Translations under genes and position numbers: made by a program | Assembly (NCBI GenBank): GCA_009779915.1 | Contig: WRBA01000010.1 | Coordinates: 1-64,000 of the forward strand | Direction: 5' to 3' | Length of the DNA: 64,000 bases | DNA from: Defluviitaleaceae bacterium | Lineage (GTDB): Bacteria; Bacillota; Clostridia; Lachnospirales; UBA5962 | Notes under the pieces: generated by a model | What the model was told of the DNA's origin: nothing | Database searches by the model: none | What the model saw: only the letters and a program-made list of their open reading frames with translations | In this document: positions 1-64,000 of the stretch, in pieces | How positions within the stretch are numbered: position 1 is the first letter of the stretch | Layout: each line of letters starts with the position of its first letter

Positions 1-1
1 G

Positions 2-1183
2 CTTAATCAGGATGTTTTTGTGGAGCGCGACCATATTACGCCGCGCGACATAACCTATGCCTTTGAATGCCCTAATTTCCTGCGTCATGTGCGGTTGCTG
101 CTGGGCAAAGGTGCCAACGAGCCTATTTTCTGCTATGAGGTGGCGGATATTACAAGGCTTAATATTTTAGATAATTGGTGGGATACACTTGAAATTACAA
201 GTCTTGCAGGCATAGAGTATTTTACGGGGCTTAAGAGTCTTCAAGCCATCTCTTGGGTACTAAATACAAGTACTGTAGATTTAACAAATAATGTTAATTT
301 AGAGGAACTTGTTTTTGCATTTCCTAGAATAGAAGTTAATACCTTTGTGCAAAATTTTAATGAAAGTCAAGTATTAGTGGATCTGAATTTATCTAATAAT
401 ACAAAGCTGCATACTCTGCTAATAGAGGTTAGTAATTTAGCTGATTTGGATTTGTCAAATAATAGGTATTTAAAAAATCTGACATTACAACAAACAGATA
501 TTACAGGCCTAGACTTATCAAACAATCATTATTTGCAAGGGCTTAACATAATAAGTCACCAGCTGGCAAATTTAGATTTATCAAACAACCCTTATTTGCA
601 GAGTCTTAGTATATCCGGCTTCGGTCGGTTCCAGTTAATATTAACTGACTTGGATTTATCAAACAATCTATACTTGCGCGAACTCTCGTTATGGTGGACT
701 CAACTAACAGGTCTGGATTTGTCACATAACAGATATCTAGAAACTCTTGACATTATCTCGAGCCAATTAACAAGTATAAATTTATCAAATAATCGTTATT
801 TGCAAAGCTTAGACATTTCGGATGGTTTCTCCACAACAGTTCCTTTAGCCAGCATAGATTTATCAGGCAACCGTGATTTGCAGAATCTTAGATTAAGTGT
901 AACCCAGATAACAAGTTTAGATTTGTCTAATAACCGTGAATTGCGGACAGTTAATCTAATGAGTGGCGGACTAACCAGCCTGGACTTATCCAATATGCAG
1001 CATTTATGGGAAGCATGGCTTTCACACAATCAATTAACAACCGTAAATGTATCTAACAGTGTAAACTTAAACCATCTCAGTGTTAATAACAACCGCCTGC
1101 AAAACCATGATTCAGTCATTGGCTGGCGTGAAATTGGGCTTGTGCTGAATCAGAGCTTCCTCTTCGGTACTCAAAGACCGTAA
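2..1183 (+). CDS. Leucine-rich-repeat protein (5' end outside window)
   Basis: The frame is open from the left edge, so the true start and any signal peptide lie upstream; a GTG at position 20 is in frame but has no convincing ribosome binding site. After a short cap region (residues about 1-75 of the visible part) there are about 12 leucine-rich repeats with the consensus LDLSNNxYLxxLxL. Most units are 21 residues, with 26-residue units at two places. Such LRR arrays are usually solenoid surfaces for protein binding on secreted or surface proteins of Firmicutes. No LPXTG motif or membrane segment is present at the C-terminus, which ends soon after the last repeat. The ligand is not predictable from sequence. 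Confidence 0.8.
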   Translation, partial: LNQDVFVERDHITPRDITYAFECPNFLRHVRLLLGKGANEPIFCYEVADITRLNILDNWWDTLEITSLAGIEYFTGLKSLQAISWVLNTSTVDLTNNVNLEELVFAFPRIEVNTFVQNFNESQVLVDLNLSNNTKLHTLLIEVSNLADLDLSNNRYLKNLTLQQTDITGLDLSNNHYLQGLNIISHQLANLDLSNNPYLQSLSISGFGRFQLILTDLDLSNNLYLRELSLWWTQLTGLDLSHNRYLETLDIISSQLTSINLSNNRYLQSLDISDGFSTTVPLASIDLSGNRDLQNLRLSVTQITSLDLSNNRELRTVNLMSGGLTSLDLSNMQHLWEAWLSHNQLTTVNVSNSVNLNHLSVNNNRLQNHDSVIGWREIGLVLNQSFLFGTQRP

Positions 1184-1269
1184 TATTGCTTTTAGAAGGA
1201 CGCACCAATGTAAGAGGTATAGTTGATTACAACAACCAAATATAAATTTAAACAATTGGAGGATTTATT

Positions 1270-1944
1270 ATGAACATTATTAGAACCGCAGCAGTTGAAT
1301 TATCTGAAATACCGGCAATAGCATATAAGCAAAAGCTTAAGTCGGGAGGTGCCGGAGTTAAGCTTATACGCCTTGATTGTGAGTCCAGTGCAGTTGCTAC
1401 AATTGATAAAAGAAGCGGCGAGCCTGTGGCATATGGAAACATTGATGAGAATTTGTTTCCTTATGAAGCTTTTGAAGAGGCTATAGAGCTTACTGTAGGG
1501 CTTCCTTTTTCAGCTAGGGGCAAAATCAGCTTAAATGTTTCTTGTGATGCTGAAGATGAGGATTTAGTGGAAGAAGATGTTGTTAAAACAGATATGACTT
1601 TAAGTGATGAGTATTTAGCCATAGTCGAGCGTTATAGAGACGAAAAGGGTAAAATGAACTATTTGCTTATGAATAAAGACTTTATGTCATTTGCCTCTAA
1701 AAGCAAAGTTGTATCTGAAATGGTGGGGAAAATGGAACTCAATGATGATATATTGCTGCATATAATAAAGAACCGCGCCTCTCATATTGCAGGCAAAAAA
1801 GAAAGCCTTGAGGATAATGAAGTAAAAGCCCTTATTGAGGTTTTGGATGAAATAGATCCAAGAAGTGCCTTTAAAGAGCTTAAAGCGTATATAAACAGGC
1901 TATTATCAGCAGCCTCCGGAAAAGGTTCAAGTAAGAGAAGATAA
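1270..1944 (+). CDS. Protein of unknown function, 224 aa
   Basis: I do not recognise a family. The start ATG follows a good GGAGGA site. The protein is soluble, with no signal peptide or membrane segment. The first 100 residues look like a mixed alpha/beta domain containing a charged DAEDEDLVEEDVV stretch near residue 95. The rest is predicted mostly helical with a lysine/serine-rich basic tail (GKGSSKRR). It lies 12 bp upstream of the next gene in the same direction, so the two are probably co-transcribed. Codon use looks like that of its neighbours. Confidence 0.7.
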   Translation: MNIIRTAAVELSEIPAIAYKQKLKSGGAGVKLIRLDCESSAVATIDKRSGEPVAYGNIDENLFPYEAFEEAIELTVGLPFSARGKISLNVSCDAEDEDLVEEDVVKTDMTLSDEYLAIVERYRDEKGKMNYLLMNKDFMSFASKSKVVSEMVGKMELNDDILLHIIKNRASHIAGKKESLEDNEVKALIEVLDEIDPRSAFKELKAYINRLLSAASGKGSSKRR

Positions 1945-1956
1945 GGAGGGATTAAA

Positions 1957-2859
1957 TTGTTTGAAGTGAATGTATTCGAAAAACCGGCTTTTAATATTTT
2001 AGGCAAAAAAGCATGGCGTGAATTTAAATCTCCTGATGATGTAGCAAAGCTTTTTGAGGAAGCTCACGAAAGAGGGCTTATCGAAAAACTTAAAACCATA
2101 GGAAGCAGCGAAGTAACAAATTCAGCTTTTTTAGGGATTGCAATGGTGTCAGAGGGCGGCGGCATGGACTATTATTTTGCTGCGGAAGCTGCACCTGATA
2201 AAAAGGATGCTGAGCTTGTAAGCGTTAAAATCGAAGCTTCTCTCTGGGCTGTAATTAAAGGAAAAAATAGCACCTTGGAAGAAATTGGTGCCCTGGAGCA
2301 ATATGGTTATGGTGAATGGCTTGAAGGTTCAGGCTATATTATTGCGGCAAATAAGCCTCAGATGAATGTATTTGTTTCAGAAGGGGGCGAAGGGCACGCG
2401 GAACTGTGGCTGCCTGTTGAGGAAGCAACGGCAGAAAACACTATGAAACTTAGACCTTATCTAACTTTTAACGGTCAATGCGAAGAAGCTCTGGAGCTTT
2501 ATAAAAAAGCTTTCCAAGCTGAGGTTTTGCAATTGATGCGCTTTTCGGATATGCCTCCAATGCCCGGTTTTGAAATACCGGAAGAATTTAAAAGCAGGAT
2601 ACTTCAAGTAAGTTTAAAATTCGGCGCAGACTTTATTCGCATGTCCGATTGCGGTCCCGGACATCCTTTAAACGATGTGGAATCTGAGCGCATTTCAATA
2701 GCGGTGGAAACCACTGTAGAGAAAACTAAGCATGCCTTTGAGGTGTTATCGAAGGAAGGGCGGGTTGGTATGCCTCTTGGTGAGACGTTTTACAGCCCTC
2801 TTGCAGGCGTGGTTTTTGATAAATTTGGTGTAATGTGGAATTTTGTAGCACGAGCGTAA
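1957..2859 (+). CDS. GyrI-like effector-binding domain fused to PhnB-like VOC domain
   Basis: A TTG start is chosen because AAGGAGGG lies at the right distance and no upstream ATG fits. Residues about 1-150 resemble the GyrI/Cass2-type small-molecule-binding domain found alone or behind MerR/AraC DNA-binding domains. Residues about 163-300 resemble the PhnB group of the VOC (glyoxalase/bleomycin resistance) superfamily, with the opening LRPYLTFNGQCEEAL and the closing FGVMWNF typical of that group. No DNA-binding domain is present. A binding or sequestration role for a small molecule is plausible but unproven. A terminator hairpin follows directly. Confidence 0.75.
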   Translation: MFEVNVFEKPAFNILGKKAWREFKSPDDVAKLFEEAHERGLIEKLKTIGSSEVTNSAFLGIAMVSEGGGMDYYFAAEAAPDKKDAELVSVKIEASLWAVIKGKNSTLEEIGALEQYGYGEWLEGSGYIIAANKPQMNVFVSEGGEGHAELWLPVEEATAENTMKLRPYLTFNGQCEEALELYKKAFQAEVLQLMRFSDMPPMPGFEIPEEFKSRILQVSLKFGADFIRMSDCGPGHPLNDVESERISIAVETTVEKTKHAFEVLSKEGRVGMPLGETFYSPLAGVVFDKFGVMWNFVARA

Positions 2860-2864
2860 AATTT

Positions 2865-2894
2865 AAGCCCCTAAATGTATGTTTAGGGGCTTTT
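2865..2894 (+). terminator. Rho-independent terminator
   Basis: Perfect 11-bp stem (AAGCCCCTAAA / TTTAGGGGCTT) with a 6-nt loop followed by T residues, six bases after the stop codon of the upstream fusion gene. Confidence 0.85.
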
Positions 2895-2971
2895 AAACTG
2901 AAATCCGAACAAAATAGCTGCTTTAGTGTTACTATATTTAGAAGAATTTAAGTATAAAAAGGAGAAAATAA

Positions 2972-3838
2972 ATGGATAAGTATATTGACCTTCATATACA
3001 TTCAAATTTTAGTGATGATGCACAGTACAGCCCTGAGGAATTAGTGAAAAAATGCAAAGAAGCAGGGATTCGTATTATGGCTATAGCCGACCACAACTCT
3101 GCAAAGGCTAATAAAAGAGCAAAGATTGCGGCAGAGTCATTAGGTATAAAATACATACCCGCTATTGAAATGAACGGTGTTTTTAATGGAAGGATTTTGC
3201 ATATTTTAGGCTATGGAATAGACTATGAAAGCCCCGATTTTCATGAGTTTGAAGAGGGGTTAAAAGCTCAGCAGCCGGAGGCGTCCAGAGTGCGCCTTGA
3301 ACTGACTATAGCACTGGGGTTTAACATAACTGCCGAGGAACTTGGGGATGTAGCTTGGACTGGGGAGCGTTTTGGGGAAGTATTGCTTGCCAAAGAGGAG
3401 TATATGGACAATGAACTACTAAAGCCCTACCGACCGGGTGGGGATAGGTCAAACAATCCTCTTGTTAATTTCTATTGGGACTTTTACTCTCAAGGAAAGC
3501 CTTGTTTTGTGGATGTTGATTACCTCCCGGCAAAGGAAGTAATAGAAATTATTCATAAAAATGGCGGTATTGCTGTTTTGGCACATCCAGGGCAAAATTT
3601 AGGAGATAACGCTGAAGTTTTGGAGGAGCTTCAATCTCTGGGGCTTGATGGCGTTGAAGCATTTACCAGCTACCACGATTTAAGTATGTCGAGGCTTTGG
3701 TATGAAAAAGCTAAGAGCCTAAATATGACAATAACTTGCGGAAGTGACTACCATGGCAAATTTAAGCCCAATATAAAACTGGGGGAAAGCGGCTGTTGGA
3801 TAAACCTTAAGGAAATCGAACAAAAGATTAATTTTTGA
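2972..3838 (+). CDS. PHP-domain phosphoesterase (TrpH/YciV-like)
   Basis: 288 residues with the metal-binding motifs of the PHP family: DLHIHSNFSD at the N-terminus, ADHNS near residue 40, the acidic residue in AIEMNG, LAHPGQN in the C-terminal half, and GSDYHGK near the end. The closest characterised relatives are RNase AM/TrpH proteins, which hydrolyse nucleoside 3',5'-bisphosphates and degrade short RNA 5' ends using three metal ions. A long insertion (residues about 90-165) separates the first and second metal motifs, as in other members. The start follows AAAAGGAG. It appears monocistronic, between a terminator and the PBP gene. Confidence 0.85.
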   Translation: MDKYIDLHIHSNFSDDAQYSPEELVKKCKEAGIRIMAIADHNSAKANKRAKIAAESLGIKYIPAIEMNGVFNGRILHILGYGIDYESPDFHEFEEGLKAQQPEASRVRLELTIALGFNITAEELGDVAWTGERFGEVLLAKEEYMDNELLKPYRPGGDRSNNPLVNFYWDFYSQGKPCFVDVDYLPAKEVIEIIHKNGGIAVLAHPGQNLGDNAEVLEELQSLGLDGVEAFTSYHDLSMSRLWYEKAKSLNMTITCGSDYHGKFKPNIKLGESGCWINLKEIEQKINF

Positions 3839-3881
3839 TTAATTAGACAAAATTCGCTTTCCAAAAGGCTTAAGCATTTGA

Positions 3882-3887
3882 TATAAT
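3882..3887 (+). promoter_or_regulatory. Possible -10 box before the PBP gene
   Basis: TATAAT lies 25 bp upstream of the PBP start codon. The -35 position is poor, so this is only a candidate. Confidence 0.35.
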
Positions 3888-3912
3888 GAGGATGCTTAGG
3901 GGGTTGTGAAAT

Positions 3913-6816
3913 ATGGATTATTCCAAACAAAGTAACAAAAGACGTAAAAAAGGCTCGAAACAGCGGGCAAAAAAGAGTCGCAATAAGGTAGGAGTCATGA
4001 TTTTTCGTATTTGTCTTTCTCTTATGATTATTGCTTCTTTCGGTGCTGTAGGGCTTGTTTTTGGTGCTTATGTAGGTATTATTGAAAACACTGTAGCCAT
4101 TGAAAACTACAGGGCTGTTCAACCTGTGGATGCCATATCAATCGTATTTGACCGCCATGGTAATGAAATTGACCGCTTTATAGGGGCAGAAAATAGAGAA
4201 TTCGTAACTTTACGAGAAATTCCTGAAAATATGCGAAATGCGATTATAGCAATTGAGGATGAGCGTTTTTACTCTCATAACGGTATTGATATGAGAGCTA
4301 TTGCCCGTTCACTTCATCAAACTCTAATAGGTAATACCCAAGGGGCAAGCACTATAACTCAGCAGGTTATAAAAATGAGCAGGAATTTGCAGGCCAATGA
4401 CTTGGAATCCAAGCTTCAAGAGCAATATCTTGCCGTTAGGTTTGAACAAATGCTTATTGACCAGCTTGGCTCAAGACGTGCCGCCAAGGATTATATACTT
4501 GAAGTTTATTTAAATTCTATCCCTATGCATCATAATATATCAGGAGTTCAGGCAGCGGCGCATTTTTACTTCGGGGGCAAAGATATTTCGGAGATAACTT
4601 TGGCTGAAGCTGTTGTGCTTGCAGGTATAACCAATAGGCCGGCAAGATATGCTCCTACTATTAACCCTGAAAATAATAGAAACAGAGCTAATCTGATACT
4701 TGATAATATGCTAAGGCTTGAATTTATAGATGAAGAGGAGTTTAGACAAGCCCACCGTGAGCTTGACACTTTGTATGACAGGGTTACTCAGTTTCGCGGA
4801 GCCGGAGCAGTGGCTGATACTACAGGTCAGCATATTCACAGCTGGTTTATGGACGCGCTCATTGAGCAGCTTATTGAAGATTTGCAAACCATTGGTTATA
4901 CCCGCCAATCAGCTTCTAACAAGGTTTTTAACGGCGGGCTTAGGATATATACATCTAAAGACATGACCATGCAAAGTATTATGGATGAAGTGTTTATGGA
5001 TGATTCATTCTTCCCACAGCGGGATTTTGAAATTGATGTTACCTATTTTTTATCCGTAAGAAATAATATTACAGGTCAAACCTATCATTTTGAAGAGAAC
5101 GAGCAGGTTGGCAGTGTGGAGGAGCAGGAGGAATTTCTCCAGTCTGTAAGGGATAGGCTGGTTACGGCTAATACGACCCTTATTGCCGACAGATATGTGG
5201 CTCATCCTCAGCCTCAAGCTTCGATGGTTATATTAGACCAGCATACAGGGCAGGTTAGGGCGGTTATAGGCGGTCGCGGCGAAAAGGTTACAAATCGTGC
5301 ATTTTGCAGGGCAACTCAATCTACAAGGCAGCCGGGCTCCGTTTTTAAAGTCCCGGCAGCTTTTGCGCCGGCTATAGACTTAGGGCTTATGGGTGCAGGC
5401 AGCATAATAGTTGATGAGCCTTTTTCAGTTGCGATGCCGGGTCAGCCTAATTACGAGCCCAGGAATTGGTGGGGGTCTGCTTGGCGCGGCCCTGTTACCG
5501 CACGCCGTGCCATTGCTGATTCGATGAATGTTGCTACGGTCAGAACTATGGTTGAAACAGGGGTTGATGTTTCTTTTGATTATTTATTGCGCTTTGGCTT
5601 CACTACTTTGGTTGACGGTGAAGTTAGAGGGGGCATGAGATTTTCTGACAGAGGTCCGGCAACGGCTCTAGGCGGTCTTACCGACGGTGTTACACAGCTT
5701 GAAGTTACCGCTGCATACGCGGCAATGGCTAACGGCGGCATATATAGAAGACCAATGTTTTATACGAGAGTATTGGATATCGACGGTAATGTAATACTTG
5801 AATCCGACCCGGAAAGGGATAGTCATGTGGTTATTAGAAGCACGACTGCGTATTTGCTAACCAATATGATGATTGATACTACAATAAACGGTACCGGCGG
5901 TCAGGCTCGTTTCAGAGAGGTTAGGATACCTGTTTCAGGCAAAACAGGAACAAGCCAGAACACGAAGGATTTAACCTTTGTTGGATATACTCCTTATTAT
6001 ACAGCGGGAATATGGATGGGTCATGACAGAGACAATTTTATCTCTGAAAGCGGCAGCCCTCATTTAGTTATTTGGCGTACTATTATGGAGCGCATACATG
6101 AGGATTTTACGCCCAGGAATTTTGATCGCCCAACAGGGATTGTAAATGCTACCCTTTGCAGGGATTCAGGTCTATTAGCTATACCCGGCGTATGTAATCA
6201 AGATATTCGAGGCAACAGGACAGTAAACGATATTTTTGCGGCAGGCTCTGTACCTACCCAATCTTGCGATGTTCATGCATCTGTAACTATTGATACAGCC
6301 ACAGGATTCCTTGCAAGTGCTCAAACACCGGCTAATCGCTTGAGAACTATAATAGGTATAATTGTTCCTGATGATGAAGTGGGTTATAGCGATCATGAAA
6401 TCCCAGCATCAATGGCTGCGGGAGATCCTAGTGTGAGGCTTAACAACAGTTTTGCGACAATACCATCAAGTGATGAGGGTACTTGGGAGATTGATCCGGT
6501 TACAGGTGAGCTTGTGTTTGTGCCATATGATGACCCTCAAGGGGATTATGATAATATGGATAATAATATGGGAGTTGACCCAATTTCCCCGAATCAACCG
6601 CCGGCTACTCCGGGAGGTACGGATGTGCCGGAACGGATAGTGCCGTCGATACCTTTTGCCCCAACTCAGCCTGGGGGATGGTCGTATACACCTTCAAATG
6701 TAGAGCAAACGCCGCCTTTTGAGGATGTGCCGCCTTTTGAACCTAATGCTCCGTCGAATACGGGCAATAATCAAGACACGTCGCCGCCGCCTAGCTTATT
6801 GCCACCGGTTGGCTAA
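3913..6816 (+). CDS. Class A penicillin-binding protein (glycosyltransferase/transpeptidase)
   Basis: Bifunctional peptidoglycan polymerase of 967 residues. A strongly basic cytoplasmic tail (residues 1-25) precedes one membrane anchor (about 29-56). The GT51 glycosyltransferase domain carries the catalytic Glu in IAIEDERFYSH (Glu115) and GASTITQQ (144-151). The transpeptidase domain has SVFK (nucleophile Ser476), SMN (about 537) and KTG (about 677), so both activities look intact. The last 130 residues are a proline- and asparagine-rich extracellular tail of low complexity, common in clostridial PBP1a proteins. The ribosome binding site is weak (GGGGG). Confidence 0.93.
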   Translation: MDYSKQSNKRRKKGSKQRAKKSRNKVGVMIFRICLSLMIIASFGAVGLVFGAYVGIIENTVAIENYRAVQPVDAISIVFDRHGNEIDRFIGAENREFVTLREIPENMRNAIIAIEDERFYSHNGIDMRAIARSLHQTLIGNTQGASTITQQVIKMSRNLQANDLESKLQEQYLAVRFEQMLIDQLGSRRAAKDYILEVYLNSIPMHHNISGVQAAAHFYFGGKDISEITLAEAVVLAGITNRPARYAPTINPENNRNRANLILDNMLRLEFIDEEEFRQAHRELDTLYDRVTQFRGAGAVADTTGQHIHSWFMDALIEQLIEDLQTIGYTRQSASNKVFNGGLRIYTSKDMTMQSIMDEVFMDDSFFPQRDFEIDVTYFLSVRNNITGQTYHFEENEQVGSVEEQEEFLQSVRDRLVTANTTLIADRYVAHPQPQASMVILDQHTGQVRAVIGGRGEKVTNRAFCRATQSTRQPGSVFKVPAAFAPAIDLGLMGAGSIIVDEPFSVAMPGQPNYEPRNWWGSAWRGPVTARRAIADSMNVATVRTMVETGVDVSFDYLLRFGFTTLVDGEVRGGMRFSDRGPATALGGLTDGVTQLEVTAAYAAMANGGIYRRPMFYTRVLDIDGNVILESDPERDSHVVIRSTTAYLLTNMMIDTTINGTGGQARFREVRIPVSGKTGTSQNTKDLTFVGYTPYYTAGIWMGHDRDNFISESGSPHLVIWRTIMERIHEDFTPRNFDRPTGIVNATLCRDSGLLAIPGVCNQDIRGNRTVNDIFAAGSVPTQSCDVHASVTIDTATGFLASAQTPANRLRTIIGIIVPDDEVGYSDHEIPASMAAGDPSVRLNNSFATIPSSDEGTWEIDPVTGELVFVPYDDPQGDYDNMDNNMGVDPISPNQPPATPGGTDVPERIVPSIPFAPTQPGGWSYTPSNVEQTPPFEDVPPFEPNAPSNTGNNQDTSPPPSLLPPVG

Positions 6817-6878
6817 TGATTGTAGGGAGATGCAATATGGAATTTTTTAGCAATACTGCCTAAAATGTAGAAGTATAA

Positions 6879-6917
6879 AAAAAGCCGATGACTGACTTTA
6901 CCAGCGTCATCGGCTTT
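6879..6917. terminator. Bidirectional terminator between convergent genes
   Basis: Stem AAAGCCGATGAC / GTCATCGGCTTT with A-run on the left and T-run on the right, between the PBP gene and the convergent DUF1292 gene, so it can serve both strands. Confidence 0.85.
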
Positions 6918-6940
6918 TGACTATTAAAGTAATTAATTAC

Positions 6941-7240
6941 TTAATCTTGCTCTTCACCATCACCAAAAAACTCATAAAAAGCATTTGAAGCTTTTTGGAA
7001 CTCATCGTCATCCTCAATTAAGGCTAGAGTTATATCTCCTTCACCTTCTTGAGAAAACTTATAAATAAGGGCTTCATCACTATCAATAGGCACAAGAGCT
7101 ATATATTCCTTATCATCCACATCAAAAGTGCCTAATATGTTGCATTCCAGCTCCGAATCATCCTCCAAAGTTAATGTAACAGTTGGAATAGGCTCGTCAC
7201 ATCCACAGTTTTCATCACAAATATGTTCGTTTTTTTCCAC
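6941..7240 (-). CDS. DUF1292 family protein (YrzB-like)
   Basis: Small acidic protein of 99 residues. A GTG start is chosen because AAGGGAG lies 8 bases upstream. It has an N-terminal cysteine/acid-rich stretch (CDENCGCDE) followed by the DUF1292 fold core (VTLTLEDDSELECNIL, then DKEYIALVP and ALIYKF). In Firmicutes this family normally sits beside yrrK and yrzL (udk/alaS region); here it is on its own. The function of the family is unknown. The N-terminal cysteines could bind a metal, which is inference only. Confidence 0.85.
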   Translation of the reverse strand: MEKNEHICDENCGCDEPIPTVTLTLEDDSELECNILGTFDVDDKEYIALVPIDSDEALIYKFSQEGEGDITLALIEDDDEFQKASNAFYEFFGDGEEQD

Positions 7241-7273
7241 AGCTTTTTCTCCCTTCGTAAATGGACATCAAAT

Positions 7274-7864
7274 CTAAACTATTTCAATGCCTAACGCAAA
7301 ATATAAAACAAGCCCTGTAACCCCTGCAAAGAGCATTACTAAAACAGGGTTTAACTTAAACTTCCTAAGTATAAAAAATGATGCCACAAAAAGGAATAAG
7401 CCCACAAAAGCTGCCGTATCTAAGTTTTGCAAATTTCTTGGGGCGATATCCCATATAGCTGTCATAAAAATATTAAGACCTGCAACAGATATTAAAGCCA
7501 CAACGGCAGGGCGTAAACAGCTAAGTACACCTTGCATAAGAGCAAGGCTCTTATATTTAGTATAAAGTTTAACCATAATAAGAGAAATCGAAACAGGCGC
7601 GGTAACACAGCCAAGAGTAGCAACGATAGAACCTGGAATACCTGCCATCCGCGTGCCTACAAAAACAGAGGCATTTATCGCAATAGGACCCGGAGTCATT
7701 TGGGATATGGCTAGTATATCATTAAATTCTGTTTGGGTCAGCCATTCTCTGTTTGTAATTATCTGCTCCTCAATAAGAGGTAATGCGGCAAACCCGCCCC
7801 CTAGGCTAAAAAGCCCAACTTGAAGGAAGCTAACATAAAGGTCAAGAAGCACTCCAAAATCCAT
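7274..7864 (-). CDS. Chromate transporter family half-protein (ChrA-like), subunit 2
   Basis: 196-residue hydrophobic protein with five to six membrane segments and the CHR-family signature GGGFAALPLIEEQI followed by SQMTPGPIAINASVFVG. Short-chain CHR proteins occur as adjacent pairs that act together; this gene begins one base from the stop codon of its partner. Members export chromate or related oxyanions, but many short clostridial pairs have no tested substrate, so chromate is an inherited label. The two proteins differ enough that they are old paralogues, not a recent tandem duplication. Confidence 0.85.
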   Translation of the reverse strand: MDFGVLLDLYVSFLQVGLFSLGGGFAALPLIEEQIITNREWLTQTEFNDILAISQMTPGPIAINASVFVGTRMAGIPGSIVATLGCVTAPVSISLIMVKLYTKYKSLALMQGVLSCLRPAVVALISVAGLNIFMTAIWDIAPRNLQNLDTAAFVGLFLFVASFFILRKFKLNPVLVMLFAGVTGLVLYFALGIEIV

Positions 7865-8449
7865 CTAAGCCCCTCCTCCTTTCTTTTGCATATACAAGGT
7901 TGTAAAAAGCCCTATAAGACCGCAGCATATAATTATGAAAGCCACATTTATGCCTATAAAGAAAGCGGCGACAAAAGCGGCAAACATAATAATTATTGGC
8001 AGTATTTTTTTGCCTTTAAATACATTCGCGCCCATGCCGTAAGCCACATCAGCTATTACAGCGGCAATACCCGCCTGCATAGCCCTAAGTACTATCCTAA
8101 CAATTGTATTGTCTCTAAATGCCTCATAAGCAAAGGAAATAGCCGTTATTATGATAAGCGGGGGCAGCATTGCGGCAAAAACCGTTATAAAGGCACCTTT
8201 AACACCGGCAAGCCTATAGCCTATTAAAGTTGAACAGTTAATTGCAACAGGTCCCGGAGTTGACTGAGCTATTGCAACCAAGTCCATTATCTCATCATCT
8301 TCAAACCAGCCAAGCCCTTCTGCAAACTTTTTCTTCAAAAGAGGGACAATAACGAAGCCGCCGCCAAATGTAAACAGGCATACGGTAAATACTGCGCTAA
8401 ACATTGTCCAGTAAAACTTTAAGTCTTTTTGTTCAATAGTTTTTTCCAT
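7865..8449 (-). CDS. Chromate transporter family half-protein (ChrA-like), subunit 1
   Basis: 194 residues from the ATG at 8449, which follows GAGGGG; an ATG four codons further upstream has no such site. It is a membrane protein with the CHR signature FGGGFVIVPLLKKKF and AQSTPGPVAINCSTLIGYRLAG, plus a charged cytoplasmic N-terminus (MEKTIEQKDLK). It is the upstream partner of the other half-size ChrA protein; together they would form the equivalent of a long-chain ChrA. Confidence 0.85.
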   Translation of the reverse strand: MEKTIEQKDLKFYWTMFSAVFTVCLFTFGGGFVIVPLLKKKFAEGLGWFEDDEIMDLVAIAQSTPGPVAINCSTLIGYRLAGVKGAFITVFAAMLPPLIIITAISFAYEAFRDNTIVRIVLRAMQAGIAAVIADVAYGMGANVFKGKKILPIIIMFAAFVAAFFIGINVAFIIICCGLIGLFTTLYMQKKGGGA

Positions 8450-8468
8450 AAGACCCCTCATCGTTTAT

Positions 8469-8577
8469 TTAGGACATGTAGAGACTAAGCTGTTGGACAT
8501 CTCACCGCATCCCTCTTTGCCTGGCTTTGCAGGCTTTTCGGAGACTTGCCAAGCCCATTAGTCTCAACACGACCTAG
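8469..8577. repeat. Inverted-repeat element, 109 bp
   Basis: Ends are imperfect 19-bp inverted repeats (TTAGGACATGTAGAGACTA against the complement of the right end, 15/19 identical). The inside carries a GCCTG/CAGGC hairpin. It fills the gap between the metallophosphoesterase stop codon and the ChrA pair. No coding potential is seen. Confidence 0.6.
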
Positions 8578-8582
8578 TATTT

Positions 8583-9518
8583 TTAAATTTCAACCCATCC
8601 ACAGGTGCCGTTTGCTTTTGCATATATCATATTTCCAAACTTATTTACAACGGATATTGCATCCCCTGCGTTTAGCGGTAAATAATAGTCTGTACCAAAG
8701 TTGCCGTTACAAAGATTGCCCTCATTATCAACCCAAACAGTGCTTTTGGGTATGGAGATTAACTTTCCTGTTTTAAGATGCTTATATGTACTGAATATTT
8801 CTCCTTCCTCTACAAGCTCGACAAACCTGTCAAGCCAAGTTATATTCAAGCTCCCGCCTTTTGCGGTCTGAGGCTTTTCCACTGTGATAGTAGTGGAATT
8901 GTCAACATAATCAAATGAAAACTTGCCGTCTTGGATTACAAAGGCATTTAACTGTCCTGAAATAATATTTATATGCCCGCCGTCAATTGAAATAATCCGG
9001 CTTTCCTCATTAACAACAGGGTTAAAACAAGGAATTTCATGGGTGTAACTTACAACCGACCAATGCCCTGTAATAACATATTTATCAAATTTTAAGCCTT
9101 TTTCCATAAAGGCGTCGTTTTTCGTACAAGATTTCATATCTTGTTCACTTAAATCATTTGAAGTAAGCCCGCCGTGGACAAATATATGATCTTTGGATTC
9201 TATTATATGCGGCAAATTTTCAAGCCACTCTATCTCTGCACTATCAAAACAATTTTCAATCACATAGTCGCAATTACCTCTTAAAACATGTACATTAGGG
9301 TTTTTGGATAACTCAATAATAAATTTAAGGGTACTGTGACCGCTAATTTCATCGGATCTTGTATAATAAAGATCCCCAAGAAGAATAAGAATATCATCTT
9401 CGCAGTAATTAACTTTATCTAAAAGCCTCTTAAATAAAACAATATCACCGTGTATATCGCTTATACAAACAAGCCGTTTATCCTGCGGGATATCTATCTG
9501 CTTTATCTTTGCCTTCAT
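8583..9518 (-). CDS. Calcineurin-like metallophosphoesterase with SH3-like tail
   Basis: The N-terminal 200 residues hold the metallophosphatase motifs ISDIHGD, LLGDLYY, LRGNCD, FVHGG and ITGHW in the usual order, close to the PPP/symmetrical-phosphatase branch (GNCD replaces the usual GNHE). The C-terminal 80 residues (LISIPKSTVWVDNEGN to GTCGWVEI) look like a bacterial SH3-type beta domain. The start codon overlaps the prfA stop (TAATG), so translation is probably coupled. The substrate cannot be inferred; a protein or dinucleotide phosphatase role is possible. Confidence 0.8.
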   Translation of the reverse strand: MKAKIKQIDIPQDKRLVCISDIHGDIVLFKRLLDKVNYCEDDILILLGDLYYTRSDEISGHSTLKFIIELSKNPNVHVLRGNCDYVIENCFDSAEIEWLENLPHIIESKDHIFVHGGLTSNDLSEQDMKSCTKNDAFMEKGLKFDKYVITGHWSVVSYTHEIPCFNPVVNEESRIISIDGGHINIISGQLNAFVIQDGKFSFDYVDNSTTITVEKPQTAKGGSLNITWLDRFVELVEEGEIFSTYKHLKTGKLISIPKSTVWVDNEGNLCNGNFGTDYYLPLNAGDAISVVNKFGNMIYAKANGTCGWVEI

Positions 9519-10588
9519 TACCCATCGGCTCCTTTCAGTTTTTCAGCCTGATCCGTGGTAATTAAGGTATCCATAATCTCGTCCAAATCGCCGTCCAGCA
9601 CACCGTCAAGTCTATGCAAAGTAAGACCTACTCTATGGTCGGTTACACGACCTTGAGGGAAATTATATGTCCGTATACGCTCAGATCTATCCCCTGTACC
9701 TACCTGAGATTTACGCTCAGCAGACAACTCGCTTTGCTGTTTCTCAAGCTCCAGCTCATACAATTTAGCCCTTAAAATTTTAAGAGCTTTATCTTTATTC
9801 TTAAGCTGACTTTTCTCGTCCTGGCAGCTTACGACTATCCCGCTGGGATTATGGGTAACGCGAACAGCAGAATCCGTAGTATTAACGCTTTGCCCCCCGT
9901 TGCCTGAAGAGCGGAAAACATCAATACGTACATCATTCATATCAAGTGCAACATCAACCTCCTCAGCTTCAGGAAGCACTGCGACAGTCACAGTGGATGT
10001 GTGAATACGCCCGCCGGACTCTGTTGTGGGAATGCGCTGAACCCTGTGAACACCGGACTCATACTTAAGCCTGGAATAAGCACCCCTGCCATTAATCATA
10101 AACACAACTTCTTTAAAGCCACCAAGATTATTTTCGTTTGACGAAAGAATTTCAGTTTTCCAACGTGTACGCTCAGCATACATGGAATACATGCGGTAGA
10201 GATCCCCTGCAAAAAGTGCCGCCTCGTCTCCCCCTGCGCCGCCGCGTATTTCAACGATAACATTTTTTTCATCATTAGGATCCTTAGGAAGGAGGAGTAC
10301 TTTAAGCTCTTCTTTAATAAGCTCGTATTTTTCCTGATTTTCTTTAAGTTCTTCTTTAACCAATTGCCTAAACTCATCATCAAGATTTTCGTTAAGCATT
10401 TCCTTGCCTTCCAAAACAGAGTCGCTAATTTTTCTATATTCCTGATACTTAGAAACCACAGGAGTAATAGCACTGTGCTCCTTCATAAGCTCACGCCAAA
10501 GGTTTTGGTCTTTAATTGTGTCGGGAGAATTAATCCTCTCCGATAATTCGTTATATTTTTTTTCAAGCTCCGAAAGCCTGTCAAACAA
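9518..10588 (-). CDS. prfA: Peptide chain release factor 1
   Basis: RF1 recognises UAA and UAG and triggers peptide release in the ribosome. The codon-recognition PxT element is seen in [15 protein letters not shown] and the catalytic loop in [10 protein letters not shown]. The residue before GGQ is Asn, where most RF1s have Ala. I place the start at TTG 10588, because AAAGGTG lies 9 bases upstream and the product then begins [11 protein letters not shown] like other RF1s; an ATG at 10612 would add eight unconserved residues. It follows prmC, whose product methylates the GGQ glutamine. Confidence 0.93.
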
Positions 10589-10619
10589 AGCAAACACGCA
10601 CCTTTCTAACATATTAGCT

Positions 10620-11477
10620 CTACTTTATATTTTTACCGAAAATCAACGTTCTGTCAAGTCCTGCAAGGTCTTTAAGGCTGGAGTAGGGGATGAAATTTTC
10701 CTTGCCAAAGATACCAATCACATCATTTTTTTGAGTTGAGCCAATTTCTACAAATATTTTGCCTGCAGGGGTTAAATAATTCTTTGCAGACTTAGCTAAA
10801 ACCCTGTAGAATAAAAGCCCATCCTCACCGCCGTATAAAGCCATGTGAGGCTCGTAATTAGCTACGTTTTCGGGCAGCTCTGCCATTTCATTTTTACTTA
10901 TATAGGGTGGATTTGAAACAATTAAATCGAATTTTTTTTCGATGTTTTCAAACATATCACTTTCGATGCAATCTATACATATACTGTTTTTTTCGCTGTT
11001 AATTCGAGCTATATCAAGGGCTTTCCTAGAAATATCCGCTAAAGTGACTTTAATTTGCGGACAATGATGTGCTATGCTTATGCCAATAGCCCCGCTGCCG
11101 GTGCATATGTCTAAAACTGTCTCGACATTGTTTTCCATAATACTTTTTATAGCTGCCTCTACAAGGGTTTCCGTATCAGGGCGTGGGATTAACACATTTT
11201 CATCAATATAAAAATCAAGTCCCATAAACTCCACATGATTTATGATATAAGCAATAGGCATAAAATTACGACGTTTTTCGATGATTTTGTGGAATAGTTC
11301 AAATTCGTCAATAGATAAAGTATATTTATTCTTTGTTATAAGCTGCTCGCGGCTTATTTTTAACACATAAGCCATAATAATATCAGCATCTAACGCCCAG
11401 GAGATTATACCAGCCTCTCTTAGCAGTCTCTTTCCCTCTTTTAGCACATTTTCCAAAATCCTATTACTCATCTTCAT
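10620..11477 (-). CDS. prmC: Release factor glutamine methyltransferase
   Basis: N5-glutamine methyltransferase that modifies the GGQ glutamine of RF1/RF2. About 285 residues: an N-terminal helical domain (1-75), then a Rossmann SAM-binding domain with [14 protein letters not shown] and the catalytic SNPPYIS. The start at 11477 ([12 protein letters not shown]) is chosen because AAGGAG is 10 bases upstream; a longer frame starting at 11525 would lie inside the yqhQ gene. The start overlaps the yqhQ end by 14 bases, indicating translational coupling in an rpmE-yqhQ-prmC-prfA operon. Confidence 0.92.
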
Positions 11478-12405
11478 CTTGCGAAGACTCCTTCGCCAGA
11501 ACGGCTTCGGTTGCCAATATAGCACATTCTATCTGATCTTCGTCAGGCTCTTTTGTGGTCAGTCCTTGCAATTTAATCCCAGGATAGCTTACGATTTCCA
11601 CAAATTTGGATTTAGAGCGTCCTGCCCACCTAAGAACCTCATAGGAAACCCCCGCAATAAAAGGCACAAACAAAAGCCTGGAGGCAATCCTTATTACAGG
11701 GTCATCAGTCCTGACAAACAGGAAAAATATCATAGAAATAACCATAACGAAGAGTAAAAAGCTGGTTCCGCAGCGCTTATGGTACCTTGAATGGCGCGCT
11801 ACATTATCAACAGTAAGCTCTTCTCCGTGTTCAAGGCAGTTGATGGTCTTATGCTCTGCGCCGTGATATTCATAAACCCGCCTCACATCTTTGTTTAGAG
11901 AAACTAAATATATATAGCAAAGAAATATTATAAAGCGCACAATACCTTCTATTATACCGAATGCCCAGCTGTGTCCCGTTAAAAAAGTTATCCTTGTAAA
12001 AAATCCCCCTATAAATACAGGAAGCATTATAAAAAGACCTATGGATAGGACGATGGCAATTAAAACGCTTATAAAAATTACTATTTCGTTTAATTTATCC
12101 CCCAGTTTTTCAGTTAAAAACTTCTCTATTTTTCCGGGCTCGCTGGTATCATCGTCAAGCCCAGCAAGCTCAGCCGAGCGGGTTATAATTTTAAAACCCA
12201 ATGCCATAGAGTCAACAAAAGCAAGAATACCCCGCAAAACAGGTATTTTAGTAAGCGCAGGATTTTTCTTTTTAAGGAAGGCATCTTCAACGACTATATT
12301 GCCGTCACTGCCTCTAACCGCAAGGGCATACGCGGTTTTACCCCGCATCATAACCCCCTCGATAACCGCTTGACCGCCTAAATTTGTAGGTTTTTCTTTT
12401 TCCAT
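11464..12405 (-). CDS. yqhQ: DUF1385 membrane protein (YqhQ-like)
   Basis: 313 residues beginning with the family hallmark NLGGQAVIEGVMMRGKTAYA, followed by three to four membrane segments (about 100-160 and 205-255) and the conserved EYHGAEHKTINCLEHGE and RCGTSFLLFV motifs between them. YqhQ proteins are widespread in Firmicutes and usually sit next to rpmE and prmC, exactly as here; their biochemical role is unknown. The many conserved Glu/His/Cys residues suggest a metal site, which is inference. Confidence 0.88.
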   Translation of the reverse strand: MEKEKPTNLGGQAVIEGVMMRGKTAYALAVRGSDGNIVVEDAFLKKKNPALTKIPVLRGILAFVDSMALGFKIITRSAELAGLDDDTSEPGKIEKFLTEKLGDKLNEIVIFISVLIAIVLSIGLFIMLPVFIGGFFTRITFLTGHSWAFGIIEGIVRFIIFLCYIYLVSLNKDVRRVYEYHGAEHKTINCLEHGEELTVDNVARHSRYHKRCGTSFLLFVMVISMIFFLFVRTDDPVIRIASRLLFVPFIAGVSYEVLRWAGRSKSKFVEIVSYPGIKLQGLTTKEPDEDQIECAILATEAVLAKESSQDEDE

Positions 12406-12434
12406 AATTAATTATACCTCATTATATAATACAA

Positions 12435-12465
12435 AAGAGCCGGACCTTGCATCCTCCCGGCTCTT
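12435..12465 (-). terminator. Terminator/attenuator after rpmE
   Basis: Stem AAGAGCCGG / CCGGCTCTT followed on the minus strand by TTTTGTATT. It lies between rpmE and yqhQ, so it probably makes rpmE the most abundant product of the operon, with read-through to the downstream genes. Confidence 0.75.
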
Positions 12466-12475
12466 GTCTGTCTTA

Positions 12476-12676
12476 TTACATATTGTATTTCTTTTTGAAT
12501 TTTTCTGCCCTGCTGCCTTCACCTACCATAAGCTTTTGGCTGCCTGTGTAGAAAGGATGGCATTTAGAGCATACCTCAACACGGATATTTTCTTTAGTTG
12601 AGCCGGCTATAAATTCATTACCGCAGTTGCACTTTATCTGAGCTTGGAAGTACTCAGGCTGAATATCAGTTTTCAT
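12476..12676 (-). CDS. rpmE: 50S ribosomal protein L31, zinc-binding type
   Basis: 66 residues with the four-cysteine zinc site split as CNC and CSKC (C+ form of L31) and the C-terminal GSRAEKFKKKY typical of the family. It is preceded by GAGGTGA and by a strong promoter with a roughly 115-nt leader. The C+ form is normally the zinc-replete version; no C- paralogue is visible in this window. Confidence 0.95.
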   Translation of the reverse strand: MKTDIQPEYFQAQIKCNCGNEFIAGSTKENIRVEVCSKCHPFYTGSQKLMVGEGSRAEKFKKKYNM

Positions 12677-12750
12677 ATCAGTTCACCTCAGTTTTCCCTT
12701 TGAAATACGTTTTGGCATTTCATGAGGATAATTTAAATTAACGAACGCCA

Positions 12751-12783
12751 CTATAGTAAAACACCATAGGTGTTAAGCTATAG
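12751..12783 (-). promoter_or_regulatory. rpmE leader hairpin (candidate L31 autoregulatory leader)
   Basis: Within the rpmE 5' leader two nested stems are visible: CTATAG / CTATAG outside and ACACC / GGTGT inside. Ribosomal-protein leaders of this kind, including proposed L31 leaders in Firmicutes, bind the protein and repress its own translation. I cannot test this one against a covariance model. Confidence 0.4.
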
Positions 12784-12799
12784 CAAACACAACATTAAA

Positions 12800-12828
12800 A
12801 TTTTAGCATAAGTTTTGAGTATCGTCAA
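12800..12828 (-). promoter_or_regulatory. rpmE promoter
   Basis: TTGACG, 17-bp spacer, TAAAAT reading leftwards towards rpmE; transcription would start near 12793. Confidence 0.75.
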
Positions 12829-12841
12829 GTCTTAATTAAGC

Positions 12842-12965
12842 TAATTACAGGGCAAACGAATGAAGGGTTCGCCCTTCGCCGAAATCAGGATTTCGATTAA
12901 AATCTGTGATGCAAATTACAAATCTCAGCAATTATTTTTTCATGGGTTTGCCCGAGTGCTAATTA
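12842..12965. repeat. Folded intergenic inverted-repeat element
   Basis: TAATTA plus GGGCAAAC on the left pair with GTTTGCCC plus TAATTA on the right. Inside are a perfect GAAGGG-ttcg-CCCTTC hairpin and a GAAAT/ATTTC hairpin. There is no coding potential. It occupies most of the 363-bp gap between the lipoprotein gene and rpmE. Confidence 0.55.
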
Positions 12966-13039
12966 CCTTCTTTAAACATTTTATCTCGTACCTGTAAAAA
13001 ATCTCCTGCAAAGCCTTCTTCCGCATGAGCCATGTCTAC

Positions 13040-13909
13040 CTATCGTCTGCGAAGGGGTGTACGCGAAGCAGGGGAATCAAAGAAACTAATCCAGAGCTCT
13101 CCGCCGTTCGCGCCGGAATAGGTAATCCTTCTTCCGTCAGGTATGACAAACATTGCCCTGTGTCCTCTTGTTCTCAATGGTCCCATGCTTTCGGTAAAAG
13201 GCTTTAATAAACTTTCTGCAAGGGCATAATAATTTGCAACTATTTCTTCTGCTGTTAAGTTTATATATATTAGCTGGTGCGGCACTAAATCAAACTCATG
13301 AATTATGTTAATTCCACTTGGCGGTATCTGTATTGTACCTAAAGATGGTTCAAAGGGTCTATACTCGCTATAGTTTAATATTAGGGTATTATACGTTTGG
13401 CGTATATCAGACCCTGCAATAATAGTCCTCTCATCACCAAGGAACCCAGATATAACCTGAAACTCTATTCTTTCTATGTAAGGACGTAATATAGGGTTGT
13501 TATATATACGATGCTGTAAATCCTTATGATGGCTAAACACATCCAACTGGTTTTGCAAGGTGTCGCTATACCCTTCTCTGCTGGTGTCATGTAAAATGAA
13601 AAAATACATTTCTTCAGTGTCACAAAATGCCCGCCATACTGTTTGGGTGCGCGCCGGCACAGTGTACATAAAATTCGTGCGCTCATTAAAAAATGTTCTG
13701 GGGACACGATGACGTGGAATGTAATGGTTTTCCAATAATTCTATTCTTGAAAAACCCTCCCCATATGTTTCCGCCAGGTGCAGGGCAACTCCTTCGTCTG
13801 AGGGTCGGTAATTAAATCTGACCGTCTGGGCACTGGGTGGAGCACACGAAGAAAGGATTAAAATAAATGCAGCACTTGCCACGATTTTCAATAATTTGCT
13901 ATATGCCAT
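13040..13909 (-). CDS. Lipoprotein of unknown function
   Basis: 289 residues beginning with a signal peptide and a lipobox (LILSSC, Cys near 22), so it is predicted to be anchored on the outer face of the membrane. The mature part is mixed alpha/beta without a family I recognise; it ends in an arginine-rich tail (SRTPLRRR). It lies 26 bases downstream of the ABC-F gene in the same direction and may be transcribed with it. Confidence 0.75.
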   Translation of the reverse strand: MAYSKLLKIVASAAFILILSSCAPPSAQTVRFNYRPSDEGVALHLAETYGEGFSRIELLENHYIPRHRVPRTFFNERTNFMYTVPARTQTVWRAFCDTEEMYFFILHDTSREGYSDTLQNQLDVFSHHKDLQHRIYNNPILRPYIERIEFQVISGFLGDERTIIAGSDIRQTYNTLILNYSEYRPFEPSLGTIQIPPSGINIIHEFDLVPHQLIYINLTAEEIVANYYALAESLLKPFTESMGPLRTRGHRAMFVIPDGRRITYSGANGGELWISFFDSPASRTPLRRR

Positions 13910-13935
13910 AATAACTATCTCCTTGTCGGCACGCC

Positions 13936-15843
13936 TTAGCTAGTATCTTCACATTTTTCATACTCTTCATACAAAACGAGGAGACGCCCTTCCGCCTCTT
14001 CTCTTTCTTTGTACAACTCGGCAGTTCTCTCATAGTCCGAGGCAATACTAGGATCCTCAAGCTGGGTACTTAACTTCTCTATCAGAGCCTCTGCACCCAC
14101 AATATCAGACTCAAGGCGTTTTTTACGGTTTTTTTGTTTTCTTAAAGCCGCTTCTTTCTCTTTTTTTAATTGCCAATCACTTTTTACTTCGATTTCAGCT
14201 GCTGATGAAAGTGCATTCATTTGCATCTCATTTTTTTCTAACTGCTCCTTTTTATGGACGTAATAGTCGTAATCCCCTAAGTAAGCAGCTAGATTGTATC
14301 CATCCATTTCAAAAATTTTAGTGGCAATGGAATTTATGAAATACCGATCATGAGAGATGAAAAGTATAGTACCCCCAAATCCTCTGAGGGCATCTTCCAA
14401 TATTTCTTTTGAGACAATATCCAAATGGTTTGTAGGCTCGTCCAAAAGCAAGAAATTAGCGTCAGAAAGCATAATTTTAGCAAGAGAAACCCGCCCTTTT
14501 TCCCCTCCTGAAAGACTGCCGATTTTTTTATACACATCATCCCCATAAAAAACAAATGCTGATAAGATATTTCTTATCTCGCCTATGTTAAGCTTTGGAT
14601 AAGCGTCGGATATTTCTTCGACAATAGTTTTGTCAGGGGATAAATCTTTAAGGCTTTGATCATAATAGCCGACCTTTACTTTGTGTCCCAGCTTTATCTC
14701 TCCGGTATCCCCTTCATGCTCACCTGTTATAATCCTAAACAATGTAGTTTTTCCTATACCATTTGGTCCTATAAGAGCTGTTTTGTCACCTTTTTTAATT
14801 TCCATTGAAAGCCCGCTAAACAGCCGATTGTCGCCAAAGCTTTTAGCTAGGTTATCAATAAACATTACATCATTGCCGCTTTCTATTTTAGGAGTCAAAT
14901 TAATACGGATTTTATCAGGAAGATTTTCAGGTTTTTCAAATTTCTCCATTTTTTCTAACTGTTTTTCCTTGCTTTGAGCTCTGCGAACTTTTTTCTCATT
15001 ACCGTAAGAGCGTAGGAGACGAGCGGCATCTTCCTGTTTTTTGATAACTTTTTGCTGGTCTAAATAATGTTTAAGAGCGTGTTGTCTTAAAATCCCTTTT
15101 TCATTGGCATAGAAAGAATAATTACCGCTAAACATAGAGGCGTGCTTATTTTCTATTTCCAAAACTTTATTTATGGTTTTGTCGAGAAAATAGCGGTCAT
15201 GGGAGATTACAACAACAGACTTTGGGTAGTTTTTAATAAAATCCTCCAGCCATTTAATGGAGCTAATATCCAAATGGTTTGTAGGCTCGTCCAAAAGTAA
15301 AAGGTCAGGGCTTGTCAAAAGAAGCTTGCCTAAAGCCACACGTGTTTTCTGACCGCCGCTCATTATTGATATTGGTTTATCCGCCTCTCCGGCAAAGCCA
15401 AGCCCCGCGATAACTCCCCGCACACGGCTCCTATATTCATAGCCGTTATTTTTTTCAAATTCAAAATCAGCCTTTTCGTATTCAGTCATGTATAGGTTAA
15501 GCTCATCTTCTGAACTTTCGGATATTTTATGGCTTAACAAAGACAGTTTTTCTTCAAGGGCTTGTATATGAGCAAAAACCGATAAAAGCTCATCCTCTAA
15601 AGTGTTTTGCTCATTTAAACTGCTAAGTTGTGCGATATACCCACTGGATATGCCTGATGGTATAGATATATTGCCGGTGTCTGCCGTAAGCTCACCTGTT
15701 ATAATTTTAAGCAAAGTGGTTTTACCAGCACCATTTACGCCGACAATCCCTAACTTATCGCCATTATTTATATGAAAGCTAATATTTTCTATAATCAAAT
15801 CCGCGCCGAATGATTTTGATATACCGGAAGCTGAAAGAATCAT
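13936..15843 (-). CDS. ABC-F family ATPase
   Basis: 635 residues, no membrane domain. Two nucleotide-binding domains: Walker A GVNGAGKTTLLK and signature MSGGQKTRVALGK in the first, GPNGIGKTTLFR and LSGGEKGRVSLAK in the second, each with LLLLDEPTNHLD-type Walker B. An interdomain linker (about 240-310) and a C-terminal coiled coil (about 540-630) complete the ABC-F plan. ABC-F proteins act at the ribosomal E site, either as translation factors (Uup, YdiF, EttA) or antibiotic-resistance proteins. The length and C-terminal coiled coil fit the housekeeping YdiF/Uup group better. The start follows AAAGGAGC. Confidence 0.9.
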   Translation of the reverse strand: MILSASGISKSFGADLIIENISFHINNGDKLGIVGVNGAGKTTLLKIITGELTADTGNISIPSGISSGYIAQLSSLNEQNTLEDELLSVFAHIQALEEKLSLLSHKISESSEDELNLYMTEYEKADFEFEKNNGYEYRSRVRGVIAGLGFAGEADKPISIMSGGQKTRVALGKLLLTSPDLLLLDEPTNHLDISSIKWLEDFIKNYPKSVVVISHDRYFLDKTINKVLEIENKHASMFSGNYSFYANEKGILRQHALKHYLDQQKVIKKQEDAARLLRSYGNEKKVRRAQSKEKQLEKMEKFEKPENLPDKIRINLTPKIESGNDVMFIDNLAKSFGDNRLFSGLSMEIKKGDKTALIGPNGIGKTTLFRIITGEHEGDTGEIKLGHKVKVGYYDQSLKDLSPDKTIVEEISDAYPKLNIGEIRNILSAFVFYGDDVYKKIGSLSGGEKGRVSLAKIMLSDANFLLLDEPTNHLDIVSKEILEDALRGFGGTILFISHDRYFINSIATKIFEMDGYNLAAYLGDYDYYVHKKEQLEKNEMQMNALSSAAEIEVKSDWQLKKEKEAALRKQKNRKKRLESDIVGAEALIEKLSTQLEDPSIASDYERTAELYKEREEAEGRLLVLYEEYEKCEDTS

Positions 15844-15931
15844 GAAATTGCTCCTTTATGTTTCCTAGTGCCAAGTTATGCCGTCACTAATTACAAGATA
15901 CGACTCTCCTAGCCCTATGCCAATGTTAGTG

Positions 15932-16067
15932 GTACGAACTTAAACTATATCTTAGCATAAAAAACCACATTGAAGCATTGCGGTTTTTCATGCTCTATTG
16001 AAGTTTAAATTCGCACTTGGTGCGAACTTAAACTATATTCTAAACCTGCGGAAGTTTAAGTTTGCAC
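15932..16067. repeat. Two tandem palindromes sharing 15-bp arms
   Basis: Unit A (15932-16016) has arms GTACGAACTTAAACT and the near complement AGTTTAAATTCGCAC, with a second stem nested inside. Unit B (16020-16067) has arms GTGCGAACTTAAACT and AGTTTAAGTTTGCAC around a short loop. They fill the divergent region between the ABC-F gene and rex. Confidence 0.65.
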
Positions 16068-16101
16068 TCGGACAAGTCTAGTATATCAACTTACTCTAAG
16101 A

Positions 16102-16130
16102 TTGACAATATTTAACTTAAAGGTTATACT
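16102..16130 (+). promoter_or_regulatory. rex promoter
   Basis: Consensus TTGACA, 17-bp spacer, TATACT, 43 bp before the rex ATG. Confidence 0.85.
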
Positions 16131-16132
16131 TA

Positions 16133-16153
16133 GATTGTAGATTTTTAACAATC
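16133..16153 (+). promoter_or_regulatory. Possible Rex operator
   Basis: GATTGT and ACAATC form an inverted repeat with 9-bp spacing right at the expected transcription start. The right half TTAACAA matches the clostridial Rex half-site, the left half only partly, so autoregulation is possible but weakly supported. Confidence 0.35.
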
Positions 16154-16172
16154 TTTTTGGAGGTTGATATAA

Positions 16173-16835
16173 ATGAGTTTTAATAAAAATATTTCCTTGG
16201 CTGTTATTAAAAGGCTTCCAAGATATTATAGATATTTAGGGGATATTCTTGATGATGGGATAACCCGTATCTCATCTAAAGAAATTTCTCAGAGGATGGA
16301 TATTACAGCCTCCCAAATCCGCCAGGATTTAAATAATTTTGGCTGTTTCGGGCAGCAAGGTTATGGGTATAACACCGAGCTTTTATATGGCGAGATTAAA
16401 AAGATTTTAGGGCTTGAAAAGCAGTATTCCATGATTATTGTTGGGGCAGGTAATATTGGACAAGCCCTTGCTAATTATATAAATTTTCAAAAGAGAGGGT
16501 TTAATTTTATAGCACTCTTTGATGCTAATCCTAAATTAATAGGTCTTACAGTGCGCGGTATTGAAATATATGATGTGGATAAACTTGCGAAATATCTTTC
16601 AAATATTCCTGTAGATATTGCGGTTTTGGCTATTCCCAAAAACGCGGCACATGATGTTGCACAGATATTAATAGATGGCGGCGTAAAAGGTATTTGGAAT
16701 TTTTCTAATATAGATATAAAAACTCCTGATGATGTTAAGGTTGAAAATGTTCATTTAACGGATTCTCTTATGACTTTATCCTATAAGTTAAATGAGCAGG
16801 AAATTTTATCGAGGCTTAACAGACCTGCACACTAA
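16173..16835 (+). CDS. rex: Redox-sensing transcriptional repressor Rex
   Basis: 220 residues: an N-terminal winged helix (1-80, with SQIRQDLNNFGCFGQQGYGY) and a Rossmann NAD(H)-binding domain with GAGNIGQA at 91-98. Rex represses fermentation genes when NAD+ is high and releases DNA when NADH accumulates. It has its own strong promoter and GGAGG site. In this window the lactate oxidation cluster at 53.6-59.4 kb is a reasonable regulatory target, but I did not find a clear Rex site there. The last codons lie in an inverted repeat shared with the convergent gene. Confidence 0.95.
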   Translation: MSFNKNISLAVIKRLPRYYRYLGDILDDGITRISSKEISQRMDITASQIRQDLNNFGCFGQQGYGYNTELLYGEIKKILGLEKQYSMIIVGAGNIGQALANYINFQKRGFNFIALFDANPKLIGLTVRGIEIYDVDKLAKYLSNIPVDIAVLAIPKNAAHDVAQILIDGGVKGIWNFSNIDIKTPDDVKVENVHLTDSLMTLSYKLNEQEILSRLNRPAH

Positions 16836-16917
16836 CCTCATTACGCCTCATTTTCGGCTTCTTCTCACTTAGAAAAAACCTCGAAAATTCGACGAAAGCA
16901 GGTTAGCGGACAGGTCT
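16821..16917. repeat. Inverted repeat spanning both convergent stop codons
   Basis: Left arm AGACCTG-n4-CTAACCT and right arm AGGTTAG-n4-CAGGTCT are complementary, with ATTTTCG / CGAAAAT nested inside. The TAA of rex (16833-16835) and the TAA of the convergent gene (minus strand, 16903-16905) both lie in CTAACCT. It could act as a bidirectional terminator. Confidence 0.65.
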
Positions 16918-17994
16918 AATAGTTAAAAATTTTATGGCGGCACCAAGGAAGAAGGTCAGTATATCAAAGCGGTTAACCATATTGTCGCTATCTTTGTAAA
17001 TATCGGCGGCTTGGGTATATAGTTGGTCGAAAATATAGTCAAGGTCTTTAGGGCTGTACAGATGGTGAATGCGTGCTGCAGTATTTTGAAATAAAACGCT
17101 TAAATTACTGCGGGCTTTAAGCTTAAATTTGCCCATATCATCTATTGTCCAATTAAAATAAAGGTGCCCATTAGGCGGTGTTTGAAGTCCATAAGGTCTT
17201 ATATACCGCATATTTTTTTTGTAGTACAAAATGTTTTGCCCAAAAAGCACTGATGACACCAAAGCATCGGTAGGCGAAAAGCGGTATGTTTTATGCTGTA
17301 TGAGCAATATACTTTTATAATATTTAGCTATAAACTCCTTTGAAAAGCCGGGTCCGTCAAAATTAATTATACTGCGGATATTTAATTTATGCTCTATATC
17401 GCTCATAATAGCGGCACTAAGAGCAAGATGCCCGCCTTTTGAATGACCTACAAGTCTGAATATGCCTTTATGTTTATCCATTTCTTCTTGAAGATAATTA
17501 AGAGCAAGCTGCCTTGACGGCAAATCTTGTTGAAAAATTTTAATACTTTCATACCAGCCTTCGAGAGAGTCGTCGGTGCCTCTGTATGCTATTAAATACT
17601 CTCCACGACCAATTTTAAAGGTGAAAGCACTAAATTGGCAAAATTCATTGTTGTTATAAATAAAATTTACAACTTTTATATCTTTGTAACGATTATTTTT
17701 GGCTATATGGCTAAAAAAGCGTAGATGCCTTCCGTAATCACCATTCTTACTAAAGCCAAAGCGGATGTTTAGAAGATCGTTATTATCTACATCTATCAGC
17801 ATTTTAGATATCTCTCCCATAGTTTTACCTATAGGGTCAATTGAAAAGCTGCCTCTAAACCTGCGTACATCAGGGCCTTGCGGGGCAAAAGAAAAGATAG
17901 CGAAAACCAAGCCGTCAATCTCATTATAACGGTGGCTTTCGCTAATTTGCGGCATATTATAATTTGATAAATATCCTAATATATTTTTATTCAT
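16903..17994 (-). CDS. Mbeg1-like alpha/beta-hydrolase (DUF2974)
   Basis: 363 residues. The N-terminal part carries the Mbeg1/DUF2974 pattern (YNEIDGLVFAIFSFAP), and the hydrolase core has AYRGTDDSLEGW and the nucleophile elbow GHSKGGHLALSAA near residue 185, as in class 3 lipases. The proposed catalytic Asp is in FSPTDALVS and the His in PNGHLYF. There is no signal peptide. The natural substrate of the family is not known; lipid or ester hydrolysis is the expected chemistry. It is 6 bp from the methyltransferase gene upstream and is likely co-transcribed with it. Confidence 0.85.
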   Translation of the reverse strand: MNKNILGYLSNYNMPQISESHRYNEIDGLVFAIFSFAPQGPDVRRFRGSFSIDPIGKTMGEISKMLIDVDNNDLLNIRFGFSKNGDYGRHLRFFSHIAKNNRYKDIKVVNFIYNNNEFCQFSAFTFKIGRGEYLIAYRGTDDSLEGWYESIKIFQQDLPSRQLALNYLQEEMDKHKGIFRLVGHSKGGHLALSAAIMSDIEHKLNIRSIINFDGPGFSKEFIAKYYKSILLIQHKTYRFSPTDALVSSVLFGQNILYYKKNMRYIRPYGLQTPPNGHLYFNWTIDDMGKFKLKARSNLSVLFQNTAARIHHLYSPKDLDYIFDQLYTQAADIYKDSDNMVNRFDILTFFLGAAIKFLTIRPVR

Positions 17995-18000
17995 TAGCTC

Positions 18001-19134
18001 CTATTTTGGAGGTCTCGGCCCCACAAATTGATAATAATCGGTTTTTATATTTCCGTTATATAATTTTCTTTTCTTTGCTGCTCTTCTCTTCATATATTCC
18101 TCTATTTCTTCATCTGTAGTAAGAATATACATAGACCATGTCTTATTTTCATCCATAAAGCGTCTAAATCCGGTGTAGAGGGTTTTTATCTCGTCAAAAT
18201 TACCTATCCGCGCGCCGTAAGGCGGGTTTGATATTAAAACGCCGTATTCCCCTAAAGCCTTAAAATCCGCCGCCCCATGCACTTCAAAGGTGATTACATC
18301 ATCGACTCCCGCAAGCTCGGCATTAATTTTTGCCTGAGTAATAGCGTCAGGATCAATATCGGAGCCGTAAATTTGGGCGATTGGCTCTGTATTTACCATG
18401 GTATAAGCTTCCCTGCGGACTTCCTGCCAGATGGAAGCCGGGATAAACGACCAGTTTTCAGCCTGAAAATTTCGTGTCAAACCGGGGGCGATATTTTTTG
18501 CCATCATAGCCGCTTCTATAGGTATTGTACCTGAGCCACACATAGTATCGGCAAGAATGCGGTTTTTATTCCAATAACTTAGCTCGATTAAAGCATGGGC
18601 AAGGGTTTCTTTTAAAGGGGCGGTAACGGCACTCTCTCTATAGCCGCGCTTATTTAGACCGGAGCCTGTAGTATCAATTGCTATAGTGACTTTATCTTTT
18701 AGTATACCTACTTGGATTTTATATTCAGTGCCGGTTTCCTGGAACCACTCTTCATCGTATTTTTCCTTAAGCTTTTCCACAATAGCTTTTTTAGTTATAG
18801 CTTGACAATCGGAGACAGAAAAGAGCTGAGAGCGCACGGATTTTCCGGTAACGATAAATTTAGCGTCTTTTTCGAGCAGATCCCCCCAAGGCAGTGCTTT
18901 AACCCCTTGAAATAAATCCTCAAAGCTTAAAGCTTCAAACTCACCAAAGTTAATCATAACCCTATCAGCACTGCGAAGCCATAAATTAGCTTTTGCGATT
19001 GCCTTGGTATCCCCCGTAAAATCAATTCTGCCATCAGAAGTTTGAATATTTTCCATACCAAGCTTTTCAAGCTCGCGCACTACAACGGCTTCAAGTCCAA
19101 AAGTAGTTGTTGCAATAAGTTTAAAATTAGTCAT
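18001..19134 (-). CDS. THUMP-domain class I RNA methyltransferase (YpsC/RlmL-type)
   Basis: 377 residues. An N-terminal ferredoxin-like/THUMP region (about 1-155) is followed by a Rossmann methyltransferase with DTMCGSGTIPIEAAMM (SAM motif I), GSDIDPDAI and the catalytic ISNPPYGARIG. This arrangement corresponds to the N2-guanosine methyltransferases of the RlmL N-terminal half/YpsC group, which modify 23S rRNA. The precise nucleotide is inferred only from family membership. Confidence 0.9.
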   Translation of the reverse strand: MTNFKLIATTTFGLEAVVVRELEKLGMENIQTSDGRIDFTGDTKAIAKANLWLRSADRVMINFGEFEALSFEDLFQGVKALPWGDLLEKDAKFIVTGKSVRSQLFSVSDCQAITKKAIVEKLKEKYDEEWFQETGTEYKIQVGILKDKVTIAIDTTGSGLNKRGYRESAVTAPLKETLAHALIELSYWNKNRILADTMCGSGTIPIEAAMMAKNIAPGLTRNFQAENWSFIPASIWQEVRREAYTMVNTEPIAQIYGSDIDPDAITQAKINAELAGVDDVITFEVHGAADFKALGEYGVLISNPPYGARIGNFDEIKTLYTGFRRFMDENKTWSMYILTTDEEIEEYMKRRAAKKRKLYNGNIKTDYYQFVGPRPPK

Positions 19135-19240
19135 AAGTCCCCCGTTTCATTAAGATTAACAAAAGTATACAACAAAATACTTGATAAAGCTATGATAAAG
19201 CTATAAACTTTTTATTGAAGATTGTGAAAAGGAGAAAATT

Positions 19241-20368
19241 ATGTACAAATTACTAGCAAGTGAAGGGCGTGCAAAGCGAGGGGAACTCCAAACAATCCAC
19301 GGAGTGATACAGACCCCTGTGTTTATGAATGTAGCAACTCAGGCAGCTATTAAAGGAGCCCTTTCAAGTGAGGATTTGGAGAGGATAAATACTATCGTTG
19401 CTCTTTCAAACACTTATCATTTGCATATACGTCCCGGTGATGAAATTATAAAAAAACTTGGAGGGCTTCATAAATTTATGGCTTGGGATAAGCCAATATT
19501 AACTGATTCAGGGGGGTTTCAGGTTTTTTCCCTTGCTTCTTTACGTAAAATTAAGGAGGAAGGGGTCTATTTCTCATCTCATGTTGATGGGCATAAAATA
19601 TTTATGGGACCTGAGGAAAGTATGCAGATACAGTCTAATCTGGCATCAACTATAGCTATGGCTTTTGATGAATGTATACCTTACCCTGCAACGAAAGAAT
19701 ATGTTAAAAACTCCATAGACTTAACTACAAGATGGCTTGTACGCTGTGTAAGTGAGATGAAGAGGCTAAACCTAATGGATGATACTATAAATAAAAATCA
19801 ACTGCTATTTGGTATAAACCAAGGGGGAGTTTATGAAGATATGCGTATTGAACACGCAAAAATCATAAGTGATATGAACCTTGACGGTTACGCTATAGGA
19901 GGGCTTGCCGTTGGGGAATGCCATAGTGAAATGTATAGCATACTTGAAGAGGTAGTGCCTTATTTGCCTAAAGACAAGCCAACTTATTTAATGGGAGTAG
20001 GTACGCCGGAGAATTTATTGGAAGCAGTGGATAGGGGTATAGACTTCTTCGATTGCGTACTTCCGGCGAGAAACGGCAGGCATGGGCATGTTTATACAAA
20101 CGAGGGTAAGCTTAATCTCCTAAATGCAAAGCATGAGCTTGATGACAGCCCAATTTCCGAAGAGTGTAATTGCCCTGTATGCGCCAATTATTCCCGCGCT
20201 TATATGAGGCATTTGTTTAAGGCAAAGGAAATGCTTGCTATGCGCCTTGCGGTTATGCATAATTTGCATTATTTTAACAATCTTATGGCAGAAATGAGAG
20301 AGGCATTGGAAGCGGGACGGTTTTCACAGTATAAAAAAATGCGCCTTGAGGGGTATAAACTATGTTAG
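19241..20368 (+). CDS. tgt: tRNA-guanine(34) transglycosylase
   Basis: Exchanges guanine 34 for preQ1 in tRNAs with GUN anticodons. 375 residues with the substrate-binding DSGGFQVFSL, the catalytic Asp in FFDCVLPARNGRHG (near residue 268) and the zinc site CNCPVC with the downstream His in MHNLHYF. The RBS is AAAAGGAG. Queuosine biosynthesis genes (queA, ruvB) that often flank tgt are absent here. The last codons overlap the next gene. Confidence 0.96.
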   Translation: MYKLLASEGRAKRGELQTIHGVIQTPVFMNVATQAAIKGALSSEDLERINTIVALSNTYHLHIRPGDEIIKKLGGLHKFMAWDKPILTDSGGFQVFSLASLRKIKEEGVYFSSHVDGHKIFMGPEESMQIQSNLASTIAMAFDECIPYPATKEYVKNSIDLTTRWLVRCVSEMKRLNLMDDTINKNQLLFGINQGGVYEDMRIEHAKIISDMNLDGYAIGGLAVGECHSEMYSILEEVVPYLPKDKPTYLMGVGTPENLLEAVDRGIDFFDCVLPARNGRHGHVYTNEGKLNLLNAKHELDDSPISEECNCPVCANYSRAYMRHLFKAKEMLAMRLAVMHNLHYFNNLMAEMREALEAGRFSQYKKMRLEGYKLC

Positions 20369-20967
20369 AGTTAATAGTTGTTCTTGTAATTTGGAATATT
20401 TTAGTATTTATTTTATACGGAATCGATAAAAGAAGAGCGGTAAAAGGCAAGTGGCGTATAAGCGAGAATATGCTGCTTACTTGTGCATTTATCGCGGGGG
20501 GCATAGGTGCGTTTATGGGAATGATGATTTTTAGACATAAAACTAAAAATATAAAATTTAAAACCTTTGTTCCCCTTGCTCTTGTGATAAATATTGCAGC
20601 AGCTGTATTTGTTTATGGGGAAAGAGGCATTGAGGAAAATGTATTCGAACAAGAGCCCGCTTACATAAGAATAACCCCGTCAGAGGCTCGTGAAATGATG
20701 CACTACGGCGAGGATGTTGTTATTTTAGATGTTCGCACAGCGGAGGAGTTTGCAGATGGGCATATTGCAGGTGCTGTTTTACTTCCTTCAAATGTAATAG
20801 AGGCTGGAGCAGGGGAGGTTATACCTGACAGGGGTCAAACTATTTTAGTCTATTGCCGAAGTGGTGCAAGGAGTGCCGCCGCCGCAAGGATATTGATTGA
20901 AATGGGATATACCGCTGTTTATGACTTTGGCGGAATAATGGATTGGTCTTATGAAATTGTGAGGTAG
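20362..20967 (+). CDS. DUF1294 membrane domain fused to rhodanese domain
   Basis: 201 residues. The N-terminal 85 residues are a DUF1294 domain with membrane segments at about 3-20, 35-52 and 68-86 and the conserved YGIDKRRAVKGKWRISE loop. Residues about 98-200 form a rhodanese-like sulfurtransferase with the active-site loop CRSGARSA (Cys as persulfide carrier), probably on the outer face if the third segment is inserted. The start overlaps tgt by 7 bases, so translation is coupled. Since tgt does not use sulfur, the functional link is not obvious. Confidence 0.8.
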   Translation: MLELIVVLVIWNILVFILYGIDKRRAVKGKWRISENMLLTCAFIAGGIGAFMGMMIFRHKTKNIKFKTFVPLALVINIAAAVFVYGERGIEENVFEQEPAYIRITPSEAREMMHYGEDVVILDVRTAEEFADGHIAGAVLLPSNVIEAGAGEVIPDRGQTILVYCRSGARSAAAARILIEMGYTAVYDFGGIMDWSYEIVR

Positions 20968-21013
20968 AAGTATAGGTTAAAAGTAATCAAATTGTTTATT
21001 TTGTAAGGATGTG

Positions 21014-21841
21014 ATGAAAATACATAAAAGTAAAAGTATTGTGTTTGGAATTATAGTTATGTTTATTTTTGGTGTTTTTGTTGGCTGCTCAAGTCAGAAT
21101 ATATATGTAACAACGGATACGGTTTCAATTTTGTTTGTAGGCAACAGCCATGTGCGTACTGGCAATATTCCGGGGCAATTACAAGCACTTGCAAGGTTAA
21201 ATGGCATTGAAATGATATATGTAGACGTTTCCAGAAATGGTGTAAATTTAGATGGCACTATGCGAGATAACGCTATAGAAGAAATGCAAAAGGGAAATTT
21301 TGATTATGTTGTCATGCAAGCGAGGGGCAGGAGCTTAATAAATGATACTGACTGGTTTTTAGAGGATATTCGGGCTTTTAGTAAACAGATAAGAGAACAC
21401 GGAGCAATACCGGTGCTGTATAGCCCTGCATGGGCGAACATAAACGGACAGCCTAATGAAGAATTGCAAGAGATATTAACCAAAGCGCATAAACAAGCAG
21501 CGTATGAGAATGACCTTATTTTAATAAACGCAGGTGACGCTTGGATATATGTATACAGAAATATACCCGGGCTTTCTTTATACGCAAGAGATGGCACTCA
21601 TGCAAACCATGCAGGGGCGTTTCTTACCGCAAATGTGTTTGCTGCTGCATTGTTTGATTTGCGTATCGAAAATATCCCAACAGGCAATGTAGTGGACAAC
21701 CTGCCGATGTTAAATATTATCACTTTTGCAGGGCTTGCAATTACGATGCTTTTTGCGGCATATTGCCTTGTAAAAAAACAGCCTTTGCAAATTAAAAAAT
21801 CAATAATGGGGATGGTAATACCTGTGATACTCCAATTATGA
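21014..21841 (+). CDS. SGNH/GDSL-type hydrolase lipoprotein
   Basis: 275 residues from the ATG at 21014 (a GTG one codon earlier is too near AAGGA). Signal peptide with lipobox FVGC (Cys near 25). The SGNH blocks are present: VGNSH with the presumed Ser, Gly/Asn in blocks II-III (VMQARG), and RDGTHANHAGAFLTA carrying Asp and His near residue 195. A second membrane segment near the C-terminus (about 238-256) is unusual for a lipoprotein and would fold the end back to the cytoplasm. Likely an extracytoplasmic esterase/deacetylase, substrate unknown. Confidence 0.75.
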   Translation: MKIHKSKSIVFGIIVMFIFGVFVGCSSQNIYVTTDTVSILFVGNSHVRTGNIPGQLQALARLNGIEMIYVDVSRNGVNLDGTMRDNAIEEMQKGNFDYVVMQARGRSLINDTDWFLEDIRAFSKQIREHGAIPVLYSPAWANINGQPNEELQEILTKAHKQAAYENDLILINAGDAWIYVYRNIPGLSLYARDGTHANHAGAFLTANVFAAALFDLRIENIPTGNVVDNLPMLNIITFAGLAITMLFAAYCLVKKQPLQIKKSIMGMVIPVILQL

Positions 21842-22140
21842 GTTTTTTCCCGCATATATTTAGATTTACAGAGAGTGGTAACCGGCTATTTTTGCTATAC
21901 TTGGCAATACTCATTCTTTTAATCGTGACGCTTTATTCAATTTATCAGTTTGTACGGATTAAGTTTGTGGAGAAGCAGCCGTGCAGTATGGCAAGAAAGT
22001 ATATCTTATATATTCTTGTTTGTATTATTGTTTATAGTTTAACCTTTATACCGGTCTTGGAGCTGCGGCTGCCTATATATAGAGGTGAAGATGCTCCTGT
22101 ACTTGCTGAGACTGTTTGGAATTTTATTAATTCCTTCTAA
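21838..22140 (+). CDS. Small membrane protein coupled to SGNH lipoprotein
   Basis: 100 residues with two membrane segments (about 16-38 and 55-72) and no family I recognise. Its ATG overlaps the stop of the SGNH hydrolase gene (ATGA), a strong sign of coupled translation. Together with the C-terminal membrane segment of the hydrolase it may form a small membrane unit; this is inference from gene order. Confidence 0.6.
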   Translation: MSFFPHIFRFTESGNRLFLLYLAILILLIVTLYSIYQFVRIKFVEKQPCSMARKYILYILVCIIVYSLTFIPVLELRLPIYRGEDAPVLAETVWNFINSF

Positions 22141-22162
22141 ATAGAGGCAATAAACGCACAAA

Positions 22163-22195
22163 AAAACACCTCTTTCAGTATGGAAGAGGTGTTTT
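22163..22195. terminator. Bidirectional terminator
   Basis: Stem AAAACACCTCTT / AAGAGGTGTTTT with an 8-nt loop between the convergent small membrane protein and chemoreceptor genes. Confidence 0.9.
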
Positions 22196-22205
22196 AATGA
22201 AAAAT

Positions 22206-24521
22206 TTATCTAAGTTTAAAGAATTCAACTTTCTGTCTTAGCATTTCAGCTTGCGAGCTTAGCTCCTCTGAAGCAGAAGCGGATTCTTCCGCTGTTGCAG
22301 AGGTATCCGTAACAACTCTGGTTATTTCTGAAACATTGGTGTTGATAATCGAAATAGATTCAAGCTGCTCAGTTGAAATATCAGCAATACTTGTAATAAG
22401 ACCCGCAATATCAGCAATATTAGTAGCAATAGTTTCAAATGCAGTTACAACCTCTTCCATAACCTTGAGACCTTCATCAACATTTTTGGTATCTTCCTCG
22501 ATTATTACGGAAGTATCAGAGGCTGACTGCTGGCTTCTGCCGGCAAGAGTACGCACTTCGTCAGCAACAACTGAGAAGCCTTTGCCGTGTTCACCTGCAC
22601 GTGCCGCTTCAACAGAAGCGTTAAGAGCAAGTAAGTTGGTTTGGAAAGCGATACTTGTAATAACATCAATAATCTTTGAAATACTTTCGCTGGATTCTTT
22701 AACTTTAGTCATTGTAGCTTCCATAGTTCTAACTGATTCGGTGCCGGCAGCAGCATATCCTTGTGAGCGTGATGTGCTGTCAGCAGCCGCTGCAGCATCG
22801 TTACTTGCTTGGGTAGCTTTTTCATGAATAAGAGCAATAGAGCTTGACAATTCCTCTATGGAAGCGGTTTGTCTTGAAGCCCCTTCCGCAAGATGCATGG
22901 CAGATGTAGATATTTCCTCCGCCCCTGAAGCTACTTGTGAAACAGTCATTTGAATATCTGACATAGTGTTATTCAAAGATTCCAAAATAGTGGTAAGCGC
23001 TTGTTTTATAGGTGCGTAGGAACCTATATAATCACGGCTGATAGTTGTCGTTAAATCACCTTTAGCCATATCTCCAAGTACATAAGCTATTTCGCCGATA
23101 TAAGACATAATCGTTTCTTCGGTTACATTAAGGGCTTCCTTAACATTTTCAAAGGTACCGCTGAAATTATCCTCAATCCTTGCATCATCGAAATTACCGT
23201 TTCGCATTTCATTTAATGAAATTTCAATAGCCTTAAGAGGCTTCTCAATTGCTGCTACCAAATTATTTAAAGCACCAACAAGTTCAGCCCAGCCGCCTTT
23301 AAATTTCGACGCATCAACCGATACATCAAGCTGACCACTTGCCGCTCCTTGTGCAAGATAAGTTACAGACTCGTACAATTCTTTTAGATTCCCAACAACA
23401 GAACGCATAGTTTGAGGCATGACAACTTTCTTACCTGGCAGGTCCTTAATTTCTAAGTTGAAATCCCCATCGCTTATTTTACTCATAGCATCAAGCATTT
23501 CCAACACATCATTAATGGAGCCGTCCACAATATTGTTTACACTGCCCATCATTTCTTTAAATGAGTTTTCATATTTATTTTCGTCTATACGATACTCAAT
23601 ATCACCAACTGTATGAAATTCATGATTAAGCTGGGTTAAATCATCAACTATAGTTCTTACAATATCCACAAGACCGTAAATATCACGGGTAAGGACACCT
23701 ACTTCGTCCCGTGAAAGGCTTGTCTTATCAATATTAACGGCAAGATTACCCTTAGATACATCAGCTAAAGTAGCAACTGCTTTGTTAATTGGTTTTGTTA
23801 TCATAGAGGCAATTACAAAAGCAATTACCATACCCAGCACCAGACCTATAAGAGTAAGCACTATCATTATATAGAAAGTTTGCATTGTTAAATCGCGGCT
23901 CTCTACAGCAATTTCTGCCATGCGCGTGTTTGTAGTATACATAAGTGCGTCAAAATAAGTATTCATAGCGGCAACGGTTGTTCCGGCACCACGTGTTGTA
24001 GTGATAGTAGACATTGCATCCCCAGCTCTGGCATAATTCATAATCAAATCCATAATATAGTGATCAATGTAATAAAGAGCCTCTCTCTCAAGTCCTTCAA
24101 GGCGGCTTAATTGGAGTCGGCGTGTTTCGTCATTTACGTAAGTATCACGCTCGAAAGAATATTTAAGCTGACCAATACGCTCAACTATAAGATTTTTTCG
24201 TGCCAATACCAAAAGCTCTTGACCATCAATACCTTCATTTCGGACACGAGCATTTTCAACAGGATTGCTGCCGTCACCATAAACCTCACTGGCGTACATA
24301 GATGAGCGGTTCATTATACGCCTTGAATCCATCATAGCAACCTCGATATCCCTAAGCAAAGTACGCCTGTGAGCCGGATACTCCAATACGTAAGAGTACT
24401 CGTTATCAACCTGGATTATGTTCCAGGCACCAAAAGCTGCGATGATAACCGTAATGGCTAATAATAGGAAAAACCCCAAAAACAGCTTACTCCTTATTTT
24501 CATATTTCTTAAAAATGTCAT
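22206..24521 (-). CDS. Methyl-accepting chemotaxis protein
   Basis: 771 residues from ATG 24521, which has GAGAGGAG 8 bases upstream; an ATG 14 codons earlier lacks a site. Membrane segment about 8-32, periplasmic four-helix-bundle sensor (about 33-185), second membrane segment about 190-215, HAMP domain, then an unusually long cytoplasmic part with repeated HAMP-like segments before the signalling hairpin. The hairpin tip is seen in [34 protein letters not shown]. It signals through CheA/CheW, so the organism is probably motile. No ligand can be inferred and no che gene is adjacent. Confidence 0.92.
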
Positions 24522-24763
24522 TTGAAACGCTCCTCTCTTGTTGTTTAAAACATTCCTTGGCATTTAAAAACATACTAAAAAATCATAAAACTACAATTTT
24601 CTAAAATATAGCACAATTTTTTCTAAAATACAACCTTTAATAAAAAAATTAATATAGAGGAAATATACTTTGATTTAACTTGAGAAAATTATTTTTGTGT
24701 TTATACCGTTATTATGTTATTATCTTATAAAGTATATTATAAAAAATTCAGGTGGATAAATTA

Positions 24764-25081
24764 ATGGATAATAAAAATATAATTGATATAACTTTAAGTG
24801 TCAAGCATATCGAAAACCTTAAAAGCAAAATTTTGTCTGATATTGCGCGGGTTTTTGCGGTTATGGCCGAAAATGGCACGGAAAATGTCGAAATTTCTTG
24901 CAAGCTTGCTGAGGTTATTGTGAACTCATATATTTTAGCCAAAAAGCTAGGTTTTAACTATGATGAAGTACAGGAAAATATTAACAATAGACTGAAACTT
25001 GCCATATTGTCGGAAGATGGCATTTCGGATTATAATGAATTAAGCGATTGGTTAAAATCACGAGATGGCAATGGTGCATAA
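24764..25081 (+). CDS. MazG-like protein
   Basis: 105 residues from ATG 24764, which has AGGTGG 8 bases upstream; a GTG four codons earlier is disfavoured. The sequence matches the short MazG-like proteins of Clostridia that sit just before rplI (KLAEVIVNSYILAKKLGFNYDEV). MazG folds hydrolyse nucleoside triphosphates, but the short form lacks an obvious full EExxE metal motif, so activity is uncertain. Confidence 0.65.
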   Translation: MDNKNIIDITLSVKHIENLKSKILSDIARVFAVMAENGTENVEISCKLAEVIVNSYILAKKLGFNYDEVQENINNRLKLAILSEDGISDYNELSDWLKSRDGNGA

Positions 25082-25166
25082 CCTGCTTTCGTTAGATTTG
25101 TATGCAAAGATGATGAAATGAGCTTATGCACAATTGCCAGATAATTTAGTTAGAGGGAGTGAGGAT

Positions 25167-25622
25167 ATGCAGGTTATATTACTTGAAGATATTAAAGGCG
25201 TAGGTAAAAAAGGGCAAATTTTAAACGCAAGCGACGGTTATGCGAGGAATTTTTTGCTTCCCAAGGGGTTGGCACTGGAAGCTAATAAGAAAAATTTAAC
25301 CGAACTTGATCAAAAGCAAAAGTCCGATGATAACAAGAAAAAGCAGGAATACGAAGCGGCATCGGCTCTTAAAGATGAGATTGAAAGAGAGCCTATTAAA
25401 GTGGAGGTACAAGCCGGAGCTTCAGGTAAATTGTTTGGGGCGGTTACCAATAAAGAGCTTGCCGCCTCTTTGGAAGTTCAGAGAAATATTTCCATCGATA
25501 AAAAGAAAATAGATATTAAAAAGGCTTTTAACAGCGTAGGGGAGTATACGGCGGATGTTAAGCTGCACCCAAAGGTTACGGCAAAACTTGCAGTGATTAT
25601 CAGCGGCACGATTAAGGAATAA
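25167..25622 (+). CDS. rplI: 50S ribosomal protein L9
   Basis: 151 residues from ATG 25167 (GAGGGAG site), giving the standard L9 start [16 protein letters not shown]. The N-terminal RNA-binding domain has [14 protein letters not shown], followed by the long connecting helix and C-terminal domain. It is 13 bp upstream of dnaB, the usual clostridial arrangement. Confidence 0.95.
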
Positions 25623-25635
25623 GGAATTGAACTAA

Positions 25636-26985
25636 ATGTCAGAAAATTATGACCCTAATTTAGAGACAGCCGGATATAGGATACCTCCCAATGACACCGA
25701 GGCAGAAATGGCTCTCCTTGGCTGTATGTTTTTTGGCGGAGATGTTATTGGTGAGATATATGAAAAAATAAAGCCTGAGGACTTTTACAGACCTGATAAT
25801 CGGATAATTTATGAGGCTATGATAGACTTATTTGTCCGTAATATTCCGGTTGATTTAGTGACCCTTAAAGCCGGGCTTGATGAGAAAGGCTTAACTGAAC
25901 AGGCAGGAGGGCGGGAGTATCTGCTTGTCCTTGCAGGGGCGGTTTCCACAGGTGCAAACTCAGAGCATTATTTACGTATTGTTTTGAAAAAATCTATACA
26001 AAGAAAGCTTATTGGAGCCGGGCAAAAAATCGCACAGGACGGATATGATCCCGGCAAGGAAATTGATGCGGTTTTAGAAGACGCGGAAAAAAGTATATTT
26101 AACATCGTACAAGGCAAAGACAGCGGCGATTTTTCCCTTATGAAAGATTTGCTGGTTGAAGCGGTTAATGATATTGAGAGAATTTATAAGAACAAGGGGC
26201 AAACGGCAGGTATTTCAACGGGCTTTACTGATTTGGATCTTAAAACTACAGGGTTTCATCCCTCAGACCTTGTTCTTATAGCAGCAAGACCGGCAATGGG
26301 AAAATCGGCACTTGCTCATAGTGTCTGCCAAAATGTAGCAGTTGGGCAGAAAATACCCACAGCCATTTTTTCTCTTGAGATGAGCAAAATTCAAATAGTA
26401 AATAGACTTTTGTGCGCGGTCGCAAAGGTTGATTCTCAAAACTTGCGGACAGGGAATTTGGATAGTTCAGACTGGTCTAAGATTGTTGCTGCTCTTGGAC
26501 CTCTTTCGGAAGCACCTCTTTATATAGATGATACTCCGGGGATTACTGTAGGAGAGCTTCGTGCTAAATGCCGCAGGCTTAAGATGGAAAAAGGACTTGA
26601 GCTTATTATAATTGACTATTTGCAGCTTATGAGCGGAAGTCGGAGAAATGAAAACAGGCAGCAGGAGGTTTCGGAAATTTCGCGAAATTTAAAGGCTATT
26701 GCCAGGGAAATGGATGCTCCTGTAATTGCCCTAAGCCAGCTAAGCCGAGCTGTTGAATCAAGGGGAGATAAGCGCCCAATGCTTTCGGATTTGCGTGAAT
26801 CGGGTGCTATAGAGCAGGATGCAGACATGGTTATGTTTATATATAGGGATGAATATTATAATCCCGAATCTGAAAAGCGAGGTCAAGCCGAAATAATAAT
26901 AGCCAAACATAGAAACGGTCCTACAGGGACTGTGGATTTAAGGTTTATAGATAAATACACCAGATTTGAAAGCTTAGAGCGATAG
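25636..26985 (+). CDS. dnaB: Replicative DNA helicase
   Basis: 449 residues. Hexameric helicase that unwinds DNA ahead of the replisome. N-terminal primase-interaction domain (about 15-120), linker, and RecA-like domain with Walker A AARPAMGKSALA near residue 220, Walker B ELIIIDYLQLM, and the arginine finger region. No intein is present. Translated from its own ATG after AAGGAATTG, 13 bp after rplI. Confidence 0.96.
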   Translation: MSENYDPNLETAGYRIPPNDTEAEMALLGCMFFGGDVIGEIYEKIKPEDFYRPDNRIIYEAMIDLFVRNIPVDLVTLKAGLDEKGLTEQAGGREYLLVLAGAVSTGANSEHYLRIVLKKSIQRKLIGAGQKIAQDGYDPGKEIDAVLEDAEKSIFNIVQGKDSGDFSLMKDLLVEAVNDIERIYKNKGQTAGISTGFTDLDLKTTGFHPSDLVLIAARPAMGKSALAHSVCQNVAVGQKIPTAIFSLEMSKIQIVNRLLCAVAKVDSQNLRTGNLDSSDWSKIVAALGPLSEAPLYIDDTPGITVGELRAKCRRLKMEKGLELIIIDYLQLMSGSRRNENRQQEVSEISRNLKAIAREMDAPVIALSQLSRAVESRGDKRPMLSDLRESGAIEQDADMVMFIYRDEYYNPESEKRGQAEIIIAKHRNGPTGTVDLRFIDKYTRFESLER

Positions 26986-27009
26986 TTCTTTAAAGAAAGG
27001 CGTAATTTT

Positions 27010-28800
27010 ATGTTTAGAAAGTTTCTTAAATTAATAAAACCGGAAAAGAAAAAGTTTATAGCGTCTATTATAGCGGCTCTTTTAGCCGCTTGCTTTGTGC
27101 TTATGGCACCTTTGGTAATAAAATTTATATTGGATTATGTTCTGCCGGGGGTACCGGCAGATGATGGGATATTTTTATCTATCGCGAATGCCCTTGGGGG
27201 TATTGAATTTTTACGGCAAAATATATGGATATGTGCTGTTGCTATAATATTTATTGCATTAGGTCAGGCATCATGTGCTTTTTTGCGAGGTCGCTTTGCG
27301 GCTATTGGGGCTGAAAATATATCAAGAGCGCAAAAAGATATGCTTTACAATCATATGCAAAAACTTCCCTACGATTATCACGTTAAAGCTAAAACAGGGG
27401 ATATTATACAAAGATGTACTACCGATGTTGAGACTGTAAGGCGCTTTATAGCTACTCAATTTATGGAGATATTTAGGATAGCCTTTGCGGCTGTCATAGC
27501 CTTTGGCTTAATGCTTACATTCCATGTAGGGCTTGCTTTTGTTTCCGTAATGTTTGTGCCTGTTATTTTTTACTCAGCATATAAATTCTCCGGTGTTATA
27601 TCAAGTTCCTGGCAGGAAGTTGAGCATAAAGAAGGGGAACTTTCCACTGTTATGCAGGAAAATTTTACAGGAGTTCGTGTTGTCCGCGCTTTTGGCAGGG
27701 AAGAGTTTGAGCTTAATAAATTTGATGTAAGAAATAAGGATTTTAAAGATTTGACCTATAAGCATTTGATATATATAGCAAGATTTTGGGGTGTTTCGGA
27801 TTTCTTGTGCTTTCTTCAAATTGCTGCTGTCCTTTGTGTAAGTGTATATTTTGCCTATAATGGAGCTATAACTTTAGGTACGGTTGTTGTGTTTATGAGT
27901 TATGTAAACAATTTAGTCTGGCCTTTGCGTCAATTAGCACGTATAGTCAGTGATATGAACAAAATGGATGTTTCCATGAACAGGATTAACGAAATAATGT
28001 TTACCCCTGCGGAAGAAAGCGGCGAGGGTGCAACTACTCCTGACTTAAAGGGTGATATAGTGTTTAGAAATGTGGATTTTGCTTATGAGAAAGCTAAGCC
28101 TATCCTTAACTCCATTTCATTTACGGTGAAAAAAGGCGAAAAGATTGCTGTATTAGGCTCTACCGGTTCGGGAAAATCCAGCCTTATGCACCTTCTTCTT
28201 AGGCTGTATGACTATGAGAAGGGGAGTATAACCTTAAACGGCAACGAACTTAGAAGGATAGATAAGAGTTATTTGAGAAAGAAAGTAGGTATTGTTTTAC
28301 AAGATACATTCCTTTATTCCAAAAGCATAATGGAAAATATTAAGATGGCAAAAGATGTTGTAGAGGATAGTGAAGTTTATGATGCCGCTAAAGTTGCCAA
28401 TATCCACAGTGATATAGAAAACTTTAAAGATGGCTATAAGACAATGGTAGGAGAGCGAGGCGTGACTTTATCCGGCGGGCAAAAGCAAAGGGTGGCAATA
28501 GCCAGGACTTTGGTTAAAAACAGCGATATACTTATATTTGACGACTCCCTTTCCGCTGTGGATACGGAGACAGACGCCCTTATACAGGCAGAGCTTAAGA
28601 AAAAAGGTGAGGGAGTTACCACTTTTATAATATCTCAGCGTATAACAACCCTTATGGGAGCTGATAAAATATTGGTTATGGAAGGCGGCAAAATTACTGA
28701 TGCAGGCACTCATGATGAGCTTATTTCACGAGAGGGCTTATATTACAAAATTTGGAATATTCAAAATGATTTGGAAGAGGAATTTGAAAGGGAGGGGTAG
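27010..28800 (+). CDS. ABC exporter half-transporter, degenerate-site subunit
   Basis: 596 residues: six-helix exporter domain (about 1-320) and ATPase domain with Walker A LGSTGSGKSS, signature LSGGQKQRVAIAR and Walker B ILIFDDSLSAVD. The catalytic glutamate after Walker B is Asp, while the signature is canonical. Its partner, the next gene, has the opposite pattern. This is the layout of heterodimeric multidrug/lipid exporters such as BmrCD and TM287/288, with one degenerate and one active ATP site. The stop codon lies in a small GGGAGG/CCTCCC hairpin (28790-28807). Confidence 0.9.
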   Translation: MFRKFLKLIKPEKKKFIASIIAALLAACFVLMAPLVIKFILDYVLPGVPADDGIFLSIANALGGIEFLRQNIWICAVAIIFIALGQASCAFLRGRFAAIGAENISRAQKDMLYNHMQKLPYDYHVKAKTGDIIQRCTTDVETVRRFIATQFMEIFRIAFAAVIAFGLMLTFHVGLAFVSVMFVPVIFYSAYKFSGVISSSWQEVEHKEGELSTVMQENFTGVRVVRAFGREEFELNKFDVRNKDFKDLTYKHLIYIARFWGVSDFLCFLQIAAVLCVSVYFAYNGAITLGTVVVFMSYVNNLVWPLRQLARIVSDMNKMDVSMNRINEIMFTPAEESGEGATTPDLKGDIVFRNVDFAYEKAKPILNSISFTVKKGEKIAVLGSTGSGKSSLMHLLLRLYDYEKGSITLNGNELRRIDKSYLRKKVGIVLQDTFLYSKSIMENIKMAKDVVEDSEVYDAAKVANIHSDIENFKDGYKTMVGERGVTLSGGQKQRVAIARTLVKNSDILIFDDSLSAVDTETDALIQAELKKKGEGVTTFIISQRITTLMGADKILVMEGGKITDAGTHDELISREGLYYKIWNIQNDLEEEFEREG

Positions 28801-28822
28801 ACCTCCCCGGAAATTATCTTTA

Positions 28823-28938
28823 GACATATTTGCGGTTGTTTTTCCAGATTGCTTCGTCAGTGCCTCCTAGCAGATTAGCTACGCATATGCGTCGTCTGCA
28901 CTTCCTTGTCCTCTTAAAAAACATCTGGCAAATATGTC
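28823..28938. repeat. Inverted-repeat element, 116 bp, between exporter genes
   Basis: Perfect 11-bp ends GACATATTTGC / GCAAATATGTC. The centre holds the 19-nt core GTCAGTGCCTCCTAGCAGA (28856-28874), repeated at 34718-34736, and a nearby GTCGTCnGCACTT shared with the same element. It creates a false upstream extension of the following reading frame. Confidence 0.7.
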
Positions 28939-28967
28939 AAAATCTAATTACCAGGAGGTCCGGTCTA

Positions 28968-30791
28968 ATGGATCATTTTCAAGAAGAAAATTTTTCGAAA
29001 AAGCTTAATTTTGGGCTATGGGGCTCTCTTCTCAGATATGCTGAAAACGCGAAGAAGGAGTGTGTGCTGCTTACTTTACTAAACCTTGTTTACTCCGGCA
29101 TTTCAGCACTTTTGCCTTTAGCTATAGGTTATGCAATTGATACCTTTGTAGTAGCAAGGGATATGACGACATTTATCCCATTTGTAATTTTACTTATAAT
29201 ATGGGTTGCTCTTTCAGGGTATTTGACCTATAAATTTATTGATTTTGCCTCGATTATTGAGGTAAATATAGTTCATGATATGCGAAAAGCCGGCTTTGTA
29301 AACTTGCAAAAGCTGTCATTTTCTTATTTTGATACTACTCCCGTTGGCTGGATTTTATCAAGGATGGCGGCGGATATCCAAAGGGTAGGGGATGTTATAG
29401 CCTGGAGTTTGTTGGATATGTCCTTTATGGCTTTTGAAATAATATTCTTCAGCGCGGCGATGATTTTACTTAATTGGCGGCTTGCCCTTGTAACCCTTGC
29501 GGTACTGCCTTTTGTGGTAATTATAAGCTTTTATTTTCAGAAGAAAATACTTAAAAACCAAAGGGAAGTCAGAAAATTTAACTCAAGAATAACAGGTGCC
29601 TACAATGAAGGTATTACAGGGGCCAGGACGACCAAAACCTTAGTTCGTGAAGCTAAGAATTTTGAGGAGTTTGGGGAGCTTAGCGAAGGCATGAGAAAGG
29701 CGAGTATCGTGTCTGCAACCTTATCGGCAGTTTATATGCCCATTATTGTGATGCTTGGGAGTATAACTGTAGCTGCCACAATATATTTCGGAAGCGGCGG
29801 TGTTATGAGCGGGCTGATTACATTTGGTACATTGACGGCTTTTATTAATTATATCATGCGGATGTTTGAGCCTATTCAGCAAGTAGCAAGGGTTTTGTCG
29901 GAAATGCAGTCGGCACAAGCAGCAGGGGAGCGGACTATAAGCCTTATAAACACCAAGCCTGATATATTGGAGTCGGATGAGGTGCTTGCAATATACGGTG
30001 ATTCTCTAAATCCCAAACAGGAGAATTGGGAGCCTATACATGGGGATATTGAATTTAAAAACGTAACCTTTGCCTATAAAACCGGTGAAAAAATCCTTGA
30101 AAACTTTAATTTAACAATTGAAAAAGGGCAAAATATAGCCTTGGTAGGTGCTACAGGTGCAGGCAAAAGTACTATAGTAAATTTAATTTGCCGCTTTTAC
30201 GAGCCTACGGAAGGTGAAATATTAATTGACGGTGTGGATTATAGACAGCGTTCCCAAGCGTGGCTTCATGCCAACCTTGGGTATGTACTGCAAACCCCTC
30301 ATTTATTTAGCGGCTCGGTAATGGAGAATATTCGCTACGGGCTTTTGGAAGCCACGGATGATGAGGTTATAGAGGCAGCTAAAGCTGTAGGTGCTTATGA
30401 TTTTATTATAAATATGTCGAAAGGCTTCGATACAGATGTAGGCGAAGGGGGCAACAGGCTTTCAGTAGGCGAGAAGCAGCTTGTAAGCTTTGCAAGGGCA
30501 ATTTTGCGTAAGCCGGCACTCTTTGTCCTTGATGAAGCTACATCTTCAATAGATACGGAAACGGAATTAGGCATACAAAAAGCTATCGAAAAAATACTGA
30601 AAGGGCGAACAAGTTTTCTGATTGCCCATAGGCTGTCCACAATAAAATCCTGTGATAAAATATTGGTAATAGAAGGCGGCGAAATAGTGGAGGTAGGCAA
30701 TCATAAGGAATTGATAAAGAAAAAGGGCAGGTATTTTAATTTATACACCAACCAGTTTATTGAGGAGAATGAGAAGAAAATACTGGGATAA
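28968..30791 (+). CDS. ABC exporter half-transporter, active-site subunit
   Basis: 607 residues from ATG 28968, which follows AGGAGG by 9 bases; the frame stays open further upstream only because it crosses the inverted-repeat element. Exporter membrane domain (about 20-330) and ATPase domain with Walker A GATGAGKST, a deviant signature LSVGEKQLVSFAR and an intact Walker B with catalytic Glu (FVLDEATSSID). It pairs with the preceding gene as a heterodimer. The substrate is unknown. Confidence 0.9.
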   Translation: MDHFQEENFSKKLNFGLWGSLLRYAENAKKECVLLTLLNLVYSGISALLPLAIGYAIDTFVVARDMTTFIPFVILLIIWVALSGYLTYKFIDFASIIEVNIVHDMRKAGFVNLQKLSFSYFDTTPVGWILSRMAADIQRVGDVIAWSLLDMSFMAFEIIFFSAAMILLNWRLALVTLAVLPFVVIISFYFQKKILKNQREVRKFNSRITGAYNEGITGARTTKTLVREAKNFEEFGELSEGMRKASIVSATLSAVYMPIIVMLGSITVAATIYFGSGGVMSGLITFGTLTAFINYIMRMFEPIQQVARVLSEMQSAQAAGERTISLINTKPDILESDEVLAIYGDSLNPKQENWEPIHGDIEFKNVTFAYKTGEKILENFNLTIEKGQNIALVGATGAGKSTIVNLICRFYEPTEGEILIDGVDYRQRSQAWLHANLGYVLQTPHLFSGSVMENIRYGLLEATDDEVIEAAKAVGAYDFIINMSKGFDTDVGEGGNRLSVGEKQLVSFARAILRKPALFVLDEATSSIDTETELGIQKAIEKILKGRTSFLIAHRLSTIKSCDKILVIEGGEIVEVGNHKELIKKKGRYFNLYTNQFIEENEKKILG

Positions 30792-30796
30792 GAGAG

Positions 30797-31666
30797 ATGG
30801 CAATGGTTTTTGAGTTGTATAAAGATGTAAAGGCTTTTAATGATGATGTATACGACCTTCTTATGGAAAATGAGGTCGTTAATATGATGATTTTAGGGGA
30901 TTTGGCTGTAGGTTTGACTGCGGAAAATCCAATTGGCTGGCGGGATGCCTCTAAATGGATGATGGCAGCGGTAAAAGATAGTGATTGTGCAGTGGCAGCC
31001 GTCTTTATGATACCGGGAGATAATTTGCAGTTTTATATTAGTAACCGTTTTGGCAGGCAAGATTTAGTTTTAGCTCATCTTGCAAAAGGGCTTGCGGATA
31101 CAGAGGTTTTTATAAAAGGAATATACGTGAAAGCTGACTTAGGGCCAGCTTTTGCTGACGCTTATGTCTTTTATGTTAATACTTGGCATAAGAAAAAATG
31201 CGAACGGTTATATACTCTTAGTAATTGCATAAGCGCAGATATTTTGCTGCAAGGTCATTTGCGCTTAGCTGCGGAAAAGGATTTGGCTTTTATCCCCTAT
31301 TGGCGGGAAGATTTTTTGGGAAATAAAAATATATCTGATGATTATGAAGGGTATAGGGGAATGATTTCAGCGAAAAATCTCTATATTTTGGAGGATGAGG
31401 GTATTCCTGTATCAATGGGCAGGATAGACCAAAAACTTGAAAATATTTGTGGTTTGGGGCTTATATATACCCCTTCCTATTTTAGGAGTAAGGGGTATGG
31501 AACCGCTATTACAGCACATATTAGCAAGCTTTGTCTAGATGAGGGGTGTACGTGTGCCCTTATTGCTGATTTAGCCAATCCTGTCTCTAATAGTATTTAT
31601 CAAAAGATAGGTTATAAGCCTGTTTGTGATATGATTGAGATAGGGTTTGATATTGACAAAAATTGA
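30797..31666 (+). CDS. GNAT-family N-acetyltransferase with extra N-terminal domain
   Basis: 289 residues. The C-terminal 110 residues have the acetyl-CoA binding pattern (GLIYTPSYFRSKGYGTAITAHI, then ANPVSNSIYQKIGYKPV). The N-terminal 170 residues are probably a degenerate GNAT-like half, as in two-domain GNAT proteins. It starts 5 bp after the exporter gene and may be in its operon. The substrate is unknown. Its last codons overlap the promoter of the type I toxin. Confidence 0.8.
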   Translation: MAMVFELYKDVKAFNDDVYDLLMENEVVNMMILGDLAVGLTAENPIGWRDASKWMMAAVKDSDCAVAAVFMIPGDNLQFYISNRFGRQDLVLAHLAKGLADTEVFIKGIYVKADLGPAFADAYVFYVNTWHKKKCERLYTLSNCISADILLQGHLRLAAEKDLAFIPYWREDFLGNKNISDDYEGYRGMISAKNLYILEDEGIPVSMGRIDQKLENICGLGLIYTPSYFRSKGYGTAITAHISKLCLDEGCTCALIADLANPVSNSIYQKIGYKPVCDMIEIGFDIDKN

Positions 31667-31681
31667 CAGGGACTTTACAAT
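31653..31681 (+). promoter_or_regulatory. Promoter of type I toxin mRNA
   Basis: TTGACA, 17-bp spacer, TACAAT; start of transcription expected near 31688, just before the leader arm GGCGTTGCT. Confidence 0.75.
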
Positions 31682-31732
31682 ACAGTTGGGCGTTGCTAAG
31701 CAGTAGGCGGTTAGCCAATCCTCCAAAAAGGA

Positions 31733-31777
31733 GGCTGGTCGGCTCCTTCGGAACCTGCTCGCCCAAGCATCCCGGGT
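31733..31777 (+). ncRNA. 45-nt structured leader module, copy 1
   Basis: GGCTGGTCGG, an 11-nt hairpin segment, then CCTGCTCGCC and CAAGCATCCCGGGT. The same flanks occur at 45623-45667 around a different hairpin. Here it is in the toxin leader directly before the ribosome binding site. Confidence 0.55.
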
Positions 31778-31783
31778 GAGGTC

Positions 31784-31864
31784 GTGAGTACATACGAAGC
31801 GTTAATGTTAATGATTGTTTTTGCAGTCCTAATTATAACAATTCAGCGTGACAAACGAAAATAG
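31784..31864 (+). CDS. Type I toxin, holin-like (Hol-Tox) peptide, 26 aa
   Basis: A GTG-started reading frame of 26 codons encodes a peptide beginning (M)STYEALMLMIVFAVLI and ending in a basic tail (QRDKRK). This N-terminus is the hallmark of the putative holin-like toxin family of Firmicutes, a group of membrane-active type I toxins related in layout to TxpA and Fst. GGTGA lies 4 bases upstream of the start and matches the 3' part of the AGGAGGTGA site. The stop codon overlaps a hairpin (31861-31893). An antisense promoter faces it from the right. Expression would be limited by the antisense RNA and the folded leader. Confidence 0.75.
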   Translation: MSTYEALMLMIVFAVLIITIQRDKRK

Positions 31865-31948
31865 CCGCCCTGTCCTGGAAAACGAGCGGCTATAATCTTT
31901 ATAGTTAATCTTATTCAGGCTAACCGCTTATCAGCAACGCCTTTTTCT
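31853..31948 (-). ncRNA. Predicted antisense antitoxin RNA
   Basis: Defined by the consensus minus-strand promoter at 31955-31983 and by the hairpin at 31861-31893, which on this strand is followed by TTTTCGTTT. The RNA would be about 95 nt and complementary to the last codons and 3' region of the toxin mRNA, the usual overlap in TxpA/RatA- and Fst-type systems. Ends are inferred. Confidence 0.6.
31861..31893. terminator. Hairpin at toxin stop codon, terminator of antitoxin RNA
   Basis: Stem ATAGCCGC / GCGGCTAT. A T-run follows on the minus strand; on the plus strand the run is weak (AATCTTTAT). Confidence 0.7.
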
Positions 31949-31954
31949 ATTTAG

Positions 31955-31983
31955 ATTATATCATTGTTAATGATAATTGTCAA
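31955..31983 (-). promoter_or_regulatory. Promoter of antitoxin RNA
   Basis: Perfect consensus TTGACA, 17-bp spacer, TATAAT on the minus strand. The spacer contains a TATCATT/AATGATA palindrome that could bind a regulator, though the resemblance to a Fur box is partial. Confidence 0.8.
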
Positions 31984-32137
31984 CATGGATAACACCGATA
32001 AGCCTGATTTGATATAAAAAATGGTATATGATAAGTATATAAGTATAAATGATATATTGAAGGCACAAAGGACACAAAGCTTTGATGATGTTAGATGCTA
32101 TTAGATTATAAACTCATATAAAGGGATTTTGTTCATT

Positions 32138-32638
32138 ATGGAAAATTTGTATATAGTTTTAGAAGATTTAACTATGATTCTAAGTCATTCAAATAATTTG
32201 GATACATATCCAAGGTTAATGGTTGTAATAACTTTTATTTATACTATAGCGACAATATTTATTTGTGTATTTAACTTGAAATCTGCTAAAGCTGCAAGAG
32301 AGCAAGCAGCAGAGCAGAAGCGGCAGTTTGATGAAACGAATCGTCCCGTTGTTGATTTTACAATAGAGCCTATGCAAGGAGCCGCGTTAGGCTTAGTTTT
32401 TCAAAATACCGGAAAGAAATTGGCAAGGGAAATTTGTGTTGAAATAAATGATGATTTTATAAATAAGTTAGAGGAAGGGCGTCAAAGGTATATTGTTAAT
32501 TTAACCAAATCAAATTTTATTTTGGGTATAAATCAATCCAAGGTAGCTGGGTTTTGTTTAGTTTCATCCCAATCATATTTACTCAATTTCCCTTCAAGCA
32601 TCAAGCCCTTAAAATCATTCTGCCTAAGTGCCTCGTAG
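32138..32638 (+). CDS. Membrane-anchored protein, probably C-terminally truncated
   Basis: 166 residues: a membrane segment at about 26-46, a helical KSAKAAREQAAEQKRQFDE linker, then a beta-rich domain (RPVVDFTIEPMQGAALGLVFQNTGKK). This resembles small hypothetical proteins that are usually longer. The last 35 codons are read from the antisense strand of the 3' end of trmL (32533-32638), so the original C-terminus has probably been lost. It may be a decaying gene. Surrounding sequence is unusually AT-rich. Confidence 0.5.
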   Translation: MENLYIVLEDLTMILSHSNNLDTYPRLMVVITFIYTIATIFICVFNLKSAKAAREQAAEQKRQFDETNRPVVDFTIEPMQGAALGLVFQNTGKKLAREICVEINDDFINKLEEGRQRYIVNLTKSNFILGINQSKVAGFCLVSSQSYLLNFPSSIKPLKSFCLSAS

Positions 32639-33063
32639 AGAACAATTGCCACAGAGCTTGATAGGTTTAGAGAGCGATATTTCTCGTCCATTGGTATGCG
32701 TATGCAGTTTTCTTTGTTTTTTAAAAGTATTTCCTCAGGGATACCTGTGCTTTCCTTGCCGAAAACAATGAAAGCATTTGGGCTGTAATTGACTTCACTG
32801 TAGAGTATCCTGCCTTTTGTTTCCACATAAAATATTTGCTGGCTTTCTTGTTTTACGGCAAACTCCTCAAAGTTTTCATAATAATGGACATCCAAATTTT
32901 TCCAATAATCCATGCCGGAGCGTTTTAGATGCTTATCATCCACCGAAAAGCCAAGAGGCTTTATAAGATGGAGAGATGAATTGGTGGATATGCAGCTTCT
33001 TCCAATATTTCCTGTGTTTGAAGGTATTTCAGGTTCGAATAAAACTATATTCAATTTAGACAC
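32533..33063 (-). CDS. trmL: tRNA (cytidine(34)-2'-O)-methyltransferase
   Basis: 176-residue SPOUT-fold methyltransferase of the TrmL/CspR type: LFEPEIPSNTGNIGRSC at the N-terminus, FGKESTGIPEEIL, and the knot motif RSLNLSSSVAIVLYEALRQ at the C-terminal end. It methylates the wobble ribose of tRNA-Leu species. It is followed, on its coding strand, by the antisense truncated gene and no clear terminator. A tRNA gene lies just upstream in the same direction. Confidence 0.93.
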   Translation of the reverse strand: MSKLNIVLFEPEIPSNTGNIGRSCISTNSSLHLIKPLGFSVDDKHLKRSGMDYWKNLDVHYYENFEEFAVKQESQQIFYVETKGRILYSEVNYSPNAFIVFGKESTGIPEEILLKNKENCIRIPMDEKYRSLNLSSSVAIVLYEALRQNDFKGLMLEGKLSKYDWDETKQNPATLD

Positions 33064-33078
33064 CTGCTTATAAATTTC

Positions 33079-33106
33079 AAAAAGACCCTCGCTTAGAGGG
33101 TCTTTT
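33079..33106 (-). terminator. Terminator after tRNA-Arg
   Basis: Stem AAAGACCCTC / GAGGGTCTTT with runs of A and T on either side; it separates the tRNA from trmL. Confidence 0.85.
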
Positions 33107-33115
33107 CAGGTTACA

Positions 33116-33189
33116 TGTACGTGACAGGACTTGAACCCACAACCTTGCGGTCCGTAGCCGCACGCTCTATCCGGTTGAGCTACACGTAC
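33116..33189 (-). tRNA. tRNA-Arg (anticodon ACG)
   Basis: 74-nt cloverleaf on the minus strand: perfect 7-bp acceptor stem (GTACGTG / CACGTAC), D stem GCTC/GAGC, anticodon stem TGCGG/CCGCA around the loop CTACGGA, and T loop TTCAAGT. CCA is not encoded. The T stem (GTGGG / CCTGT) contains three G-U or U-G wobbles, which is unusually weak. The ACG anticodon would be deaminated to ICG by TadA. Confidence 0.9.
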
Positions 33190-33228
33190 TTATAGTCGCT
33201 AAACTTGGCAACAAATGCTGCAAGAAAG

Positions 33229-33257
33229 ATTGTACCATCAAAAAACATATTTTGCAA
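33229..33257 (-). promoter_or_regulatory. tRNA-Arg promoter
   Basis: TTGCAA, 17-bp spacer, TACAAT reading towards the tRNA, about 40 bp upstream of the mature 5' end. Confidence 0.65.
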
Positions 33258-33303
33258 GTATTTATTTTATTAAAATTATGATTTTTTTAAGTTGTATATA
33301 AAA

Positions 33304-33344
33304 AACTCCGTGAAGCTAACTATAACAGCTTGCTCCACGGAGTT
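33304..33344 (-). terminator. Terminator after symporter gene
   Basis: Stem ACTCCGTG / CACGGAGT with an inner AAGCT/AGCTT stem and an A-run to its left (T-run on the minus strand). Confidence 0.8.
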
Positions 33345-33373
33345 GTGCAATGATTGGTGATTAAGATAAATTA

Positions 33374-34567
33374 CTAAAAAACTGAATGTTCGCCTTCGCC
33401 AAGTTTCAAGCCGCGGTCTTCAGCATATTTAGACAAGTTCATAATCATAGGACCGTCACTTGTGATATTGCAAGCGGTACCAAAGCTGTCCTGAAGGGCA
33501 AAAATAGCAAGCATCATAGCAATGGCAGCACCGCCTTCTTCAAAGCCTAAAACAGCCGTAATAAGCCCTAAAGATGCCATAAGAGTACCCCCTGGCACGC
33601 CGGGAGCGGCAACGGCAAATACGGCAACTAAAAATACAAACATAACCATTGTGCCGAACTGGGGCATAGTGCCGTAAAGAAATTGTGAAACGGTTAAAGA
33701 TAAGAATACAATACTTATAATCGAGCCTGGCATATGAATGTGAGCAAAGAGAGGTATACCAAAACTAATCATGCCCTTATCTAAAACCTTGGATTTATCA
33801 GCTGATCTAAGAGCTATAGGAAGTGTAGCAGCCGATGACATTGTACCTACTGCGGTTATATAAGCAGGTCCGTAATGTTTTAAAACTTCAATGGGGCTCT
33901 TTTTGGAGTAAATTGCGGCAATAACATATAAAATTGCAATCCATAAGCTATGTATAAGGATAATCAGTACAATTACTCCCAAAAATACCGGCATTTGCTC
34001 GGTTATACGTCCCTGATAGGCAAGCTCCGCAAATGTGCCGCCAATAAATATTGGCAGGAGAGGGATAATAACTCTTCTTACGATAGTCATAATCATAGTT
34101 TGGAACTCTTGCAAAAGGTTTGTAAACATTTTCGACTCTGTCCAAACTGCTGAAAGACCAAGGAAAAGCGCAAGAGCAAGTGCGCTCATCGGAGGCATAA
34201 TTTGAGGAATGTTTAAGGTGAAAATCATAGCCGGAAGACTACGTCCTGCTACGGTTTCGGCAATAAAGAGGTTAGGGATTATAACAAAGCCTGCTATCAT
34301 TGACAAAAGCCCTGCAAGAACAACAGAACCGTAAGAAAGCCCTAAAGAAAGCCCTAAAAGCTTAGAAGCATGTTTGCCCATCCTTGTTATGGAAGGCGCG
34401 ACAGATGCAACGATAATTAACGGTACGCCAAAGAAAATGATTTGACCTGCAATATGCCGTACACTTCTAAGAGCGGTCATTAACCCTTCGTTAATATTAA
34501 GGCCTATTACAATACCTATTGCGATTGATACAAGAAGAATAAAAGGTAAAGATTTAGAAAGTTTCAT
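33374..34567 (-). CDS. Dicarboxylate/amino acid:cation symporter (DAACS family)
   Basis: 397 residues from ATG 34567, which has AGGTGA 7 bases upstream. The frame remains open for 38 more codons, but those begin inside an inverted-repeat element. About eight membrane helices plus re-entrant loops. The family signatures are AVGTMSSAATLPIA (serine-rich hairpin 1 region) and FGTACNITSDGPMIM near the C-terminus. The family moves glutamate, aspartate, serine or C4-dicarboxylates with Na+ or H+. The binding-site residues do not let me name the substrate. Confidence 0.88.
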   Translation of the reverse strand: MKLSKSLPFILLVSIAIGIVIGLNINEGLMTALRSVRHIAGQIIFFGVPLIIVASVAPSITRMGKHASKLLGLSLGLSYGSVVLAGLLSMIAGFVIIPNLFIAETVAGRSLPAMIFTLNIPQIMPPMSALALALFLGLSAVWTESKMFTNLLQEFQTMIMTIVRRVIIPLLPIFIGGTFAELAYQGRITEQMPVFLGVIVLIILIHSLWIAILYVIAAIYSKKSPIEVLKHYGPAYITAVGTMSSAATLPIALRSADKSKVLDKGMISFGIPLFAHIHMPGSIISIVFLSLTVSQFLYGTMPQFGTMVMFVFLVAVFAVAAPGVPGGTLMASLGLITAVLGFEEGGAAIAMMLAIFALQDSFGTACNITSDGPMIMNLSKYAEDRGLKLGEGEHSVF

Positions 34568-34660
34568 CAAAATATCACCTGCTATCAAAGTATTTTTTAA
34601 TACTAATCCTTTAAGAAAATATAAGAAAAGCCTCCTAAAAGTAGACCCTCCTCTCCCTAA

Positions 34661-34824
34661 GAGCATATTTAGTATCTCCATTACGATGTTCTTTTGAGAA
34701 ATTTTCCACCATACTTTGTCAGTGCCTCCTAGCAGAATATCTTCGATTATGTGTCGTCGGCACTTACGCGCCTGGCAAAAAAATTCTTCAAAAGCCCTTC
34801 GTAAGCGAGATACTAAACAGGCTC
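34661..34824. repeat. Inverted-repeat element, 164 bp (family with 45523-45808)
   Basis: Ends GAGCATATTTAGTATCTC and the complement of GAGATACTAAACAGGCTC match at 16/18. A second inner pair of arms (TTTTGAGAAATTTT... / ...AAATTCTTCAAAAG) extends the hairpin. The end sequence matches the terminal repeats at 45.5 kb and the core matches the element at 28.8 kb. Together with the promoter below it accounts for most of the 420-bp gap between the symporter and dipeptidase genes. Confidence 0.75.
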
Positions 34825-34923
34825 TTAGTGTCTATGAATACAAACTCCGGAAAGCCAACCTTAAAGTTCTTAAGGGAATCTTAACATATCATAATATGCC
34901 TGTCAATAATGCAAATTTTTTGT

Positions 34924-34952
34924 TTGCAAGAAGCTTCTACTTAGCTTAAAAT
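34924..34952 (+). promoter_or_regulatory. Promoter of dipeptidase gene
   Basis: TTGCAA, 17-bp spacer, TAAAAT, 38 bp before the start codon. Confidence 0.6.
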
Positions 34953-34989
34953 ATGTGTATGCACAAAATTCTAATTATAGGAGGGCGAT

Positions 34990-35973
34990 ATGAAATTTAT
35001 TGATATGCACTGCGATACCCTTATGCAGGCGATAAAAGGTGATGTTTTAGACTTATGCGAAATACAAGATTCTATGCTGGATATTAAGAGAATGAAAAAA
35101 GGTGGGGCGAGTACGGAGTTTTTCGCTATATTTTTCCCGCCTCAAAAAGAAAGCGGGCTTATTGAACTTGAAGGGAAGAGCTTTAGCGATGAGGAGTATT
35201 TTGACTTGCTTTACAAATGCTATAAAAACACTATGTCAAATTGCGGTGATCTTATAGCACAAGCAATGAATGCCGCTGATATCATTAAAAATGAATCTCA
35301 AGGAAAAATGAGCGGTATACTTACTTTTGAAGATGGGCGTATGGTAGATGGCAGCCTTAATAAAATGAAGAAATACTATGATATGGGTATAAGGCTGATC
35401 TCCCTGACTTGGAATGGGGAAAACTGCTTTGGCTATCCCTGCTCAAAAGATGCTGACGCTATGAGCCTTGGGCTTAAACCTTTTGGTAAAGAAGCGGTAG
35501 AATATATGAATGAGCTTGGTATACTTATTGACGTATCCCATTTATCCGACGGCGGATTTTGGGATGTAGTAGAGATAAGTAAAAAGCCTTTCACTGCCTC
35601 TCACTCCAATTGCAGAAGCTTAAGTCCTCACCAGAGAAATCTTACTGATGAGATGATTAAGAAAATGGCTGAAAAAGGTGGTGCTGCAGGGATAAACTTC
35701 GCGCCGGCATTCCTTAATGCGGACACTGCTGTAAGAGACAGTACCTTGGAGCTTTTAAGCCTTCATCTAAGAAAAATGATAGATGTAGGAGGAGAGGATT
35801 TCCCTGCTCTTGGCAGCGATTTAGATGGAATAACAGGGAATTTGGAGGTAGGATGTATTTCTAAAATGAGCATGATTTTTGATAGATTAAAAACAGATGG
35901 GGTAAGTGAAAGAGTTATTGAGAAAATTGCTTATGCAAATGCTTTTAGGGTTATTAAGGAGACTTTGAGGTAG
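34990..35973 (+). CDS. Membrane-dipeptidase family peptidase (M19)
   Basis: 327 residues, no signal peptide, so cytoplasmic here. The binuclear zinc site is visible: MHCDT at the N-terminus, the bridging Glu in GILTFEDGR, VSHLSD, and ASHSNCRSL; the substrate-binding Asp is in LGSDLDGI. M19 enzymes cleave dipeptides, including those with a D-residue at the C-terminus. The start follows GGAGGG. It appears to be transcribed alone. Confidence 0.92.
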   Translation: MKFIDMHCDTLMQAIKGDVLDLCEIQDSMLDIKRMKKGGASTEFFAIFFPPQKESGLIELEGKSFSDEEYFDLLYKCYKNTMSNCGDLIAQAMNAADIIKNESQGKMSGILTFEDGRMVDGSLNKMKKYYDMGIRLISLTWNGENCFGYPCSKDADAMSLGLKPFGKEAVEYMNELGILIDVSHLSDGGFWDVVEISKKPFTASHSNCRSLSPHQRNLTDEMIKKMAEKGGAAGINFAPAFLNADTAVRDSTLELLSLHLRKMIDVGGEDFPALGSDLDGITGNLEVGCISKMSMIFDRLKTDGVSERVIEKIAYANAFRVIKETLR

Positions 35974-36028
35974 ATTAATGAAGGACAACGCTTCATGCGT
36001 TTGCCCTGAACTAAAATCATAAAAGCTA

Positions 36029-36057
36029 TTGACATATACATAAATTACCTATATAAT
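36029..36057 (+). promoter_or_regulatory. Promoter of ylxM-ffh operon
   Basis: Perfect consensus TTGACA, 17-bp spacer, TATAAT. Confidence 0.85.
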
Positions 36058-36060
36058 GTG

Positions 36061-36098
36061 ATTTAGGCTATCAAGGATTTTACCTTGATAGCCTAAAT
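36061..36098 (+). promoter_or_regulatory. Leader hairpin of ylxM-ffh operon
   Basis: A perfect 16-bp stem (ATTTAGGCTATCAAGG and its complement) with a 6-nt loop, starting about 3 bp after the -10 box and ending 8 bases before the ribosome binding site. No T-run follows, so it is not a standard terminator. It may stabilise the mRNA 5' end or be a binding site. Confidence 0.65.
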
Positions 36099-36116
36099 GC
36101 TGCTTAAGGAAAAGAT

Positions 36117-36440
36117 ATGGATGATTTTTTATATAAATCTCTTTTATATGACTATTACAACGGTCTTTTAACAGATAAACAGCGGGAAATTTACGCTATG
36201 TATTATCATAATGATATGTCATTGTCAGAGATTGCGGAAAACTCGGATACGACTCCCCAAGCCGTTTCAGATATGCTTAAGAGGGTCAATAAGCTTCTTG
36301 TTAAATACGAGGATAACTTAAAGCTGGTCGAAAATAGGCTTATTATAAAAGAAAAGCTTGAAGCGGCAGCGGAGCTTTTGGAAACGGGTAACGCCGATAA
36401 AATAAAAGAAATTTTAGAGTCAATATTGGATTCTATATAG
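36117..36440 (+). CDS. ylxM: UPF0122 helix-turn-helix protein, SRP-associated
   Basis: 107 residues. Sigma-70 region 4-like helix-turn-helix (LLTDKQREIYAMYYHNDMSLSEIA, then SDTTPQAVSDMLKR). YlxM stimulates the GTPase activity of the signal recognition particle in Gram-positive cocci and is nearly always encoded just before ffh, as here (12 bp apart). RBS AAGGAA. Confidence 0.9.
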   Translation: MDDFLYKSLLYDYYNGLLTDKQREIYAMYYHNDMSLSEIAENSDTTPQAVSDMLKRVNKLLVKYEDNLKLVENRLIIKEKLEAAAELLETGNADKIKEILESILDSI

Positions 36441-36452
36441 AGGAGGTGCGCC

Positions 36453-37787
36453 GTGGCTTTTGAAAATCTTTCTAACAAATTACAGGATGTTTTTAAGCAG
36501 CTTAGGGGCAAGGGCAAGCTGTCGGAAAAAGATGTTAAAGATGCTATGCGTGAGGTGCGCCTTGCCCTTTTAGAGGCTGATGTTAATTTTAAAATTGTTA
36601 AAGAGTTTGTAAATAATGTTACGGAAAAAGCCATAGGCGCGGATGTGCTAAACAGCTTAACCCCCGGTCAGCAAATTATAAAAATAGTTAATGATGAACT
36701 TGTGGAGCTTATGGGTTCTACCAACAGCCAGCTTACTTACTCAAACAAGCCTCCTACAATCTTTATGATGGTAGGGCTTCAAGGCGCAGGTAAAACCACT
36801 ACAATCGGCAAGCTTGGAGGGCATATAAGAAAACAGGGCAGGCATCCTATGTTTGTGGCCTGTGATATTTACCGTCCTGCCGCTATAAAACAGCTTGAAG
36901 TGGTAGGTAAAACTTATAATATCCCTGTGTTTTCAATGGGCGATAAAGTAAGCCCTGTGGAAATTGCCCTTAAATCCATCGAAAACGCTAAAGAAAACAA
37001 TTTAGATGTAATTATAATAGACACTGCCGGCCGCCTTCATATAGATGAAGAACTTATGAATGAGCTTGAAGACATAAAAAAAGCCGTAAGACCTCAGGAG
37101 ATACTTCTAGTGGTTGATGCTATGACAGGGCAGGATGCGGTAAATGTTGCCGAAGGATTTAATGAACGTCTTGGCATTGACGGTATAGTTATGACTAAGC
37201 TTGACGGTGACTCCAGAGGGGGGGCTGCTCTTTCTGTTCGTAATGTAACCGGGCGCCCTATTAAATTTGTAGGTATGGGCGAAAAAATGGAGGATTTGGA
37301 AGCATTTCATCCTGACAGAATGGCGTCTCGTATACTTGGTATGGGGGATGTACTTAGCCTTATTGAAAAAGCTCAGGCAAACTTTGACGAGGAAGAGGCT
37401 AAGGCATTAGAAGCCAAAATGCGTACCATGGATTTTAATCTGGAGGACTTTTATTCTCAGCTTCAGCAGGTTAAAAAAATGGGACCGCTTAAAAATATAC
37501 TGGGCATGATTCCGGGCATAGGCAGCCAACTTGATAATGTGGATATAGATGATAAAGCAATGGTTCATATTGAGGCAATAATACAGTCCATGACACCTCA
37601 TGAAAGAAGAAATCCGGATGTGTTAAACGGCTCGAGGAAAAAGCGTATAGCGGGGGGGTCAGGCCGCACCGTACAGGAGATAAACAGCCTTCTTAAACGC
37701 TTTGAAGAAATGAAAAAAATGATGAAACAGATGCAGAATATGTCGAGGGGCAAGAAAGGTAAGATGAATCTACCTTTCCTTAAATAG
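36453..37787 (+). CDS. ffh: Signal recognition particle protein Ffh
   Basis: 444 residues from a GTG with GAGGAGG upstream. N domain (1-85), G domain with [42 protein letters not shown], and a methionine-rich M domain (about 300-440) that binds 4.5S RNA and signal peptides. It targets nascent membrane proteins to FtsY at the membrane. No SRP RNA gene is seen in this window. Confidence 0.96.
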
Positions 37788-37831
37788 ATTATAACCCTAA
37801 TAAAATAATGAACCAGGAGGTGAAAAGAGCA

Positions 37832-38071
37832 ATGGTAAAAATCAGACTTAAAAGAATGGGTGCTAAAAAAGCTCCGTATTATAGAGTGGTTGTAGCTGAC
37901 TCAAGAGGTCCGCGTGACGGCAAAAGTATTGATGAAATCGGTCATTATGACCCAACAAAAAATCCGGCTGATGTAGCGATTGATGTTGAAAAAGCCAAAA
38001 AATGGATATCAAACGGCGCGCAGCCTACTGATACAGTAAGGGCACTCCTTAAAAAAGCGGGTGCGCTTTAG
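37832..38071 (+). CDS. rpsP: 30S ribosomal protein S16
   Basis: 79 residues from ATG 37832 after AGGAGGTGA; the frame extends eight codons upstream through the ribosome binding site, which is not coding. Motifs [17 protein letters not shown] and GHYDPTKNP are diagnostic. It precedes khpA-rimM-trmD in most Firmicutes, but here a lipoprotein gene intervenes. Confidence 0.95.
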
Positions 38072-38072
38072 G

Positions 38073-38121
38073 GCAGGCAGGCTTCTGGCTGAAGCCGGAA
38101 CCGGCTCTGTGAGCTGTCTGC
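38073..38121. repeat. Multi-hairpin insert after rpsP
   Basis: Outer stem GCAGGCAG / CTGTCTGC (7 of 8 pairs) closes a junction of three small hairpins (GGCTTC/GAAGCC, CCGG/CCGG, GCTC/GAGC). It starts two bases after the rpsP stop codon. It is not followed by a T-run. Confidence 0.5.
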
Positions 38122-38147
38122 TAATGCGGGTTTGAAAGTGGTGGGTA

Positions 38148-39278
38148 ATGAAAGCGGGAAATGCTTTTATATCGATTTTTCTTGTTGTTTTACTTATCCT
38201 TGGTATGCTTGCAGGGTGCGGAGGGGCTATGGAAACTCTTTCCGGACCTGCAGCGATTATAGTCCCGGTTTCTGAGCCTGGGTTAAACCGCGAAGAGCTG
38301 CTTTCTATACTTCACCAACGTATGGAGGAGTTTTTTGTCCAAAGGGGTGGTTTTTCAGGAGTGGTGCTTGCTATGCAAGGAGGCGAAGTGATACTTAGCG
38401 AAACTTTTGGCATGGCAAACCCTGATTTGGGGACTTATAACACCCTTGATACGCCATTTACTATCGGATTTATCACCCAAATATTTACCGGCGCGGCTGT
38501 TTTGATGCTGGAAATGGAGGGTAAGCTGGATACAACAGATACTCTTGATAATTTCTTTTCAGGTCACAACAGGTTAAGTGATATTACAGTGGCGGATTTA
38601 CTTGCCATGGACGGTGGTTTTGGCGGATCGACCCCTCTTGCATCTGTTTTTATATCCGAACCTGATGAAATAAGGGAAATGACTCCGCTGGAGCTTGAAC
38701 CTTATGTTATATCGCGCCTAAACTGGCAAGAAGCTGTGCCTAACAATTTGGATTATTGGGTTTTAGGGCGCATTATTGAGCAGGTATCAGGTATTAGTTA
38801 TGAAGAGTTCATAAAAACAAGGATATTTGACCATTTGGGTATGGAAAATTCCGGAGTTGCGGATATACATGGGGTGGCAGCACCTCTTGGTATTCCTATA
38901 CGGTTTTTTGAGGCATATTCAAATATAATGAATTCTGGGGCTTTTCCGTTTTTTTTGTATTATTCTTCAAGTGGTCTTATGTCAAGTGCCAATGACTTAA
39001 ATATTTATTTGGATGCTTTTTTTGGCGGTGAGCTGTTTCCTGAGTATATGTTGGAGCAAATCCAAAAAGGAGACTATAATTACGGCTGGATATTTCATGA
39101 GAGCGGTGGGTGGTATATGTTAGGGCAGTCTTTTGGCAGCTCTGTCATTATATATCATCCTAAAAACAATACGAGTATTATTGTATTGTCAAATCTTTTT
39201 ACAGGTAATAGGGAAGCTGAGATTTTAGGCAGTTTAATGGCTGAAATACTAATCGGCACTCCAATTTTTTTTAACTAA
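38148..39278 (+). CDS. Serine-hydrolase/beta-lactamase fold lipoprotein without catalytic residues
   Basis: 376 residues with a signal peptide and lipobox (LAGC, Cys near 24). The body aligns in pattern to class C beta-lactamase/serine hydrolase proteins (FTIGFITQIFTGAAVLMLEMEG, then YWVLGRIIEQVSG and IFDHLGMENSG). The SxxK motif reads FITQ: Ser is replaced by Phe and Lys by Gln. The YxN motif reads VPN, and the C-terminal HxG is not recognisable (GQSFGSS). The enzyme is therefore predicted inactive, perhaps a binding protein for peptidoglycan or peptides. It interrupts the rpsP-khpA gene pair. The frame is intact and codon use normal, so it is not a pseudogene by decay. Confidence 0.8.
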   Translation: MKAGNAFISIFLVVLLILGMLAGCGGAMETLSGPAAIIVPVSEPGLNREELLSILHQRMEEFFVQRGGFSGVVLAMQGGEVILSETFGMANPDLGTYNTLDTPFTIGFITQIFTGAAVLMLEMEGKLDTTDTLDNFFSGHNRLSDITVADLLAMDGGFGGSTPLASVFISEPDEIREMTPLELEPYVISRLNWQEAVPNNLDYWVLGRIIEQVSGISYEEFIKTRIFDHLGMENSGVADIHGVAAPLGIPIRFFEAYSNIMNSGAFPFFLYYSSSGLMSSANDLNIYLDAFFGGELFPEYMLEQIQKGDYNYGWIFHESGGWYMLGQSFGSSVIIYHPKNNTSIIVLSNLFTGNREAEILGSLMAEILIGTPIFFN

Positions 39279-39319
39279 ACACGATATTTTACCTTTCTCA
39301 GAAAGGAATGGTTTTAATT

Positions 39320-39550
39320 ATGAAAGAATTACTTGAACTTATTGCCAAAAACCTTGTGGACAACCCTGACGCGGTTGTTGTAACAGAAACCGAAAACGAC
39401 CGCGGCACTATTTTAGAGCTTCGCGTGGCGGCAGAGGATATGGGCAAGGTAATAGGCAAACAAGGCAGAATAGCAAAAGCTATAAGAACCGTTATAAAAG
39501 CGGGGGCAATCCATAATGATAAAAGAGTAACTGTTGAGATTATACAGTAG
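39320..39550 (+). CDS. khpA: KH-domain RNA-binding protein KhpA
   Basis: 76 residues from ATG 39320, giving the usual MKELLELIAKNLVDNPDAV start. The GxxG loop of the KH domain is in VIGKQGRIAKAIR. KhpA pairs with KhpB/Jag to bind RNAs linked to cell elongation and division. AAAGGA is 12 bases upstream, rather far; an ATG at 39308 would touch the site and is rejected. Confidence 0.93.
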   Translation: MKELLELIAKNLVDNPDAVVVTETENDRGTILELRVAAEDMGKVIGKQGRIAKAIRTVIKAGAIHNDKRVTVEIIQ

Positions 39551-39556
39551 CATGAG

Positions 39557-39580
39557 TCCGCCCTTAGGGCGGGCTTATGT
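39557..39580 (+). terminator. Terminator/attenuator between khpA and rimM
   Basis: CCGCCC-tta-GGGCGG followed by GCTTATGTTTTAT. Likely partial, since rimM and trmD usually belong to the same operon. Confidence 0.65.
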
Positions 39581-39630
39581 TTTATAAGGGTTAAGGTAAA
39601 AAATGTCTTAATTCACTATATGGAGGCAAT

Positions 39631-40128
39631 ATGAGGTACTTTGATGTAGGTAAAATAGTAAACACTCACGGGATAAGAGGGCTTGTTAAGGTTGTATCCC
39701 AATCTGATGACCCGGATAAATTCTTCAAGCTTAAATCAGTTATCATTGATGGAAAAGATGTTGAGGTAGAGCAGGCTTCTACCAACAAGCAGTTTGTACT
39801 CCTTAAATTAAAAGGCATCGATGATATGAACGCCGCTGAGGCACTTAAAGGAAAAACCCTTAAAGTACCCGAATCGGATGCCTTAAAACTTGCCGAAGGT
39901 GAATACTTTATCAGAGATATATATGATATGGAAGTTTATGAGGAAAATGGGGAGTTTTTAGGTACAATTGATGATATAATATTTACAGGTGCTAATGATG
40001 TGTATGTAGTTAAAAAAGAGGGCACTAAAGATTTGCTTATCCCGGCTATAAAAAGCTGTATTTTAAATGTTAATATGCCTGAAAAACGTATGACAGTCTA
40101 TTTATTGGAAGGGCTTAGAGACTTATGA
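39631..40128 (+). CDS. rimM: Ribosome maturation factor RimM
   Basis: 165 residues. N-terminal beta-barrel domain starting FDVGKIVNTHGIRGLVKV and C-terminal PRC-barrel (GEYFIRDIYDMEVY, then VYVVKKEGTKDLLIPA). Assists 30S 3' domain assembly around S19. The stop overlaps the trmD start (ATGA). Confidence 0.95.
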   Translation: MRYFDVGKIVNTHGIRGLVKVVSQSDDPDKFFKLKSVIIDGKDVEVEQASTNKQFVLLKLKGIDDMNAAEALKGKTLKVPESDALKLAEGEYFIRDIYDMEVYEENGEFLGTIDDIIFTGANDVYVVKKEGTKDLLIPAIKSCILNVNMPEKRMTVYLLEGLRDL

Positions 40129-40796
40129 GATTTTATGTACTTACCCTTTTTCCACAGGTTCTTCATGGGGCTTTGGATCATAGTATAACAAAAAGAGCCC
40201 AGGAGCAGGGGCTTGTAAGTATAAATTGTATTGATATACGAGACTTTTCAGGGAATAAGCATAGGAGAGTTGACGATTATCCATATGGCGGCGGAGCAGG
40301 GCTTGTTATGCGCCCTGAGCCTGTTTATGACTCCTATATGTCCATAAAAGATAGATTAAAGCCCTCCGCAAAGGTAGTGTTTTTGACCCCTTCCGGGCGC
40401 AAATTCTCTCAAAAGGAGGCGGAAGAGTTTGCTAAAGAGGATGACTTAGTCCTAATTTGCGGGCATTATGAAGGTATAGACCAACGGGTGATTGATGAGA
40501 TTGTAACAGATGAAATATCAATAGGCGATTATATATTAACCGGCGGTGAAATTGCCGCAATTGTGCTTATTGACGCGGTTTCAAGACTTATACCCGGCGT
40601 TTTAGGGGCGGATGAATCTCTTGCTTTTGAAAGCTTTACGGATAACCTTTTGGAATACCCACAATATACACGCCCACAGGAGTTTAGGGGTCGTGCCGTG
40701 CCGGAGGTTCTTCTAAGCGGCAACCATAAGGAAATTGAAAAGTGGAGACACGAGAGGGCTTTGGAGATAACGAAGCTTAAGCGACCGGATTTGTAA
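40125..40796 (+). CDS. trmD: tRNA (guanine(37)-N1)-methyltransferase
   Basis: 223 residues, SPOUT/trefoil-knot methyltransferase. Motifs: FPQVLHGALDHSITKRA, DDYPYGGGAGLVMRPEP, ICGHYEGIDQRV and the knot IGDYILTGGEIAA. It prevents +1 frameshifting by modifying G37. It is slightly shorter than many homologues at the C-terminus, where its stop codon coincides with the first bases of an inverted-repeat element. Confidence 0.95.
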   Translation: MRFYVLTLFPQVLHGALDHSITKRAQEQGLVSINCIDIRDFSGNKHRRVDDYPYGGGAGLVMRPEPVYDSYMSIKDRLKPSAKVVFLTPSGRKFSQKEAEEFAKEDDLVLICGHYEGIDQRVIDEIVTDEISIGDYILTGGEIAAIVLIDAVSRLIPGVLGADESLAFESFTDNLLEYPQYTRPQEFRGRAVPEVLLSGNHKEIEKWRHERALEITKLKRPDL

Positions 40797-40881
40797 GACG
40801 ATTTATAAAGATACAAGCAGAAGCTTAACTGCAGGAAAGTCTCAACTTGAAACTTCTGCGTTTATGAAATAAATCGTCTTA
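40794..40881. repeat. Inverted-repeat element, 88 bp, starting at the trmD stop
   Basis: Perfect 13-bp ends TAAGACGATTTAT / ATAAATCGTCTTA, with an inner GCAGAAG / CTTCTGC pair. The first three bases are the trmD stop codon. Confidence 0.7.
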
Positions 40882-40899
40882 CTTGGCAGGAGGAGATGT

Positions 40900-41049
40900 A
40901 TGAAGATAAGTCTCGGATATTATGCGAAAGAATCAGCCAAAGCGGTTATCTTTCTTGTTGTAGTTGCCTTATTAGGGTGGGGATTATGGACGCTGGTTTT
41001 ATTTGTGCTGGTCATCCTGCCTCGTTGGTTAAGCGGCGGGTTCTCGTAA
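40900..41049 (+). CDS. Small single-span membrane protein, 49 aa
   Basis: ATG at 40900 with a perfect AGGAGG six bases upstream. The product starts MKISLGYYAKESAKAV, has one hydrophobic helix (about 16-43, rich in Val, Leu and Trp) and ends RWLSGGFS. The strong ribosome binding site and clear helix argue for a real gene. I recognise no family. It lies between the trmD-linked repeat and pepD, in the same direction. Confidence 0.65.
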   Translation: MKISLGYYAKESAKAVIFLVVVALLGWGLWTLVLFVLVILPRWLSGGFS

Positions 41050-41124
41050 GAGAACTTAATAATACGAATAAGACTTTTACGGTAGGATACTTATTGAGAT
41101 AAAATATTAAAAGGAGGCAAAACA

Positions 41125-42579
41125 ATGTACATACTTGAGAACCTTGAGCCAAAGAAAGTATTTATGTTTTTTGAGGAAATAAGCCGTATTCCCCGCGGTT
41201 CGGGCAATGAGAAAGAGGCAAGCGATTATTTAGTGAAATTTGCCAAAGACAGGAATTTAGAAGTGATTCAAGATAATGTTTACAATGTTATAATTAAAAA
41301 ACCGGGCACAAAAGGCTATGAAAACTCTCCCCCTGTGATCTTACAAGGGCATATTGATATTGTGTGTGAAAAAAACCAAGACACAGTTCACGATTTTGAA
41401 AAAGATCCTATTAAATTAATTATAGATGGGGATTTTATCAAAGCTGACGGCACTACTCTTGGGGCGGATAACGGCAATGCTATAGCTATTGCGATGGGTA
41501 TATTGGACAGTGATGACATTCCACATCCTCCTATTGAAGCACTTTTTACTACTGAGGAAGAGACAGGGCTTGGAGGCGCAAAGGTGCTGGATGCCTCTCT
41601 ACTTAGTGCTAAGCGGCTTATAAACTTAGATGTGGGACCTGAGGGGCAGTTTTATGCAGGCTGTGCCGGAGGTATGAGGACAAAAATAAGTATCTCTATT
41701 GAATTTGAAAAGCCTAAAGAGGGATATAAAGCCTTTGACCTTAAAATAAGGGATTTAAAAGGCGGTCATTCCGGCGCGCTTATTCATATGGAGCTTGGAA
41801 ATTCCAATAAGCTCCTGGGCAGGGCACTTGATTTTATTAGCTCGAAGCTTAGCCTAAGCTTATCCTATGTTTCAGGAGGTGCTAAGGAAAATGCTATCCC
41901 TCGTGAAGCTGACGCGGTTATTTCTGTTAAAGAAAACGAGATTGAACACCTTAAAAACCTTGTAAAAGAATTTGATGCTATCTTAAAAAGCGAATTTAGA
42001 ACATCAGATCCTGATGTGAACTTAATTTTGAATGATACTAAAATGCCTGAAAAAGTGTTTTCCCAAAAGACAACTGAAGCTGTCCTCAAAGCATATCTAC
42101 TTATCCCCAGCGGCATGATAGCAAGAAGTCTTGACATAGAAGGGCTGACGGAAACATCGACCAACATGGGTGTAGTTATAACTGATGATGATGAGGTAGT
42201 ATTCTCAAATGCCACAAGAAGCTCTGTTAGTACACGCAAGAAACTTATAGCGCGGCAAATGGAAGCTTTGGCGTCTCTTTTAGGCGCGTCCATAGAAATT
42301 GGCAGCGAATATCCGGCTTGGGAATTTAATGCAGACTCTTATATTAGAGATATTGCCGTAAAAACCTATGAAGATATGTTTGGTAAAAAGGCTGTTATAA
42401 CAGCAACACACGGCGGGCTTGAATGCGGCATATTTGCTGAAAAAATGCCAGGTGTTGACATTATAGCTCTAGGACCAACTGCTTACGGCGCACATACGCC
42501 CCAGGAAAGGCTTTCTATTTCTTCATTTGCAAGAACTTGGGAGTTTGTGAAAAAGCTTCTTGAGAATTTGAAGGATTAG
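41125..42579 (+). CDS. pepD: Aminoacyl-histidine dipeptidase (beta-Ala-His dipeptidase)
   Basis: 484-residue M20 metallopeptidase. Metal ligands in LQGHIDIVCEKN, TTLGADNGNAIAIAM and TTEEETGLGGA, and the late His in TATHGGLECGIF. PepD cleaves Xaa-His dipeptides such as carnosine and other unspecific dipeptides in the cytoplasm. The start has AAAAGGAGG. No operon partner is obvious. Confidence 0.93.
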   Translation: MYILENLEPKKVFMFFEEISRIPRGSGNEKEASDYLVKFAKDRNLEVIQDNVYNVIIKKPGTKGYENSPPVILQGHIDIVCEKNQDTVHDFEKDPIKLIIDGDFIKADGTTLGADNGNAIAIAMGILDSDDIPHPPIEALFTTEEETGLGGAKVLDASLLSAKRLINLDVGPEGQFYAGCAGGMRTKISISIEFEKPKEGYKAFDLKIRDLKGGHSGALIHMELGNSNKLLGRALDFISSKLSLSLSYVSGGAKENAIPREADAVISVKENEIEHLKNLVKEFDAILKSEFRTSDPDVNLILNDTKMPEKVFSQKTTEAVLKAYLLIPSGMIARSLDIEGLTETSTNMGVVITDDDEVVFSNATRSSVSTRKKLIARQMEALASLLGASIEIGSEYPAWEFNADSYIRDIAVKTYEDMFGKKAVITATHGGLECGIFAEKMPGVDIIALGPTAYGAHTPQERLSISSFARTWEFVKKLLENLKD

Positions 42580-42678
42580 ACCGATTCATGGAAACCCTTG
42601 CAATTAAGTGGGTAAATAATTATAATTATAAGTAAAAGGACAAGTTTAATGCCAGTTTAAAGAAAGGAGGGGGATATT

Positions 42679-45060
42679 ATGACGGTTTCTGAAATTTTTG
42701 ATGATTTAATGGAAAAAATCAAAATTAATAATCCGGATAGAGATTTATCGGATGTGACGAAAGCTTATGAAATGGCTTTAAATTCCCACGGGGAGCAACT
42801 TCGTAAATCTGGTGAACCTTATATTATCCACCCCCTGTCTGTGGCTGTAATACTTGCCGAGCTTGGTCTTGACATTGAAACTATTATAGGCGGCATACTT
42901 CACGATGTTATAGAGGATACGGAGTTTAAATACGAAGATTTGGTACATGAGTTTTCGCAATCTGTGGCGGATCTTGTGGATGGAGTGACAAAACTCGACA
43001 AAATCGAACTTCAAAAAGCCCTTGATGAGCAAGAAAGGGAAATTCTTACAGCTCAAATGGAAGAGACTCAGGAGCGGCGCATACGTGAAAAAAAGCTAAA
43101 ATATGAAGAAGAACGCGAAAAAGAACGTGAAAAAGAAGAAGCACTGCTGCGGGAGCGATTGTCGAGAAATGATGAAATGCAAGCCGAAAATTATCGAAAA
43201 ATGTTTATCGCAATGTCGAAAGATATTAGGGTTTTAGTTATTAAAATTGCGGATAGGCTGCATAATTTGCGGACTCTTAAATACATGGCTCTCGATAAGC
43301 AAAAGAAAATAGCCAAAGAAACATTGGATATATATGCGCCGCTGGCTCATAGGCTTGGTATGGCAAAAATTCGCTATGAAATAGAGGATATTGCGTTTAG
43401 GTATTACGACTCTGATGCTTACCACGACCTTGTGGGGCGAATAAGCCGCAAGCAAAGAGAGCGGGAAGATTATGTAAGGCGGATTGTAGAAAATATTGAG
43501 GTCAGAGTAAGGGAGGAAGGTATTAAAGCCCTTGTTGAAGGAAGACCGAAGCAGCATTTTAGTATTTACAAAAAAATGATGAGAAAAAGTATAACCCTTG
43601 ATCAAATATATGATCTTTACGCAATAAGGGCTATTGTTGATACAGTTGCGGATTGTTATGGAGTACTGGGCATAGTTCATGATATGTATACGCCGATACA
43701 GGGCAGGTTTAAAGACTATATTTCCATGCCGAAGGCTAATAAATACCAATCTCTTCATACAACTCTTATGGGTCATGAAGGAGAGCCTTTTGAGCTTCAA
43801 ATACGTACATGGGATATGCATAAAACGGCTGAATATGGCATCGCTGCACATTGGAAATATAAGGAGAATAAAGACAGTAAGAATACAGAAGGAAATGATA
43901 GCGATACAAGCTGGCTTTCACAAATATTGGAGTGGCAGAGAGAGCTGTCGGACAATAAAGAATATCTCTCGGAACTAAAGACGGAGCTTAGTATTTTCCA
44001 AGAGCATATATATTGCTTTACACCTAGAGGTGAGGTTGTAAGCCTTGCCGCAGGTTCTACTCCTATTGACTTTGCATATGCCATTCACTCTGCCGTAGGC
44101 AATACTATGATAGGGGCTAGAGTTAACGGCAATATTGCCTCTTTTGACCAAAAGCTGGAGTCAAGTGACAGGGTGGAAATTGTAACCAGCCGCAATTCAA
44201 CAGGACCTAAGCATGAATGGCTTAGTATAGTTAAAAGCAGCACAGCAAGAAGTAAGATTAATCAATGGTTTAAAAATCAAAATAAAGAAGAAAATATTAA
44301 TAAAGGCAAGGAGCTATTAGAAAGCGAAGCAAGGCGCAAAGATTTTGAATTTAGTGATCTTCTTACAGATATGCGCCAAGATATAGTACTTAGGAAATAT
44401 AATTATAATACAATAGAGCAGTTATATGCCTCAGTAGGGCATGGCGGTATTAAGGAAGGTCAGATAATAAACCGTCTTGTTGATGAGCATAACAGGGATG
44501 TTGAGCGTCAGCGACGTGTAGAGCTTCAGATAAGGGCCCTTGATGAAACGGTAATCTCTGAGGTAATGCAAATTGATGAGAGCGAAGCAAAGCGAAAAAA
44601 TCAATCAAGCGGTGTAGTTATCCAAGGAGTAGGGGATTTAGCTGTTCGATTCTCCAAATGCTGCAGCCCTGTGCCGGGAGATGAGATTGTGGGGTTTACA
44701 ACTCGCGGCCGCGGTGTTTCTGTTCATAGGACGGATTGCGCTAATATTGTGAATCTTCCGGTTGATGAGCGGAGCAGGCTTTTAGAAGCTTCGTGGAATA
44801 TACCTAAAAGTGCCCAAAACACCAGTTATAGAGCTGATTTGAATATTATATGTGAAGATAGAGCAGGCTTGATTTTAGATATATCGAAAATATTTTCTGA
44901 CGATAAGGTGCCGGTAAAAAATTTGAATGCCAGAAGTCAGGATAATGAAGCGATTTTTAATGTGACTATAGAAGTGACCTCAAGGGATCAATTAGATAAG
45001 GTTTGCAAGAAAATACTTGCCGTGCAAGGTGTAGCAGAGATAAAGCGGATGACAATGTAG
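42679..45060 (+). CDS. relA: Bifunctional (p)ppGpp synthetase/hydrolase (Rel) with insertion
   Basis: 793 residues. The HD hydrolase domain is intact (HPLSVA, ILHDVIEDT, ADRLHNLRTL). The synthetase domain has RFKDYISMPKANKYQSLHT and the ELQIRT motif. TGS (about 440-500), a zinc-finger/RIS region (CCSPVPGDEI) and a C-terminal ACT domain follow. Unusually, about 55 residues (111-165, very rich in Glu, Arg and Lys, a predicted coiled coil) are inserted between KLDKIEL and QAENYRKMF in the hydrolase domain, where most Rel proteins have under 10 residues. RBS AGAAAGGAGGGGG. Confidence 0.95.
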   Translation: MTVSEIFDDLMEKIKINNPDRDLSDVTKAYEMALNSHGEQLRKSGEPYIIHPLSVAVILAELGLDIETIIGGILHDVIEDTEFKYEDLVHEFSQSVADLVDGVTKLDKIELQKALDEQEREILTAQMEETQERRIREKKLKYEEEREKEREKEEALLRERLSRNDEMQAENYRKMFIAMSKDIRVLVIKIADRLHNLRTLKYMALDKQKKIAKETLDIYAPLAHRLGMAKIRYEIEDIAFRYYDSDAYHDLVGRISRKQREREDYVRRIVENIEVRVREEGIKALVEGRPKQHFSIYKKMMRKSITLDQIYDLYAIRAIVDTVADCYGVLGIVHDMYTPIQGRFKDYISMPKANKYQSLHTTLMGHEGEPFELQIRTWDMHKTAEYGIAAHWKYKENKDSKNTEGNDSDTSWLSQILEWQRELSDNKEYLSELKTELSIFQEHIYCFTPRGEVVSLAAGSTPIDFAYAIHSAVGNTMIGARVNGNIASFDQKLESSDRVEIVTSRNSTGPKHEWLSIVKSSTARSKINQWFKNQNKEENINKGKELLESEARRKDFEFSDLLTDMRQDIVLRKYNYNTIEQLYASVGHGGIKEGQIINRLVDEHNRDVERQRRVELQIRALDETVISEVMQIDESEAKRKNQSSGVVIQGVGDLAVRFSKCCSPVPGDEIVGFTTRGRGVSVHRTDCANIVNLPVDERSRLLEASWNIPKSAQNTSYRADLNIICEDRAGLILDISKIFSDDKVPVKNLNARSQDNEAIFNVTIEVTSRDQLDKVCKKILAVQGVAEIKRMTM

Positions 45061-45071
45061 GAGAGATTTTT

Positions 45072-45524
45072 ATGAGATGTATAATACAGCGGGTTAGCCG
45101 CGCTAAAGTGAGTGTGGATAACAAAGTGATAGGGGAAATAGAGAAAGGGATAATGGTTTTAGTTGGCGTTGCCGAGTCGGATGACGAAAAAACTTTCGAT
45201 TATATGGCGGGGAAGCTTATACATTTAAGGATATTCCCTGATGAAAATGATAAGATGAATCTATCCACAGAGGATATAGGGGGCGGTATACTTCTTGTGC
45301 CTAATTTCACATTGTACGGTGATGCCCATAAGGGCAGGCGGCCTTCTTATATAGCAGGAGCACCTCCTAATATAGCGGCGGATATATTTGGTAGTTTTGT
45401 TGAATATGTAAAAAATCAATTTGATGGCAAAGTTGATTGCGGTGAATTTGGTGCTCATATGGATGTTGAGCTTATTAACGACGGACCGGTTACGATTTTA
45501 TTGGATTCGGACAAGACCTTTTAG
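45072..45524 (+). CDS. dtd: D-aminoacyl-tRNA deacylase
   Basis: 150 residues from ATG 45072 after GGAGAG; a longer frame from 45003 overlaps rel. It hydrolyses D-aminoacyl-tRNAs, recycling tRNA. The Gly-cisPro motif is NDGPVT near the C-terminus. The other active-site motif, usually SQFTLY, reads PNFTLY here. The stop codon TAG overlaps the first bases of a large inverted-repeat element. Downstream of rel, as is usual. Confidence 0.92.
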   Translation: MRCIIQRVSRAKVSVDNKVIGEIEKGIMVLVGVAESDDEKTFDYMAGKLIHLRIFPDENDKMNLSTEDIGGGILLVPNFTLYGDAHKGRRPSYIAGAPPNIAADIFGSFVEYVKNQFDGKVDCGEFGAHMDVELINDGPVTILLDSDKTF

Positions 45525-45808
45525 AGCCTGTTTAGTATCTCGCTTTCAGAGGGCTTTTGAGGAAATTTTTGTCAGGTGCGGAAACACCGACCCGCGGGAA
45601 CCCATTAAAGCCTGCTTTAATGGGCTGGTCGGACGCTTTGCGTCCTGCTCGCCCAAGCATCCCGGGTAGCAGGCGACACATAATCGAAGATATTACGTAA
45701 AGCCACCCCAAAAAGCTTCGCTTTTCAGGGACCCCGTCGGAGGTGTTGACAAAGCATGGCGGAAAATTTACCAAAAGCACATCGGAATGGAGATACTAAA
45801 CAGGCTCT
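45523..45808. repeat. Inverted-repeat element, 286 bp, with perfect 19-bp ends
   Basis: The ends AGAGCCTGTTTAGTATCTC and GAGATACTAAACAGGCTCT are perfect complements. Inner arms (GAGGAAATTTTTGTCA... and ...TGACAAAGCATGGCGG) continue the pairing. The middle holds several GC-rich hairpins and the 45-nt module shared with the toxin leader. It has the form of a miniature inverted-repeat transposable element, but I see no clear target duplication and no transposase. Confidence 0.75.
45623..45667 (+). ncRNA. 45-nt structured module, copy 2
   Basis: Same 10-nt and 24-nt flanks as 31733-31777, but the internal 11 nt are ACGCTTTGCGT, forming a different perfect stem. No toxin frame follows this copy. 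Confidence 0.5.
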
Positions 45809-45828
45809 TAGAAAGCAGGGATTATTTG

Positions 45829-46371
45829 ATGGAAAATAGGGTTGAGGTACTTAGAACTTATATTGATAAGCTTATAGAAAACAAAGAGAAGGGCAAATAT
45901 TGGTGTTTGGCAAGGCATATGTATGCTGTGTCCCAATTTGCGGCAATGCTTGCAATAAAACGTGGGCTAAACCCTGAAATTGCGATAATGACAGGGCTTT
46001 TACATGATATATATACATTACTTACCGACAACCATGACGACCATGCGAATTTAGGCGCAATCAAAGCAAAAGAGATACTGACAGAGCTTAAAATCACCAC
46101 TCCTGAAGAAACGTCTATGATATGCAATGCCATTAAAAATCATAGTTCAAAAGGTACTGCACATTCAGGGTACAGCCAAACCCTTAAAGATGCGGATGTG
46201 CTTAGTCATTATTTTCATAACCCTTCTTTGGGGCTGGAAACTATTGGTAAGCAAAATTACGAAATTGAAAAGATGATACTTACAAAGCTCTTTGACGAGC
46301 TTGAATTAAATAGGGATGAGTATTTACCTGTAGATAGATTCAAATCAATTGTAAAGAATTGTGAAAACTAA
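45829..46371 (+). CDS. HD-domain phosphohydrolase (YqeK-like)
   Basis: 180 residues from ATG 45829, seven bases after AGGGA. A start at 45787 (MEILNRLL...) is rejected because those codons are the terminal repeat of the element. HD residues: ARHMYAVSQFA, LLHDIYT and NHSSKGTAHS, then LKDADVLSH. The pattern fits the YqeK/HD superfamily, whose members cleave nucleotides such as Ap4A; the exact substrate is uncertain. It sits between dtd and the MBL gene. Confidence 0.82.
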   Translation: MENRVEVLRTYIDKLIENKEKGKYWCLARHMYAVSQFAAMLAIKRGLNPEIAIMTGLLHDIYTLLTDNHDDHANLGAIKAKEILTELKITTPEETSMICNAIKNHSSKGTAHSGYSQTLKDADVLSHYFHNPSLGLETIGKQNYEIEKMILTKLFDELELNRDEYLPVDRFKSIVKNCEN

Positions 46372-46383
46372 GGAGGAAAAACA

Positions 46384-47019
46384 TTGAAAGTACTGCATAT
46401 GCCGGTAGCACCTTATTACACCAACTCATATATTTATTACGACGAAAACACCTTAGAAGCTGCCGTTATAGACCCGGGCGGCTCTGCTGATAAGCTTATG
46501 GACACAGCAAAGGAAAATGGGCTTACGATCAAATATATTCTCCTTACTCACGGGCATTTTGATCATATTGCAGGGGCTAATGAACTTAAGGTTTTAAGCG
46601 GGGCGCAGGTTATTGCTTTTGAAGATGAGGATGAGCTTTTAAAAAGTGCTGATATGAACCTTTCGCTAATTGGAATGGGGAAGGGCGTGATTATAAACTC
46701 TGACAAACTCCTTAAAGAGGGAGATTTTGTTGATGTTGGCAATGGTAAGCTTGCCCTTATCCACACTCCGGGGCATACCGCCGGAGGGGTATGTTATTAT
46801 GATGAGGAAAACGGCATATTATTCTCCGGTGACACTTTATTTAAAGGTACAACTGGTCGTTATGACCTTCCAACCAGCGATGGAGCGGCTCTTTTTGCAA
46901 GTATAAAAAAGAAGCTTTTTACCTTACCTGATGATGTTAAGGTGCTGCCCGGTCATGAGGCAAGCACTACTATAGGCTTTGAGAAAGCTAATAACAGAGT
47001 GGCTGCTGATGGACTATAA
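46384..47019 (+). CDS. MBL-fold hydrolase, glyoxalase II-like
   Basis: 211 residues from a TTG start with GGAGGA upstream. Metal ligands in LTHGHFDHIAG (HxHxDH), HTPGHTAGG and LFSGDTLFKG, with the last His in LPGHEAST. Family members hydrolyse S-lactoylglutathione or other thioesters and occur in the rel-hemZ-hisS neighbourhood of many Clostridia. The final 11 bases overlap the hemZ start. Confidence 0.88.
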   Translation: MKVLHMPVAPYYTNSYIYYDENTLEAAVIDPGGSADKLMDTAKENGLTIKYILLTHGHFDHIAGANELKVLSGAQVIAFEDEDELLKSADMNLSLIGMGKGVIINSDKLLKEGDFVDVGNGKLALIHTPGHTAGGVCYYDEENGILFSGDTLFKGTTGRYDLPTSDGAALFASIKKKLFTLPDDVKVLPGHEASTTIGFEKANNRVAADGL

Positions 47020-48466
47020 AATCATTGGGCATGGTCACACAGCCGCGGTAGTTGACATGATTCAGGTCTTTTTCCCTAATGAGAAATATAAGGCACTTGA
47101 AGACAATGAAGTATCCCTAAGATTCATAGAGTCGCGTTATGAAAATGGGCTGATTTCGGCTCGTTTTTTTGTAGATTCGAAGGTAGTTGGGGACGCGGTG
47201 TTACTTTGCCATGCTGCTGATAATGCCTATAAGATTAAGCATAGTATTTACGAGGTTTTTAAAGGTGAGTATAAGCCTCCTTGGGGGATACTTACAGGTA
47301 TTCGACCGGCGAAAATAGTTTCCGGTATGTTAAATGAAAGTTTGGATGATGAGCAAATTATTTCTCATATGAGTGAGGCATTTTTAGTTTCAGCGGACAA
47401 AGTCAGGCTATGTATTGAAGTGGCAAAGGCGGAAAAAAGTATACTTGAAAGAAGTCCTGAACCTGATAATAGCTATAGTTTATATATAGGTATCCCCTTC
47501 TGCCCGTCAAGATGTTTATATTGCTCTTTTACTTCATACCCTGTAATAAAATACGCACACCTTATGAGCGGTTATGTTGAGACACTTAAAAAAGAGCTGG
47601 ATTATGTAGCAGGGCTTTTTAGTGATAAAGCTCTTGAGACTATCTATATCGGTGGGGGAACCCCTACAAGCCTTGATGATAAAAGCTTTACGGAGCTTCT
47701 TTCATATATTGAAAAAAGATTTGATTTGTCAAATCTTAGAGAATACACTGTAGAGGCCGGCCGAGCGGACACTATTACTAGTGAAAAATTAGACATTATG
47801 CGACAATTTAACATAAGCCGGATTTCCATAAACCCTCAATCCATAAATGATAAAACCCTTGTAAAAATCGGGCGAAATCATACATGGGCGGAGTTTATGG
47901 AAGCGTATGACTTGGCTAGGGCTAAAGACTTTAACCATATAAATATTGATCTTATACTGGGATTGCCTGATGAAAATGAAATTGATGTGGAGAATACCTT
48001 TAAAGTTGTAACAACCCTTGCCCCGGATGAAATTACTGTTCATACTCTTGCCTTAAAGAGGGCTTCCAGGCTTAAGGAAGAACTTTCCGAAAATGCACTT
48101 GCCCAAAAGGCGCAAATGGAAAAATTCCTAAGCTTATCCAAATATTATATGGACAATTTTTCTTATAAGCCTTATTATATGTACAGGCAAAAAAATACCC
48201 TGGGGAACTTTGAAAATATAGGTTATAGAAAATTTGAATTTGGCTGTATTTACAATGTAAAAATTATGGAGGAGTGCCAAAATATTGCAGCTGTAGGCGC
48301 AGGGGCCGTATCTAAATTTGTAAATAGGGAAACAAACCGCATAGAGCGCGCCTTTGCGGTTAAAAATGTGGATGAATATATTGGTAGAATAGATGAGATG
48401 ATTAAGAGAAAGGCTGCGGCGTATTATAAAGCCGCAGAGGAGGTTGAAAATTATGCTGACAACTAA
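47009..48466 (+). CDS. hemZ: Oxygen-independent coproporphyrinogen III oxidase-like radical SAM protein
   Basis: 485 residues from ATG 47009, overlapping the MBL gene. The radical-SAM cluster motif is CPSRCLYCSF near residue 165; IYIGGGTPTSL and RISINPQS are further family motifs. A roughly 150-residue N-terminal extension is typical of HemZ compared with HemN. Anaerobic coproporphyrinogen oxidation and heme-transfer roles are both described for relatives; which applies here is open. The ribosome binding site is weak, fitting translational coupling. Confidence 0.9.
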   Translation: MDYKIIGHGHTAAVVDMIQVFFPNEKYKALEDNEVSLRFIESRYENGLISARFFVDSKVVGDAVLLCHAADNAYKIKHSIYEVFKGEYKPPWGILTGIRPAKIVSGMLNESLDDEQIISHMSEAFLVSADKVRLCIEVAKAEKSILERSPEPDNSYSLYIGIPFCPSRCLYCSFTSYPVIKYAHLMSGYVETLKKELDYVAGLFSDKALETIYIGGGTPTSLDDKSFTELLSYIEKRFDLSNLREYTVEAGRADTITSEKLDIMRQFNISRISINPQSINDKTLVKIGRNHTWAEFMEAYDLARAKDFNHINIDLILGLPDENEIDVENTFKVVTTLAPDEITVHTLALKRASRLKEELSENALAQKAQMEKFLSLSKYYMDNFSYKPYYMYRQKNTLGNFENIGYRKFEFGCIYNVKIMEECQNIAAVGAGAVSKFVNRETNRIERAFAVKNVDEYIGRIDEMIKRKAAAYYKAAEEVENYADN

Positions 48467-49712
48467 ACCTAAAGGCACATTAGATGTATATGGAGTGGAC
48501 AGCTACCATTGGCATTGGATGGAGGAGAAAATTAGGGGAATAAGCGAGCTTTACGGTGCTACGGAAATACGTACACCGACTTTTGAACATACGGAGCTTT
48601 TTGCCAAAAACGTTGGCGAGACAACGGATATAGTCAATAAGGAAATGTATACATTTCTTGACAGAGGCGGCAGGAGTCTTTCTTTGCGCCCTGAAGGCAC
48701 TGCAGGAGCAATCCGTTGTTTTGTGGAAGATAAGCTTTACGCAGGGGTACTTCCTGCTAAATTTTATTATATGATGAGCGTTTTTAGAGGGGAAAAGCCT
48801 CAAAAAGGAAGATATCGTGAGCATCATCAATTTGGGGTGGAGTTTATTGGTCCTTATGAGCCTGAAAATGATGTGGAAGTTATTTCTATTGCCAAGGATG
48901 TGCTGGATGCTATTGGTGCAAAAGCTACATTGCATATTAATTCTATAGGGGAAGCAGAGGCACGGGAGCAATATCATAATGTGTTAAAAAGCTATATTGG
49001 CGGCAATTTAGAGCATATGTGCGAGGATTGCAAAAGCAGGGTAGATAGAAACCCTCTTAGAGCACTTGACTGTAAAGTGGAGAAGTGTAAAAAGATAATG
49101 GAAGATGCGCCAAGCATACAAGAGTCATTAAATGAAGCGGATAAAGAGCATTTTGAGGGGGTTTTAAAGCTCTTGGACACTCTTAATATAGCTTATGTGG
49201 TAAATCCAAGGATTGTGCGAGGGCTTGACTATTATACCCGCACTGTGTTCGAATTTATAGATGAGGAATCATTAGGCGCCCAAAGTACCCTTTGCGGCGG
49301 TGGGCGTTATGACAATGTAGTTGAGACCACGGGAGGGCCTAAAACCGGTTCTGTAGGCTTTGGTATGGGTATGGAGCGGCTTTTAATGAGTGCTAAGGCA
49401 AACGGTAAAGTATCTGATGATTTAGTGCCAAGGCGGCAGGTGTTCATAGGTTATATTGGCGATAAAGGCAGGTTTTTAAGCCAAAAACTGGTGTATGAGC
49501 TGCGAAAATGCGGGGTGCGTGCCGACAGTGATACCATGGGCCGAGGTTTAAAGGCCCAGCTTAAATATGCAGATAGAATAAACGCCAAATATAGCCTCGT
49601 ACTTGGCGATGATGAAATAGAAAAAGGTGTAGTCCAAATAAAAGATATGGACTCAGGTGACAAATACGATGTAAAAATAGATGAACTTGAAAGTTTTTTT
49701 AAGACTGTTTAA
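48453..49712 (+). CDS. hisS: Histidine-tRNA ligase
   Basis: 419 residues from ATG 48453 (GGAGG 9 bases upstream), giving MLTTKPKGTLDVYG. Class II motifs: motif 2 FRGEKPQKGRYREHHQFGVE, histidine-binding RGLDYYTRTVFEF, motif 3 GFGMGMERLL. A C-terminal anticodon-binding domain ends the protein. It overlaps hemZ by 14 bases. Confidence 0.95.
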   Translation: MLTTKPKGTLDVYGVDSYHWHWMEEKIRGISELYGATEIRTPTFEHTELFAKNVGETTDIVNKEMYTFLDRGGRSLSLRPEGTAGAIRCFVEDKLYAGVLPAKFYYMMSVFRGEKPQKGRYREHHQFGVEFIGPYEPENDVEVISIAKDVLDAIGAKATLHINSIGEAEAREQYHNVLKSYIGGNLEHMCEDCKSRVDRNPLRALDCKVEKCKKIMEDAPSIQESLNEADKEHFEGVLKLLDTLNIAYVVNPRIVRGLDYYTRTVFEFIDEESLGAQSTLCGGGRYDNVVETTGGPKTGSVGFGMGMERLLMSAKANGKVSDDLVPRRQVFIGYIGDKGRFLSQKLVYELRKCGVRADSDTMGRGLKAQLKYADRINAKYSLVLGDDEIEKGVVQIKDMDSGDKYDVKIDELESFFKTV

Positions 49713-49727
49713 ATAAGGAGAGATAGT

Positions 49728-51542
49728 ATGTCTGAATCAATGGAAGGTATGAAGAGAACTCATATGTGCGCTGAGGTTACTGAGAAATTTGCCAGTCAGC
49801 GGGTTACGGTAATGGGTTGGGTTAATAAAAGACGAGATTTAGGTCAGCTGATATTTATTTCCCTCAGGGATAGAAGCGGGCTTGTGCAAGGTGTAATTGA
49901 TGAAAACAGCGCGAAGCCTGAGGTGTTTTCCAAAGTTTCCAATGTACGTGGGGAGTTTGTTGTCGCTTTCTCAGGGGAAGTAATACTTAGGACTCCCGGC
50001 AATATTAACGAAGATATGGAAACTGGTAAAATTGAAATTGCAATTGATGAATTTAGGGTGCTAAGTGAGGCGGATGTGCCTCCGTTCCAGGTGGCTGATA
50101 AAGGGGTTAAAGAGGACTTGCGCCTTAAATACCGCTATATTGACCTTAGGCGCCCTGAAATGCAGAAAAACTTTATACTCCGCCACAATGTTTGCAAAAG
50201 CGTTAGGGATTATTTATCAAATAACGGCTTTTTAGAGGTGGAAACGCCGATTCTAACTAAAAGCACACCGGAAGGGGCAAGGGATTATCTTGTGCCCAGT
50301 CGTGTATATCCGGGGAATTTTTATGCCCTTCCTCAGTCCCCTCAGCAATTTAAACAAATGCTTATGATATCAGGCTTTGACAAGTATTTTCAGATAGTTA
50401 AATGCTTCCGTGATGAGGATTTAAGGGCTGATCGCCAGCCGGAATTTACCCAGATAGATATTGAAATGTCCTTTGTCAATGAGGAAGATGTTATCGAAAT
50501 GAACGAAGGGCTTGTTAAAACTGTGCTTAAAGATGTAGCAGGGGTTGAGCTTGCGACACCGTTGCCACGTATAACTTTTAAAGAGGCTATGGAGCGGTAC
50601 GGTTCCGATAAGCCTGATATACGCTTTGGCATGGAGCTTAATAATATTACAGATATGGTATCTGATATGGATTTTCCAGTTTTTAAGGAAGTGGTTGGTT
50701 TAGGCGGTTCTGTGAGGGGGATTAACGCAATAGGCTGTGCCAAATATTCCAGAAAGCAGATAGATAGCCTTGTGGAATTTGTTAAAACTTATGGTGCCAA
50801 GGGCTTAGTATGGATTTCCTTAGCTGAAAACGGTGAGATTAAGTCCTCTGCCACAAAATTCTTTACTGATGAAAAGATGAGTGAGATAATCGCTGCCTTT
50901 GATGCAAATCCGGGGGATCTTATACTCATATGTGCAGGAGTTAATGATATAGTATTCGATTCTCTAGGGGCTCTTAGATGTGAAATTGCGAAGCGTGAAG
51001 AAATAGCAAAAGATGATGATTATAAACTCCTTTGGGTTACGGATTTTCCTCTTCTTGAATGGAGCGAGGAAGATGACAGATTTTATGCCCGCCATCACCC
51101 TTTCACCTCTCCTAAAGAGGAGGACATGGATAAACTGGACAAGGCACCGGAAGCTGTGCGAGCCAAAGCATACGACCTTGTGGCAAATGGGTATGAGCTT
51201 GCCGGCGGCAGTTTAAGGATATATCAAAACGAAATGCAGCAAAAAATGTTTGAAATGCTTGGCTTTACTAAGGAATCTGCACAGGAGCGGTTTGGCTATT
51301 TCTTAGAAGCTTTTAAATACGGCACGCCTCCTCACGGCGGTATAGCTTATGGGCTTGACAGGCTTGTAATGCTGCTTGCAGGGGTTAATGCTATAAGGGA
51401 TGTTATAGCTTTCCCTAAAGTTAAAGATGCCAGCTGTCCTCTTACAGACTCCCCTGGAGAGGTGGATCAGATGCAGCTTGATGAGCTTGGGCTTAGGGTA
51501 GAGAAGATGGTAGGGCGTAGTGAAAGTGCGGATGAAAATTAA
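49728..51542 (+). CDS. aspS: Aspartate-tRNA ligase
   Basis: 604 residues. N-terminal OB fold (GWVNKRRDLGQLIFISLRDRSG), class II motif 2 in FRDEDLRADRQPEFTQID, a bacterial GAD insertion domain (about 300-420), and motif 3 in YGLDRLVMLLAG. Length and insertion fit the bacterial type; whether it discriminates against tRNA-Asn cannot be read off here. RBS AAGGAGAG. It closes the rel to aspS series. Confidence 0.95.
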   Translation: MSESMEGMKRTHMCAEVTEKFASQRVTVMGWVNKRRDLGQLIFISLRDRSGLVQGVIDENSAKPEVFSKVSNVRGEFVVAFSGEVILRTPGNINEDMETGKIEIAIDEFRVLSEADVPPFQVADKGVKEDLRLKYRYIDLRRPEMQKNFILRHNVCKSVRDYLSNNGFLEVETPILTKSTPEGARDYLVPSRVYPGNFYALPQSPQQFKQMLMISGFDKYFQIVKCFRDEDLRADRQPEFTQIDIEMSFVNEEDVIEMNEGLVKTVLKDVAGVELATPLPRITFKEAMERYGSDKPDIRFGMELNNITDMVSDMDFPVFKEVVGLGGSVRGINAIGCAKYSRKQIDSLVEFVKTYGAKGLVWISLAENGEIKSSATKFFTDEKMSEIIAAFDANPGDLILICAGVNDIVFDSLGALRCEIAKREEIAKDDDYKLLWVTDFPLLEWSEEDDRFYARHHPFTSPKEEDMDKLDKAPEAVRAKAYDLVANGYELAGGSLRIYQNEMQQKMFEMLGFTKESAQERFGYFLEAFKYGTPPHGGIAYGLDRLVMLLAGVNAIRDVIAFPKVKDASCPLTDSPGEVDQMQLDELGLRVEKMVGRSESADEN

Positions 51543-51557
51543 AATATGTATAAATAA

Positions 51558-51591
51558 TTATCCCCGAGGTTTTATAAAGCCCCGGGGATAA
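51558..51591 (+). terminator. Terminator after aspS
   Basis: TTATCCCCG / CGGGGATAA stem starting 15 bases after the stop codon. The T-run is short. Confidence 0.65.
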
Positions 51592-51620
51592 TATTAACCA
51601 AAACGAGGGAGGATAATTAA

Positions 51621-52235
51621 ATGGTATATATATACATATTTCTATTCTTTTTACTGGGCACTATATTTATGTTATTGTCAATGATTAAGTTTGGTAAAAA
51701 ACTTGACTGTGAAATATCTTATGAAATGTCTGAAATAATTTTTTATGATGGCAGGCACGGGTATTCAGCGTATTATGGTCAAGAGAGGCATATGAGATTC
51801 ATTTACTCTCCTATGATATCAATCTACCCGGTATATTTTTTTTGGCTTTTGCATAAAAGCGTTTTTGGAAGCGGTTGGTATTTAATTGTGCCTATTGCTA
51901 TAGGTCTTGCAATATTATTTTTAAACCCTATCTTTTTAATAGCAGCTGTTATTTGGTATATTTTTTCTTCAATTACAACTACTATAGCCTTTGGTGAAAC
52001 AGTTGTTTTTGGAATATTTGCTATGATTTTCCCTTTAATAGCAATAGGTTTAATTTTACTAATGATATCCCAATTTACTACATTTGAACATACAACAATG
52101 TTATTCTTACGCATATATGGGGTTCAAATAATATTTATACCCTTTCTCAGATGTGTGCCGTTTGCTTGGGGTAAATGCGAATATAAAGGGTATGTAGATT
52201 GGTTTGGCGTGTTAGCAAATAAAATTTATAAGTAA
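51621..52235 (+). CDS. Integral membrane protein of unknown function, 204 aa
   Basis: Starts with a hydrophobic helix (YIYIFLFFLLGTIFMLLSMI), followed by a soluble loop of about 40 residues and four or five more membrane helices. No family recognised. Start after GGGAGG. Its base composition is richer in T and A than the flanking aspS gene, which fits its hydrophobic content but could also reflect transfer. Confidence 0.65.
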   Translation: MVYIYIFLFFLLGTIFMLLSMIKFGKKLDCEISYEMSEIIFYDGRHGYSAYYGQERHMRFIYSPMISIYPVYFFWLLHKSVFGSGWYLIVPIAIGLAILFLNPIFLIAAVIWYIFSSITTTIAFGETVVFGIFAMIFPLIAIGLILLMISQFTTFEHTTMLFLRIYGVQIIFIPFLRCVPFAWGKCEYKGYVDWFGVLANKIYK

Positions 52236-52305
52236 ATACTAGGATTGCTATATTTGGAAGTCGGACTTTTTATGAAGAGAGGGCTTTTATAAAGTTCTCC
52301 TTGTT

Positions 52306-52329
52306 ATTTTAGCGTAATTATGCTAAAAT
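52306..52329 (+). promoter_or_regulatory. Operator-like inverted repeat before toxin-antitoxin pair
   Basis: ATTTTAGC and GCTAAAAT form a perfect 8-bp inverted repeat with an 8-bp spacer, ending about 6 bp before the GGAGG site of the antitoxin gene. Phd/YefM antitoxins autoregulate through such palindromes. Confidence 0.55.
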
Positions 52330-52348
52330 ATTATTGGAGGTGTCAGAT

Positions 52349-52618
52349 ATGAATATGATAAGACCTGTATCAGATTTACGAAATAATTTTGCGGAAATAT
52401 CAAAAATTGTACACGAAACGGCTCAGCCGGTGTTTCTCACAAAAAATGGATATGGTAATATGGTTGTTTTAAGTATGGAAGCTTTTCAAAAAATGCAATT
52501 TGAGAGTGAAGTTTATTTCAAATTGCTGGAAGCCGAGCGTGAAGCAGAGCATTCTGGCAAAAGGTATTCCTCTAAAGAAGTATTGGCTGCCATGAAAGAT
52601 ACTATGGGAGAGCGGTAA
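52349..52618 (+). CDS. Phd/YefM-type antitoxin
   Basis: 89 residues from ATG 52349 after GGAGGTG. The N-terminal DNA-binding part has the family pattern IRPVSDLRNNFAEISKIVHE and PVFLTKNGYGNMVVLSMEAF. The C-terminal tail (from about residue 55) would wrap around and neutralise the toxin encoded one base downstream. Probably represses its own promoter through the adjacent inverted repeat. Confidence 0.9.
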   Translation: MNMIRPVSDLRNNFAEISKIVHETAQPVFLTKNGYGNMVVLSMEAFQKMQFESEVYFKLLEAEREAEHSGKRYSSKEVLAAMKDTMGER

Positions 52619-52619
52619 A

Positions 52620-52943
52620 ATGTATAAACTTGAGTATTTAGACTTAGCAAAGCAAGATATGGTTGAAATCGCAAGTTATATTAGCAGAGAGCTTAACAAC
52701 CCTCAGTCGGCTGAAAAATTAGCTGATGAAATGATAAAAGCCGCTGAAAATCTTGTGAAATTTCCATACTCCAATAGGGTTCATTTAATATCCGCTCCTT
52801 TAAAACAAGAGTATCGAAGGCTGATAGTGAAGAATTACATTATGCTTTATTGTATAGATGAGAAAGAGAAAAAAGTGACAATTGCAAGGGTTATCTATAG
52901 TCGACGTGACTATGAAAAAATGCCTATAAACGAGGAAAAATGA
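52620..52943 (+). CDS. RelE/ParE-family toxin
   Basis: 107 residues. The ParE/RelE fold pattern is visible: YLDLAKQDMVEIASYISREL, then YRRLIVKNYIMLYCIDE and VIYSRRDYEKM at the C-terminus. RelE members cut mRNA in the ribosome while ParE members poison gyrase; the sequence alone does not separate these. It is 1 bp from the antitoxin stop. Confidence 0.88.
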   Translation: MYKLEYLDLAKQDMVEIASYISRELNNPQSAEKLADEMIKAAENLVKFPYSNRVHLISAPLKQEYRRLIVKNYIMLYCIDEKEKKVTIARVIYSRRDYEKMPINEEK

Positions 52944-53009
52944 CAATGTTCTTTAAAGAAATTGAAACTGAAAGAATTTTTTTGAAAAACTTATACTTTA
53001 CTAAAAACA

Positions 53010-53038
53010 ATAGACGCTGAGTCAAGTTCAGCGTCTAT
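53010..53038. terminator. Bidirectional terminator
   Basis: Perfect 11-bp stem ATAGACGCTGA / TCAGCGTCTAT. On the minus strand it is followed by TTGTTTTTAG and overlaps the stop codon of the small lipoprotein gene; on the plus strand it can end the toxin-antitoxin transcript. Confidence 0.85.
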
Positions 53039-53166
53039 GCGAGCCCGCGCAATTCTGCATTCTGAGGTGTTTGGGGCGATTCATATGGGGTGCCATCACT
53101 ACTGCAAGCCGTAAAAGCAAACAATATAACCGCTGCTAAAGCTAAAAGAACCGCATATTTTCTCAT
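53035..53166 (-). CDS. Small lipoprotein, 43 aa
   Basis: ATG at 53166 with GAGGT 5 bases upstream. The peptide begins MRKYAVLLALAAVILF with a lipobox ending TAC at residue 21, followed by only 22 residues (SSDGTPYESPQ...). It is predicted to be exported and lipid-anchored as a very short surface peptide. A terminator covers its stop codon, which supports a true transcription unit. Similar tiny lipoproteins can release signalling peptides from their signal sequences; that is speculation here. Confidence 0.65.
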   Translation of the reverse strand: MRKYAVLLALAAVILFAFTACSSDGTPYESPQTPQNAELRGLA

Positions 53167-53244
53167 AAAATACCTCAGTGTAGTTACATCTCCTTAATAC
53201 TTAATAAATATAACACAAAAACCGCCATTCCTCAACAAAAAATA

Positions 53245-53484
53245 TTAAGTCTTAAACATCCTCTCATTGCCTCGTTTAAAATTACCTGTTGCTTTTGCCA
53301 TAATTAGCTGTGCATCTTTTCCGTCCACATCTTTAATATCAGAGATAAAAGCCTCAGCTTTTTTGCCGCTTAGAGTTGTAACTTGCTTGCCATGATAAGA
53401 AATAAACACCTTTCTATCTTTTGTAAGCTTATATGTAAAGATTTCTTCGCTCAGCATTCCTCTTTTATCTATAGAATTATTCAT
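53245..53484 (-). CDS. Small protein of unknown function, 79 aa
   Basis: Start ATG follows GGAGG closely. A soluble, basic alpha/beta protein (YKLTKDRKVFISYHGKQVTTLSGKKAEAFISDI). The lysines and compact length fit the many small clostridial conserved proteins of unknown role. It lies between the Etf operon terminator and the small lipoprotein gene, all on the minus strand. Confidence 0.65.
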   Translation of the reverse strand: MNNSIDKRGMLSEEIFTYKLTKDRKVFISYHGKQVTTLSGKKAEAFISDIKDVDGKDAQLIMAKATGNFKRGNERMFKT

Positions 53485-53512
53485 ACTGCCTCCAGATCCT
53501 TTGTGTTTTTAA

Positions 53513-53557
53513 CAAAAAACCTAGGGTGAACCTAAAAAAGAAACAGGCACACCCTAG
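53513..53557 (-). terminator. Terminator near etfA and the 79-aa gene
   Basis: Stem CTAGGGTG / CACCCTAG with GTTTTTTG on the minus strand; it ends the lactate/Etf operon. Confidence 0.8.
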
Positions 53558-53621
53558 TGGAATAATCAAATATTTGAATTACGAAGCAATTTGCTTATTT
53601 AACAAATTAAATAAGTATAAA

Positions 53622-54623
53622 TTAAGCTTTAAGTTTTGCTTTTAACTCTTTTTCTAACAAAGGAATAACCTCATATAAATCACCGACTATTCCATAATCC
53701 GCTAAATTGAATATCCATGCATTAGGGTCTTTATTGATTGCTATTATTGTCTCAGATGAACTCATACCGGCAACATGCTGAGTAGCACCTGATACGCCAC
53801 ATGCAATGTAAACTTTTGGTGCAACGGATTTTCCGGTTTGACCTACTTGATGGGCGTGGGAAATCCAGCCTTCTTCAACAGTGGCACGAGACGCGCCAAC
53901 AGTGGCACCTATAGACGCCGCGAAACTACGGATTAAGTCAAAGCCTGCCGCATCACCTAAGCCGCGACCGCCTGTAACAATAATTTCAGCACCTTCAAGG
54001 TCAACCTTTTCGCCAACTTCCTCCATTATTTCCACAATACGTGTCCTAATCTTATTTGGATCGAAAGAGAAACTTTCCTTAATAATTTCAATATCTTTTG
54101 GCTGGCTTGCAGGCTTTTTAAATACGCCCGGTCTTATTGTACCCATTTGCGGTCTGTGGTTTGCACAGAATATAACCGCCATAATATTGCCGCCAAAAGC
54201 AGGTCTTGTCCAAGCGATACAGCCTGTTTGTTCGTCAATACTAAGCTCGGTACAGTCAGCTGTTAAGCCCGTGCCAATACGACCTGATATACGCGGCGCA
54301 AGGTCACGTCCATTGCCGGTTGCGCCTATCATAACGGTAAGCGGGTCGTATTTTTCAATTAAATATGTAAAGGCGGCAGTGTGTGCATCAGTTGAATAAT
54401 GCTTATACTCCGGTCCTTCGATAGTAATAACAGAGTCTGCGCCGTAGTCGCCGGCTGCTTTAGCGGCTATGCTTGTATCTTCGGCAATTACAACAGCTAC
54501 AAGCTTTCCGCCTTGCTCAGCCGCAAGTCTTTTGCCGGGATTTAACAACTCAAGCCCAACGTTTTTTGGTGTATTGTCAGTTTTCGTTTCAATGAAAACC
54601 CATAAATCTTTTGATGCTCCCAT
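53622..54623 (-). CDS. etfA: Electron transfer flavoprotein, alpha subunit
   Basis: 333 residues. N-terminal domain I and a C-terminal FAD domain with GGRGLGDAAGFDLI, SGATQHVAGM and INKDPNAWIFNLADYGIVGD. It carries the FAD that shuttles electrons to the dehydrogenase. No N-terminal ferredoxin domain is present, unlike LctC of Acetobacterium. It follows etfB by 14 bp and belongs to the lactate cluster. Confidence 0.95.
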   Translation of the reverse strand: MGASKDLWVFIETKTDNTPKNVGLELLNPGKRLAAEQGGKLVAVVIAEDTSIAAKAAGDYGADSVITIEGPEYKHYSTDAHTAAFTYLIEKYDPLTVMIGATGNGRDLAPRISGRIGTGLTADCTELSIDEQTGCIAWTRPAFGGNIMAVIFCANHRPQMGTIRPGVFKKPASQPKDIEIIKESFSFDPNKIRTRIVEIMEEVGEKVDLEGAEIIVTGGRGLGDAAGFDLIRSFAASIGATVGASRATVEEGWISHAHQVGQTGKSVAPKVYIACGVSGATQHVAGMSSSETIIAINKDPNAWIFNLADYGIVGDLYEVIPLLEKELKAKLKA

Positions 54624-54637
54624 TATGTTCTAGCCTC

Positions 54638-55459
54638 CTACTCAATATCTACGACTATTTTGTTTTCAACCAAAAGTCCGGCGAGCTTACTAGCCGATTC
54701 CTCAAGAGAACCTTCTTTAAATATAACGCCGCCTTTTTTAACTTGCGGAACAAAAGTTTTTCGAACTTGAGTTGGTGAACCTTTTAGTCCGATTTTTGCT
54801 CTGTCTATTCCATCTAGCATATCAACACCGATTTGACCTATTTCCATTTTCTTTGCGGCAAATCTGCGTTTTGCACCGGCTAAGCGGGGCTCAAAATTAG
54901 GTTTTGTGAAAGTTACTACACAAGGGAATTTAATAGCTAATATTTCTTTTCCGTCCTCAGTTTCTTTCGTAACATAAAGCTCGTCGTCCTTACATTCACA
55001 GGTTAGCCCGTAAGTTATTTGCGGAATATCCAAGCACTCTGCGATTTGAGGACCAACCTGTGCGGTATCGCCATCGATTGCCTGTTTGCCGCAGAAAATC
55101 ATGTCAAACTTAATACTTTCCAAAGATTCTATTTTTTTGATGGCTTCGCTTAATATGTAGCTGGTTGCAAGAGTGTCAGATCCGGCAAAAAATTTATCAG
55201 ATGCAAGATAAGCAGCATCCGCTGATATTGACAAGCACTCTCTAAGAGCCGCTTCCGCTTGAGGAGGGCCCATACAAAGAGCATAAATCTTAATGTCTTT
55301 ATCCTTATCTTTAAGTCTTGCAGCAGCTTCAAGAGCGTAGCCGTCATAAGGATTCACTATACTTTCAACACCGTCGCGGATTAAGGTATTAGTTTCCGGA
55401 TCGATTGAAATTTCTTGTGTATTTGGTACTTGTTTGATACAAACTAAAATATTTTTCAT
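54638..55459 (-). CDS. etfB: Electron transfer flavoprotein, beta subunit
   Basis: 273 residues with the EtfB start MKNILVCIKQVPNT, the nucleotide-binding GKQAIDGDTAQVGPQIAE and the FixA-like C-terminus. In electron-bifurcating Etf the beta subunit binds a second FAD and NAD(H). The neighbouring LDH and permease suggest the complex oxidises lactate with NAD+ at the expense of reduced ferredoxin. That chemistry is known for homologues and inferred here. Confidence 0.94.
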   Translation of the reverse strand: MKNILVCIKQVPNTQEISIDPETNTLIRDGVESIVNPYDGYALEAAARLKDKDKDIKIYALCMGPPQAEAALRECLSISADAAYLASDKFFAGSDTLATSYILSEAIKKIESLESIKFDMIFCGKQAIDGDTAQVGPQIAECLDIPQITYGLTCECKDDELYVTKETEDGKEILAIKFPCVVTFTKPNFEPRLAGAKRRFAAKKMEIGQIGVDMLDGIDRAKIGLKGSPTQVRKTFVPQVKKGGVIFKEGSLEESASKLAGLLVENKIVVDIE

Positions 55460-55495
55460 TCAATTACTCTCTCCTTTGCCTATTAAAATGGCAGA

Positions 55496-55521
55496 AAGCG
55501 GGTAAATTTTTTTACCCGCTT
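55496..55521 (-). terminator. Hairpin between LDH and etfB
   Basis: Perfect 10-bp stem AAGCGGGTAA / TTACCCGCTT. The T-run is poor, so it may be an RNA-processing or stability hairpin instead of a full terminator. Confidence 0.5.
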
Positions 55522-55570
55522 GGAATTGCCACTATTTTTAAAAAACAATTGCAAAAGCTCTAAGGCGGGT

Positions 55571-57013
55571 TTAGCTTGGTAATTTACTCCATTCTGAACG
55601 GAACGCTACTTTACCAGGATTAAGGAGAAGTTTCGGGTCAAATACTTTTTTGATTTGCTTATGTAGTTCGATGATGCTATCGCCTACATACTCTTCAAAG
55701 TATTCTACTTTACCAAAGCCAACTCCGTGCTCGCCGGTAAGCTCGCCGCCCATTTCCTTAGCTTTGTCATACATAGCAACCATCCATGGATGGATTTGCT
55801 TTTTAAATTCTTCCTCTTCCATAGTGTTGGAAACGCCGAAGATATGTAAGTTACCATCGCCTGCATGACCAAGATACATTAACTCGAAATCATATTTTTC
55901 TGCATCTTTCGAGAAGAAATCAACGAATTCAGCAATTTTGTAGATAGGAACAACAACATCATTCTCATCGAACAGCTCATGAGATTCAAAGATTGCATCC
56001 AAGAATGCACCGCGTACATCCCAAATATCTTTGATTTTGTTAGGTGTATCGGCAATCATAACATCCATTGCCCCTTCTTCTAATAAGAAGTCAGTAATTC
56101 TTTCAAGATGAGGTTCAATTTCATCCATAGAATCACCGTCAAAGATAAGAAGGAGGTATGCTTGCACGTCCACGCCGTCAACTTCTTTAACCCAAACATC
56201 TTTACCGACAAATTTCTCAGAAAGAAGAAGAACGGGTCTTTCAAAGAACTCAAGAGCGGTTGGGCGGAAGCTTGCCTGGAAAATCTTAGGTACTGTTTCA
56301 AGAGCTGTAGGAAGCTCTTTGAAAGGTGCAAGTACAGATATTTCAAGAGCTGGTTTTTTAATAAGCTTCATGCAAAGCTCAGTAATGATACCTAAAGTAC
56401 CTTCGGCACCTGTGATTAATTGGCAAAGATTATAACCCGAGCTGGTTTTAGCAACATTTGCACCAAGCTTCATAATTTCGCCGTTTGGCATAACAACAGT
56501 CATACTGCGAACATAGTCTTTAGTTGTACCGTACTTAATAGCGCGCATACCGCCGGCGTTTGTAGACACGTTACCACCGATAGTACCAAGCTTTTGACCC
56601 GGATCGGGAGGATACATAAGACCTTTTTCAATAGCTGCGGCTTTTAAATCTTGAAGAAGTACACCAGGTTGAGTATAAACAGCAAACTGTTTCTCGTCCC
56701 AGCTAAGTATTTTGTTCATACGTGCGGTACAAACTACAACGCCGCCGTATATTGGTACAGCACCGCCAACGAGACCGGTTCCGGCACCTCTCGTAGTAAC
56801 AGGGATGTCGTTTGCGTAGCAAATTTTCATAATTTCTGAAACTTCTTCAGTTGTGAGAACGTCGATTGAAACTTCCGGTAAATTTTGACCGTAAATCGGC
56901 ATTTCATCACGAGAGTAGTCAGGATTTACACCTTCGCCTTTAACAACTCTGTCTGCCCCTACCACTTTTTCTAATTGGGCAATAATTTCGGGTGTCAATT
57001 GCTTGTAATTCAT
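55571..57013 (-). CDS. FAD-linked lactate dehydrogenase (GlcD/LctD family)
   Basis: 480 residues. FAD-binding domain with TTRGAGTGLVGGAVP and GTIGGNVSTNAGGMRA; the FAD-oxidase C domain carries GHAGDGNLHIFG and GEHGVGFGK. The family includes glycolate oxidase GlcD, D-lactate dehydrogenases and the LctD subunit that works with EtfAB. Here the Etf genes directly downstream and the lactate permease upstream point to the confurcating lactate type. Stereospecificity is not decided by sequence. RBS GGGAGG. Confidence 0.9.
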   Translation of the reverse strand: MNYKQLTPEIIAQLEKVVGADRVVKGEGVNPDYSRDEMPIYGQNLPEVSIDVLTTEEVSEIMKICYANDIPVTTRGAGTGLVGGAVPIYGGVVVCTARMNKILSWDEKQFAVYTQPGVLLQDLKAAAIEKGLMYPPDPGQKLGTIGGNVSTNAGGMRAIKYGTTKDYVRSMTVVMPNGEIMKLGANVAKTSSGYNLCQLITGAEGTLGIITELCMKLIKKPALEISVLAPFKELPTALETVPKIFQASFRPTALEFFERPVLLLSEKFVGKDVWVKEVDGVDVQAYLLLIFDGDSMDEIEPHLERITDFLLEEGAMDVMIADTPNKIKDIWDVRGAFLDAIFESHELFDENDVVVPIYKIAEFVDFFSKDAEKYDFELMYLGHAGDGNLHIFGVSNTMEEEEFKKQIHPWMVAMYDKAKEMGGELTGEHGVGFGKVEYFEEYVGDSIIELHKQIKKVFDPKLLLNPGKVAFRSEWSKLPS

Positions 57014-57065
57014 ACATCAAACCTCCCATAAAATATTGTAAAATATTATCATATGAAAATTAGCC

Positions 57066-57077
57066 TGCTTGCAAGCA
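57066..57077. promoter_or_regulatory. Palindrome in LDH leader
   Basis: Perfect 12-bp palindrome TGCTTGCAAGCA just downstream of the candidate promoter; possible operator. Confidence 0.35.
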
Positions 57078-57103
57078 ATTTCCATGAGGTGCTATTAGTA
57101 AAC

Positions 57104-57130
57104 ATTATAACAAATCTATAATTATGTCAA
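57104..57130 (-). promoter_or_regulatory. Candidate promoter of LDH-etfBA
   Basis: TTGACA and TATAAT hexamers on the minus strand, but the spacer is only 15 bp, so activity may need an activator. Confidence 0.45.
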
Positions 57131-57253
57131 TGACTTTTAGCTAAACAATCATAAGATGAATATATCTTTATATAAACTTTAGAGAAATTGAACATAAAAC
57201 TCTTAGATTGTTTTAAATGTTTTATTAAAAACGCTATAAAAACCACAAAAAGT

Positions 57254-57739
57254 TTAATTTGTTGCATCTCTACGATGACGTTTTGCCCTCCTGCTGCGTA
57301 AACGCCCAAAACAACACTTAGGCCAGAGAGTACATTGACAGCAGGGGCAGTCACGGCAATTTGTCCGATTATCAGGGTCACATGAAAGCTTAATATCGGC
57401 AAGAGATATACCGCAGCTTCCTGGCGCTCTGGCTGCACAGGCTTTTATTATAGCTGCACAGATTGCGGAGTTTATCTCCAGTAAGCTCTTCTTTCCATCA
57501 TTAAATTTTACGGATAAATGATGAACCCGATTTCCTTCATCGGACAACATTTCAGCCAACATACCTAAAGGAACTAACCCAAATTCTACTTTTTGATGTC
57601 CTTTTGTAACTATTTCATAGGAATTTACCGTATCACGACCTAATTTAACGGTATTTGAAATTGATACATCCCCTGAAACAGATATTACATCTTGACCTTC
57701 ATAATCGCCGGATATAACCTTATTCCTCGCTTGTTCCAT
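57254..57739 (-). CDS. Cysteine-rich protein of unknown function in lactate cluster
   Basis: 161 residues from ATG 57739, 9 bases after AAAGGG. The N-terminal part (VISGDYEGQDVISVSGDVSI, later KFNDGKKSLLEINSAI) resembles small clostridial proteins that normally have a glycine-rich middle; that middle is replaced here. The C-terminal 60 residues hold 11 cysteines spaced CX7CX2CXCCXCX5CC and end in a basic tail. Such spacing suggests metal binding. It lies between the lactate permease and LDH genes on the same strand. Role unknown. Confidence 0.65.
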   Translation of the reverse strand: MEQARNKVISGDYEGQDVISVSGDVSISNTVKLGRDTVNSYEIVTKGHQKVEFGLVPLGMLAEMLSDEGNRVHHLSVKFNDGKKSLLEINSAICAAIIKACAARAPGSCGISLADIKLSCDPDNRTNCRDCPCCQCTLWPKCCFGRLRSRRAKRHRRDATN

Positions 57740-57752
57740 ATTTTTACGCCCT

Positions 57753-59426
57753 TTACGCCAAGAAATATGTGCCAAGTGCAAGATATATGAACATTATCGC
57801 AGAAATTGCCAAACTGCATATTATAAATGGCACGGCGGCGGCAGCAATAAGCTTTCCTTCCCCTTCTTTAAAGCCGGTGGTAGCCGAAATTGCAACAGCA
57901 TTATGTATAGCTATCATATTACCGATAGAAGCACCGGAAGTTTGACCTATAAGTATAAGTACGATAGGCATACCAAGGTTTTGAGCAACATCTAACTGCA
58001 GTGAATAGAACATAAGATTAGAAACAGTATGAGAGCCGGAAATGAAAGCACCAAAAGCTCCGATAAGCGGTCCTACAATTGGGAAGCCGCCGCCAAAAGC
58101 ATCAGCAAGAGAGCGGGCAATTTGGGCAGTCATTGAAAACACTTCAGTGTTAGTCTGATTTGTAAAGCGCATTACCTGTACCAACGCAACACCAAAGCAA
58201 AGAGCTAAGATAGCGTTTTTAAGCTGATTGAAGGTTTTTTTGGATATTTTCGCTATAGTCTCTCCGGATGTTTTTCTCGCTATAAGGAAAATTATTGCCA
58301 CTGGTATAAATGGGAACAAACCGGGATTGTTGAGAATTGGGAAAGTAAAGTTTCTCCCTGCCATTCCTAAAAAGTCAGGTATGGCAATAACGAAGTTTGG
58401 AAGCATAAACGAAGTTCCAGTCGCCCAAATTGCTGCCGGAGCAGGGTTAATAAAGTCCCTGATTGGAAGCCAAGGAACTCTTGTAAGAGCTAAAAGACCG
58501 GCGATAATTACATAAGGAGACCAAGCGGTGACCAAAGAGATACCGGTGTTTGAAGATTCATTAGCTTCAATAATAGGATCGTCTTGAAAACGATATTCTT
58601 CCTTTGGAACTAAAAAGCCTTTCTTAACAGCAAAAATAAATACGGGAAGCGCAATAAGAGAACTTAAAAGTGTAGGAATTTCGGGACCAACATGCGAAAG
58701 TATGAATACGGGTACAGTAAAAAGGACTCCCGCAAAGAGACAGAGGGGAAATATATTAAATGCATTTTTTAAGCCTTGCTTTCTTCCGTCTCTTACCACA
58801 ATCGCAGAGATAATCAAAAATGGAACAAAAGAACCTACAAAAATATTTGTGAAAGCAGCCATGGTGTTTAGGTTGTGAAAGACTGCATCCGCATTATAGC
58901 CCAGGGCTTCAATAGGTCCCCTTACAGTGTCGAAGCCTTGTACCGGCGGTATTCCAACCGCACCGAACAAAACAGGTGAATAATTAGCCATAAGTGAAGA
59001 TAAAGCCGCAAAAAACACCGGTACGCCAAGACCTACAAGAAGAGGAGCGGCCAAAGCACCCGGTGTTCCAAATCCGGCAGCACCCTCAATAAACGCGCCG
59101 AATAAGTATGCAATAATAATTATCTGAATACGCCTATCCTGAGTTATACCTTTAAAGCCATTGCCAATAGTTTCGATGAACTTTAACTCAATCATAGCGT
59201 TAAGTAAGAATATTGCGGCAAAAACAATCAGTAAAACATTGATAGCTGAAACAAAGCCAAGGACAGTAAGACCAATGGCGTCTCCAACACTCAAATTCCA
59301 AATACCGATTGCGAGTATAATACTTGCAAACCATGCTGCTACTAGAGATATACCGGATTTTTTCCTAAATCCAACCATCATTACAAGAGCTACAATAATC
59401 GGTAAAGCTGCAAAAATTGCATACAT
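57753..59426 (-). CDS. lctP: L-lactate permease family transporter
   Basis: 557 residues, about 13 membrane helices, with the LctP motifs FGAFIEGAAGFGTPGALAAP, LMANYSPVLFGAVGIPP and the C-terminal GAFGAFISGSHTVSNLMF and GQTSGASIGNMIAIHN. It imports lactate (and often glycolate) with protons. It is the first gene of the leftward cluster lctP, Cys-rich protein, LDH, etfB, etfA. The N-terminus is short compared with Escherichia coli LldP. The ribosome binding site is weak (GAGAG). Confidence 0.92.
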   Translation of the reverse strand: MYAIFAALPIIVALVMMVGFRKKSGISLVAAWFASIILAIGIWNLSVGDAIGLTVLGFVSAINVLLIVFAAIFLLNAMIELKFIETIGNGFKGITQDRRIQIIIIAYLFGAFIEGAAGFGTPGALAAPLLVGLGVPVFFAALSSLMANYSPVLFGAVGIPPVQGFDTVRGPIEALGYNADAVFHNLNTMAAFTNIFVGSFVPFLIISAIVVRDGRKQGLKNAFNIFPLCLFAGVLFTVPVFILSHVGPEIPTLLSSLIALPVFIFAVKKGFLVPKEEYRFQDDPIIEANESSNTGISLVTAWSPYVIIAGLLALTRVPWLPIRDFINPAPAAIWATGTSFMLPNFVIAIPDFLGMAGRNFTFPILNNPGLFPFIPVAIIFLIARKTSGETIAKISKKTFNQLKNAILALCFGVALVQVMRFTNQTNTEVFSMTAQIARSLADAFGGGFPIVGPLIGAFGAFISGSHTVSNLMFYSLQLDVAQNLGMPIVLILIGQTSGASIGNMIAIHNAVAISATTGFKEGEGKLIAAAAVPFIICSLAISAIMFIYLALGTYFLA

Positions 59427-59832
59427 AAACTTATCAACTCTCTTCTACTTATTATTTGTTTTCGTGAAGCAGTTTACTGTCCGGATTACACGAGAACCTA
59501 TTAAGTACAGATTTTTTCAAAAAAGTAACTAATAAAACACCTCACTTTCTTCGCCTAAAAAGTCGCAACCTTATTGACATAGCAAGTTAGATGGCACAAA
59601 AAGCTGTTGATACTTGATTGTGATTAGGATTGTTGATAATATCTTTAATTGCATTACTTTCCTTGTCTTGCCTCTTATAAATCTATAGGGTGCTTATTTT
59701 AGCACATCAGAAAACAGGGCATACCCCCTTCACTAATAAATATATTCACATATTAATTTACTTAATATTGGTATTATGTCATATCCAAAAGAACTTTTCA
59801 ACAAAATATTCATTATTTTTTAATAAATGACA
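59427..59832. other. AT-rich intergenic region upstream of lactate permease
   Basis: About 400 bp without a gene. TGTTGATA occurs twice (around 59605 and 59634) on either side of a TTGATTGTGATTAGG stretch, possibly paired regulator sites for the cluster. A small GTGCT/AGCAC hairpin lies near 59690. I found no convincing promoter with both hexamers. Confidence 0.35.
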
Positions 59833-62115
59833 TTATGCCTTGTTTTCTATATATTCAAGCTCGTCCAATATCTCCTTAGGTGCTTTTTTGCCTGTCCGCT
59901 CGGCTTTTTGAATAACATTTTGAAGAACCCGCGCACGCTGCTTAAGTTTAAGGTCGTAACGTTTAAACAAATCTGTAAATTGAGGGCTTGTAGCAAGTTT
60001 TGCCCGCATGAGCGCAGGGAAAGGGCAATATTCAAGTAAAACTTTCCGTGCCACTTTATTGAGCCTGGGAGAACCTTTTGATTCATACATAAGCCAATCA
60101 ATATAATTTGATACAAAAACTTCCTTATAATTATTCCTGGCACGTACCAAATCGGTTTTAATAGCGGATTTAACATCAGCAGAAAGCTCCCGGTTACTTC
60201 TGTAAAATTGCATATAATCAAAAAATTCACTGGTAAGGGAGGGGTATGAAAGATCACTCCAGCGAGGACCTTGAATACGCTTACACATTTCCCAACGGAA
60301 TTCGCCGGTTAAACGCATAACTAAACTGCTTAAATCATTCAATAAAAATGTTGACATAAACATACGCGCAGGGGTTGAATATTTTCTACCGTCCATTTCT
60401 TGCCACATAGCACCACGCACACCTACATTAGGCATAAGGATAATTTCAGGCATTACTTCTATATGCACAAATTCCTTAGTTATGCCACATTCAGAGTTTG
60501 AGTACAAAGTTTCACGAAAATAGGCGGAAGGGTCAATTATGCGGATATCGTTAAAAGCCTCTTTAAGAGCTGCTGGTGTAACTAAAGCCGCTTCTAAGTT
60601 ACGCTGTACATTGTGGTCTGAGAATAAAGGGCAGAATGCCGATATACGCCCAAATGTAATTTTATTTACAACCGGGAATACATTATCAAGCTCAAAACGC
60701 AGTTTTTCTTCAAGGTCGGCTAAAAGACGCGCCTCTTCTTTTTCGTCTATTTTACGCATTTGCTTCATTTCACGTATATGAGCGGTGTAATCAATATCGA
60801 AGTCGTTGCGGCTGGGTTCTTTTTCCCCCCTGTATATAGCGGCAAGCCATTCGGGAAGGGTATAAACATCCATATCAGGATTGCCTTTTAAAGAGTCAGC
60901 TACCCCATAGAGAAAATCAGCGTTTTTATGCCCTGCAAGAGTGGCATCGACATATCCGAAATTGAGAAACATTTTTATGACAGTAGGGGTTGCCGGATCA
61001 TCAAGGCTTTTTATTAGTACATTCTTATATATATCATTAAAAATACCGGTTAATTCCCTACGTAAACTATATACAGTGTCTTCCGGGCTGCTTCTGTCCG
61101 GGACTTTTATATATTCATGTACTAAACGTGCGAATTTGTTACATAATTCATCAGGATATTCCGAATATTCAAGTATAGTATCCAAAGAATTCGATAAATT
61201 TTGCTTTAGAGCAGATGATGCAGGGGCATCTTCTGCTGCTTTCCCGTTGGTTATGCGGCTGGTAGCCAGATTATCCCTATATGTTTCTAAGCGCTCCTGG
61301 TAATAAGCCTGATTTATATAAGTCATATTAGATATAAATTCGGTTAACTTTGCAATTATAGTACCAACAGTATCGTCAGCACCTTTTATATTGATTGAGC
61401 TTAGGTGAAGCTCACAAAGAAGAGCAAACAAATCATGTCCATCGTCGCTTATAAAGATTTTAGAAATTTCTTTCAAATGCTCTTGGTAAAGTTTGCAAGC
61501 TTGTAACACTTGATGAATATCCTCAGTGCCTCTATGAAAAAATCCTGATGATATACCGACATGGGCATGGAAAAATCCTTTTAATGTGGCAGGATCTAAA
61601 TTTTTTATCTCCATATAATAACTGTGTACCCAATCCTTTACCGGATCTGACTCTGAAATTTTTATAAGGTTCAAAATCTCAAGGATTTTTTTAGATGAAA
61701 AAGCATACAGTTCGCATAAACGCTCATATTCAGGATAAATTTCCCCAATCAAGCCGTATGCATCATCAGCTTCCTTTTTAAGATGAGTTCGGTATCTTAA
61801 AAAACCTGAGAGCTGGTTAGTGACAGATTGGACAAGGCGGTCTGCCACATCTGCGTTATCATTAAAAAGGGGCTTTAAGCTGCAAATGTTTTCATAAGGA
61901 TATGAAACTATAGTTACATCCGAGTTGGCAGTATATGTGCAGCTATGCGAACCTTCCGAAATAGCACAGAGACCTATGGTGTCTCCTTGTTCAAAACGAA
62001 AAGCGCGACCGCTGAATATGACATTAACGCTTCCTTTTGTGATAAAAGAAATACGGCTTAAAGGGTCACCTTCTTTACAAATAATATCGCCGTGATTAAA
62101 TTCGGATAAGGGCAT
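59833..62115 (-). CDS. Large protein with N-terminal cyclic-nucleotide-binding domain, 760 aa
   Basis: Residues about 1-110 form a CRP/cNMP-binding beta-roll (FNHGDIICKEGDPLSRISFI, FEQGDTIGLCAISEG). No helix-turn-helix, kinase, cyclase or membrane domain follows; instead there are about 640 predicted mostly helical residues with no fold I recognise. The phosphate-binding cassette of a true cAMP site (RxA) is not evident, so the ligand is uncertain. The start follows GAGG by 7 bases. It is transcribed alone, leftwards towards the lactate cluster. Confidence 0.8.
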   Translation of the reverse strand: MPLSEFNHGDIICKEGDPLSRISFITKGSVNVIFSGRAFRFEQGDTIGLCAISEGSHSCTYTANSDVTIVSYPYENICSLKPLFNDNADVADRLVQSVTNQLSGFLRYRTHLKKEADDAYGLIGEIYPEYERLCELYAFSSKKILEILNLIKISESDPVKDWVHSYYMEIKNLDPATLKGFFHAHVGISSGFFHRGTEDIHQVLQACKLYQEHLKEISKIFISDDGHDLFALLCELHLSSINIKGADDTVGTIIAKLTEFISNMTYINQAYYQERLETYRDNLATSRITNGKAAEDAPASSALKQNLSNSLDTILEYSEYPDELCNKFARLVHEYIKVPDRSSPEDTVYSLRRELTGIFNDIYKNVLIKSLDDPATPTVIKMFLNFGYVDATLAGHKNADFLYGVADSLKGNPDMDVYTLPEWLAAIYRGEKEPSRNDFDIDYTAHIREMKQMRKIDEKEEARLLADLEEKLRFELDNVFPVVNKITFGRISAFCPLFSDHNVQRNLEAALVTPAALKEAFNDIRIIDPSAYFRETLYSNSECGITKEFVHIEVMPEIILMPNVGVRGAMWQEMDGRKYSTPARMFMSTFLLNDLSSLVMRLTGEFRWEMCKRIQGPRWSDLSYPSLTSEFFDYMQFYRSNRELSADVKSAIKTDLVRARNNYKEVFVSNYIDWLMYESKGSPRLNKVARKVLLEYCPFPALMRAKLATSPQFTDLFKRYDLKLKQRARVLQNVIQKAERTGKKAPKEILDELEYIENKA

Positions 62116-62173
62116 ATTAAAACCTCGCTTATGATAGTAAAGTTTGATGAGACATCTGTTAGGTAGAGACGTT

Positions 62174-62320
62174 TATACACATGACTCGACTTTTCTTCCG
62201 GAAAAGTCTCTCAGTACTTTTGCCTTTGGCAAAAGCCGCCTGACCGGCGTCCGGACTTCTTTCCGGTACCTATTGCACAATCAAGGAAGAAACACTTCGT
62301 GTTTCATCGTTATGTGCATA
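62174..62320. repeat. Intergenic multi-hairpin region
   Basis: TATACACAT and ATGTGCATA (8/9 complementary) enclose three good hairpins: GACTTTTC/GAAAAGTC, CTTTTGCC/GGCAAAAG and GAAACAC/GTGTTTC. Non-coding; it fills most of the 325-bp divergent gap between the cyclic-nucleotide-domain gene and phzF. Confidence 0.5.
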
Positions 62321-62440
62321 TTATATCAGCTTGTAACGAAAATACAAGACCTATGCATACTAATAAAAAATATAATTGTAAAATTTTGCAGCATTTGATA
62401 ATATTGTAGGCGAAGACTGCTAAATGGAGGCGGTATATTA

Positions 62441-63229
62441 ATGAAAATATATCATGTGGATTCTTTTACAGACAAATTATTTCAAGGAAATCCGGCGGCT
62501 GTTTGTATATTGGGTGAAGATTGGCTCCAAGAAGATTTAATGATAAAAATAGCTATGGAGAATAACTTGTCGGAAACAGCTTTTGTAATTATGAAAAACG
62601 GTATTCGACACATTCGCTGGTTTACGCCAAAATGTGAAGTTAATCTTTGTGGACACGCCACTCTTGCAACAGCCCATGTGCTTTTTAATCATGAAGGGGT
62701 AAAAGATACAGAAATTATATTCGAGTCGAGGAAAGGCACCCTTGGTGTTAAAAAGCAAGGGGATTATATTATGCTTGATTTTCCAATCGACGAAATTAGA
62801 CAAATCCAATTTTTTGATGAAATTGACTGTTTTAACGCAAAGCCTGTAGAATGCTATATTGGCGCAGATGATTATATGCTTGTTTTTGAATCTCAGGAAC
62901 AAATTGAAAACTTAGAATGTAATATGTTAAAAGCCTCAAAATTAAGTGAGAGAGAGGGGTTTATTTGCACAGCAAAAGGCAAAGCTGCTGATTTTGTATC
63001 TCGGTATTTTGGTCCCAAAATTGGAATTTTAGAGGATCCTGTTACCGGTTCGGCTCATGCTGCCATGGCACCTTATTGGACTGGAATCCTGGAAAAGACG
63101 GAATTTAGCGCAATGCAGCTTTCAGAGCGTGGAGGACAGCTTATTTGTAAAGTTGAAGGTGAGCGCGTAATTATCGGCGGTAAAGCTGTAACTTACTCTA
63201 TTAATAAGCTGCTTTTAAAGGAGCAATAA
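62441..63229 (+). CDS. PhzF-family isomerase/epimerase
   Basis: 262 residues with the PhzF two-lobed fold pattern: YHVDSFTDKLFQGNPAAVCIL at the N-terminus, NNLSETAFV with the catalytic Glu, RWFTPKCEVNLCGHATLA, and EDPVTGSAHAAMAPYW in the second lobe. PhzF acts in phenazine synthesis, but most family members, as probably here, have unrelated unknown substrates because no phz genes are nearby. RBS GGAGG. Confidence 0.9.
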   Translation: MKIYHVDSFTDKLFQGNPAAVCILGEDWLQEDLMIKIAMENNLSETAFVIMKNGIRHIRWFTPKCEVNLCGHATLATAHVLFNHEGVKDTEIIFESRKGTLGVKKQGDYIMLDFPIDEIRQIQFFDEIDCFNAKPVECYIGADDYMLVFESQEQIENLECNMLKASKLSEREGFICTAKGKAADFVSRYFGPKIGILEDPVTGSAHAAMAPYWTGILEKTEFSAMQLSERGGQLICKVEGERVIIGGKAVTYSINKLLLKEQ

Positions 63230-63231
63230 AT

Positions 63232-64000
63232 ATGAAAAAAAAGCTCACTGAGCTGTTTGCCGATTTCAATGCTATTTCTATTATCGGTATGTCAAAAAAC
63301 GCGGGTAAAACAACGGTTCTCGGCAAGTTAATTGATGAGTGGGCAGAGAGCGGCATGAAAGTAGGGCTTACCTCAATCGGGCGGGACGGCGAAGATGTGG
63401 ATATTGTAACCGGCACAGAAAAGCCGCGGATATTTGTTACAAAAGATACGATAATAGCTACAGCGGCAGACCTGTTAAAAAAAAGTGACATAACAAAAGA
63501 AGTTTTAAAAACGACAGGGATAAATACACCAATGGGCGAGGTAGTATTTGTAAAAGCGCGAAGCGATGGGTATGTGCAAATAGGCGGCAGCTCAATTGGC
63601 AGCCAAATTGTGAAGCTGCTTGAGGACTTTAAGGAATTGGGTGCCGATAAAGTACTTGTCGATGGTGCCATAAGCCGGAAAACTCTGTCAAGCCCTGTTA
63701 TTACCGATGCCACGATACTGTGCAGCGGTGCCTCTCTTAGCTCCGATATGGTACAAGTTGTGAAGGAGACGGCTTTTGCCGCTAAACTACTCACCCTTAA
63801 GCCTATTTGTGATAATAATGTATTAAGGCTTATAGACCAATTGCCGGATAACGCCGGAAAGATTGTTGGGATTGAAGAGGATTACAGATTTTCACCTGTA
63901 AGTTTAGACAATCCTCACAATGGAAACAGGAGTGCCGCTTATATCTACATCCGTGGTGCCGTGTCAGACAGCTTTGCAAATAAATTTATTATGTCGAATA
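63232..64000 (+). CDS. P-loop ATPase, KamB-like, cut by window edge
   Basis: Starts at ATG 63232 after AAAGGAG, two bases from the phzF-family stop, and runs off the right edge (256 codons visible). Walker A is IIGMSKNAGKTTVLGKL at residues about 18-34. The opening resembles the reactivase KamB of clostridial lysine 5,6-aminomutase clusters and related proteins; this is from memory of the motif, so the name is tentative. The visible VLVDGAISRKTLSSP stretch may carry Walker B. Confidence 0.7.
   Translation, partial: MKKKLTELFADFNAISIIGMSKNAGKTTVLGKLIDEWAESGMKVGLTSIGRDGEDVDIVTGTEKPRIFVTKDTIIATAADLLKKSDITKEVLKTTGINTPMGEVVFVKARSDGYVQIGGSSIGSQIVKLLEDFKELGADKVLVDGAISRKTLSSPVITDATILCSGASLSSDMVQVVKETAFAAKLLTLKPICDNNVLRLIDQLPDNAGKIVGIEEDYRFSPVSLDNPHNGNRSAAYIYIRGAVSDSFANKFIMSN

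Follow-up and report, generated by a model that had tools for sequence, protein, structure and literature searches.

Related type I systems and the locus in the window

The described systems that come closest to the locus analysed here are two pairs from Bacillus subtilis, bsrG/SR4 of the prophage SPbeta and txpA/RatA of the skin element. The bsrG mRNA has a main helix named P1, SR4 pairs with the 3' part of this helix, and the two RNAs interact at their 3' ends (excerpts of PMC6562991 and PMC7430163). In txpA/RatA the RNAs are convergent, overlap at their 3' ends and follow an RNase III route, with a toxin of 59 aa and an overlap of 75 to about 120 nt depending on the source; the excerpts of PMC4147584 and PMC3531473 that describe this pair make no mention of a long 5'-3' helix. 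Fst/par pAD1 combines convergent promoters and a small membrane toxin with direct repeats at the 5' ends, and Fst toxins carry a PXXXG motif (excerpt of PMC7472228). In hok/Sok and aapA/IsoA a long-distance interaction covers the Shine-Dalgarno sequence and is removed by 3' processing. The toxins of these last two systems we take to be of families different from that of the toxin described below.

The window, by which we mean the whole stretch of 64,000 nucleotides of a Defluviitaleaceae genome that was analysed, contains a small locus of this general sort. A sequence-only reading had proposed a compact type I toxin-antitoxin locus with convergent promoters, and the Hol_Tox match of its peptide, the promoters themselves and a paralog in the same genome now back that proposal. 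The GTG-started frame of 26 codons that it had pointed out is present at 31784-31864 on the plus strand and gives the peptide MSTYEALMLMIVFAVLIITIQRDKRK of 26 aa, which is hydrophobic, is without any P or G residue, and reaches 32.4 bits (cut-off 23.3) in Pfam Hol_Tox (PF16935), the family to which it had been assigned. The parts of the locus are as follows:

31653-31681, plus strand: toxin promoter TTGACA-17-TACAAT, 11/12 matches (the promoter of the paralog also has 11/12)
31689-31716, plus strand: 5' arm of the predicted long-range helix and 5' end of the toxin mRNA, from the inverted repeats and the fold
31720-31734, plus strand: CCTCC-AAAAA-GGAGG hairpin of an anti-Shine-Dalgarno and the original Shine-Dalgarno AGGAGG (31729-31734), from the sequence and the minimum-energy fold
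31734-31775, plus strand: dispersed 42-nt element, interposed between the Shine-Dalgarno and the start codon, its ends ambiguous by about 1 nt
31774-31781, plus strand: remaining weak Shine-Dalgarno GGGTGAGG, from the sequence, the fold and the pairing energy
31784-31864, plus strand: 26-aa Hol_Tox toxin frame with GTG start, by its PF16935 match
31861-31893, no strand assigned: hairpin over the toxin stop codon, from the sequence, and in the same place in related loci
31853-31948, minus strand: putative antitoxin RNA of about 95 nt, with ends deduced from promoter and terminator
31918-31941, plus strand: 3' arm of the predicted long-range helix, then TTTTT (31942-31946), from the inverted repeats and the fold
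31955-31983, minus strand: antitoxin promoter TTGACA-17-TATAAT with an extended -10 (TG before the -10), 12/12 matches

Both promoters converge as the sequence-only reading had drawn them (31653-31681 on the plus strand, 31983-31955 on the minus strand), and they are the two best of 8 promoter-like sites in 31200-32500, a number in itself unremarkable (5.5 +/- 2.3 in shuffles). The stop codon, said to lie inside a hairpin, does so: TAG 31862-31864 is within the stem 31861-31868/31886-31893. On the minus strand this hairpin is followed by TTTTCGTTT, the two together being the likely antitoxin terminator; our terminator scan, with a loop limit of 8, missed the hairpin (31861-31893) and flagged none inside the locus on either strand. 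The 3' arm of the toxin mRNA helix is followed only by TTTTT (31942-31946). An Rfam match to atoC, with 21.4 bits below the threshold of 50, was rejected as due to chance.

The paralog, at C34:7390-7699 of the same genome (2.45 Mb in 63 contigs, 93.6% complete), repeats the frame, the inverted repeat and the convergent promoters. Its DNA is 82% identical to that of the window locus over 173 nt and 77-82% identical across matched stretches, and it is without the 42-nt element.

On the features tested, the locus belongs to the TxpA/BsrG (Hol_Tox) kind and not to the Fst kind. Its convergent promoters with an overlap at the 3' side of the toxin gene agree with this placement by layout alone, and its toxin mRNA has a long 5'-3' main helix according to folds and covariation, albeit one that RNAalifold did not return from our alignment A1. 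The BsrG toxin, taken from phage SPBc2, is also a Hol_Tox protein (34.5 bits), and the bsrG mRNA of that phage folds with the same long helix (z -6.04), a terminator following it; as we read the fold, P1 would be this same 5'-3' helix. The window locus shares with bsrG/SR4 the Hol_Tox toxin, the 5'-3' main helix, the hairpin after the stop codon and, in the mechanism proposed below, the interaction of the RNAs at their 3' ends. It differs in the length of its toxin (26 aa against the 38 aa of BsrG) and of its presumed antitoxin (about 95 nt against the 180 nt of SR4), in that no terminator hairpin of the toxin's own follows the 3' arm, and in the 42-nt element in its leader. With txpA/RatA it has in common the convergent RNAs, the 3'-end overlap and the proposed RNase III route, toxin and overlap both being longer in txpA/RatA. 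The 5'-3' pairing of the toxin mRNA, found in the window by prediction and covariation, also recalls hok/Sok and aapA/IsoA; unlike in these, the Shine-Dalgarno sequence is in a separate hairpin outside the predicted long helix.

A predicted long 5'-3' helix in the toxin mRNA

The sequence-only reading had noticed that both RNAs begin alike, with the same inverted repeat, and had considered this unusual. The repeat is there (31689-31716/31918-31941), consisting of an outer part, 31689-31697 with 31933-31941 (9 nt, 100%), and an inner part, 31704-31716 with 31918-31930 (13 nt, 92%), and it outscores 40 of 40 dinucleotide shuffles. That it is unusual finds no support, the repeat being common in Hol_Tox loci and corresponding to the main helix of the bsrG mRNA. 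On our models, it supplies both strands of a long helix that closes the toxin mRNA, one near the 5' end and one near the 3' end: the window toxin RNA, taken from its presumed start to the T run past the second arm, folds its ends together (-92.8 kcal/mol, z -5.07), and in the paralog the 5' and 3' ends are closed on each other (-82.6 kcal/mol, z -7.11). Since the antitoxin would be complementary to the 3' arm, such a closed mRNA explains why both RNAs look alike at their 5' ends.

Related loci were collected by genome searches and from 60 further fetched places; a model built from them gave 105 distinct candidates, of which 23 were dropped by filters (short flanks, long frames, redundancy), leaving 82 non-redundant loci that take in a few non-toxin frames (e.g. 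L028, L081, L132:1233). For 39 of the 82, against some 2 expected, the top-scoring inverted repeat that spans the frame scores above every one of 40 dinucleotide shuffles; for the other 43 it does not. The mismatches in these 39 stems, all scored alike, read on the toxin strand as 111 G-U against 29 A-C, and with the 57% G-U predicted from off-register composition this gives p = 3e-8, an optimistic value because the loci are related. Counted by locus, G-U is in excess in 30 and A-C in 6, with 3 ties. This excess on the toxin strand argues that the pairing is kept in the RNA of that strand rather than in DNA. In addition, the arms of a locus pair better with each other than with swapped arms (mean 44.0 versus 27.7 over the 82 loci): for the 5' region its own 3' region is the best of 82 in 21 loci and among the top five in 53, and from the 3' side the own partner is best in 28 and among the top five in 46.

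RNAalifold did not return the long helix from the 17-locus alignment A1, in which the arms are misaligned by eye, and gave the Shine-Dalgarno hairpin and other pairs instead; this is why we used the locus-wise pairing and arm-swap tests. From nine chosen loci, window included, it did return the helix (the two sets have one locus in common). The covariation score there is 0.303 against a shuffle mean of 0.206, none of 500 shuffles reaching it, though two points favour the helix: it came out of that very alignment, and we had picked the rows ourselves. For further pair types, one of five measures, 84 of 500 shuffles were as high. Taken together, the tests indicate that the long helix is recurrent and covarying in Hol_Tox loci of the order to which the window belongs. 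A limited search of open-access papers found no report of such a helix as a general Hol_Tox property.

In 30 of the 39 loci each end of the repeat has a promoter of at least 9/12 in its vicinity, from -45 to +40 (plus side 35/39, minus side 33/39), a score of 9 being reached by 21% of 625 control windows. In related loci the median start of the hairpin is the stop codon of the toxin; on average, stretches of ten bases contain 6.6 A just ahead of the hairpin, 2.8 T just behind it and 4.3 T behind the second arm. From this hairpin and the A-rich bases in front of it, the antitoxin most likely ends at the stop-codon hairpin, whereas the toxin mRNA most likely extends through the second arm. The terminal lysine codons of the toxin, which encode its basic tail (31849-31860 in the window, and in related loci), seem to double as the U tract of the antitoxin terminator.

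The same architecture occurs on mobile DNA. From 452 plasmid records with Hol_Tox we fetched 4, together with both phage records, and the loci of Lactobacillaceae plasmids and Bacillus-group phages proved to be built like the window locus, with a terminator-like hairpin after the second arm when read by eye. Their repeats exceed 12 shuffles in 4 of the 6 loci and do not in the other 2. The bsrG-type closed mRNA thus appears in these plasmids and phages too, where many such genes are named merely 'putative holin-like toxin'. In L279, L281, L283 and L040 the terminator-like hairpins past the second arm have in common a loop with GTTAGCG, present less exactly in L280 and L282; these loops, seen by eye, are near the likely 5' end of the antitoxin and are possibly recognition loops.

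Two other readings of the repeat have to be set against a helix in the toxin mRNA. That it is a feature of the DNA, for instance a site bound by a protein or the borders of a mobile cassette, would suit the fact that Hol_Tox loci can be multicopy and are numerous on plasmids (452 records). We hold this to be highly improbable, given the strand asymmetry of the mismatches (111 G-U versus 29 A-C), the promoters near both repeat ends and the matching of the arms locus by locus. To an Fst/par-like locus, whose convergent RNAs would pair via 5'-end repeats and a shared terminator and block ribosome binding, we give almost no credence in spite of the convergent promoters, the hairpin between the genes and the GUG start. 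Fst-like direct repeats (DRa/DRb) were not found at the two 5' ends in the window locus, which has only two 12-nt direct repeat pairs located elsewhere; the peptide matches Hol_Tox and, having no P or G, has no PXXXG. The predicted pairing of the first 100 nt of the toxin RNA with the first 45 nt of the antitoxin was as good in 21 of 200 shuffles, and the 5'-5' pairing of the two paralog RNAs in 39 of 200, so that direct 5'-5' pairing, not being above shuffles, was rejected. The sequence-only reading had likened the layout to both TxpA/RatA and Fst: the former comparison stands (Hol_Tox, 3' overlap), and the latter, for all that Fst/par pAD1 has convergent promoters and a small membrane toxin in common with this locus, falls with the absent 5' direct repeats and PXXXG.

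Proposed mechanism

With the toxin mRNA helix as the preferred reading, we regard it as very probable that this is a chromosomal type I locus of the TxpA/BsrG (Hol_Tox) kind, with a closed mRNA and a 42-nt element in its leader. The family, the promoters, the helix covariation, the extra 42 nt and the predicted effect on Shine-Dalgarno strength are given by the computation; from them we infer transcription, transcript ends, toxicity, antitoxin action and RNase III cleavage in the following scheme. The toxin mRNA would start near 31688, encode the 26-aa hydrophobic peptide and extend through 31918-31941, its first 28 or so nt pairing with the 3' arm to give a closed mRNA and the CCTCC/GGAGG hairpin masking the original Shine-Dalgarno. 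The antitoxin, running for about 95 nt from about 31948 to the stop-codon hairpin, would be fully complementary to the last codons of the toxin and to its 3' region, including the 3' arm. It would in this way imitate the 5' arm of the toxin mRNA and rival that arm in binding the 3' arm; the closed mRNA would open, and a long duplex would form (predicted at -184.8 kcal/mol for the presumed full RNAs), most likely a substrate of RNase III, by analogy with txpA/RatA and bsrG/SR4. This evidence agrees with the earlier suggestion of a competition between the shared 5' ends for a single partner, which would be the toxin mRNA's own 3' arm. Predicted pairing of the window antitoxin with the paralog mRNA (-118.3 kcal/mol) and of the paralog antitoxin with the window mRNA (-123.7 kcal/mol) makes cross-protection between the two loci possible. 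The 42-nt element would have been inserted later between Shine-Dalgarno and start codon, leaving only a weak Shine-Dalgarno and probably lowering toxin translation.

A dispersed 42-nt element in the toxin leader

The 42 bases that the window has in excess of the paralog lie between AGGAGG and the start codon (31734-31775), within the stretch that the sequence-only reading described, but were missed there. They form an element in which GGCTGGTCG is followed by a variable hairpin, then by CTGCTCGCCCAAGC and finally by a short tail whose end is near CCCGG; none of the six frames of the window unit contains a stop. Strict copies number 25 in the genome, two of these in the window, and by another strict pattern 5 of 294 further genomes of this order carry the element. 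The second window copy (45623-45667) adjoins a CCCATTAAAG/CTTTAATGGG hairpin. In genome_contigs we found 57 stretches. Of these, 48 belong to records titled Clostridia, Clostridiales, Defluviitaleaceae, Gallispira, Herbinix or Bacillota and 4 to spirochaete MAGs; the remaining 5 (L162, L177, L178, L183 and L188), which come from other phyla and are without the hairpin, look like chance matches. Exact matches of the pattern in viral_contigs were nil. In 69 of 84 element contexts (0.6% in shuffles) the variable stem is perfect over 4 bp or more, with 29 different hairpin sequences. The 15 without such a stem comprise the five chance-like ones, five long variants that this genome contains and five that have mismatches, among these last the window copy (L100), with one mismatch near the base of the inner hairpin stem.

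The element also occurs within genes. Two tandem copies are in frame in a CN-hydrolase gene (L003:1460-1543, C24:26165-26248), adding the peptide WSAPSEPARPSIPG twice, and the CN-hydrolase domain match takes 283 residues to cover 255 profile positions. In two species, represented by L201 (a Herbinix MAG) and L208 (a Clostridiales MAG), a copy is in frame in a long frame, at a distance of 432 residues from its end, in L201 between the PPDK_N and PEP-utilizers domains according to a Pfam scan. Several subfamilies of longer repeats that differ in their flanks contain the core of the element (L050-L053, L042-L043, L046, L048-L049), as if it had been built into several larger elements.

Rickettsia palindromic elements are short dispersed hairpins that also lie within protein-coding genes. 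The 42-nt element has the traits of these (a dispersed, stop-free hairpin, in frame in genes), the host group being different and the likeness one of description. A REP element moved by a Y1 transposase found no support, there being no PF01797 match in the genome (93.6% complete). A limited search of open-access papers found no report of the element, and its peptide and 14-mer DNA word were absent among the matches listed. That it is an undescribed selfish hairpin family of Clostridia and some spirochaetes, spreading in frame, which here split the ribosome-binding site of the toxin and left a muted or re-regulated pair, is a reading that could equally well prove right or wrong; muting and mobility are, again, what we infer.

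The predicted Shine-Dalgarno pairing is -8.4 kcal/mol with the element and -17.7 for the joined flanks without it, the paralog having -16.9 kcal/mol. In the fold, part of the weak Shine-Dalgarno at 31774-31781 is taken up by a stem of 7 bp formed with 31758-31764. The start region is predicted to be about as accessible with the element (0.39) as without it (0.42), so that only Shine-Dalgarno strength argues for muting of the toxin, which on these predictions is likely though not certain. One may go further and see a decaying locus, in which the element abolished toxin translation and the rest is a relic. The Shine-Dalgarno shifted 42 nt from the start, the halved pairing energy and the existence of a copy without the element speak for this; the intact frame, the intact promoters and helix arms, and the 77-82% DNA identity still kept with the paralog over matched stretches make it, in our opinion, rather unlikely. 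The locus brings to light a small dispersed element able to interrupt the translation signal of a toxin with the gene left intact, and the leader bearing it offers a simple natural test of how Hol_Tox toxins stay silent.

Other Hol_Tox copies

A Hol_Tox match over the cut-off is present in 80 of 392 genomes of the order. In the genome of the window there are, besides the two loci compared here, a match above the Pfam cut-off at C24:5488 (26.6 bits) and one below it at C34:6812 (20.7 bits). Contig C34 carries two different Hol_Tox frames about 0.6 kb apart and in opposite directions, L039:813-914 on the minus strand (20.7 bits, below the Pfam cut-off) and L039:1485-1541 on the plus strand. One genome of the order (G218) has the highest count in this survey, with 12 Hol_Tox matches whose E-values are no higher than 1e-4.

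Follow-up and report, generated by a model that had tools for sequence, protein, structure and literature searches.

The genes for ribosomal protein S16 (rpsP) and the KH domain RNA-binding protein KhpA (khpA) are nearly always adjacent in the order to which this DNA belongs. In the window (the whole 64,000-nucleotide stretch analyzed here), they are separated by a gene for a serine-hydrolase-like protein that lacks its catalytic residues (Table 1), which raises the question of how such a gene came to lie there, whether it is maintained, and what its product might do. The reading that we consider rather probable is that it encodes a surface-anchored S12-type pseudoenzyme, inserted between rpsP and khpA, kept for binding and expressed by read-through.

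Table 1. Coordinates of features at and around the rpsP-khpA interval (positions in the window).
Feature	Position	Strand	Remarks
Promoter-like site, TTGACA-17-TATAAT	36029..36057	+	12 of 12 sigma-70 consensus; upstream of 107-aa ORF and ffh
ffh (SRP54)	36453..37787	+	Upstream, same strand as ORF
rpsP (ribosomal protein S16)	37838..38071	+	Profile match
Single copy of 60-bp dispersed palindromic repeat	38075..38131	+	Diverged (81% identical)
ORF, putative PF00144 lipoprotein pseudoenzyme (serine beta-lactamase/R61 DD-peptidase-like, MEROPS S12)	38148..39278	+	376 aa
Predicted signal peptide with lipobox L-A-G-C24	38148..38219	+	By eye
S-x-x-K position, F108-I-T-Q111	38469..38480	+	Codons TTT ... 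CAA; alignment
Y-x-N position, P198-N-N200	38739..38747	+	CCT AAC AAT; alignment
H-x-G position, M324-L-G326	39117..39125	+	Alignment
khpA (KH_KhpA-B, KH domain RNA-binding protein)	39323..39550	+	Earlier in-frame ATG at 39308
Strong 15-bp hairpin at khpA stop	39549..39581	+	39540-39630, z -4.6

Family assignment, export signal and catalytic site

The reading frame is unbroken over 376 codons. A profile search matched residues 60-367 of the protein to positions 5-327 of the 329 in PF00144 (E 2.7e-26, 93 bits; curated cut-off, 27 bits), a whole-domain score that places it in the S12 family. The best match among solved structures was Pab87 (2QMI; 2.7e-16 with the single sequence, 1.4e-21 with a two-row profile). 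An AlphaFold2 model built from the single sequence had a mean pLDDT of 38.8 and a pTM of 0.24, too low for it to be used; from the profile match, the fold is predicted to be of the S12/PF00144 type, and the case for its integrity rests on that match. Read by eye, the N terminus (MKAGNAFISIFLVVLLILGMLAGC) shows the n-region, hydrophobic stretch and lipobox with Cys of a bacterial lipoprotein, Cys24 being the sole cysteine in the protein, and export as a lipoprotein is most likely. PADLOC returned no match, and a defense-system role was rejected on that ground.

The active site of the superfamily is defined by three motifs, SxxK, [SY]x[NT] and [KH][ST]G (PMC2266909). In an alignment of 35 rows (the ORF and 34 homologs), the first position reads F108-I-T-Q111, the second P198-N-N200, and the third (variant H-x-G) M324-L-G326. 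Four catalytic residues are replaced (Ser108 to Phe, Lys111 to Gln, Tyr198 to Pro and His324 to Met), with Asn200 and Gly326 retained; S-x-x-K and the Tyr are kept in all 34 homologs. The four codons lie 1, 1, 2 and 3 nucleotide steps from those for Ser, Lys, Tyr and His, respectively, so that at least seven nucleotide changes are needed across them. A regular-expression search of the whole protein found no S..K, which excludes a displaced Ser-Lys pair at the sequence level, and returned one Y.N (257) and one H.G (229), both unaligned. A preliminary description of this DNA had proposed a serine-hydrolase-family protein without its catalytic set, with an intact frame, a good lipobox and an SxxK that reads FITQ, all of which these results bear out. 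Its reading of YxN as VPN was right about the lost Tyr but one residue off in placement, the Asn being kept, and its missing HxG applies to the His but not to the Gly.

Comparison with PF00144/MEROPS S12 hydrolases (Streptomyces R61 DD-peptidase, Pab87 2QMI, alkaline D-peptidase 4Y7P, Flp 4GDN, FmtA 5ZH8 and ClbP) shows a shared full-domain profile match, a signal peptide and conserved non-catalytic positions (glycines, T147, E211, D283 and N349), whereas the four catalytic side chains are all replaced in the ORF. The Phe, Pro and Met replacements point to a cleft that is filled, not one that traps substrate. Binding of penicillin or a stem peptide is doubtful, since the nucleophile has given way to Phe and the expected pocket would be lined by Pro and Met. 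An enzyme with re-invented chemistry, in which the cleft draws its nucleophile or base from Thr110, His140, Asp202 or a Ser at a different place, would be in keeping with the retention of cleft elements (N200, D202, Y203, G326 and E211) and of clade-specific residues common to an active relative (see below). We nonetheless regard it as quite unlikely: the nucleophile, the base, the Tyr and the His have each given way to another residue, in some cases a bulky or rigid one, S-x-x-K occurs nowhere in the protein, and H140 and D202 are also found in the active relative, so no new role is needed to account for them.

Relatives of the ORF and the rpsP-khpA interval

The nearest relative (44% identity) is encoded by a genome from another family of the same order (G041, locus L008, 1420-2490). 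Its catalytic motifs are intact (SITK/YCN/HPG), it forms one branch with the ORF (100% support), and the two share the clade features LLAMxGGF and YNYGW. Unlike the ORF product, it has a hydrophobic N-terminal segment without a lipobox, and its gene sits between comF-like and sporulation sigma-factor-like genes, away from the rpsP-khpA pair, which is uninterrupted in G041. Searches of the family's six other genomes found no close ortholog; the best homologs there (in G003, 29-32% identity) have intact SxxK and YxN. No close relative beyond that in G041 was found in samples of the order, class and phylum (~390-400 genomes each), the best match outside it being in G435 (E 1.1e-43). A separate scan of genome contigs yielded a sole relative, at 25% identity. 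Scans of viral contigs yielded none, and a phage origin was rejected on that basis.

Among 146 genomes of the order, 132 had both domain matches listed on one contig, and in 131 of these rpsP and khpA lie no more than 214 nt apart (median 73). The sole exception is the genome carrying the ORF (1294 nt). Within the family, khpA directly follows rpsP in five of the six other genomes. Because the pair is adjacent in G041 and the other genomes, and no other close relative was found, the insertion is specific to this lineage and not shared by G041. The preliminary description had stated that the ORF splits a nearly always adjacent pair and had suggested surveying the interval in relatives; the interruption, present in 1 of 132 genomes, agrees with that statement. 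As a separate observation, in one family member (G005, 96% complete), a thiol-peroxidase-like gene stands after rpsP, where khpA would be expected (locus L045), and no KhpA/KhpB match was found in that genome.

The gap between rpsP and the ORF (76 nt) consists mostly of one copy of a 60-bp repeat, the unit of which contains three hairpins (z -2.5). About 38 full-length copies occur elsewhere in the genome (contigs C30, C34, C35, C45, C62 and others) at 93-100% identity. Tandem runs with a period of exactly 60 bp and positions at the ends of contigs are frequent among them, and the copies appear to be intergenic in the six loci inspected. The repeat is absent from the six family relatives, and the khpA side of the ORF has no reported copy. 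The gap copy may mark the insertion point. Enteric REP elements protect messages from the 3' side, and by analogy the repeat hairpins could protect the rpsP message. Two candidate explanations of the gap were rejected: a known RNA element, as Rfam returned no match for the copy and the gap is a dispersed repeat, and a REP-associated transposase as the source of the repeat, as no Y1_Tnp match was found in the genome.

Maintenance versus decay

We considered alignment columns that are highly conserved (at least 90% or at least 80%) and kept by the active relative in G041. Twelve columns qualify at 90%, and the three lost by the ORF (S108, K111 and Y198) are exactly the catalytic ones, a single triple out of the 220 that could be drawn. 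When the threshold is lowered to 80%, the ORF lost 6 of 21 columns, including all four catalytic ones (hypergeometric 0.0025). The statistics on catalytic columns are partly conditioned on the reason for which the ORF was picked. The other nine columns conserved at 90% are all retained, and of the six invariant columns, S108, K111 and Y198 are lost, and three Gly are kept.

Tajima relative-rate tests against eight outgroups gave ORF-unique to relative-unique counts of 30:30, 26:22, 25:20, 36:27, 26:22, 22:29, 24:26 and 24:21 (P > 0.25 in all eight), with no significant excess on the ORF side, the test being an average over the periods before and after the loss, such that, for a very recent loss, equal rates would mostly reflect the time preceding it. 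Maximum-likelihood branch lengths were 0.81 for the ORF and 0.79 for the G041 relative. Codon-position GC (0.495/0.378/0.356) resembles that of neighboring genes, and codon bias is the same as in the adjoining genes.

These results bear on the alternative that the gene was recently inactivated and is in early neutral decay, with its frame open only through too little time. The dead catalytic site is known from one sequence, with no congener among the genomes searched to show maintenance, and in simulations of a neutrally evolving ORF, 46-18% of runs were still free of stops at 2-5% divergence. Set against this are the number of nucleotide changes in the four catalytic codons, the retention of the other nine highly conserved positions, the unaccelerated rate and the native codon usage. 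The adjoining repeat copy, moreover, is 19% from its consensus, and at 15-20% neutral divergence the frame stayed intact in fewer than 1% of simulated runs; if copy and insertion are of the same age, the ORF would have resided there for long. We judge early decay to be unlikely. The ORF combines catalytic loss, retention of fold-bearing positions and absence of acceleration, as a maintained pseudoenzyme would. Because its rate is not accelerated, and the other nine positions are kept, the sequence evidence suggests a constrained, lineage-specific S12-type pseudoenzyme rather than a decaying gene. The earlier impression of a maintained gene is upheld in this respect, signs of neutral decay being absent from the relative-rate test, column retention and codon statistics.

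Mode of action and expression

Under the favored reading of a maintained pseudoenzyme, this lineage alone would have acquired a single PF00144 serine hydrolase gene, by insertion into the rpsP-khpA interval; the nucleophile, general base, Tyr and His would have been lost before or after insertion, and the gene kept. The exported protein would work by binding rather than catalysis. In the role of scaffold or regulator, it would contact a protein or polymer of the cell envelope through surfaces still common to it and the active relative, with the pocket probably closed by Phe108, Pro198 and Met324. Degenerate LytM/M23 factors (EnvC, ActS and DipM) are regulators with demonstrated amidase or autolysin partners (PMC8360153, PMC10336132). 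If the favored explanation holds, the ORF product would resemble them as a non-catalytic regulator with a peptidoglycan-enzyme fold, but the likeness is in working mode only, as fold and family are unrelated. In a limited search of the open-access literature, no S12/PF00144-fold pseudoenzyme was found described, and the degenerate cell-wall regulators found were of the LytM/M23 type. An inactive member with no higher evolutionary rate than its active sister would offer a compact way of testing whether a fold that recognizes penicillin can be put to new use in binding, and the locus could also test how genes become lodged in conserved ribosomal operons.

The preliminary description had gone further and proposed a link between envelope state and translation through KhpA. 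In such a link, KhpA/KhpB or ribosome assembly would receive information on the envelope from the lipoprotein, and its position in the operon would be selected for this. KhpA and EloR/KhpB control cell elongation in Streptococcus pneumoniae (PMC6403258), and a second KH_KhpA-B match in the genome means that a KhpB-like partner may exist. The ORF and its neighbors also lie on the same strand with short gaps and no obvious terminator between them. However, it is not evident how a lipoprotein on the outer side of the membrane could reach KhpA in the cytoplasm. Of the 132 genomes, one has this arrangement, the nearest relative is catalytically intact and not near khpA, and the samples from the order, the class and the phylum yielded no further close relative. 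With no conserved association, the proposal is not supported, and we hold a selected functional link to be very unlikely. The related idea that a surface pseudoenzyme was captured into a ribosomal-protein/KhpA transcript and couples envelope state to KhpA-dependent RNA growth control appears highly improbable. In the open-access literature, we found no paper joining KhpA, rpsP and the operon. It is more likely that the locus is an expression niche than an envelope-translation link, and the position beside khpA would then reflect expression rather than a regulatory circuit.

Co-transcription of the ORF with rpsP and khpA is likely from the sequence. A perfect promoter-like site lies upstream of ffh and of the 107-aa ORF that precedes it, which we take from its position to be ylxM-like. 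In a scan whose promoter-like sites were no more numerous than in shuffled sequence, none was found on the plus strand at 36618-40509, and no convincing T-run terminator was found between rpsP and khpA. Read-through from the ffh-rpsP unit probably accounts for transcription of the ORF and would tie its expression to growth. The hairpin at the khpA stop is a probable transcript end or processing site. The interval between khpA and rimM, for which Rfam returned no match, holds two strong consecutive hairpins (39549-39614).
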